From NCBI GenBank assembly GCA_016937295.1, contig JAFGWF010000070.1:1-32524 (forward strand): a stretch of DNA of 32,524 bases. Direction: 5' to 3'. The DNA comes from Bacteroidales bacterium. GTDB taxonomy: Bacteria > Bacteroidota > Bacteroidia > Bacteroidales > UBA1556. The notes below the pieces were generated by a model that saw only the letters and a list, made by a program, of their open reading frames with translations, did no database searches and was not told the DNA's origin. Position numbers and translations under genes: made by a program. Every line of letters starts with the position of its first letter. Position 1 is the stretch's first letter. Below are positions 1 through 32,524 of the stretch, in pieces.

Positions 1-2
1 GA

Positions 3-132
3 ATTGATCCCGATATAGTGGTTCTAAGGCTTTGCTGCTTATTTAGTTAGAGGAATTTATTAGAATGAAACTACGGGATTTAAAAGTTTAAAGTTCTGCA
101 AAGCCCAAGAACCCACTTCATCGGGACCCAAT
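3..132. repeat. Large imperfect inverted repeat (arms about 3-40 and 91-132, about 50 nt loop)
   Basis: GATCCCGATATAGTGGTTCTAAGGCTTTGCTGCTT (6-40) matches the reverse complement of 91-128 (GGTCCCGATGAAGTGGGTTCTTGGGCTTTGCAGAACTT) at about 29 of 35 positions; ATTG (3-6) can alternatively pair with CAAT (129-132). Confidence 0.7.
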
Positions 133-451
133 CGAACCTTACTGGAATTGCTACTAAAAGATCATGTATTCCATTTTTATTGTATTCTTTGTGTTATTTG
201 AAAAATTTGTCTCTTGTTAAACTTTTTCTACACAAAGCTTCTTACTTCTTTTTTTAATGATTCACGATATTTAAACTCCCCCTCACCTCATCAAACTATC
301 AGTTGAGTTTTGTCAATTCTGTTAAATTTTGGTCTTTTGTTTATTTGTTTGTGTATCAAATATATAATTCTTTTTTTCTATTGAAATTTTACCCTTTCAA
401 GCAATTTTGTGAAATTATCATCATTTCATTTCACCACATTTTCTTAATCTC

Positions 452-459
452 TATATTTG
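452..459 (+). promoter_or_regulatory. Bacteroidetes-type -7 box (TATATTTG) upstream of gcvP
   Basis: Match to TAnnTTTG 34 nt before the ATG at 494; no convincing -33 element. Confidence 0.45.
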
Positions 460-493
460 CGCTTCTTTTTGTTTAATGTTTAAACTTTACAAA

Positions 494-3376
494 ATGTTAT
501 CTAACTCCTTTTTACCCCGACATATTGGCCCCAATGCTAATGAGACCAAGTTGATGCTTGACAGCATTGGCGTAAACTCCATAGATGAGCTTATCGACCA
601 AACAATTCCTAAGTCTATTCGCCTGAAAAAACCGCTTCAAATTTCGGAAGCTCTTTCAGAATCGGATTTCCTTAAAAAGATGAAATCCATTGCAGCTTTG
701 AACAAAAACTACCGTTCCTTTATTGGCTTGGGTTATTACGAAACCATCACGCCATCAGTGATTTTGCGAAATATCTTCGAGAATCCCTCATGGTACACTT
801 CCTATACTCCCTATCAGGCTGAGATTTCACAGGGTAGGTTAGAGGCATTGCTTAATTTTCAGACTGTTATCACTGAATTAACCGGTTTACCTATTGCCAA
901 TGCCTCCTTGCTCGACGAAGGCACTGCTGCTGCTGAAGCGCTGTTATTGGCTTATGGTAGTCGCAGTCGTAATGCTGTGAAAGCGGGTCATAATAAGTTT
1001 TTTGTGGACGAAAAAGTTTTTCCACAAACTCTTGAAGTTGTGAAAACCCGTGCTGATTATAAAGGTATTGAGTTGATAGTTGGTAATCCTTGCACCTTTG
1101 AATTTACTGAAGGCGTTTTCGGAGCAATAGTACAATATGCCGATAGTTTTGGAAAAACCCATGACTACACAAGCTTTATCAAAAAAGCCCATGAGCACGA
1201 GGCTGTTGTGGCAATGGCTGCCGACATTTTGAGCTTGACTTTGTTCAAGTCTCCAGGCGAAATGGATGCCGACATGGCTTTTGGCTCCACTCAGCGTTTT
1301 GGAATTCCGATGGGATATGGCGGCCCTCATGCTGCTTTCTTTGCCGTTAAAGAAAGTTTTAAAAGAAATATCCCCGGTCGTATCATTGGTGTTTCGGTAG
1401 ATAAAATGGGAAACCGCGCTTTGAGAATGGCTTTGCAAACTCGTGAACAACATATCAAACGCGAAAAAGCTACTTCAAATATTTGTACTGCTCAAGCGCT
1501 TCTTGCTACTATGGCCGGTATGTATGTGGTTTTTCATGGAAAAGATGGTCTGATTTCCCTATCCGCTCGTATTCACAAAATGGCCTCACTTCTTGCCGCT
1601 GAGCTGGAGAAATTAGGTTATACCGAACTAAACAAAAATTTCTTCGATACAATTCAAATCGAATTGCCTCAAGGTGTTTATATGAATGAGGTTAAAAAGC
1701 GGATGAATGATTTTAATATTAACCTCCGTTATATCGATGATAAGCATCTGACTATCAGCGTTGATGAGGGAAAGAATATGCAAGATTTAAACGATCTTAT
1801 AACCATTTTTGCCGGTCTTAACGGTAAAAATAGAGACTTGATTACCAAAGAAACTTGTATGAGTTTTATGGATTATCAAATTGCTGAGAACTTGAAAAGA
1901 ACAACCGATTTTCTCAATCAGGAGGTATTCCACCTATACCAGTCGGAAACCGCTATGATGCGTTATATCAAGAAGTTGGAAGTACGAGATTTAGCTTTAA
2001 ATACGGCAATGATTCCGCTTGGATCGTGCACTATGAAACTCAATGCAGCAACAGAAATGTTGCCTTTGAGTTGGCCAGAGTGGGGAAATATCCATCCATT
2101 TGTACCTGCCGATCAAGCTCTTGGATATCGGGAGCTAATAGATGAATTAGGTAAAGATTTATGTGAAATTACCGGTTTCGATGGCATCACTTTTCAACCA
2201 AATAGTGGAGCTTCGGGCGAATATGCAGGTTTGGCGGTCATAATGGCCTATCATCGTGCCACTGGAAACCCACATCGAAATATTTGTTTAATACCGGCTT
2301 CAGCTCATGGAACAAATCCCGCCTCAGCCGTCATGGCCGGTATGGAAGTGGTCGTGGTGAAAACCGATGAACATGGCGAAATTGACATTCAGGATTTAAC
2401 TGCCAAAGCTGACCAGTATAAAGAAAACCTTGGCGCTCTGATGGTTACGTATCCTTCAACCCATGGTGTTTTTGAAGAATCTATTTTGGAAGTAATCGAA
2501 ATCATCCATTCTCGTGGAGGTCAAGTTTATATGGATGGAGCCAATATGAATGCCCAGATTGGATACACTAATCCAGGAACTATTGGTGCCGATGTTTGCC
2601 ATCTCAACTTGCACAAAACTTTCGCCATACCTCATGGCGGTGGTGGCCCGGGAGTTGGCCCGATTGCTACAGCCCCTCACCTGACTCCTTTCTTACCTTC
2701 GCATATCTTCTGCGAAAAACGTAATGAAAAGTCAATACCAGCGATAGCATCAGCTCCGTTTGGAAGTGCGTTCGTATTACCTATCAGTTACGCATATATT
2801 AAAATGCTTGGTGCAGATGGATTGAAAGCCGCTACCGATTATGCAATCTTAAATGCAAATTTCATTAAAACTTCGTTAGAAGATAGCTATCCAATTTTAT
2901 ACACAGGTGCTCAAAATCGGGTGGCTCACGAATTGATTTTAGACTGTAATAAGTTCCTGAAAACTGCAGGAGTGGCTGTTATCGACATTGCCAAGCGATT
3001 GATGGACTATGGCTTCCATGCTCCAACGGTGGCTTTCCCTGTTCATGGCACTTTGATGGTTGAGCCCACAGAGTCTGAGCCATATTCCGAAATTATCCGT
3101 TTCATAGAAGCGATGAAAGCTATTCGTAGTGAAATAGCTGAAATAGAAGAGGGTAGAGCAGACCAGAAAGATAATTTGGTCGTAAATGCACCTCATACGG
3201 TTGGCATGGTAACAAATGAGGTGTGGAATCGTCCTTATACTCGTCAGCAAGCTGCATTCCCTGTGGAATCGTTGAAAACCAATAAATTTTGGCCTTTTGT
3301 TACTAAAATTGATGATGGATTTGGCGACCGCAATTTAGTTTGCACCTGCGACCCAATTGAAGATTATGTCAAATAG
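494..3376 (+). CDS. gcvP: Glycine dehydrogenase (aminomethyl-transferring), glycine cleavage system P protein
   Basis: Full-length 960-966 aa ORF; N-terminal FLPRHIGPN motif, PLP-lysine region HLNLHKTFAIPHGGGGPGVGPI, SAHGTNPASA. The tracked ORF starts at 476; ATG 494 (MLSNSFLPRHIGPN) fits better with the -7 box. Confidence 0.97.
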   Translation: MLSNSFLPRHIGPNANETKLMLDSIGVNSIDELIDQTIPKSIRLKKPLQISEALSESDFLKKMKSIAALNKNYRSFIGLGYYETITPSVILRNIFENPSWYTSYTPYQAEISQGRLEALLNFQTVITELTGLPIANASLLDEGTAAAEALLLAYGSRSRNAVKAGHNKFFVDEKVFPQTLEVVKTRADYKGIELIVGNPCTFEFTEGVFGAIVQYADSFGKTHDYTSFIKKAHEHEAVVAMAADILSLTLFKSPGEMDADMAFGSTQRFGIPMGYGGPHAAFFAVKESFKRNIPGRIIGVSVDKMGNRALRMALQTREQHIKREKATSNICTAQALLATMAGMYVVFHGKDGLISLSARIHKMASLLAAELEKLGYTELNKNFFDTIQIELPQGVYMNEVKKRMNDFNINLRYIDDKHLTISVDEGKNMQDLNDLITIFAGLNGKNRDLITKETCMSFMDYQIAENLKRTTDFLNQEVFHLYQSETAMMRYIKKLEVRDLALNTAMIPLGSCTMKLNAATEMLPLSWPEWGNIHPFVPADQALGYRELIDELGKDLCEITGFDGITFQPNSGASGEYAGLAVIMAYHRATGNPHRNICLIPASAHGTNPASAVMAGMEVVVVKTDEHGEIDIQDLTAKADQYKENLGALMVTYPSTHGVFEESILEVIEIIHSRGGQVYMDGANMNAQIGYTNPGTIGADVCHLNLHKTFAIPHGGGGPGVGPIATAPHLTPFLPSHIFCEKRNEKSIPAIASAPFGSAFVLPISYAYIKMLGADGLKAATDYAILNANFIKTSLEDSYPILYTGAQNRVAHELILDCNKFLKTAGVAVIDIAKRLMDYGFHAPTVAFPVHGTLMVEPTESEPYSEIIRFIEAMKAIRSEIAEIEEGRADQKDNLVVNAPHTVGMVTNEVWNRPYTRQQAAFPVESLKTNKFWPFVTKIDDGFGDRNLVCTCDPIEDYVK

Positions 3377-3431
3377 TACAACCTTTTTTAGAAATAATTG
3401 TCTAACATCAACTTAATATTTAGAAATTGTA

Positions 3432-3439
3432 TATCTTTG
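3432..3439 (+). promoter_or_regulatory. Bacteroidetes-type -7 box (TATCTTTG)
   Basis: TAnnTTTG match in the gcvP/T9SS-protein gap, about 50 nt before the ATG at 3491; it supports that start over 3398. Confidence 0.55.
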
Positions 3440-3490
3440 CAATCTACAGAATTATCTAAAACTATATTTATTAATTTAAACAAAGCAACT

Positions 3491-4789
3491 ATGAGAAAGT
3501 TTTATCTAACATTAGCACTTATGATTGGTTTTGGCTGGGCAATGGCTCAAAATCAAGGTGTTGTAATTAAAAAAGAAAGTGATCAATTCACCGCAAGTGA
3601 AATGATGAAAATTAAAAAAGACGTGCAGAAGTTCCGTTCCGACCGAGCTGATGCTAACAAAGTAATCAAGAGTAGATGGTACGGTTACGGTTTTGAGCTC
3701 GACAATATTCTTGGAAATATTGCCACAGCAACTGCTAATAATTTATGGCCTGATTCTACTATTCTTGTTAACTATTCTTCAGGCTATAGTGGTCCTTGGA
3801 TTCATGCTCTTGGTGAGGCCATCAACCCTAAATCCGGTGTGTTTACCAGCCCAACGGATTTAAACATTAACCAAAACATGCCTTACACAATTGATAGTAT
3901 TGGTTTTTACTGCATTTATTACAGAGAAGCAGCAACTGCAAGTGCTGTTGATACTTTGATGGTTCAAATTCTCGAAAATGGTGATGGTAATTACTATTGG
4001 GAGCAAGGTGGTAATCCATGGGTTTTGTCAGATTATGGTACAGATACTTTGTGGTTCAAAGGTATTAAACACGATCCTTTGATGTACTATTCATCAGATG
4101 CAAAATATACCACTTACAAATTCCCTTTAACTGCAGGTATGGAAAATGATACTCTTTCTAATGGTATCAATTATTTCAAATTCTCACTTAATAATTTTGG
4201 AATCAATGCCGGTCAAACATTTGTTGCCACAGTTCAGTTTGTCCCAGGTTTTACTTGGAATGCAAACTACGACACAATCACTTCAGTGAACCACATGCGT
4301 TTTATCTCTAACGAAGAGAATGGTGATGCAGGTGGAGCCGGTACTTTACCAACTTATACTAAATTCGATTGGAATTGCTCTTATATCCTTCCTGGTGATT
4401 GGATGTACAGCCCAACTAGCACCGTCTATGCTCCTGCTTATGCTTATGTTGCCGGTTACGGTTATGAGCACCACTGGATTGAGTTTTTACTCACTGCTGA
4501 CGAAACCGGTATTGCTGATGCAAACCGTAATAACTTAACTGTTGGTCAAAACCAACCAAACCCTTTCAGCACATCAACCACCATCAACTACACTCTTGAC
4601 CAAAGAGCTGATGTAACTTTAACCGTTTACAATGTTGCAGGTGCAAAAGTTATGGAAATGAACGAAGGTTCACAAAGCACTGGAAATCATAATATTATTG
4701 TAGATGGTAGCAAACTTAAATCAGGCGTTTACTACTACACTTTAGCCGCAGGTGCAAACAAAGTAACCAAGAAAATGATTGTTTACTAA
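3491..4789 (+). CDS. Secreted protein of unknown function with T9SS type A C-terminal sorting domain
   Basis: Start moved to ATG 3491 (MRKFYLTLALMIGFGWAMAQ signal peptide). C-terminus NQPNPFSTSTTINYTLDQRADVTLTVYNVAGAKV...LKSGVYYYTLAAGANKVTKKMIVY is a typical T9SS CTD. Confidence 0.88.
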   Translation: MRKFYLTLALMIGFGWAMAQNQGVVIKKESDQFTASEMMKIKKDVQKFRSDRADANKVIKSRWYGYGFELDNILGNIATATANNLWPDSTILVNYSSGYSGPWIHALGEAINPKSGVFTSPTDLNINQNMPYTIDSIGFYCIYYREAATASAVDTLMVQILENGDGNYYWEQGGNPWVLSDYGTDTLWFKGIKHDPLMYYSSDAKYTTYKFPLTAGMENDTLSNGINYFKFSLNNFGINAGQTFVATVQFVPGFTWNANYDTITSVNHMRFISNEENGDAGGAGTLPTYTKFDWNCSYILPGDWMYSPTSTVYAPAYAYVAGYGYEHHWIEFLLTADETGIADANRNNLTVGQNQPNPFSTSTTINYTLDQRADVTLTVYNVAGAKVMEMNEGSQSTGNHNIIVDGSKLKSGVYYYTLAAGANKVTKKMIVY

Positions 4790-4810
4790 TCGTTATTCAC
4801 CTCATTTTGA

Positions 4811-4842
4811 AAAAGCTGTCCTTTTAGGGCAGCTTTTTTTTT
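4811..4842 (+). terminator. Intrinsic terminator
   Basis: AAAAGCTGTCC-TTTTA-GGGCAGCTTTTTTTT stem-loop plus T tract just after the stop at 4789. Confidence 0.8.
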
Positions 4843-4867
4843 GAAGTTTTAAGCGATGAAGTAGGGC

Positions 4868-4900
4868 AAAAAAAAAGCAACCTTTGGGGAGAAGGTTGCT
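4868..4900 (-). terminator. Intrinsic terminator for the minus-strand PKD/ECF cassette
   Basis: Minus strand AGCAACCTT-CTCCCCA-AAGGTTGCT followed by an 8-9 nt T run. Confidence 0.78.
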
Positions 4901-5081
4901 CAAGCAATTAATAATAAACAAACAGAAAAGAAACAAACTTATTTAATATCTTATTCAAATTTTCTGAACTAATGCAATGACAATTGTAGTATAAAAAGGT
5001 TGCATTTAGGTTAAAATTCTGTGAATAAATCTGAAACGAATTCGGAAAATACCCTTACTATTCAAAAGAAATAATATCGTT

Positions 5082-6824
5082 CTATCGATTAATAATTATT
5101 CGTGAAACAGATTGAGAAGATGTGTTGGGGTTGAAAATTTTAACTATATAAACCCCATTTAGAAGGTGGTTTACGGCTAAATTAGTTTCTTCACCTGAAA
5201 TCCATAAATTACCTTCGTTAATCAATTGACCTTCAATAGAATATATTTGATATTCAAGTTTTGAATTTTGTGCTTCAGCAAATCTGAAATGGACAAATTG
5301 GTTAGCTGGGTTCGGAAATGCTGTAAAACTGACAGGTTTAGAGCTAATTGTTTTAAAACCTGTGATTTTGTGTTTATTTATGGTGAAACTAATATTTGAA
5401 ACGGTGTCGAAGGAATTAGCGAGATTGATGCCAATAATGTCAGATTGGAGACCTGTAATTTCACCCAGAATTACATATTGACCGGTGCTTAAATCGTTGA
5501 ACTCAAAATAGCCATTCGAGTCGGTAAAAGTATAATTTGCAACTTCTGCATTTTGGTTATATAGAAGTAATTCAACATTATCAACGGTTGAAAAAGCAGC
5601 ATTGTTTGATGAAACATATCCTGATATTTGGCAATTACCGGGAATATTAAATGTGGGGTTTAAAAACACATTCGCCAAAGAAATATCCTGAAAAAGATTT
5701 AGGGTTACGCCATTATTCCACAGTACGTTATCCCCGTAATAGGTTGGTGCATAATCTTTACTGTAAGCGGAGCTATCGGGAAGAAGAACTTTCACTTTAT
5801 GCTTTCCTTCCGGAACTTGAAAGAAATAATAAACTCCAAGAGTGTCATTCACTGAGGTCAACCTGACGGTGTCGATTGGCTTGAAATAGTTGTTCGGATA
5901 TTCTTTATAAAGGTAGGCAATACACTTATCAATGGTATAAGGACCGGCATAAACTCTGCCCCATAAGTTATAAGGTTGTGGATTGGCCACATTAATAGGA
6001 TAAGAAACGGTGCTGGTACATCCGCTTTGTGTGGTTATTTTCAATTGCACAAAATAAATTCCTGCATAAGGAAAAATATGGGTTGGGTCTTGTAGATTGC
6101 TGCTATCTCCATCATCAAAATACCATTGCCACGAAACAATATTGGTTGCATGTATGGAATTGTCGTGAAAATAAACTTTTAACGGGTTTGTAAGACTATC
6201 AGCAATTGCCGTAAATGATGCCTGACAAGCAATGCCTCCCGGGTTGATGGTAATGGTATAACTATAGGACGACTGACATCCGGTTTTTGAAGTAATATTC
6301 AACACGACTAAAAAATTGCCGGTATTATTGTATTGATGCATAGGATGTTGGGCTGTGGAGTTGGTGCCATCGCCAAAAGTCCACAACCACGTTAATATGG
6401 AATCGTTACTTCCTGCAAAAGAGTGGTCGGTGAAAGCGTAGGTATAAAGTGGCGCCGAGGGTACTTGCACGAAAGTAAAATATGCCATACATGCTGGTGG
6501 AATAATTTTTTCAACGTGAATAGTATCGACAAACAGGTCATGGCAATTGTTGGTTGTGGTCATCTTTAAGGAAACGATATAAACTCCCTCAGAGAGATAT
6601 TGGTGCTCAGGACTGTACTGTTTACTGGTGCTTCCATCGCCAAAATCCCAAATATAATTAGCCGTAAATCCGCTGTCATGTTCAGACAGATTTTTGAATT
6701 CATAAGTAAAACTCGAAATATCATCTAAAATTTGGTAATCGAATTTAGCATCGCAAATTTGACTTTTAACATTCAGATTTAGGAGAAATAAAGAAAGAAT
6801 TAATATAATGGTATATCTATTCAT
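5082..6824 (-). CDS. PKD-domain secreted protein with T9SS C-terminal sorting domain
   Basis: Signal peptide MNRYTIILILSLFLLNLNVKSQ; three PKD-like repeats (WDFGDGST..., WTFGDGTN..., WYFDDGDSS...); SdrD/CarboxypepD_reg-like domain; CTD FPNPANQFVHFRF...LLNGVYIVKIFN...RIIINR. Confidence 0.9.
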   Translation of the reverse strand: MNRYTIILILSLFLLNLNVKSQICDAKFDYQILDDISSFTYEFKNLSEHDSGFTANYIWDFGDGSTSKQYSPEHQYLSEGVYIVSLKMTTTNNCHDLFVDTIHVEKIIPPACMAYFTFVQVPSAPLYTYAFTDHSFAGSNDSILTWLWTFGDGTNSTAQHPMHQYNNTGNFLVVLNITSKTGCQSSYSYTITINPGGIACQASFTAIADSLTNPLKVYFHDNSIHATNIVSWQWYFDDGDSSNLQDPTHIFPYAGIYFVQLKITTQSGCTSTVSYPINVANPQPYNLWGRVYAGPYTIDKCIAYLYKEYPNNYFKPIDTVRLTSVNDTLGVYYFFQVPEGKHKVKVLLPDSSAYSKDYAPTYYGDNVLWNNGVTLNLFQDISLANVFLNPTFNIPGNCQISGYVSSNNAAFSTVDNVELLLYNQNAEVANYTFTDSNGYFEFNDLSTGQYVILGEITGLQSDIIGINLANSFDTVSNISFTINKHKITGFKTISSKPVSFTAFPNPANQFVHFRFAEAQNSKLEYQIYSIEGQLINEGNLWISGEETNLAVNHLLNGVYIVKIFNPNTSSQSVSRIIINR

Positions 6825-6827
6825 ACG

Positions 6828-8384
6828 TTATAAAAAATAATAAGTAAAACCGGTTCTAAGCCCATGACCATAAGCACGTTGGGTGCTTTCGATATAGGCC
6901 GGATATTGATAAAATAAGGCTACGGCTTCTGTATTAAAATGAAGTCTTTCGGTTAGTTTGAATATGATTCCGGCATTTAAACTGTAGCTAATATTGGTTT
7001 TAGTTCTGTTTTGCGATGGAAAATAAAAGTTTTTCATTACAGACTGGTTGTCAAGCTCATATAGACCTTTAATCTTGGAGGACAATAAAACGGAATACTT
7101 AATTCCAAGTCCGGCTTTCAAGGAAAATCGTTTAAGATTTTTGACATAACCAACATGGAATGGAATATTCATCCAATAGTTTTGGGTTAATGCAATGGAC
7201 GAAAAACTATGATCAATATCATCATAAACTTTTTCTTGATGCCCATACGCAACGGGTGTATAGGTTTGGTTTACAGGGTCGAAGGTGAAACTGAGTGAAT
7301 CTGTAACAAACTGCATTTTCACAAATTCATAACGTGAATAGTCGATTGTGTATGGAGTTTTTTCTTCCGACATTCCAAATCCTAATCCAAGTTCTGCAAT
7401 TAGATGAATGTTTTGGTAAGTGAAGCTTACATCTAATTCATGTTGATTTACATTGTTGAATCCGGTTACTATATTGGATGGATTATAACTCAAGCTCAAT
7501 CCTTTTTTATCAATATTTCTTGGGTTAAGAGGCAGTGTTCCCGGTTTTTCTTGGTAGTCTTCTTTTTTATCCGCAGCATTTTCATTCGAAGCTACTAACG
7601 GATTATGAATTTTAGCTGTGTCTGTTTGTAATGTATCTATGTGTGGTTCAACATTCTCATTTGCAACCACATTGTCAACGGCAACTATACTTTCTTTTAT
7701 TAGAACAACTTCTTCCGGCTGATTGATTTTCGGTTGAATTTTAGCGACTTTCGAAGTTAAAACAGGAATTGCTTGATAGACAACAGACGAAATCGGATGC
7801 TGACTAACAGCAAGGGTTGGTATGTCATCAGTGCTATAAAAAGTCTTGTAACGGTTGGAGTTTTTTATCCCTGAGTTCTTTTTAACCACAGTAGCTTGTG
7901 ATTCTGTTGTGCTTGATTCGATTTTTAATTCGCGCGGTTCAATGGTGTTTTCACGGGGCGTGGCTTTTTCATCGAACGATGGATTGTCCGTTGTTGGTTT
8001 TAAAGGTTGAGCAGCTTCCTTATGCAGGGATTCAATGGGAGCAATTGGTTGAGATTCTGCAATTTTAGGCTCTATACTTTCTCCAGAAGGTTTATTAAAA
8101 TACAAGTAGGAAGCGAAACCAAGAAGGATAAATGCGGCGGCAATGCGTCTGAAAACAGGTGATTTATAGAAAGGTATCTTAGGTTTTAGAGTTGCGGCAA
8201 TTTTTTTCCAAAGATGTGGTGGTGGGGCAATTTCCGGTTTTTCTAATTTCGAGCGAATAGCTTCATCGTTTAAAGAGGGAGAAGAAGCCATATTATGCGC
8301 TATTTTGCTCCACAATCCATCCGGAGGTTCAGAAACCGCATCAGACAGTTTCGCTTTTACTATGTCGTCGAAATTTTCAATCAT
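6828..8384 (-). CDS. Anti-sigma-like inner-membrane protein with C-terminal outer-membrane beta-barrel domain
   Basis: ATG at 8384 (MIENFDDIVKAKLSDAV). Short N-terminal domain with two PPxxLWxKI-type motifs, single TM (RRIAAAFILLGFASYLYF), long polar linker, then alternating beta-strand region ending GLRTGFTYYFL. Follows the ECF sigma gene with an 8-nt overlap. Confidence 0.75.
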   Translation of the reverse strand: MIENFDDIVKAKLSDAVSEPPDGLWSKIAHNMASSPSLNDEAIRSKLEKPEIAPPPHLWKKIAATLKPKIPFYKSPVFRRIAAAFILLGFASYLYFNKPSGESIEPKIAESQPIAPIESLHKEAAQPLKPTTDNPSFDEKATPRENTIEPRELKIESSTTESQATVVKKNSGIKNSNRYKTFYSTDDIPTLAVSQHPISSVVYQAIPVLTSKVAKIQPKINQPEEVVLIKESIVAVDNVVANENVEPHIDTLQTDTAKIHNPLVASNENAADKKEDYQEKPGTLPLNPRNIDKKGLSLSYNPSNIVTGFNNVNQHELDVSFTYQNIHLIAELGLGFGMSEEKTPYTIDYSRYEFVKMQFVTDSLSFTFDPVNQTYTPVAYGHQEKVYDDIDHSFSSIALTQNYWMNIPFHVGYVKNLKRFSLKAGLGIKYSVLLSSKIKGLYELDNQSVMKNFYFPSQNRTKTNISYSLNAGIIFKLTERLHFNTEAVALFYQYPAYIESTQRAYGHGLRTGFTYYFL

Positions 8385-8928
8385 TACCAGTTCTATATAT
8401 TTTATTAATCTTATGTTGGAGAAGAACTCGTGCACGAGAAAGTTGTGATTTTGAGGTGTTTTCAGTTATTCCTAAAGTTTCGGCAATAACTTTATGCGAA
8501 AAACCCTCAATCACAAACAGGTTAAAAATGGTACGATAACCATCAGGCAACGTTTGCACAACCGATAGAATTTCTTCCGTTGTCATTTGGGAAATTGCAT
8601 CAGCCTCTCGAATGGAAATATCGTAAACCTCATCGATATCTTTTTCCATTTTCTGCTGCAAATTCTTCTTGTAATAGTTAATTGCTGTGTTTACCATCAC
8701 TCTGCGCAACCATCCTTCAAATGAACCTTCTCCTTTATAATCGTTAATATACCTAAAAATACGAATAAAACCCTCTTGCATAATGTCTTCAGCCGACATA
8801 ACATTTTTGGCGTACCTCAGACAAATTGGCCAAAGCTTGGGAGAATACTTATCGTATAACTCCTTTTGAGCCAATGCGTCTCCGGCTCGGCATCCGTTTA
8901 AGATATCCTCGTCGTTTAGCATTAGCAC
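8377..8928 (-). CDS. RNA polymerase sigma-70 factor, ECF subfamily
   Basis: Sigma region 2 (LYDKYSPKLWPICLRYAKNVMSAEDIMQEGFIRIFRYI...GSFEGWLRRVMVNTAINYYKK) and region 4 (LPDGYRTIFNLFVIEGFSHKVIAETLGITENTSKSQLSRARVLLQ). Confidence 0.95.
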   Translation of the reverse strand: MLMLNDEDILNGCRAGDALAQKELYDKYSPKLWPICLRYAKNVMSAEDIMQEGFIRIFRYINDYKGEGSFEGWLRRVMVNTAINYYKKNLQQKMEKDIDEVYDISIREADAISQMTTEEILSVVQTLPDGYRTIFNLFVIEGFSHKVIAETLGITENTSKSQLSRARVLLQHKINKIYRTGND

Positions 8929-8992
8929 TTTGGTTTTTGCAATGGGTTATGGAGACAATATTTTATATGATATAGTTGCATATTTATTTACA

Positions 8993-9011
8993 AATAAGAA
9001 TGATTCTTATT
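8993..9011. promoter_or_regulatory. Perfect 9-1-9 palindrome, Fur-box-like, upstream of the ECF sigma gene
   Basis: AATAAGAAT-G-ATTCTTATT; the inner TAAGAATnATTCTTA resembles the 7-1-7 Fur family operator TGAGAATnATTCTCA/TGATAATnATTATCA. Lies about 65 nt upstream of the sigma start and overlaps the stop codon of the TPR gene. Confidence 0.5.
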
Positions 9012-9441
9012 AGTCCGCCTTGTTTTCTTCTATTTCACAATGTTTTACAATGAGTTTCATAGCCTTTTTAAAACCTAAGTTATAAGCTTCGGTAAAATCC
9101 TCACAAGCTTTCTTGTTAGCATTTAACTCTAAGTGGGAAAGACCTCGATAAAAATAAACTTCGGCATATCCCGGAACGAGAATTAAGGCCAAATCGAAAT
9201 CTTGAATTGCTTCTGAAAACCTTTTTTCAAAATATTTACATACACCTCTGAACGCGTATGCTTCCTCATGTCCTGCATCTTCCAAAATAGTGGAATCGCA
9301 ATACAATATCGCTGTTTTGTAATCCTTTGAATCAAAAAATTCGTTGGCTCTCTTGAAATAAATATCTCCTTTTTCATTTTGAGCCTGGAGATTAACAGAA
9401 ATCGTTACTGTGAATACTACTATGAACACTATTTTAATCAT
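9010..9441 (-). CDS. Secreted/periplasmic tetratricopeptide (TPR) repeat protein
   Basis: Signal peptide MIKIVFIVVFTVTISVNLQAQ, then TPR motifs (YFKRANEFFDSKDYKTAILYCDSTI, AYAFRGVCKYFEKRFSEAIQDFDLAL, AEVYFYRGLSHLELNANKKACEDFTEA). Confidence 0.85.
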   Translation of the reverse strand: MIKIVFIVVFTVTISVNLQAQNEKGDIYFKRANEFFDSKDYKTAILYCDSTILEDAGHEEAYAFRGVCKYFEKRFSEAIQDFDLALILVPGYAEVYFYRGLSHLELNANKKACEDFTEAYNLGFKKAMKLIVKHCEIEENKAD

Positions 9442-9484
9442 TATTCCATTGTGTTGGTTTGTTAATAAACGCTTTAAATGGCGC

Positions 9485-9492
9485 CAAAATTA
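9485..9492 (-). promoter_or_regulatory. Bacteroidetes-type -7 box (TAATTTTG) for the TPR gene
   Basis: Minus strand GTGTAATTTTGG, about 44 nt before the ATG at 9441. Confidence 0.45.
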
Positions 9493-9662
9493 CACAGAAA
9501 TTTGGTTATTTAACAGTTCTTGCAAAAAATCAATTGATTAGAAACACAAACTTTCTAAGTATTTTATATTTCCTCAAATCATTATTCAAGTCCATTCGTT
9601 CTCATACACGTCAATTTACCTAACTTCCAAATTAATATACTATTTATCCACGTTTTAATATT

Positions 9663-10529
9663 TCATCTAATATAAAAGGACGCTATCGAAAACAGCCCAA
9701 AAACCATACTTGCCAATCCATTCATCGTGAAAAAAGCCATGTTAACGTTTGACAAATCATTAATTCTGACAATCCTATGTTGGTTGATTAGAAAAACAAT
9801 AAAAATAGCACTTCCGATAAAATAGACATAATTAGCATCAAAGAGAAATCCGCTAAGGATTATTAGCAATGCTGAAATTAAATGCAAAATACGACTGATA
9901 AATAGCGACTTAGGTCTTCCAAAAGTTTGAGGGATAGAATAAAGTTTTTTGCCCTGGTCAAATTCGTCATCCTGAAGGGCATAGATGATATCGAATCCGG
10001 CAGTCCAAAAAAGGACGGCAAATGAAAGTGCAATTGGCGCCCAATGATCGAAGGCACCGGTGATCGACAGATATGCTCCAATAGGGCTTAGGCTCAATCC
10101 GAGTCCCAGTATTAGATGGCACAAAGCGGTTATTCGCTTGGTGAGACTATAACCCAAAACCACTAATAAAGCTACAGGAGCTAAAACAAAGGTCAAACTG
10201 TTGATAAACCAAGTTACTGCCCAAAACAAAAGGGAGTTGATGATAACAAAGATTAGAGCAGCTTGGGGTTTGATAATCCCTGCCGGTAGTTCTCTCATAG
10301 TGGTGCGTGGATTATCCTTGTCGATGTTGCGGTCGATGAAACGATTGAATCCCATAGCGGCATTTCGGGCAAAAACCATCGCTAAGACAATGTAAATCAA
10401 CTTAATATAGTCAAATTGAACCTCGTTGATATAAAGCGCCATAAAAAAGCCTGTCAGCGCAAATGGAAGAGCAAAAATGCTATGCGCAAACTTAATCATG
10501 GATAAATAGTTGTTTATCTTAGCCATCAC
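9663..10529 (-). CDS. UbiA-family prenyltransferase (4-hydroxybenzoate / MqnP-like, menaquinone pathway)
   Basis: Motifs NAAMGFNRFIDRNIDKDNPRTTMRELPAG and DIIYALQDDEFDQGKKLYSIPQTFG; multi-TM. Assignment to the futalosine pathway (MqnP) is by resemblance only. Confidence 0.85.
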   Translation of the reverse strand: MMAKINNYLSMIKFAHSIFALPFALTGFFMALYINEVQFDYIKLIYIVLAMVFARNAAMGFNRFIDRNIDKDNPRTTMRELPAGIIKPQAALIFVIINSLLFWAVTWFINSLTFVLAPVALLVVLGYSLTKRITALCHLILGLGLSLSPIGAYLSITGAFDHWAPIALSFAVLFWTAGFDIIYALQDDEFDQGKKLYSIPQTFGRPKSLFISRILHLISALLIILSGFLFDANYVYFIGSAIFIVFLINQHRIVRINDLSNVNMAFFTMNGLASMVFGLFSIASFYIR

Positions 10530-10537
10530 ACTTAAAT

Positions 10538-11629
10538 CTATTCGTTTAATTTTAAATCAAGCGGATTTGTTACTTCTCCATCTTCTTCAAAACTTCGATT
10601 CGAAACATAATTTCTCCATTTTCCTATCAGTTCAATCATATCGTCAGGCATTTGCGAAAAGAACTCCATTTCCTTTTCTAAAACGGGATGATAAAAGCCC
10701 AATGTTTGTGCATGTAGAGCTTGCCGTGGAAGGATTTTAAAGCAGTTTTGAACGAATTGTTTGTATTTAGTAAAGGTAGTTCCTTTCAAAATTTGATCTC
10801 CACCATACGTTGAATCGCTAAATAATGGATGGCCAATGTGTTTGAAATGAGCTCTAATCTGATGTGTGCGGCCTGTTTCGAGCCGACATTCAACCAACGA
10901 AACGTAGCCAAGTTTTTCCATCACAGAATAATGCGTTACGGCATGTTTCCCATAGCTTCCGTCAGTAAAAACAGTCATCACTCGGCGGTCTTTCAAACTG
11001 CGACCTACATGACCAGTGATAGTTCCATGATCCTCTTTCGGAATACCCCAAACTAAAGCGACATATTGCCGTTTGATGGTGTGATAAAAAAACTGCCTTG
11101 CCAACAATGCCTGAGTACGTTCATCTTTGCCTACGAGAATCAAACCGGAAGTGTCTTTGTCGATTCGGTGCGCTAAAAGTGGCGCTTTGTCGGGGTTTTT
11201 TGCCATCTCATCCTTTAAATGAAAAAGCAAACCGTTGAGCATTGTGCCGGTAAAATTGCCATATCCGGGATGCACTACCAAGCCAGCCGGTTTATCCACA
11301 ACCAAAAGATAATCATCTTCATACACAATATTTAATGGAATATCTTCCGGCAAAACCTCCGTTATTCGTGGAGGCTTACTCATCACGATGGTTATGACAT
11401 CACGCGGTTTTACTCGATAATTTTGCTTTACGGCTTTTCCTTCAACCAAAATATTTCCGGCAGAAGCCGCCATTTGTATTTTGTTCCTGGAAACGTTTTC
11501 AAGCCGTCCCATCAAAAACTTATCAATTCGGAGCATCGTTTGACCCGGATCAACTTCTATGCGGAAATGTTCAAAAAGTTCAACATCCTCTTGATCTTCT
11601 TCTGGGTCTTGATATTTCTCTTCTATCAT
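10538..11629 (-). CDS. RluA/RluD-family 23S rRNA pseudouridine synthase
   Basis: N-terminal S4 domain (MLRIDKFLMGRLENVSRNKIQMAASAGNILVEGK) and catalytic motif LLAHRIDKDTSGLILVGKD; GRTHQIRAHFKHIGHPLFSDSTYGG. Confidence 0.93.
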   Translation of the reverse strand: MIEEKYQDPEEDQEDVELFEHFRIEVDPGQTMLRIDKFLMGRLENVSRNKIQMAASAGNILVEGKAVKQNYRVKPRDVITIVMSKPPRITEVLPEDIPLNIVYEDDYLLVVDKPAGLVVHPGYGNFTGTMLNGLLFHLKDEMAKNPDKAPLLAHRIDKDTSGLILVGKDERTQALLARQFFYHTIKRQYVALVWGIPKEDHGTITGHVGRSLKDRRVMTVFTDGSYGKHAVTHYSVMEKLGYVSLVECRLETGRTHQIRAHFKHIGHPLFSDSTYGGDQILKGTTFTKYKQFVQNCFKILPRQALHAQTLGFYHPVLEKEMEFFSQMPDDMIELIGKWRNYVSNRSFEEDGEVTNPLDLKLNE

Positions 11630-13551
11630 TGAACAACGATTTTCGAGCGCTTAACCAATGTTCCGCTATTTTTCCACACTGAGAGAATATACATTCCTGA
11701 ATTTAAGTCATTTATTTCTAACGAATTGCTAAGTTTAGCTGTTTTGATTACTCGACCACTGATATCCGAAAGAATTATTTTATAATCTGTTGCTTGGCTT
11801 AATCCGTTTTCAATTTGCTCTAGTTGGATAAAAAGGGTGGAGCCGCTTGTGACAGGATTTGGATAAATTTTTAAAGACACCGACTCATCAATAGGTTTTA
11901 TTTCAAGATATGCCTCTTTTTCGTTTCCTAATATCGGGCGAATCATCAAAGCTCCATGAAAATTGGTATTCACCCAACTTCCGCCGGTATTGTAGAAAAT
12001 ACTTTCTGCGCGGTCGTTGTTGAAATCAAAGCCTATATTAAGATTGTCGTTGGTGGTTTGACGCCATCCGACATAAAAAGTTCCGGTGAGATAGATGGGT
12101 GTTGTGAGTTCGTAGGTGTAATACTTAAACAATTGATCTTCAAATTGTGGACGTACGCCGGATTGCTCATAGATAACATTGTTGGGCTGTCCATTATTGT
12201 CGTCCCAAATGGTAAGATAAAAATATTGTTGGTTCGCATTTCCAACGGTTTGATTAAAATAGAATTGAATAGCTTGAAGGCTATCTCCTTGATTTAGTGT
12301 AAATTGATAAGCTAATCGGGCTCCATTATTCGACAATCCATAACCGGCTTCAGGAGTTCCATCATCATAAGAATAGTAGTTATAAAAGCGCTGATAAAAG
12401 CGCATGGTATCATTAGTCCGAATCAAGTCCGGCGGAGGTGTGTTGGATAAAAGTCGGAACATAACTTCAAAATCGGCATATTGAGAAGCAGCCGACTGAA
12501 AGGTATAATTTCCATAATTTGGTGAATAGGTTACCGTTGTATTTGGGTTCATATTGAACGTTGCCGGAAAAGGATTGGCAAATGTAAAACTCTTGTCAAA
12601 CAGGTTTTGTATGGAAAAATATTGGTTAAGGTTTTTAACCGTTGGTCCTAAATCAAGATTTACAAATTTGATAGACGCGTTGACATTGGTAGATGCGGTG
12701 GGATTAGCTTTGTATTGATTCCAAGGCATTGAGGTATAGGAGTTTAACAGAGATCCTATTGGAGTAGTGAAGGCAATATCATTTACGGAGGTGTTTACGA
12801 CCGACCTGTTTCGATCCAAATAAACATAATCTAAATGCCAATGGTCATAAAGTCCTGAACGCCAAGAAGGAATAGTGTTATTCGGGATGCTGGCCTTGTT
12901 AATAAAACGAAAGCGAAAACCGGAATGAAAAAAGATGGAATCGACAACCGGAATAGAAATTTGAAGAAATTCGACACCATATTCCACAACAAAACTGTCG
13001 AGCGGCATTCCTTGGTGAGCCCAAATATTTTTCCATAAATTTAGACTTGGACTAAAAAACTGTAAAAGGAGAGAGTCTTCCTCTTCAGGAGCATTGCCAA
13101 GGCCTTGAGGTTGAATCCAGAAGCTTAAAACAACAGAATCTGAAGGCTGCAATGCCAAAGGAATCGACCCAAAAACACTATCTAAGCGAATAGGATTAGT
13201 GGTAAGCGTGTCGGCAAAATAGGCATACTGACTGATAGTGGGATAGACGCCACCGGTGTCGTTTACCGCATCAAAACTTACGACTCCGATAGTTGGTGGA
13301 TTTATACTAAAGGATTTATTGACATATACATATCTATCGGACCAAAGCTCCTTTTTGGGATACAACAAATTATAGGAGAAATCGTCTGCAAAAGGCAGCG
13401 AAAGCAAGGAGGCCGCTTTACTTTCCTTATTTACCACTTTTGTTTTATTGGCTTTTAGTTCGGGATAGGTGGTTAGATGATTCAACAATTCTTGGCCAAT
13501 CATGTTGAAGCTTAGAAACAGTAAAAAAGCAAATATTACATATTTATACAT
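11626..13551 (-). CDS. Secreted protein with T9SS C-terminal sorting domain
   Basis: Signal peptide MYKYVIFAFLLFLSFNMIGQE; C-terminus IYPNPVTSGSTLFIQLEQ...LNSGMYILSVWKNSGTLVKRSKIVVQ. ATGA overlap with the rluD-like start. Confidence 0.85.
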   Translation of the reverse strand: MYKYVIFAFLLFLSFNMIGQELLNHLTTYPELKANKTKVVNKESKAASLLSLPFADDFSYNLLYPKKELWSDRYVYVNKSFSINPPTIGVVSFDAVNDTGGVYPTISQYAYFADTLTTNPIRLDSVFGSIPLALQPSDSVVLSFWIQPQGLGNAPEEEDSLLLQFFSPSLNLWKNIWAHQGMPLDSFVVEYGVEFLQISIPVVDSIFFHSGFRFRFINKASIPNNTIPSWRSGLYDHWHLDYVYLDRNRSVVNTSVNDIAFTTPIGSLLNSYTSMPWNQYKANPTASTNVNASIKFVNLDLGPTVKNLNQYFSIQNLFDKSFTFANPFPATFNMNPNTTVTYSPNYGNYTFQSAASQYADFEVMFRLLSNTPPPDLIRTNDTMRFYQRFYNYYSYDDGTPEAGYGLSNNGARLAYQFTLNQGDSLQAIQFYFNQTVGNANQQYFYLTIWDDNNGQPNNVIYEQSGVRPQFEDQLFKYYTYELTTPIYLTGTFYVGWRQTTNDNLNIGFDFNNDRAESIFYNTGGSWVNTNFHGALMIRPILGNEKEAYLEIKPIDESVSLKIYPNPVTSGSTLFIQLEQIENGLSQATDYKIILSDISGRVIKTAKLSNSLEINDLNSGMYILSVWKNSGTLVKRSKIVVQ

Positions 13552-13562
13552 TGATAATCAGA

Positions 13563-14381
13563 TTACAAAGTGTCAGACATTAAAGTGTCGGGAGCAATTG
13601 TTTTCAAATAGCTCTCAAAGTCAAAGTTTTTATTCGACTTATACCAAACATCAACGGAACTACCAAATTTAGCAATACTTTTATGCGTATAATTGGGAGT
13701 TTGGCGATAAATGCGAACGGTTGAAGTATCGTCGCCGGGCTCAAAAGATTCGATACCCATGTTTAAAGAATACTCATGAAGCTTTTGAATGGCTTGCGAC
13801 CTGGTGAGGCCGATGAGCAAAGGCACCGGCAACAGTTGCTGTCGGTCGCCAAGTCCGAGAACCAAATCAATTGTGGAACCGGCTAAAATCATGGCGCCGG
13901 GGTCAATCTGTTTGCCCTTGTTATATTGTCGCAAAACGGCATTCTTGGCAATATCCGGTTCATAAGTGAGTTTTCCAACCTTCAAATCGTAAGTTTGAAG
14001 CAGGGAGGTAGCACTTCGAAGCGACAAGTCTTTCAATTCCGGCATTGCAACCATCTTAGGGTTCATGGCAACTAAAGTCAAGTAGATTTTTCGCCCTTCC
14101 TTGACGAAGGATTCCGGAGCTGGATCTTGATTAATAATCGTTCCTCTCTCCTTTGTAGGGTCATAAATAGAATCGATGATTAAAAAACTGAATTTCGAAA
14201 ATTCCGGATTATTCTCCAACTCTTCGTAGTATAATCCCGAAAAATCGGGTACCGGTGTTGCTTGCCCGTGACGGGTGAAATTGTTGACTATGGTGACAGT
14301 TAGCCAAATTAGAAAAACTACCAATAAAGCCATCAAAGCTAAATGAATGTAAAATCGCTTGTTTTTTAACAACGAAAGCAT
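13563..14381 (-). CDS. PASTA-domain protein with single N-terminal TM
   Basis: TM near the N-terminus (FYIHLALMALLVVFLIWLTVTIV) and about three PASTA repeats (VPDFSGLYYEELE..., MPELKDLSLRSATSLLQ..., VPLLIGLTRSQAIQKL...). Confidence 0.85.
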   Translation of the reverse strand: MLSLLKNKRFYIHLALMALLVVFLIWLTVTIVNNFTRHGQATPVPDFSGLYYEELENNPEFSKFSFLIIDSIYDPTKERGTIINQDPAPESFVKEGRKIYLTLVAMNPKMVAMPELKDLSLRSATSLLQTYDLKVGKLTYEPDIAKNAVLRQYNKGKQIDPGAMILAGSTIDLVLGLGDRQQLLPVPLLIGLTRSQAIQKLHEYSLNMGIESFEPGDDTSTVRIYRQTPNYTHKSIAKFGSSVDVWYKSNKNFDFESYLKTIAPDTLMSDTL

Positions 14382-14412
14382 GATGTTAGTTTAATTAAGT
14401 TAAATGAAACTC

Positions 14413-14420
14413 CAAAATTA
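14413..14420 (-). promoter_or_regulatory. Bacteroidetes-type -7 box (TAATTTTG) for the PASTA operon
   Basis: Minus strand GTGTAATTTTGGAG, about 32 nt before the ATG at 14381; same 12-mer GTGTAATTTTGG as the 9485 box. Confidence 0.45.
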
Positions 14421-14476
14421 CACGATTATTGTTTTGGTTTTTGAGGAATATTTTTTTTGAAAATTTCAATAAAAAT

Positions 14477-14506
14477 TGTCCACTATTAATTTTTTATTAA
14501 TTTAGC
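14477..14506 (+). promoter_or_regulatory. Possible promoter TTG-N19-TAATTTAG
   Basis: TTG at 14477-14479 and TAATTTAG at 14499-14506 (one mismatch to TAnnTTTG), 23 nt before the ATG at 14530. Confidence 0.35.
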
Positions 14507-14529
14507 AGCCCTAACCAAAACGTAAAACT

Positions 14530-14904
14530 ATGAAAAATTTACTCTCATTTGTAATGGTCTTATTGGTGGCTTTAAGCACTACAACATTCAGCTCATGCAG
14601 CAAAGATGATGATGAGGCCGAAGACCCAAAACCCACATGGACTATTTATATTTATGGCCGTCCTACATGTGGTATCTGCACAGCATTTAAACAGTCTTTG
14701 GATGAGGAAAGTATTCCTTATACCTTTTATAATGTGGACGATGAGCCGGATAAGAATCAAGAAATGTGGGATAAACTGAATGCTGCCGGTTTAGGTGGTG
14801 GATCTGTAGGTTTGCCAGTTGTTGATGTTATGGTAGATGGGGTTTCTCATGTATTCATTCGACCCGACCGAGATATTGATATTAAGCCATTAATTGGTTT
14901 ATAA
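14530..14904 (+). CDS. Glutaredoxin-like lipoprotein
   Basis: Lipobox-like signal ending SSC with SKDDDE following; glutaredoxin-like fold with CGIC active site (IYIYGRPTCGICTAFKQSLDEESIPYTFYNVDDE) and cis-Pro region VGLPVVDV. Confidence 0.85.
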   Translation: MKNLLSFVMVLLVALSTTTFSSCSKDDDEAEDPKPTWTIYIYGRPTCGICTAFKQSLDEESIPYTFYNVDDEPDKNQEMWDKLNAAGLGGGSVGLPVVDVMVDGVSHVFIRPDRDIDIKPLIGL

Positions 14905-14922
14905 TTTACACTTCTTTAAATG

Positions 14923-14959
14923 AAAAACGGAAACTTGATGCAGGTTTCCGTTTTTTTTT
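14923..14959 (+). terminator. Intrinsic terminator, probably bidirectional
   Basis: AAAAACGGAAAC-TTGATGCAG-GTTTCCGTTTTT, perfect 12-bp stem, T run on the plus strand and shorter T run on the minus strand. Confidence 0.8.
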
Positions 14960-14983
14960 ATCAATACTAGCTTCAAGAAATAA

Positions 14984-16822
14984 CTATTTATCTTTGAGTA
15001 GTTTATTTGCCAGTTCAATTTGTCCTGCCTCTTTGAGGGTTTTCCGTATTTTCGACTTAAACTCATTTTTATACCAAAAAAAGAAGTCGCGCTGAGCCAA
15101 TTTATCCTCTTTGCTTATTGGCGTGTAAATCTTTTTCAAAGTATAAGGGTGATAGCCTGAATAATAAATTACAGTTGCAACCGTCATTGGTGTTGGAGTA
15201 AAATCCTGAACTTGTTCCAACTTAAATCCTAACTCCTTGGTTTTTAGTGCCAAATCGGCCATGTCTTTGACTTCACTTCCGGGATGGGAAGAGATAAAAT
15301 ATGGGATGAGTTCCTGTTGCAAACCGGCTTCTTCATTGGCTTTCTCAAAAGCTTTTTTGAATTTGTAAAACATGTCGAAAGATGGTTTACGCATTATTTT
15401 GAGCACATCAGGGGAGGTGTGTTCGGGGGCAACTTTCAGGCGACCTGAAACATGGTATTTTGCTAAGTCAAGAATGTAACGATTAGCAGTGTTTTTGTCT
15501 TCTTCCGAAAGTTTATCGTCCACAAGCAAATCATAGCGAATGCCGCTTCCCACAAAAGCTTTTTTTATGCCTGGCATGGCTCTCACCGATCTGTAAACAT
15601 CTAAAAGCGCTTCGTGACTTGTATCCAAATTTGGGCATATTTTCGGGTGAATGCAGCTTGGTCGCAAGCAGCGGTCACACTCATCAAGATTTTTTCCTTT
15701 CATGCGGTACATATTTGCCGATGGCCCACCAAGGTCGCTGATATACCCTTTAAAATCAGGCATTTTTACGATATTCTCGACTTCTTTTAAGATAGAAGCT
15801 TTCGACCTGTTGGCAACAAATTTTCCCTGATGTGCCGAAATAGTACAAAAAGCACAACCGCCAAAACATCCTCGGTGCATATTCACCGAAAACTTAATCA
15901 TTTCGTAGGCCGGAATAGGATCTTTTTTGCGATATCGTGGATGAGGCATGCGAGTGTATGGCAAGTCAAAACTGGCATCCATTTCCGTTTCAGTCATGGT
16001 TGGATAGGGGGGAAAAACGATGAGAAAGTCGTTATCCGCTTTTTGAATCAGCAAATCAGCGCGGGTGCTATTTGACTGTTGTTCAATATGTTTAAAATTA
16101 GCTGCATAAAGCATTGGGTCGTTTAAGCAATCCTGATGTGAGTTTAGCAATAGGTGTTTTTGTTTGGCCATAATGCGATTTGCTTCATCAGCATCAGCTC
16201 GTATTACCGTTTGGCGAATATTTCTCAGATTTTTGAATGGGACACCTTTTTCTAAAAATTTAAGCAAATCGCGCAAAGGTTGCTCACCCATGCCATAGAT
16301 TAGCAGGTCGGCATCGGAATCCATCAATATACCTGGTTTCAAACGGTCGCTCCAGTAGTCGTAGTGGGTAAGTCGTCGCAACGAAGCTTCCACGCCACCC
16401 ATCACCACCGGAATATCGGGATAAAGTTTTTTCAGAATTTTACTATAAACAACAGAGGCATAATCAGGCCGAAATCCGGCTTTGTTGCCGGGGGTATAGG
16501 CATCGTTGGAGCGTAGGCGGCGATTGGCAGTATAATGATTTACCATGGAGTCCATGCTTCCTGCCGTTACACCAAAAAACAGACGTGGTTTGCCAAATTT
16601 TGTAAAATCTCGTAGGTCGTCACGCCAGTTGGGCTGAGGAACTATGGCCACTTTGAACCCATAATGTTGCATGATTCGGCCAACAACTGCCGGGCCGAAA
16701 GCGGGATGATCGATATACGCATCGCCACTAAAAAGAATAATATCCGGCTGCTCCCAACCTGCTCGGCGCATTTCATCGGGAGTGGTTGGCAACCAGTCGG
16801 TGATTGGACGATTATCAAGCAT
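14984..16822 (-). CDS. YgiQ family radical SAM protein (UPF0313)
   Basis: N-terminus PITDWLPTTPDEMRRAGWEQPDIILFSGDAYIDHPAFG; radical SAM CxxxCxxC motif NMHRGCFGGCAFCTISAHQGK; VEASLRRLTHYDYWSD. Confidence 0.95.
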   Translation of the reverse strand: MLDNRPITDWLPTTPDEMRRAGWEQPDIILFSGDAYIDHPAFGPAVVGRIMQHYGFKVAIVPQPNWRDDLRDFTKFGKPRLFFGVTAGSMDSMVNHYTANRRLRSNDAYTPGNKAGFRPDYASVVYSKILKKLYPDIPVVMGGVEASLRRLTHYDYWSDRLKPGILMDSDADLLIYGMGEQPLRDLLKFLEKGVPFKNLRNIRQTVIRADADEANRIMAKQKHLLLNSHQDCLNDPMLYAANFKHIEQQSNSTRADLLIQKADNDFLIVFPPYPTMTETEMDASFDLPYTRMPHPRYRKKDPIPAYEMIKFSVNMHRGCFGGCAFCTISAHQGKFVANRSKASILKEVENIVKMPDFKGYISDLGGPSANMYRMKGKNLDECDRCLRPSCIHPKICPNLDTSHEALLDVYRSVRAMPGIKKAFVGSGIRYDLLVDDKLSEEDKNTANRYILDLAKYHVSGRLKVAPEHTSPDVLKIMRKPSFDMFYKFKKAFEKANEEAGLQQELIPYFISSHPGSEVKDMADLALKTKELGFKLEQVQDFTPTPMTVATVIYYSGYHPYTLKKIYTPISKEDKLAQRDFFFWYKNEFKSKIRKTLKEAGQIELANKLLKDK

Positions 16823-18785
16823 ATCTCTCTTTAATTAATCCTTGATTATATGACTTAACCAGCATTTTAAGCTCACTTATTTGCTCTTTAAGCTTAAGCC
16901 CGATATCGGTTTGAGCATTGGTTTTTCGACTTGCCGCCGGGTCTAAAAACTGGTATGAGGAATTGATGTCGATGCCTGTTTTGATGGCCTCCTTTCGAGT
17001 GGTGAACCCATGATGAGAAATCATTACAAGGCCATAACTATTTGATATTAAAGTGAATCCACTTATTCCTGTAACCGATTGATAGGCTTCCGACATTCCA
17101 CCATCAATAACTATAAGCTTGCCATTTGCCTTCACCGGCGATTCGCCTTTGATAACCTTTACCGGAACATGACCGTTCACCACACGACATTTTTCTTCAT
17201 CCATGCCAAATTCGCGCAAGATGTTTTTAATCACTTGCTCATCTTCACGCAATAAATAATACGCTTTTCGCTCTTCGCGATGCGTTACTTTCGAATTGAT
17301 GAAATAGCGCTCAAAAGTTGCCATTTTCTTTTTCCCAAAAAGAGGAGAATTGGGGCCGCACCACAAATACCAAAAATAATCTCTTGATGATATTGCGTTC
17401 ACATCGCTATAGGCCTGACGCGCTATTTGATCAAATTTGTCCATCAAACTCTTGCCTTGATATTTTTCGCCTTTTATTTCGATAACTTTTAAGTTGCCAC
17501 GAAACGTTAATGGAATAGCACCATGATATAAAAGTAAGTCGTTGTATTTTAAATACATGCCTCCATTGGAGTAGAGAAAACCAACATGTTTTTGCAGTTT
17601 TTCGCTATTGATAAAGGCCATTTTTAAAGAATGTATCAAACGTGATTCTGTTTCCGTTAGTTTATTAGGATCTTCAAAATCGACTGTTGGAAAATTAGTA
17701 TCCAGAATTTTATAGGTTTTACTCATCACTTTAACGGTACCTGCGACCACATCAATATTTTCTAAAAGTCTTCGGTCGTCCATCTCGAATTGGGGATTTC
17801 GTGAAATAATTTGCCCTTCAAGTTTAAATTGAATTATAGAAATAGCCTTATGCACCTTTTTAAGTAATTCGATTCTTTTCTTATTCAAACCTGAAGTGTT
17901 TTTTGGTTTGAAGAGGTCACACGGGTCGTCACGATATTCTTCGGAAGCAAATTCGTATAGAGGGAAAAGGTTTATGCCGTAAGCATCTTCCAGAACGTCT
18001 AAATTGTTGTATCGTGCAGCAATGCGCAAAACAATAGCAATATAAGCCTCAATGCCGGCGGCGGCTCCCATCCAAACAACATCGTGGTTTCCCCATTGAA
18101 TATCCACATTTGGATGTTTCATCAGTTCATCCATTACCCGGTCAGGAGCGGGGCCACGGTCGAAAATATCGCCCACAATGTGGAGGCGGTCAACAGACAT
18201 TCGTTGAATCAGGTGCGCTATTTCGAATATAAAATCCTTAGCAGTATGATTTTTAATTATGGATTTTAATATTGCCCCAAAATAATCTGATTTATTTTTT
18301 AGCTCAACATTCATGTTTATAAGCTCGTCGATAATATATCCGAAGTGCTTTGGCAAGGCTTTGCGAACTTTTGACCGCGAATATTTGGAAGTGATAAATG
18401 AAGCAACACGAACTAAACGAATTAACGTTTGTTCGAACCATTCTTTTGAGATTGTTCCTTGCTCCACTTCCAGTTTGTCGAGCATGGCATGCGGATAATA
18501 GATGAGCATGGCAAAATCATTTTTTTCCTGATCGGTGAGCTCCGACCCGAAGATGTCGTTTATGCGCCGCCGAATTACTCCGCTTCCATTGCTGAGTACA
18601 TGTTTAAAGGTTTCGTACTCCCCATGAATATCGGACAAAAAATGCTCCGTGCCTTTTGGCAAGTTTAGAATAGCTTCAAGGTTGATAATCTCGGAACGTG
18701 CAGCTTTTTTATTGGGGAATTTATCGGAAAGCAGTTCCAGAAATCGCTTGTTTTGTAGGAATTGTTTTTCGGTTAGTTTTGTCAT
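16815..18785 (-). CDS. fbp: Fructose-1,6-bisphosphatase class III
   Basis: FLSDIHGEYETFKHVLSNGSG, HIVGDIFDRGPAPDRVMDEL, WGNHDVVWMGAAAG, VNGHVPVKVIKGESPVKANGKLIVIDGG. Start moved from 18815 to ATG 18785 (MTKLTEKQFLQ), removing overlap with the upstream gene. Confidence 0.93.
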   Translation of the reverse strand: MTKLTEKQFLQNKRFLELLSDKFPNKKAARSEIINLEAILNLPKGTEHFLSDIHGEYETFKHVLSNGSGVIRRRINDIFGSELTDQEKNDFAMLIYYPHAMLDKLEVEQGTISKEWFEQTLIRLVRVASFITSKYSRSKVRKALPKHFGYIIDELINMNVELKNKSDYFGAILKSIIKNHTAKDFIFEIAHLIQRMSVDRLHIVGDIFDRGPAPDRVMDELMKHPNVDIQWGNHDVVWMGAAAGIEAYIAIVLRIAARYNNLDVLEDAYGINLFPLYEFASEEYRDDPCDLFKPKNTSGLNKKRIELLKKVHKAISIIQFKLEGQIISRNPQFEMDDRRLLENIDVVAGTVKVMSKTYKILDTNFPTVDFEDPNKLTETESRLIHSLKMAFINSEKLQKHVGFLYSNGGMYLKYNDLLLYHGAIPLTFRGNLKVIEIKGEKYQGKSLMDKFDQIARQAYSDVNAISSRDYFWYLWCGPNSPLFGKKKMATFERYFINSKVTHREERKAYYLLREDEQVIKNILREFGMDEEKCRVVNGHVPVKVIKGESPVKANGKLIVIDGGMSEAYQSVTGISGFTLISNSYGLVMISHHGFTTRKEAIKTGIDINSSYQFLDPAASRKTNAQTDIGLKLKEQISELKMLVKSYNQGLIKERYA

Positions 18786-18799
18786 GTCTAAAGTAACTG

Positions 18800-19483
18800 T
18801 TATCTGATTGTACATTGAATACCGGTTATAAAAAATGAAAGATAATTCAGGTCTTGAATGGCTTCACTGCCGTTTTGGCGAAGATAGTTTATTGGAAACC
18901 AAGTGAATACCAAGGCAAAGTCATAGATAGAGGTATAGCTTTTTAAGCGCCAACCAGCCTTTGCAGTTAGGCCAATATTTGAAAATATCATTGGAAAAAC
19001 ACGCGAAGTTTTGTCGGGCTTTTTGCTAATGTCGAAAGTAGGAATTAGTCCAAAGGCAAAATATCCTTTGGATCGGGAATTCGTATCAAGAGTAGAAAAT
19101 AATAACGGGGTCATCAGCAGGGAATGATGAATAGTATCGTTATATTTTTGATTTAAATAAGTATAGTCTAAATCAATCCTGTTGATATTCAGTAAAATAG
19201 CCGTTTCAAGGGCGTTTTTTCGAACAGGAAACAAACCGGAAATACCTACGGTGCCAAAAAAAGTTGATTTTGAGTTAAAATCGGTGTATGTCAGAGCTTT
19301 AGCGTTTGGTTTAATAATAGGCATCAATAGGCCTCCACCTAAAACAAATCCGATATGATGATTTCTTTCGTCATCCAAAGTGTCTAAATAGGAGTATAAA
19401 CTGTCCGTTTTTTGAGCCTGCACGACTTGTAATGAAATAATAAGGATAAAAATCGAAACCAAAAATCGGGAGGAGATTATCAT
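18800..19483 (-). CDS. Predicted outer-membrane beta-barrel-like protein, unknown function
   Basis: Signal peptide MIISSRFLVSIFILIISLQVVQAQ; glycine-rich alternating strand pattern (HHIGFVLGGGLLMP..., FGTVGISGLFPV, GLTAKAGWRL). Confidence 0.6.
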   Translation of the reverse strand: MIISSRFLVSIFILIISLQVVQAQKTDSLYSYLDTLDDERNHHIGFVLGGGLLMPIIKPNAKALTYTDFNSKSTFFGTVGISGLFPVRKNALETAILLNINRIDLDYTYLNQKYNDTIHHSLLMTPLLFSTLDTNSRSKGYFAFGLIPTFDISKKPDKTSRVFPMIFSNIGLTAKAGWRLKSYTSIYDFALVFTWFPINYLRQNGSEAIQDLNYLSFFITGIQCTIR

Positions 19484-19494
19484 AGAGCCTTTTT

Positions 19495-21654
19495 TTATGC
19501 TTCGCTTGTTAGAGGAATCTCGAAAATAAATGTACTGCCGTTTCCTATTGAGCTGTCGAAATGATACCTGCCGTTTACTTTTGCCGTTCGTTGGAAAATA
19601 TTGGCCAGTCCCATCCCGTTTTTATTAATCTTGCTCACATCGAAACCAACTCCATCATCTTCAACAGTGATAGTTAAGAGCGATTCTTCGGCAGTAAATT
19701 GAATTACTAATTCAGATGCCTTGGCATGTTTAATAGCATTGGTCACCAACTCTTGAATGATGCGGTAAATTTCAATTTCCTTTTCATAGTTAAGGCTTCT
19801 ATCAAAATCGTTGTTAATAAAAACTACCGTGATAATTCCGGCGGTATTAATAGATTCGCATAAATCCTGAACAGCTTTGGTCAATCCAAACTCTGTGAGA
19901 ATCTCTTTTGCCAAATTGTGCGAAACGCTTCTCACTTCACTTACCGACTTGTCTAACAGAGAAATAGCATAACCAAAATTCTCGGACAATTCAGGGTCGT
20001 TATCAAAATAGGGCTCAATGGAGCTAAAATGAAGTTTTACGGTTGAAAGTAAGCTTCCTAAACGGTCGTGAAGGTCGGATGCAATGCGGTTTCGTTCTCT
20101 TTCTTGGCCGCTAATAAAAGCATTTATGGAAATCATTTCTTGTTCTTTTACCATATCCAACATCTTCTGACGGCTCATTTCAACATCTTTTTCATACATA
20201 CGTTTTTCAATTTTTCGTTTATTATTGATAAAAAACAGAATGAAAATGGAAATGAAAACTACAAATACAATTAAGCCCGCAAGAAGACGGTTGTTGAGTG
20301 CTTGTTTTTCTTGAGCAAGAATGGCTAACTGTTGCCGTTGTTTGTATTCGGTTATTAGTCGGTCTTTCTGAACAGCATTGTATTTTTCTTGTATCAGATT
20401 GATGCTTTCCTGAGATTTTATGGAATGAATGGAGTCGTCAAGAATTTTGTATTTTTTAAAATAATTTAAGGCTAAATCGAGATTTCCTGACATCTCATAA
20501 AGTTGTGATAAGCTAAGATAAATTTGTATTTGTTTTTCAATTTCCATGCTTATAACAGCATGTTGCAAAGCGCTATCTAAATAATTTTTAGCCAATTTGT
20601 AATTTTTTTTGAAGAGGTATAAATTACCTATATTGGCATATATTGACGACATGTCGCGGCTAAGGTTTTGTTTTCTTTTTATTTTCATCGACTGCATGAA
20701 ATAGTCCATGGCCTCATCGATATTACCTAATTCTCGGGCAACCAAACCCATGTTTTCAAGCAGACCACCGGCACGACTCACCGGACCATATTGCATCCGA
20801 ATTTTTAGTGCCAATTTATAAAGGGAGTCCGCTTTCAACCAGTGTTTTTTCTGATGTTCGATGGAGCCTAAATTTGTATAAGCCGATATGGTTAAGCCGG
20901 GATGATTATTAGCTAAGGCAATTGCCAAAGCTTCGTTGTATGCTTCCTCAGCTTTGGTGGTGTCGCCATAGAAAAAATGCACATTGCCAATATTTAAAAG
21001 TACGCTGCCATACGATGTGCTGCTGTCTTTTGCTATCCTTAAAGCTTCAAGGCTCGCCATATAACTGTTGATGGCCTCCTCATATCGGCTCAATCCCGTA
21101 TAAAGTCCTCCAAGGTAGTTATACGCTTTTGACAAATGCCGATAATTCGATAATTCATCAGGATTGCTTATCGTAATATTTTTATGCAATTCAACAGATT
21201 TTTGAAAATAGAATTCGGCACTATCGTAATTGTTTTCGTAATTGAATACCGATCCCAAATTGATGTAAAAAGTTCCCTCGAATAAATCAAAAGCGGATTT
21301 TTTTTCAGCAGGCTGATGTTTAATAATGCTTAAACCTTCATGCGAATACGCAATGGACTTATGGTTGTTGATATGCCTATAAGAAGCCCCAAGTTTTGTG
21401 AGGATACTTAAACTGATGCTGTCGAATTTATTGGCTGTGGCAATTTCCAAAGCATCTTCAAATAGCTGATTCGATTTATTTCTATTCGAGGAATAGTATT
21501 TTTCAGCAACTAATAAAATAGAATTCAATTTCTGTTTAGGGTTTTGAATCGAACGAGCTTTAGCTTCTAAGGAGTCTAAGTTTTGGGCTGTCAATTGGTG
21601 TCCTGTGCAGTGAAAACCAATTACAAAGAGTATTAAAATACAATGTTTTAACAT
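19495..21654 (-). CDS. TPR-containing sensor histidine kinase (HisKA_3 / NarX-DesK type)
   Basis: Multiple TPRs, one TM (LLAGLIVFVVFISIFILFFINN), H-box RERNRIASDLHDRLGSLLSTVKLHF, N-box VTNAIKHAKASELV, G-boxes VEDDGVGFD and GMGLANI. Confidence 0.93.
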   Translation of the reverse strand: MLKHCILILFVIGFHCTGHQLTAQNLDSLEAKARSIQNPKQKLNSILLVAEKYYSSNRNKSNQLFEDALEIATANKFDSISLSILTKLGASYRHINNHKSIAYSHEGLSIIKHQPAEKKSAFDLFEGTFYINLGSVFNYENNYDSAEFYFQKSVELHKNITISNPDELSNYRHLSKAYNYLGGLYTGLSRYEEAINSYMASLEALRIAKDSSTSYGSVLLNIGNVHFFYGDTTKAEEAYNEALAIALANNHPGLTISAYTNLGSIEHQKKHWLKADSLYKLALKIRMQYGPVSRAGGLLENMGLVARELGNIDEAMDYFMQSMKIKRKQNLSRDMSSIYANIGNLYLFKKNYKLAKNYLDSALQHAVISMEIEKQIQIYLSLSQLYEMSGNLDLALNYFKKYKILDDSIHSIKSQESINLIQEKYNAVQKDRLITEYKQRQQLAILAQEKQALNNRLLAGLIVFVVFISIFILFFINNKRKIEKRMYEKDVEMSRQKMLDMVKEQEMISINAFISGQERERNRIASDLHDRLGSLLSTVKLHFSSIEPYFDNDPELSENFGYAISLLDKSVSEVRSVSHNLAKEILTEFGLTKAVQDLCESINTAGIITVVFINNDFDRSLNYEKEIEIYRIIQELVTNAIKHAKASELVIQFTAEESLLTITVEDDGVGFDVSKINKNGMGLANIFQRTAKVNGRYHFDSSIGNGSTFIFEIPLTSEA

Positions 21655-21847
21655 ATTACTGAATGGAGATTTAGATGCGGCTAATTTATACTAAAAAATT
21701 GTACCGTGAAAAATTTAATCATTGTCGGTTAAATGATTCTCTTTAAACTTCAGACGATCTCTTCATTTTTGCAGACTAAATTTTCAGTTTCAACGTTAAG
21801 GCCTTTATGCCTATTTTTGAAAACTTTTTATAACACAATTCAAACCT

Positions 21848-22876
21848 ATGAATAATACTACTCCAACGGATTTTAATTCGGTCAATTTGATTCGATTTTT
21901 ATGGAAGAAGAAGATGCATATTTTGATAGTTACCGGTTTGGCGGCTTTATCGGCCATCATTTTTTCCGGTCCTGCCTTCATCCCTCCAAAATACAAATCA
22001 ACCGTTGTGTTGTTTCCCACATCAACCAACTCTATCTCAAAGGCTTTATTGACCCAGAGTCAAGCTCCAAAGCAGGACGTGTTGCAATTTGGTGAGGAGG
22101 AAAATGCGGAACAGTTGTTACAAATTCTCAACTCGAGTGTTATACGTGATAGAATTGTAAATAAATACAACTTATTTAAGCATTACGACATCGACCCGCA
22201 AACCAAATATCCTCGCACGCTTCTAAACAAAGAGTTCAATAGTAATATCAAGTTTAGACGAACGGAAAACATGGCTGTCGAAATTGCGGTCATGGACATC
22301 AATGCCGACACTGCTGCGCTGATTGCCAACAATATTGCTGCCCTATTGGATTCGGTAAAAATCCAGATGCAGCGCGAAAGAGCCATGAAAGGTTTCAAAA
22401 TTGTTGAAGCAGAGTATCTTAGCCTACTGGCTGACATGAAAATAAAAGAAGACTCGTTAACGATTCTGCGAAAAAAAGGAGTTCATGATTATGAGACGCA
22501 AGCAGAAATGATTAATATGCAGTTGGCAATCGAAATTGCAAAAAGTCCTAATTCCGTCGCTGTTAGAGCACTGCAAGCTCAGTTAGACACCTTAGCGGTT
22601 TATGCCGGACCTTATGTTTCGATTCGTGACGGCTTGGAATACGAAAAGAAACACTTAACTGAAATCAGAGCCAAATACGATGAGGCAAAAGTGGATGCTT
22701 TTGAAGAATTGCCTCAAACCTTCAAGGTGGATATGGCTTATCCGGCAGAAAAAAAATCCTATCCCGTTCGATGGCTCATCGTAGTTGTTTCAACTATGGG
22801 AGCTTTCCTTTTCGTGATATTTTTACTTATCATCATCGACAATTTTAAGTCTATTGTCGGGTTGGATAATAAATAG
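21848..22876 (+). CDS. Wzz/chain-length-determinant-like polysaccharide co-polymerase
   Basis: N- and C-terminal TMs around a coiled-coil-like periplasmic region; PKYKSTVVLFPTSTNS, C-terminal AYPAEKKSYPVRWLIVVVSTMGAFLFVIFLLIIID. Confidence 0.82.
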   Translation: MNNTTPTDFNSVNLIRFLWKKKMHILIVTGLAALSAIIFSGPAFIPPKYKSTVVLFPTSTNSISKALLTQSQAPKQDVLQFGEEENAEQLLQILNSSVIRDRIVNKYNLFKHYDIDPQTKYPRTLLNKEFNSNIKFRRTENMAVEIAVMDINADTAALIANNIAALLDSVKIQMQRERAMKGFKIVEAEYLSLLADMKIKEDSLTILRKKGVHDYETQAEMINMQLAIEIAKSPNSVAVRALQAQLDTLAVYAGPYVSIRDGLEYEKKHLTEIRAKYDEAKVDAFEELPQTFKVDMAYPAEKKSYPVRWLIVVVSTMGAFLFVIFLLIIIDNFKSIVGLDNK

Positions 22877-22882
22877 CTATCC

Positions 22883-24331
22883 ATGGATTTTTTTGCGAAG
22901 CTTTCGGTAAAAAATTGGCTGATTCCTGTTTTAGGATTGGCTTTTATTATCGTTAATACGGTCTTTATCTTATCCGAATTTTATTGGTTTGGGTTGGTCT
23001 CCGCTGCATTATTAGTTGGCTTAGCTTATATCTATACGCCCGATAAACTATTGATTTTCATTAGTTTCTTGACTCCACTGGCAATTAATCTTTCGGATTT
23101 CGATATGCAAATCGGCCTGTCGATTCCTACCGAACCTCTATTGGCAATTTTTGTGGTTTTAATAATTGCAGACTTTCTTTATAACAACAAGTTCGATTCT
23201 CGTGTTTTACTCCATCCCTTGAGTATTGCCATTTATTTCTACTTCGTGTGGATGATAATCACAGTAATAACCAGCGAAATGCCTGTAATTTCTTTGAAAT
23301 GGTTAGCAGCTCGAATCTGGTTTTTCGTTCCAATCTATTTTTTTGGTACTCATATTTTTCGAAATCCAAAGAATATATGGTATTTTGTAAATGCTTATGT
23401 TGCTGGTTTTGTAGTGGTTATCGTTTATACCCTGATTCATCATGCCACCAATAATTTCACTTCTGAATCCGGTCATTGGGTGATGACACCGTTTTTTAAC
23501 GACCACACTTCCTACGGGGCTTTGTTGGCTCTTTTTATACCATATCTTACCGGTGCATTATTTATTAAGGAGATAAAAAGCAATCTCAAACTTCTGTTAT
23601 TTGCTCTATTAGGACTATTTCTTTTAGCTATTGTGTTGAGTATCAGCCGTGCTGCTTGGGCTTCTGTGTTGTTTGCGTTGGGATTGTGGGTCTTAATCTA
23701 TTTTAAAATAAAGTTTAAATGGATTTTGTCTGGTGTTGTAGTTCTTCTTTTCTTTTTTCTTGCTAATCAGGCTCAAATCATAATGCGCTTAGAGAAAAAC
23801 AAACAAGATGCTAAAGGGGGGTTGAAAGAACATGTGGAATCGGTGTCGAATGTGGCCACAGACGCTTCCAATCTCGAACGGATAAATCGTTGGAAATCAG
23901 CAGTAAGGATGTTTAAAGAACGGCCAATCACCGGATGGGGACCAGGCACTTATCAGTTTATCTATGCTCCTTATCAGCGGTCGTTTGAGAAAACAGTCAT
24001 TAGTGTAAATACAGGCACTCAAGGAACTGCTCATTCCGAATACTTGCTCATTCTTTCAGAACAAGGTTTGCCCGGACTAATATCCTTGGTTTTGATTTTT
24101 GGGTTTATTATTTCTGTGGCAGTTCGTAATCATCATCTCTTGAAAAACCAAAAACTACGTATGTTAAACCTAACACTCCTTTTAGGCTTGTCAACATATT
24201 TGGCTCACGCTGTGTTCAACAATTTCCTCGACACCGACAAGGCCGCCATTCCTTTTTGGGGATTTGTAGCAGCAATTACTTCACTTTCGGTATATGCTCG
24301 CGAAATACCTGAATCTAAAAAACAAAACTAA
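22883..24331 (+). CDS. O-antigen ligase/polymerase (WaaL/Wzy-like) membrane protein
   Basis: About 10-12 TM segments; LSISRAAWASVLFALG and large loop ITGWGPGTYQFIYAPYQ...GTAHSEYLLILSEQGLPGLISLVLIFG. Confidence 0.85.
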   Translation: MDFFAKLSVKNWLIPVLGLAFIIVNTVFILSEFYWFGLVSAALLVGLAYIYTPDKLLIFISFLTPLAINLSDFDMQIGLSIPTEPLLAIFVVLIIADFLYNNKFDSRVLLHPLSIAIYFYFVWMIITVITSEMPVISLKWLAARIWFFVPIYFFGTHIFRNPKNIWYFVNAYVAGFVVVIVYTLIHHATNNFTSESGHWVMTPFFNDHTSYGALLALFIPYLTGALFIKEIKSNLKLLLFALLGLFLLAIVLSISRAAWASVLFALGLWVLIYFKIKFKWILSGVVVLLFFFLANQAQIIMRLEKNKQDAKGGLKEHVESVSNVATDASNLERINRWKSAVRMFKERPITGWGPGTYQFIYAPYQRSFEKTVISVNTGTQGTAHSEYLLILSEQGLPGLISLVLIFGFIISVAVRNHHLLKNQKLRMLNLTLLLGLSTYLAHAVFNNFLDTDKAAIPFWGFVAAITSLSVYAREIPESKKQN

Positions 24332-24342
24332 TTACACCAAAT

Positions 24343-24639
24343 CTATCTGTTTTCACAACGTGTAAGGCACTCGATAATCTGTAAAATAGAGTCGGGACGA
24401 ATGCTGTAGAACGTGTTTTTACCTTCCCGCCGTGAGTTCAAAACGCCTTTGTTTTTTAAAATATTCAAATGGTGCGATGCAGTAGCCTGCTCAATGTCCA
24501 GAGCTTCGTAAATATAGGTTACGTTTAATTCTTTGTTTTTATCGAGCAACTCAATAATGGCCACACGCATCGGATGGGCTAAGGCTCGCAATTTAGAGGC
24601 TGCCTCTTCTAATCTGTTAATATCTAATTTTGCTGGCAT
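24343..24639 (-). CDS. ArsR-family winged-helix transcriptional regulator
   Basis: LRALAHPMRVAIIELLDKNKELNVTYIYEALDIEQATASHHLNILKNKGVLNSRREGKNTFYSI. Confidence 0.92.
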   Translation of the reverse strand: MPAKLDINRLEEAASKLRALAHPMRVAIIELLDKNKELNVTYIYEALDIEQATASHHLNILKNKGVLNSRREGKNTFYSIRPDSILQIIECLTRCENR

Positions 24640-24660
24640 ATAAAACTATTTTGAAAAATG

Positions 24661-24668
24661 CAAATATA
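24661..24668 (-). promoter_or_regulatory. Bacteroidetes-type -7 box (TATATTTG) for the arsR-family gene
   Basis: Minus-strand TATATTTGCA, 22 nt upstream of the ATG at 24639. Confidence 0.5.
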
Positions 24669-24854
24669 ACCTTTTTACTTTTATGAATATATCTAAATAT
24701 GTTAAATGCTATTTAGAATGAAAATGTATAATCGTTTCGAGGGTTTAGAAAATAATCGACCTAACTACGTCCTTTGCTCAAAAAGCTTATCATTATTCAT
24801 TGAACCTAACTTTAAGTGAGTTTTGAGAATTAAATTTGTCAGGCGGACAAGAGG

Positions 24855-25382
24855 CTAAAACTTCAAAAGACTTTCAACAGTGGCAAAGCGTAATCGGTCA
24901 CGACCATTTAAAAATTCTAATTCGATTAAAAAGTTAACCTCCAATGATTTAGGATTCATTTTGTTGATGAGCATAGCTGCGGCTTCCGCCGAGCCTCCTG
25001 TAGCTAAAAGGTCGTCATGAAGCAAAACAACATCGCCTTCGTTTATGGAGTCTTTATGAATTTCGAGTTTATCTGTGCCGTATTCAAGTTGATATTCAAT
25101 GCTATAGGTGTCGGCAGGAAGTTTGCCGGGCTTTCTTAAAAGAACAAAACCTGCCCCTAAATTATAGGCTAAAATGCCTCCAAGAACAAATCCGCGTGAC
25201 TCAATGCCAACGACTTTGGTTATCCCTTTACCTTGATATTTTTCGGTCAATAAATCTGCGGCAGTTTTCAAAAGGTCTTTATCCATCAAGAGGGTGGTTA
25301 TATCCTTAAAAATGATTCCTTTCTTCGGAAAGTCAGGCACATTGCGGATTGCGGCACTAAGAGTTTCAATTGCGTTATTCAT
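24855..25382 (-). CDS. apt: Adenine phosphoribosyltransferase
   Basis: IRNVPDFPKKGIIFKDITTLL, VVGIESRGFVLGG, FVLLRKPGKLPADT, VVLLHDDLLATGGSAEAAAMLI (PRPP-binding motif). Confidence 0.96.
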   Translation of the reverse strand: MNNAIETLSAAIRNVPDFPKKGIIFKDITTLLMDKDLLKTAADLLTEKYQGKGITKVVGIESRGFVLGGILAYNLGAGFVLLRKPGKLPADTYSIEYQLEYGTDKLEIHKDSINEGDVVLLHDDLLATGGSAEAAAMLINKMNPKSLEVNFLIELEFLNGRDRLRFATVESLLKF

Positions 25383-25408
25383 ATCAGTTTGGTTTCATTT
25401 AAAGCTTG

Positions 25409-25416
25409 CAAATTTA
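25409..25416 (-). promoter_or_regulatory. Bacteroidetes-type -7 box (TAAATTTG) for apt
   Basis: Minus-strand TAAATTTGCA, 27 nt before the ATG at 25382. Confidence 0.5.
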
Positions 25417-25455
25417 TACCTTTTTTTATTTGAGCCTTTCATGTAAATATATCTG

Positions 25456-25463
25456 TATTTTTG
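25456..25463 (+). promoter_or_regulatory. Bacteroidetes-type -7 box (TATTTTTG) for the S41 peptidase gene
   Basis: TAnnTTTG match 87 nt before the ATG at 25550. Confidence 0.45.
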
Positions 25464-25549
25464 TCCCCCACTTGTCAGAAAAATTTGGCAATCAATTGAC
25501 CGTTCTGAACAAATGGTATTTTTCGATTTTTATATGTAAACCTTTGATA

Positions 25550-27181
25550 ATGAAACCTAATTCTTTAAGAATTCTCCTGCCACTGTTGCTCATGTTATTT
25601 GCAGCAATCGGTGTTTTTGTGGGAAGTCGTATGAATATTGTTGATCCACAGGGGTCTCTTTTTAGTTTTGGATATTCGGATAAAGATAAACTCTTAGATG
25701 TAATTAATTATATATCAAGCGACTATGTGGACGAAGTGGATAAGAAAAGGATTACCGAGCAAACCATCGAAGAAGTGCTAACGAATCTTGACCCGCATAG
25801 CACCTATATTCCTCCGACCGATTTAGGAGAAATTGAGGAGAGCATGCAAGGGAATTTTTTTGGAATTGGTGTGCAATTTCGCCAATGGCACGATACGGTA
25901 GTGGTTATTCGGGTAATTAATGGAGGGCCATCGATGAAGGCTGGTCTTCAGTCCGGCGATCGCATTGTGCAGGCTAACGGAGTTGAACTCGTTGGTCTTC
26001 ATAACGATAGCATTATGAAAATTTTAAAAGGGCCACAAAATACGCAAGTGGAAGTTAAGATTTTCCGAAAAGGTCTGGATTCTCTCTTAAACGTAAAAAT
26101 CACTCGCGGTGTGATTCCTTTTGAGTCGTTGATAGCAGCCTACTGGATTGATGATAGCACAGCTTACTTCAAAATTGACCGGTTTGCCGCCACAACAACT
26201 CACGAATTTAGGCGCGCAGCCATGAATTTAGGTTTCGATAGAATGAAAACTATCATTCTTGATTTGCAAAATAACGGCGGCGGACTGCTTTCTACAGCGG
26301 TTTCTCTCACCGATGAGTTTTTGGACGAAGGGAAGACCATCGTTTATACGCAAGGTCGAAAGCGTGAAAAAAACGTGATGTACAGCTCAGGAGCGATGAT
26401 GTTTGCCGATAAAGATGTTGTCGTTTTAGTGAATGAATCTTCGGCCTCGGCAAGCGAAATCTTAGCTGGAGCCATTCAAGATAACGACCGTGGTTATATC
26501 GTCGGACGCCGCACTTTCGGTAAAGGTTTAGTGCAAGAGCAAATTACCTTATCCGATAATTCAGCCATAAGACTCACAGTAGCAAGATATTATACTCCTA
26601 CCGGACGATGCATTCAAAAGCCTTATGAAAAAGGAAAAATGGAGTATTATCACGAAGTTTCCGACCGATATCTTCATGGCGAAATGGTTAATTCCGATTC
26701 CGTTTCGATTAATGATAGTTTGAAATATATCACCGCCGGAGGAAGAGTGGTATATGGCGGAGGCGGCATCATGCCCGATATTTTTGTGCCAATCGACACT
26801 TCAACCAATTTCTATTTTTATAATTCCTTATTGGCTGCGGATGTACTGAATGATTTTTCGTTCGAATATTATGATTCTCAAAAAGATAAACTTCTTAAGA
26901 CCTATCCTGACGAAGATGCTTTTATTGAAAAATTTAAGGTGGATTCAAAAATGATGGCAACTTTGAAAAAAATGGCTTTAGAGAAACAAGTTGGTTGGAC
27001 TGACAAGCTTTCTGCTAATATTATAAATGAGATTCATGTTTTTATAAAAGCTCGCATTGCCTCAAATCTATATGGCAATAATGCGTTTTATAAGATTATT
27101 AATCAACAGGATAAAGTTTATACAAAAGCGGTGGAATTTGTTCAAAGCAATAAAAACAACCACGAAATCAACAAAAATTAA
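25550..27181 (+). CDS. S41 family C-terminal processing peptidase (CtpA/Prc-like)
   Basis: Start moved from 25406 to ATG 25550 (MKPNSLRILLPLLLMLFAAIGVFVGSRMN). PDZ domain (FFGIGVQFRQWHDTVVVIRVINGGPSMKAGLQSGDRIVQANG) and catalytic region LVNESSASASEILAGAIQDNDRGYIVGRRTFGKGLVQ. Confidence 0.95.
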   Translation: MKPNSLRILLPLLLMLFAAIGVFVGSRMNIVDPQGSLFSFGYSDKDKLLDVINYISSDYVDEVDKKRITEQTIEEVLTNLDPHSTYIPPTDLGEIEESMQGNFFGIGVQFRQWHDTVVVIRVINGGPSMKAGLQSGDRIVQANGVELVGLHNDSIMKILKGPQNTQVEVKIFRKGLDSLLNVKITRGVIPFESLIAAYWIDDSTAYFKIDRFAATTTHEFRRAAMNLGFDRMKTIILDLQNNGGGLLSTAVSLTDEFLDEGKTIVYTQGRKREKNVMYSSGAMMFADKDVVVLVNESSASASEILAGAIQDNDRGYIVGRRTFGKGLVQEQITLSDNSAIRLTVARYYTPTGRCIQKPYEKGKMEYYHEVSDRYLHGEMVNSDSVSINDSLKYITAGGRVVYGGGGIMPDIFVPIDTSTNFYFYNSLLAADVLNDFSFEYYDSQKDKLLKTYPDEDAFIEKFKVDSKMMATLKKMALEKQVGWTDKLSANIINEIHVFIKARIASNLYGNNAFYKIINQQDKVYTKAVEFVQSNKNNHEINKN

Positions 27182-28842
27182 AATTGAAAATAGATGAATG
27201 GCTGCATGTCGCTGGAGATGGATTGATAGACAACAAAAATCACCACGGCAAATATCACGGCTTGAATTCCTATTTTCTGTTTGGCAAACCATTGCTGATA
27301 GGCTTCCTTCAATCTATAAGGTAACCAGTGAAATACAAATCCTATAAGCATGATTATAAACACATTGCGGTAGCCTGCCAACACTTGCGGAATGACCCTT
27401 AACTCCATATTTCCTGAGATTTGGGTCATCATTTCTTCCACTATAGACATGTTTTCTGCACGGAAAAATACGCGAGTAAAGGTGATGAAGGTAAACGTAA
27501 AGGCAATTTTCCAAACGGTGACTATTGCTGCGGTTGACTTTTCGTAAGGACTAACCTTTCTCCAGAATTTGTAAACAATTAATCCCAAGCCATTTAATCC
27601 ACCCCATATAACGAAATTCCATGAGGCTCCGTGCCAAAGTCCGCCGATGAGCATGGTCAAAATCAGATTTATATTGGTGTTGATTCCTTTGCGAAATCCT
27701 GCGAAAAAACGGGAAAGCACGGCCGACACAACAGTCAGTGCTCCAAAAATGGCTAATAACCAAAGGTTTCCGGAGATTAAAATTATAAAACCTAATATTA
27801 TGGAAAGGCTGATATAACTGAATGCCGAGCCTTTTCGATTTCCACCCATCGGAATATAGAGATAATCTTTGAGCCACGAAGAAAGTGAGATATGCCATCT
27901 TTTCCAGAAGTCGCTCACATTGCGTGCTTTATAGGGCGAATCGAAGTTTTTTGGCAGCCTGAAACCTAATAATAATGCCGTTCCAATGGCGATATCGGTG
28001 TAGCCACTAAAATCGACATACACTTGAAGTGAATAGCCAAAAAGAGCCATTAGGTTTTCAAAGCCGGTATAATGCAAAGGCGCTCCAAAAACGCGGTCCA
28101 CAAAATTGACTGCAATATAGTCGCCTATGAATATTTTTTTCACTAATCCATTCATTATCCAAAAGATAGCAATGCCAAACTCTGCCTTAGTAAGTTTGAA
28201 ATCTTCATACATCTGCGGGATAAACTGTGAGGCTCTTACGATTGGTCCTGCCACCAATTGGGGGAAGAAGCTTACAAAAAATCCGAAGTCAATAAGATTC
28301 TTAACCGGCTTTAAATCACCGCGATAAATGTCGATGGAATAGCTGATTGTTTGGAAAGTATAGAAGGAAATTCCAACAGGAAGTAGAATTTGATCCACCC
28401 GAAAATGGGTTCCTGTGGCGTCGTTGGCCCATTGCGCAAGATAGTTAACTACTTGAAATTCAGTTCCAAAAAATTGATTAAAACTGTCTGCAAAAAAGTA
28501 TGCGTATTTGAAGTAAACTAAAAGCCCAAGATTGATAATCAAGCTTAAGGCAATCAGTAGTTTTTTAGAAATATCTTTTGAGGCGTTGTAAATTCCTTTT
28601 CCGATAAAATAATCCGTTAAAGTGCTGATAATTAATATAAAAAAGAAGAAACCACTGGCTTTGTAATAGAAAAACAGACTGAATATAAAAAGATAACCTG
28701 ATCGGATAGTTCTGTTTGGGTTTTTGTAAAGAAAGGAGTATCCGATTAAAACGACAGCATAGAAAATCCAAAAGGAATATCGTGTGAAAATCAATGGACT
28801 TTCGGGTGAATAGCTGAGTATGGATTTGATTATATCGTACAC
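27178..28842 (-). CDS. MBOAT family O-acyltransferase (AlgI/PatA-like)
   Basis: PVGISFYTFQTISYSIDIYRGDLKP, FFPQLVAGPIVRASQFIPQ, FWKRWHISLSSWLKDYLYIPMGGNRKG, conserved histidine in IGGLWHGASWNFVIWGGLNG. Proposed GTG start at 28842 (20 nt after the upstream stop); the tracked start at 28968 overlaps the upstream CDS. Confidence 0.93.
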   Translation of the reverse strand: MYDIIKSILSYSPESPLIFTRYSFWIFYAVVLIGYSFLYKNPNRTIRSGYLFIFSLFFYYKASGFFFFILIISTLTDYFIGKGIYNASKDISKKLLIALSLIINLGLLVYFKYAYFFADSFNQFFGTEFQVVNYLAQWANDATGTHFRVDQILLPVGISFYTFQTISYSIDIYRGDLKPVKNLIDFGFFVSFFPQLVAGPIVRASQFIPQMYEDFKLTKAEFGIAIFWIMNGLVKKIFIGDYIAVNFVDRVFGAPLHYTGFENLMALFGYSLQVYVDFSGYTDIAIGTALLLGFRLPKNFDSPYKARNVSDFWKRWHISLSSWLKDYLYIPMGGNRKGSAFSYISLSIILGFIILISGNLWLLAIFGALTVVSAVLSRFFAGFRKGINTNINLILTMLIGGLWHGASWNFVIWGGLNGLGLIVYKFWRKVSPYEKSTAAIVTVWKIAFTFTFITFTRVFFRAENMSIVEEMMTQISGNMELRVIPQVLAGYRNVFIIMLIGFVFHWLPYRLKEAYQQWFAKQKIGIQAVIFAVVIFVVYQSISSDMQPFIYFQF

Positions 28843-28861
28843 TTTATTGATTGTTAATAAG

Positions 28862-30151
28862 TTACTGAATTGATTTCTGATTGGGGATTTGGTGACTATA
28901 TAAATATTCACCCCAGCTTTTGATGATTGCATCAAAAAGCAAATCTCCAAGAAGAATGTAGCCTTCACGAGTAAAATGAACCATGTCGTATTTGGCTAAT
29001 CCGGTTTTTTTCCATTTCTGAATGGAATTGAGTCCTCCCATAATCTCGAACATATCCCAAACTGCAACATTATGATTATGGGATAGTTGCTTCATGGTTT
29101 CTTGCACTATTAATCCATTTCGATTGATGTATCTTTTGTAGAGATAGCTATCATTATTTGTCGCAAGCAAAATGGCCGCTTGTGGATTTATTCGCTTAAT
29201 CATCTCAATCAAGCTGTTGTAATTTCGCTCAAATGCTCCTTCATCGAAACGCCTGCCGTATGCATCATTTATTCCAAGTCCAAAAATTACCAAATCGGGC
29301 TGAATAAGTGCAAGTTGTGGCTCCATAAGTTCACATGCGAGAAACGATGAAGTTGCAGCGCCATTTATTCCAATATTATGCAATACAACTCCATTGTTTC
29401 GATTTATTGGTAAAAAACCATATAGTTCAAAAGCGGTTTGGATACTGTCCGTCTTCACGATTTCCAATGAAAAACTATCCACAGGATGCCTAAACAGTAT
29501 TTCTGTATAACCCAAATCTTTGTTGATTTCTATGGATTTATACAGATTTAAGTCGTTTTGAATTTTGAAGGAAAAGGAATCTGTTCGATGTAAAACCTTT
29601 ATGCCTTCCATCTGATATGGAATAGGATTTTCGGGTTCGATCTTTAAAATTAATTTACTTACGCTATCTTTAGTCACTGCCATGATTCCGGCTAAGCCAA
29701 GCCTGCAGATTTTGTTTTTTTCCACATTTCTGCACGTTTCCCACTGCCCTTCATAGTCGAAATGATAGCCAAAAGGGGTGTTTGTCCTTGCCAGCCTGTA
29801 TGGAAAAAGAAGCCCCATTCCGGCATTTTGTCCGCCATAGAACGATTGAAACCGATTGCGAACTTGGCCACTGTAAATATCGGCTTGAATATGCGAACCG
29901 CCAATAATTACAATATTTATCTGCCCTTTCCCGAAATTGATTACCGAATCTAATTTGTTGTAAAATGTCGAAAAATTGCCGGTTTCTCCAAAAAACTCAA
30001 CCTGATTACTGTCGTAGTTTATAAAATCGTAAATGCTTGTTTTGTAGGGAAATTCATGGAATTGTGCTTGTAAAAGTGGGTTTCCCGCCATCAAAATTAG
30101 CAGAGATATTACAGGCCATTTTAAAAAAGATTTCGCTGAATTATTTCCCAT
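28862..30151 (-). CDS. SGNH/GDSL hydrolase family protein, secreted
   Basis: ATG at 30151 (MGNNSAKSFLKWPVISLLILMAGNPLLQAQ signal peptide). Block I IIGGSHIQAD, block III FGLGINDAYG, block V YDMVHFTREGY. Confidence 0.85.
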   Translation of the reverse strand: MGNNSAKSFLKWPVISLLILMAGNPLLQAQFHEFPYKTSIYDFINYDSNQVEFFGETGNFSTFYNKLDSVINFGKGQINIVIIGGSHIQADIYSGQVRNRFQSFYGGQNAGMGLLFPYRLARTNTPFGYHFDYEGQWETCRNVEKNKICRLGLAGIMAVTKDSVSKLILKIEPENPIPYQMEGIKVLHRTDSFSFKIQNDLNLYKSIEINKDLGYTEILFRHPVDSFSLEIVKTDSIQTAFELYGFLPINRNNGVVLHNIGINGAATSSFLACELMEPQLALIQPDLVIFGLGINDAYGRRFDEGAFERNYNSLIEMIKRINPQAAILLATNNDSYLYKRYINRNGLIVQETMKQLSHNHNVAVWDMFEIMGGLNSIQKWKKTGLAKYDMVHFTREGYILLGDLLFDAIIKSWGEYLYSHQIPNQKSIQ

Positions 30152-31661
30152 CTTTCTTTGTTTGGTTTTGATTTTCAGCAAGTTCTATCATAATAGCATT
30201 ATATATCATATTTGCAATCAGACGAGCCCCTTTAGGAGTAAAATGTGTATGGTCGATTCCTGCAAGAGGCGGGTCGGCTTTCACCCATTCAGGCATCGAA
30301 TTAAGTCCACCCATTGCCTCAAACATATCCCAATAACTATATCCTGCCTTAACGGTGGCGTCTTTCAGTTTCTCTCTAACATAAGGAAGAAAAGGGTAAG
30401 TGACGAAGTTTTCTCCTTCCTTATACGACATATCCGATGGCCCAATAACAACTATAGTAGCCTGAGGCATAAGCTTTTTCAACAGATACAGTTGGCTTGC
30501 CATCCATCGACCATAGCTTTCCACCGCAGCGCTGTCTTTAATATACGGCATCACATTTCCGCCAAACTGAAGTATGAACATGTCCACATTCAACTTTTCA
30601 TACATAAATTTCATTTGGCTTGCGTTCATCGTGGTGAAAAAAGTGCCCGAACTTCCCCTCATGCCAATATTATCGAATGAAATGCCGCTACCTGCTGTTA
30701 AGTCAACGGCATAAATATCCGGGCTGTCGTAGCCTTCAAACTCAATACGCAGATTTTTCGACAGCTCAGGAAGTTTATATCTATATACATAAGTTTCCAT
30801 TCCTGCATTGAGGCTGTCTGATTGTATTAATTCATCGTTCTGATTATAAATTTTTATGGAAGTTTTACGATGAGCATATCCATAGTAAATGGCTATTTGA
30901 TTAAAACTTCGAACGGTTGAATAAGCCGGTTTTGATTCCTTGAAACTTATGGATGCAGTATGTAAGATGCTGTCTTTAAATGGAATACTGTCAGGCCATA
31001 AGGGGGCAAAGCGCGAAAATGCAGCTAAAACACCGTAACGATTATGGGGTACTCGTGCATCTTTTTTCCCAAAAGTAGTGAAACGAAGCCAATTTCCAGT
31101 GTTGGTTTGGCTTATGGAAAAATAGGATTCGTAGGGCTGAATTGCGGGTAAAAGTCCGGGACCGAAGCCACCAAAACGGCTTTGAAGTTTCTCCCTTAAA
31201 AATGAGGTGATTCGGTCGCCTTCAATTTGGGAATCGCCGTAGTGCAACACTCTCACTATGCGTTTTTGTTGTGTATTGCTTTGCAAAAGATTGAAAAACG
31301 ACATCAAATTCATTTTTCCTAATTCGTTGTAGTTCAGGCGATAAACATTTTTTCCTAACTCTTCTACCGTTGGAAACTTGACTGGTTTTGCTGTGCTGTC
31401 TGCATCAGAAGCATTGTTTTTTGTGTTTTGGTTAGCATCCAAAATATCCGGCAGGCTATCTAATTGGTTTGCAGCTTCCAAAATGCCTGAAATGTCGGCA
31501 TGATGAATTGAGTCTTGACCAAGAATTTTTTCCCACCGCAACATTTTGATATTCATTCCGGCAATCTCTATCCCTTGTTTGGGGATTAAAAAAGTTAAGG
31601 GTGCTAAAATCAAACCCGTTAGCAAAAGAAAAAATAGAATCTTGACGGGTTTCATAATCAC
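30141..31661 (-). CDS. SGNH/GDSL hydrolase family protein with N-terminal membrane anchor/signal
   Basis: GTG at 31661 or ATG at 31655 (MKPVKILFFLLLTGLILAPLTFLI). Block I LHYGDSQIEGD, block III LQFGGNVMP, block V GIDHTHFTPKGA. Confidence 0.85.
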   Translation of the reverse strand: MIMKPVKILFFLLLTGLILAPLTFLIPKQGIEIAGMNIKMLRWEKILGQDSIHHADISGILEAANQLDSLPDILDANQNTKNNASDADSTAKPVKFPTVEELGKNVYRLNYNELGKMNLMSFFNLLQSNTQQKRIVRVLHYGDSQIEGDRITSFLREKLQSRFGGFGPGLLPAIQPYESYFSISQTNTGNWLRFTTFGKKDARVPHNRYGVLAAFSRFAPLWPDSIPFKDSILHTASISFKESKPAYSTVRSFNQIAIYYGYAHRKTSIKIYNQNDELIQSDSLNAGMETYVYRYKLPELSKNLRIEFEGYDSPDIYAVDLTAGSGISFDNIGMRGSSGTFFTTMNASQMKFMYEKLNVDMFILQFGGNVMPYIKDSAAVESYGRWMASQLYLLKKLMPQATIVVIGPSDMSYKEGENFVTYPFLPYVREKLKDATVKAGYSYWDMFEAMGGLNSMPEWVKADPPLAGIDHTHFTPKGARLIANMIYNAIMIELAENQNQTKKDGK

Positions 31662-32524
31662 AACTTTTTGATTTTTAATTTCTGACCTGCTTGTATTTTT
31701 CTGGCATCCGAAATATTATTCCACTTTAAGATATCATCCGCGCTCACTCCGGGATATTTTTTTGCAATCATATAAGGGGATTCGCCCTGCTGAACAGTAT
31801 GCCAAAAGTAATCGTCGGTTAATTCCTGATTTTCATTGTTTTGACGTTGACTTGTTGTGGTTGATTCGGAGTTGTTGCGATTTGAGGAAGTTGGAACGTA
31901 AATTTTCAGTTTTTTTCCAATCTGAATTCTTCGAGGGTCGTAAATATTATTCCAATCCTCTAAATCACTGACTTTTACATTATATTTCTGAGCAATCATT
32001 CCCAAATTGTCGCCACTTTTTATGGTGTAATAAATCAATTTTCTATTTGCCGGTGGCGAATTAGTTTCTTGGTTCGACCAATACCTGTCGGCCTGTGGTG
32101 GTGGCAGTACCACACGTGGTTGCAGGCGGAAAAGCAGGCTATCTTTATATCTGTAAATGGAATCTTCCAATAAATTAAATTTCGATAAGGAGCCTTTTGG
32201 GAGTTTTATCGAAAAGGACTTACGTACGGCGGGCACAATGTCGTGCGGAAAAATAGGATTTAATGCGCGGATTAAATCTTTTTCGATGCCCAATATTGCA
32301 TGAATTTGTTCAAAATGAAGTCGTTTAAAAACCTCAATCGTGTCGTTTTCTTGGGGAATAAGGTATTGATAATCAACAGAATTATTTTGAATAAATCTCT
32401 CAGCAGCCATAAACGCATCAACTGCATCGCAACTGAAAAAAGGTAAATATCGTTTAATAATATTCAAATCAGAAGAAGGAGCCGCACGGCGAATTGCTTT
32501 GTTAAGGCTGGAGGGACCATTGGC
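31658..32524 (-). CDS. MltD-like lytic transglycosylase C-terminal part with two LysM domains (partial, runs off the window)
   Basis: The frame stays open past the tracked TTG start (32467) to the window end: ANGPSSLNKAIRRAAPSSDLNIIKRYLPFFSCDAVDAFMAAERFIQN resembles the NAGPGNVNKAIRR...YLPRETRxYVPAFIAA segment of MltD-type SLT domains; then LysM repeats YYTIKSGDNLGMIAQKYNV... and WHTVQQGESPYMIAKKYPGV.... Confidence 0.8.
   Translation of the reverse strand, partial: ANGPSSLNKAIRRAAPSSDLNIIKRYLPFFSCDAVDAFMAAERFIQNNSVDYQYLIPQENDTIEVFKRLHFEQIHAILGIEKDLIRALNPIFPHDIVPAVRKSFSIKLPKGSLSKFNLLEDSIYRYKDSLLFRLQPRVVLPPPQADRYWSNQETNSPPANRKLIYYTIKSGDNLGMIAQKYNVKVSDLEDWNNIYDPRRIQIGKKLKIYVPTSSNRNNSESTTTSQRQNNENQELTDDYFWHTVQQGESPYMIAKKYPGVSADDILKWNNISDARKIQAGQKLKIKKL

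Follow-up and report, generated by a model that had tools for sequence, protein, structure and literature searches.

The analysed window, a stretch of 32,524 nucleotides from a Bacteroidales bacterium (assembly GCA_016937295.1, contig JAFGWF010000070.1), carries on its minus strand a cassette of three genes, which encode an ECF sigma factor, a predicted trans-envelope anti-sigma factor and a secreted protein with a type IX secretion system (T9SS) sorting tail. The features of the locus are as follows.

9010..9441, minus strand: gene for a small secreted TPR protein, located upstream of the cassette (TPR Pfam matches)
8953..8980, minus strand: candidate promoter TGCAAC-N16-TTGTCT for autoregulation by the sigma factor, recovered by a de novo search of the regions preceding homologous cassettes
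8377..8922, minus strand: ECF sigma factor gene, 181 aa, ATG at 8922 with a GTG alternative at 8928
6828..8384, minus strand: trans-envelope anti-sigma factor gene, 518 aa, role predicted
8295..8372, minus strand: N-terminal motif copy 1, about residues 5-30, FDDIVKAKLSDAVSEPPDGLWSKI, presumed sigma-binding; model helices 5-16 and 24-30; common to the aligned homologues
8190..8273, minus strand: N-terminal motif copy 2, about residues 38-65, NDEAIRSKLEKPEIAPPPHLWKKI, identified by its resemblance to copy 1
8097..8159, minus strand: inner-membrane helix, residues 76-96 (hydropathy and a helix in the AlphaFold2 model)
7518..8093, minus strand: disordered periplasmic tether, residues 98-289 (pLDDT below 50 throughout; polar composition)
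6831..7508, minus strand: 8-stranded outer-membrane beta-barrel, residues 293-518 (AlphaFold2 strands, Foldseek matches)
5082..6824, minus strand: third gene of the cassette, 580 aa; encodes a secreted PKD-repeat protein (PKD_4 E 5e-37) that ends in a T9SS type A sorting tail (Por_Secre_tail E 3e-13, TIGR04183)

An earlier preliminary description of this DNA did not give the minus strand, and mentioned neither the T9SS surface protein encoded alongside, nor the autoregulatory promoter, nor the candidate small RNAs considered below.

Regions 2 and 4 of the ECF sigma factor are clear (Sigma70_r2, E 3e-16; r4_2, E 4e-15), and the protein scores under the cut-offs of TIGR02985 and NF058625. It is 96% identical to its counterpart in the sister species and 37-66% identical to the other aligned cassette sigmas. 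The TPR gene is a conserved neighbour within the genus, found at the same place in L017, L018, L019, L021 and L022; it probably lies outside the sigma-dependent unit, since the promoter sits between it and the sigma gene. Immediately after the sigma gene, as the preliminary description had placed it, comes the anti-sigma ORF, whose ATG at 8384 gives an 8-nt overlap with the end of the sigma gene (stop at 8377) and whose last sense codon lies at 6831. The PKD-repeat gene begins 3 nt past the anti-sigma stop.

The same description had read the ORF as a single chain with one hydrophobic helix, a polar linker of roughly 200 residues and a C-terminal outer-membrane barrel, and we recovered each of these elements. 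The helix, RRIAAAFILLGFASYLYF, is the sole convincing hydrophobic segment of the ORF (best Kyte-Doolittle window at 77, 1.44). We modelled the ORF alone with AlphaFold2 from a 13-sequence alignment, and this placed helices at residues 5-16, 24-30, 38-47, 56-65 and 76-96, those of the N-terminus with low confidence (pLDDT about 45-65). The linker of ~190 aa, rich in K/P/E/T/S, was unstructured except for one three-residue turn. Barrel strands spanned residues 293 to 517, with pLDDT mostly above 90. When the model was compared with the PDB using Foldseek, the first-ranked matches were the 8-stranded outer-membrane barrels Ail and OmpX (OmpX/Ail E 3e-6), with further top matches to OmpA (E 2e-5, TMt 0.64), NspA (TMt 0.66) and OmpW (TMt 0.62). 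Pfam applied to the anti-sigma protein alone would miss the barrel, because the PF13505 signal is negligible (E = 0.63); in the barrel homologues, OMP_b-brl families were detected as PF13505 in 9/18 and PF13568 in 7/18 (E up to 0.1). A sequence search of solved structures returned no relative.

Computation also revealed an internal duplication at the N-terminus. Motif copy 2 is identical to copy 1 at 10/28 positions, and an equal score was reached in 0/10000 shuffles. The motif pattern, roughly D...K/L...PP...W..I, recurs across the aligned homologues, and its duplication was found only in the window, G005 and G008 among 18 of them. Judging from this sequence pattern, the N-terminus would bind sigma. 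A homologue from a Saprospiraceae MAG (L077:7693-9747) carries about six tandem copies of the motif, followed by a membrane helix and barrel.

Relatives of the anti-sigma protein were found in 13/60 genomes searched, and a profile built from 18 homologues matched in 148/247 genomes of the order; the viral contigs searched held no relatives. We read 79 sigma/anti-sigma pairs with the same layout, from 33 families, in which the median gap is a 4-nt overlap. The layout is thus not a chance arrangement: the search elsewhere that the preliminary description had suggested shows that it recurs beside ECF genes throughout the order. Among the aligned homologues the barrel is conserved, and the linker is conserved neither in sequence nor in length.

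The preliminary description had further proposed an unusual trans-envelope anti-sigma factor in one polypeptide. Structure prediction, homology and gene order uphold the architecture and the likely role, but the architecture is not new, because Dma2 and Reo have the same layout. Dma2 of Bacteroides thetaiotaomicron consists of an anti-sigma domain, a membrane helix, a disordered tether and a barrel, and is encoded beside an ECF21 sigma factor; deletion of dma2 induces its own operon, and the dma2 vesiculation phenotype requires the sigma factor (PMC13088901). The layout of the Dma family is given in the available text of that paper, which cites Pardue et al. 2024 PNAS. The available text of PMC9308784 and PMC13114119 describes Reo of Phocaeicola vulgatus as a protein that crosses all five compartments and proposes that it responds to outer-membrane stress; its regulon is induced when Reo is lost or when the cells are exposed to antibacterial toxins. 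In Bacteroides/Phocaeicola, then, loss of Dma2 or Reo derepresses the sigma factor and its own operon (PMC13088901, PMC9308784). Four hallmarks of these systems are present in the window: an adjacent ECF sigma, a short cytoplasmic N-terminus with a single inner-membrane helix, a long disordered tether and a C-terminal barrel. Likened by layout and description, the window architecture is therefore an already known one, shared with the Dma/Reo anti-sigma factors that occur in Bacteroides and Phocaeicola. Our profile A2 picks up named homologues from Parabacteroides and Tannerellaceae (E 2e-20 and 4e-17), the comparison with Dma1-3 and Reo being by description only.

The resemblance to Dma1, Dma2 and Dma3 with their Das sigma factors extends to the N-terminal anti-sigma domain, the one helix, the tether, the barrel, the adjacent ECF sigma and the presence of downstream operon genes. 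The third gene differs, encoding a DUF4943 protein in the case of Dma2, where the available text does not mention T9SS (PMC13088901), and a T9SS protein in the window. The window anti-sigma also differs from Dma in its duplicated N-terminal motif and in the small-RNA candidates that share its promoter. Reo/EcfO of Bacteroides fragilis and Phocaeicola vulgatus is alike in having an anti-sigma factor described as spanning all five compartments and a proposed role in the outer-membrane stress response; in the available text its regulon includes NigD surface lipoproteins, and no T9SS partner is reported there (PMC9308784, PMC13114119).

If the N-terminus were a plain membrane anchor, the C-terminal protein would have a function in the outer membrane alone, and control of the neighbouring sigma would lie elsewhere. 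Sigma binding by the N-terminus is a prediction here, which leaves some room for this explanation. However, the N-terminal motif and membrane helix recur next to sigma genes throughout the examined homologues, even where the barrel has been replaced or split off and none is attached, and the genetics of Dma2 and Reo likewise argue against it, so we regard it as very improbable. In all likelihood, the anti-sigma protein extends from the cytoplasm through to the outer membrane and restrains a transcription factor.

Several variants of the cassette were seen. At L066, L101, L106, L124 and L080, a sigma-adjacent protein with the anti-sigma motif and membrane helix has a T9SS type B sorting tail (TIGR04131) in the barrel's place; L072, L086, L102 and L113 are weaker examples, and in the genome of the window itself L051:1-914 is a candidate whose gene is truncated by the contig end and which has the FSPNGDGNNDVF motif only, with no HMM match. 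These sigma-adjacent TIGR04131-tail proteins are possibly anti-sigma factors whose C-terminus is exported by T9SS. An apparent split form occurs at L063, L064, L074, L105, L130 and similar loci (Pedobacter, Cytophagales-type), where the sigma gene is followed by one for a one-helix protein of ~250 aa and then by a separate gene of 270-360 aa; OMP_b-brl_2 was detected in 2/5 scanned. Tandem pairs of sigma/anti-sigma/T9SS cassettes on the same strand were found at L023, L172, L173, L176, L177 and L179. At L017:16732-18600 (G005), repeated translated units FNSSMVRLG suggest a CRISPR array.

We assessed the association with T9SS at loci that were picked by the anti-sigma profile and not by their third gene. 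A T9SS sorting-tail protein was the next gene in 75/77 readable loci from 33 families, as against 19/145 controls, the controls being other genes of the same loci matched to TIGR04183 (Fisher p 3e-38, uncorrected for shared ancestry). The next genes comprised 74 TIGR04183 (type A) proteins and 1 TIGR04131 (type B) protein, counted as 75 different genes, and the median gap from the anti-sigma gene was 11 nt. T9SS itself is near-universal in the sampled order (PorU-like in 220/247). The surface partner is not universal, because, within the same order, homologues of a class with weaker scores mostly lack it: judged from tail sequence, the next gene was T9SS-like in about 5/20, and in about 8/20 it encoded a protein of ~330 aa, the 2 scanned examples of which have an SLT transglycosylase domain. 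This second class of barrel anti-sigma, followed by the conserved ~330 aa protein, includes L226, L229, L235, L236, L238 and L242-L244, with an SLT lytic transglycosylase in both scanned. As far as we found, a T9SS partner beside a Dma/Reo-type anti-sigma goes beyond the described systems; in the part of the literature covered by our search, neither such a partner nor a small-RNA arm is described for these anti-sigma factors.

To characterize the promoter, we ran an unsupervised dyad search on the regions upstream of 78 sigma genes. With a spacing of 16 nt, the pair TGCAAC and TTGTCT stood out far beyond what shuffled sequences gave. The dyad was present with up to 2 mismatches in 40/78 upstream regions, compared to 3.8 expected, and exactly in 16 of the 78, among them the window (8980-8953), where shuffling gives zero expected copies. 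Such a conserved dyad is what one would expect upstream of an ECF operon that regulates itself, and the window sigma itself would read TGCAAC-N16-TTGTCT. In 27 other genomes, exact matches were far more numerous than those of a reversed-pattern control; they often lie in front of sigma cassettes or of genes for secreted proteins, several of these with T9SS cargo-like ends. The whole genome of the window contains three exact matches only, the one in the window and two on contig C263 that lie 100 nt apart; with one mismatch allowed there were 16 matches (the 3 exact ones included) versus 11 in the control, with no clear enrichment. A paralogous sigma/anti-sigma/T9SS cassette on contig C162 of this genome (L050) has ATAAAC as its -35 box and not TGCAAC, so that the two regulons would stay apart. 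In other families, some copies of the dyad stand 150-250 nt ahead of the sigma gene; inspection of these leaders turned up no clear conserved RNA. In two species (L348 and L366), a one-mismatch promoter, AGCAACC-TTGTCT, is conserved upstream of a gene that reads as serine-hydrolase-like, secreted or membrane-anchored, and divergent from a gene that reads as mutS-like.

The T9SS protein could also be the barrel's ligand or lid at the surface, in which case its loss, cleavage or failed export would free sigma and the cassette would monitor T9SS export or surface integrity. The tight, order-wide association and the short gap between the genes are consistent with this, as is the precedent of Porphyromonas gingivalis, in which PorA, a surface protein with a T9SS sorting tail, acts upstream of the PorXY-SigP ECF pathway and is thereby tied to ECF sigma activity, although that pathway uses a two-component system and not a barrel anti-sigma factor (PMC7712824). 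However, the association is equally explained if sigma, in an autoregulated operon, has the third gene among its targets, and dyad matches elsewhere, too, precede large secreted proteins with T9SS-like tails. No N-terminal domain common to the third genes emerged. We therefore hold the ligand or lid role to be a possibility worth keeping, though not the one we favor.

The two dyad copies on C263 each end in an intrinsic terminator, 63 and 91 nt past the -10 element, which makes these units candidate tandem small RNAs. In the sister species G005 we found the same three exact dyad sites and none further. The 216-nt RNA block is 98% identical between the two genomes, compared to 82% and 72% for its flanks; identity at four-fold degenerate sites of the neighbouring genes and of the cassette genes is 39-67%. 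The second RNA unit is present in 8 species of the genus, with TGCAAC kept in 8/8 and the -10 end TCT in all. Its terminator and internal hairpin contain 5 pairs with compensatory changes, and its pairing and covariation measures were reached by 0 to 2/500 shuffles, except for the count of further pair types. This unit occurs in 7/7 genomes with a protein-level anti-sigma orthologue versus 1/4 without (Fisher p 0.024; a small sample in which some genomes are incomplete). Rfam gave no match for the window or the RNA loci. Within the RNA, the segment TTTTTCATAAGTA has complementarity to an ATG-AAA-AAA start context. We claim no RNA target, because genome-wide start-context matches of TTTTTCATAAGTA barely exceed the reversed control (33 versus 26), with a minority at plausible gene starts; start-codon pairing as a target mode is unsupported by this enrichment.

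Just downstream of the RNA units, on the same strand in 8 species, lies a barrel-like gene of 243-273 aa, 37-202 nt past the terminator where measured; the two examples scanned fall under the Pfam cut-off. This proximity would fit a terminated leader (attenuator) of that gene instead of trans-acting small RNAs. Two full promoter-terminator units stand in tandem in two species, however, conservation falls off at the terminator, and the gap from terminator to gene is long and variable; we consider a leader less likely than not. T9SS genes are likewise among those covered by an ECF-type motif in Flavobacterium psychrophilum, and a putative RNA, Rfp11, appears in the same table as T9SS genes and a sigma/anti-sigma pair (PMC9723704). 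This grouping is an independent precedent for the combination of T9SS, sigma/anti-sigma and RNA.

Taken together, the locus most likely encodes an outer-membrane surveillance switch that amplifies itself, along with a surface protein and small RNAs. The cytoplasmic N-terminus, with its two tandem helical motif copies, would hold the ECF sigma at the inner membrane, the ~190-residue disordered tether would cross the periplasm, and the 8-stranded barrel in the outer membrane would report its own state. When the barrel is perturbed, unassembled or receiving a surface signal, sigma would be freed; this sequestration and release upon outer-membrane disturbance is modelled on Dma2 and Reo, and we infer the nature of the signal, the release mechanism and the function of the RNAs within the proposed switch. 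Freed sigma would then transcribe its own operon from TGCAAC-N16-TTGTCT, yielding more sigma, anti-sigma and T9SS-exported surface protein, and in this genus would also transcribe the two small RNAs. We are largely confident in this overall reading, a Dma/Reo-type dual-membrane-spanning anti-sigma system whose freed sigma transcribes its own operon with the T9SS protein and two small RNAs. More speculatively, the T9SS protein might serve as an input, as PorA may, or as an output only, and the RNAs might have regulatory roles.

Two better-known routes of envelope signalling offer a comparison. Cell-surface signalling through FecR and a TonB receptor links an outer-membrane event to an ECF sigma but needs separate proteins; we rejected it here because Pfam finds neither a FecR nor a TonB-receptor domain. 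E. coli sigmaE with RseA is an outer-membrane stress sigma that also drives the sRNAs MicA and RybB; RseA has no barrel, and sensing proceeds via DegS/RseP. The proposed window switch resembles sigmaE as an outer-membrane stress sigma driving small RNAs, but the candidate RNAs are without an Rfam counterpart. Slightly less likely than not, in our estimate, is a further formulation in which the barrel anti-sigma controls the ECF sigma and the core regulon consists of its own operon with the T9SS surface protein and the two small RNAs in tandem. The system would then be for Bacteroidota what sigmaE with MicA/RybB is for E. coli, with a third, surface component.

In conclusion, the locus is best described as Dma/Reo-like, complemented by a T9SS partner and, probably, by a small-RNA arm. 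What appears new relative to Dma and Reo is the cell-surface protein in the operon and a switch that apparently drives two small RNAs. The locus joins three topics of Bacteroidota biology that have been studied apart: type IX secretion, small RNAs and anti-sigma factors whose chain extends to the outer membrane. Its conserved, surface-exported gene is a concrete candidate for the sensor input or the output of Dma/Reo-like proteins, and the ECF promoter, conserved and found again at two terminated RNA units, marks places where an RNA response to outer-membrane stress can be tested directly.
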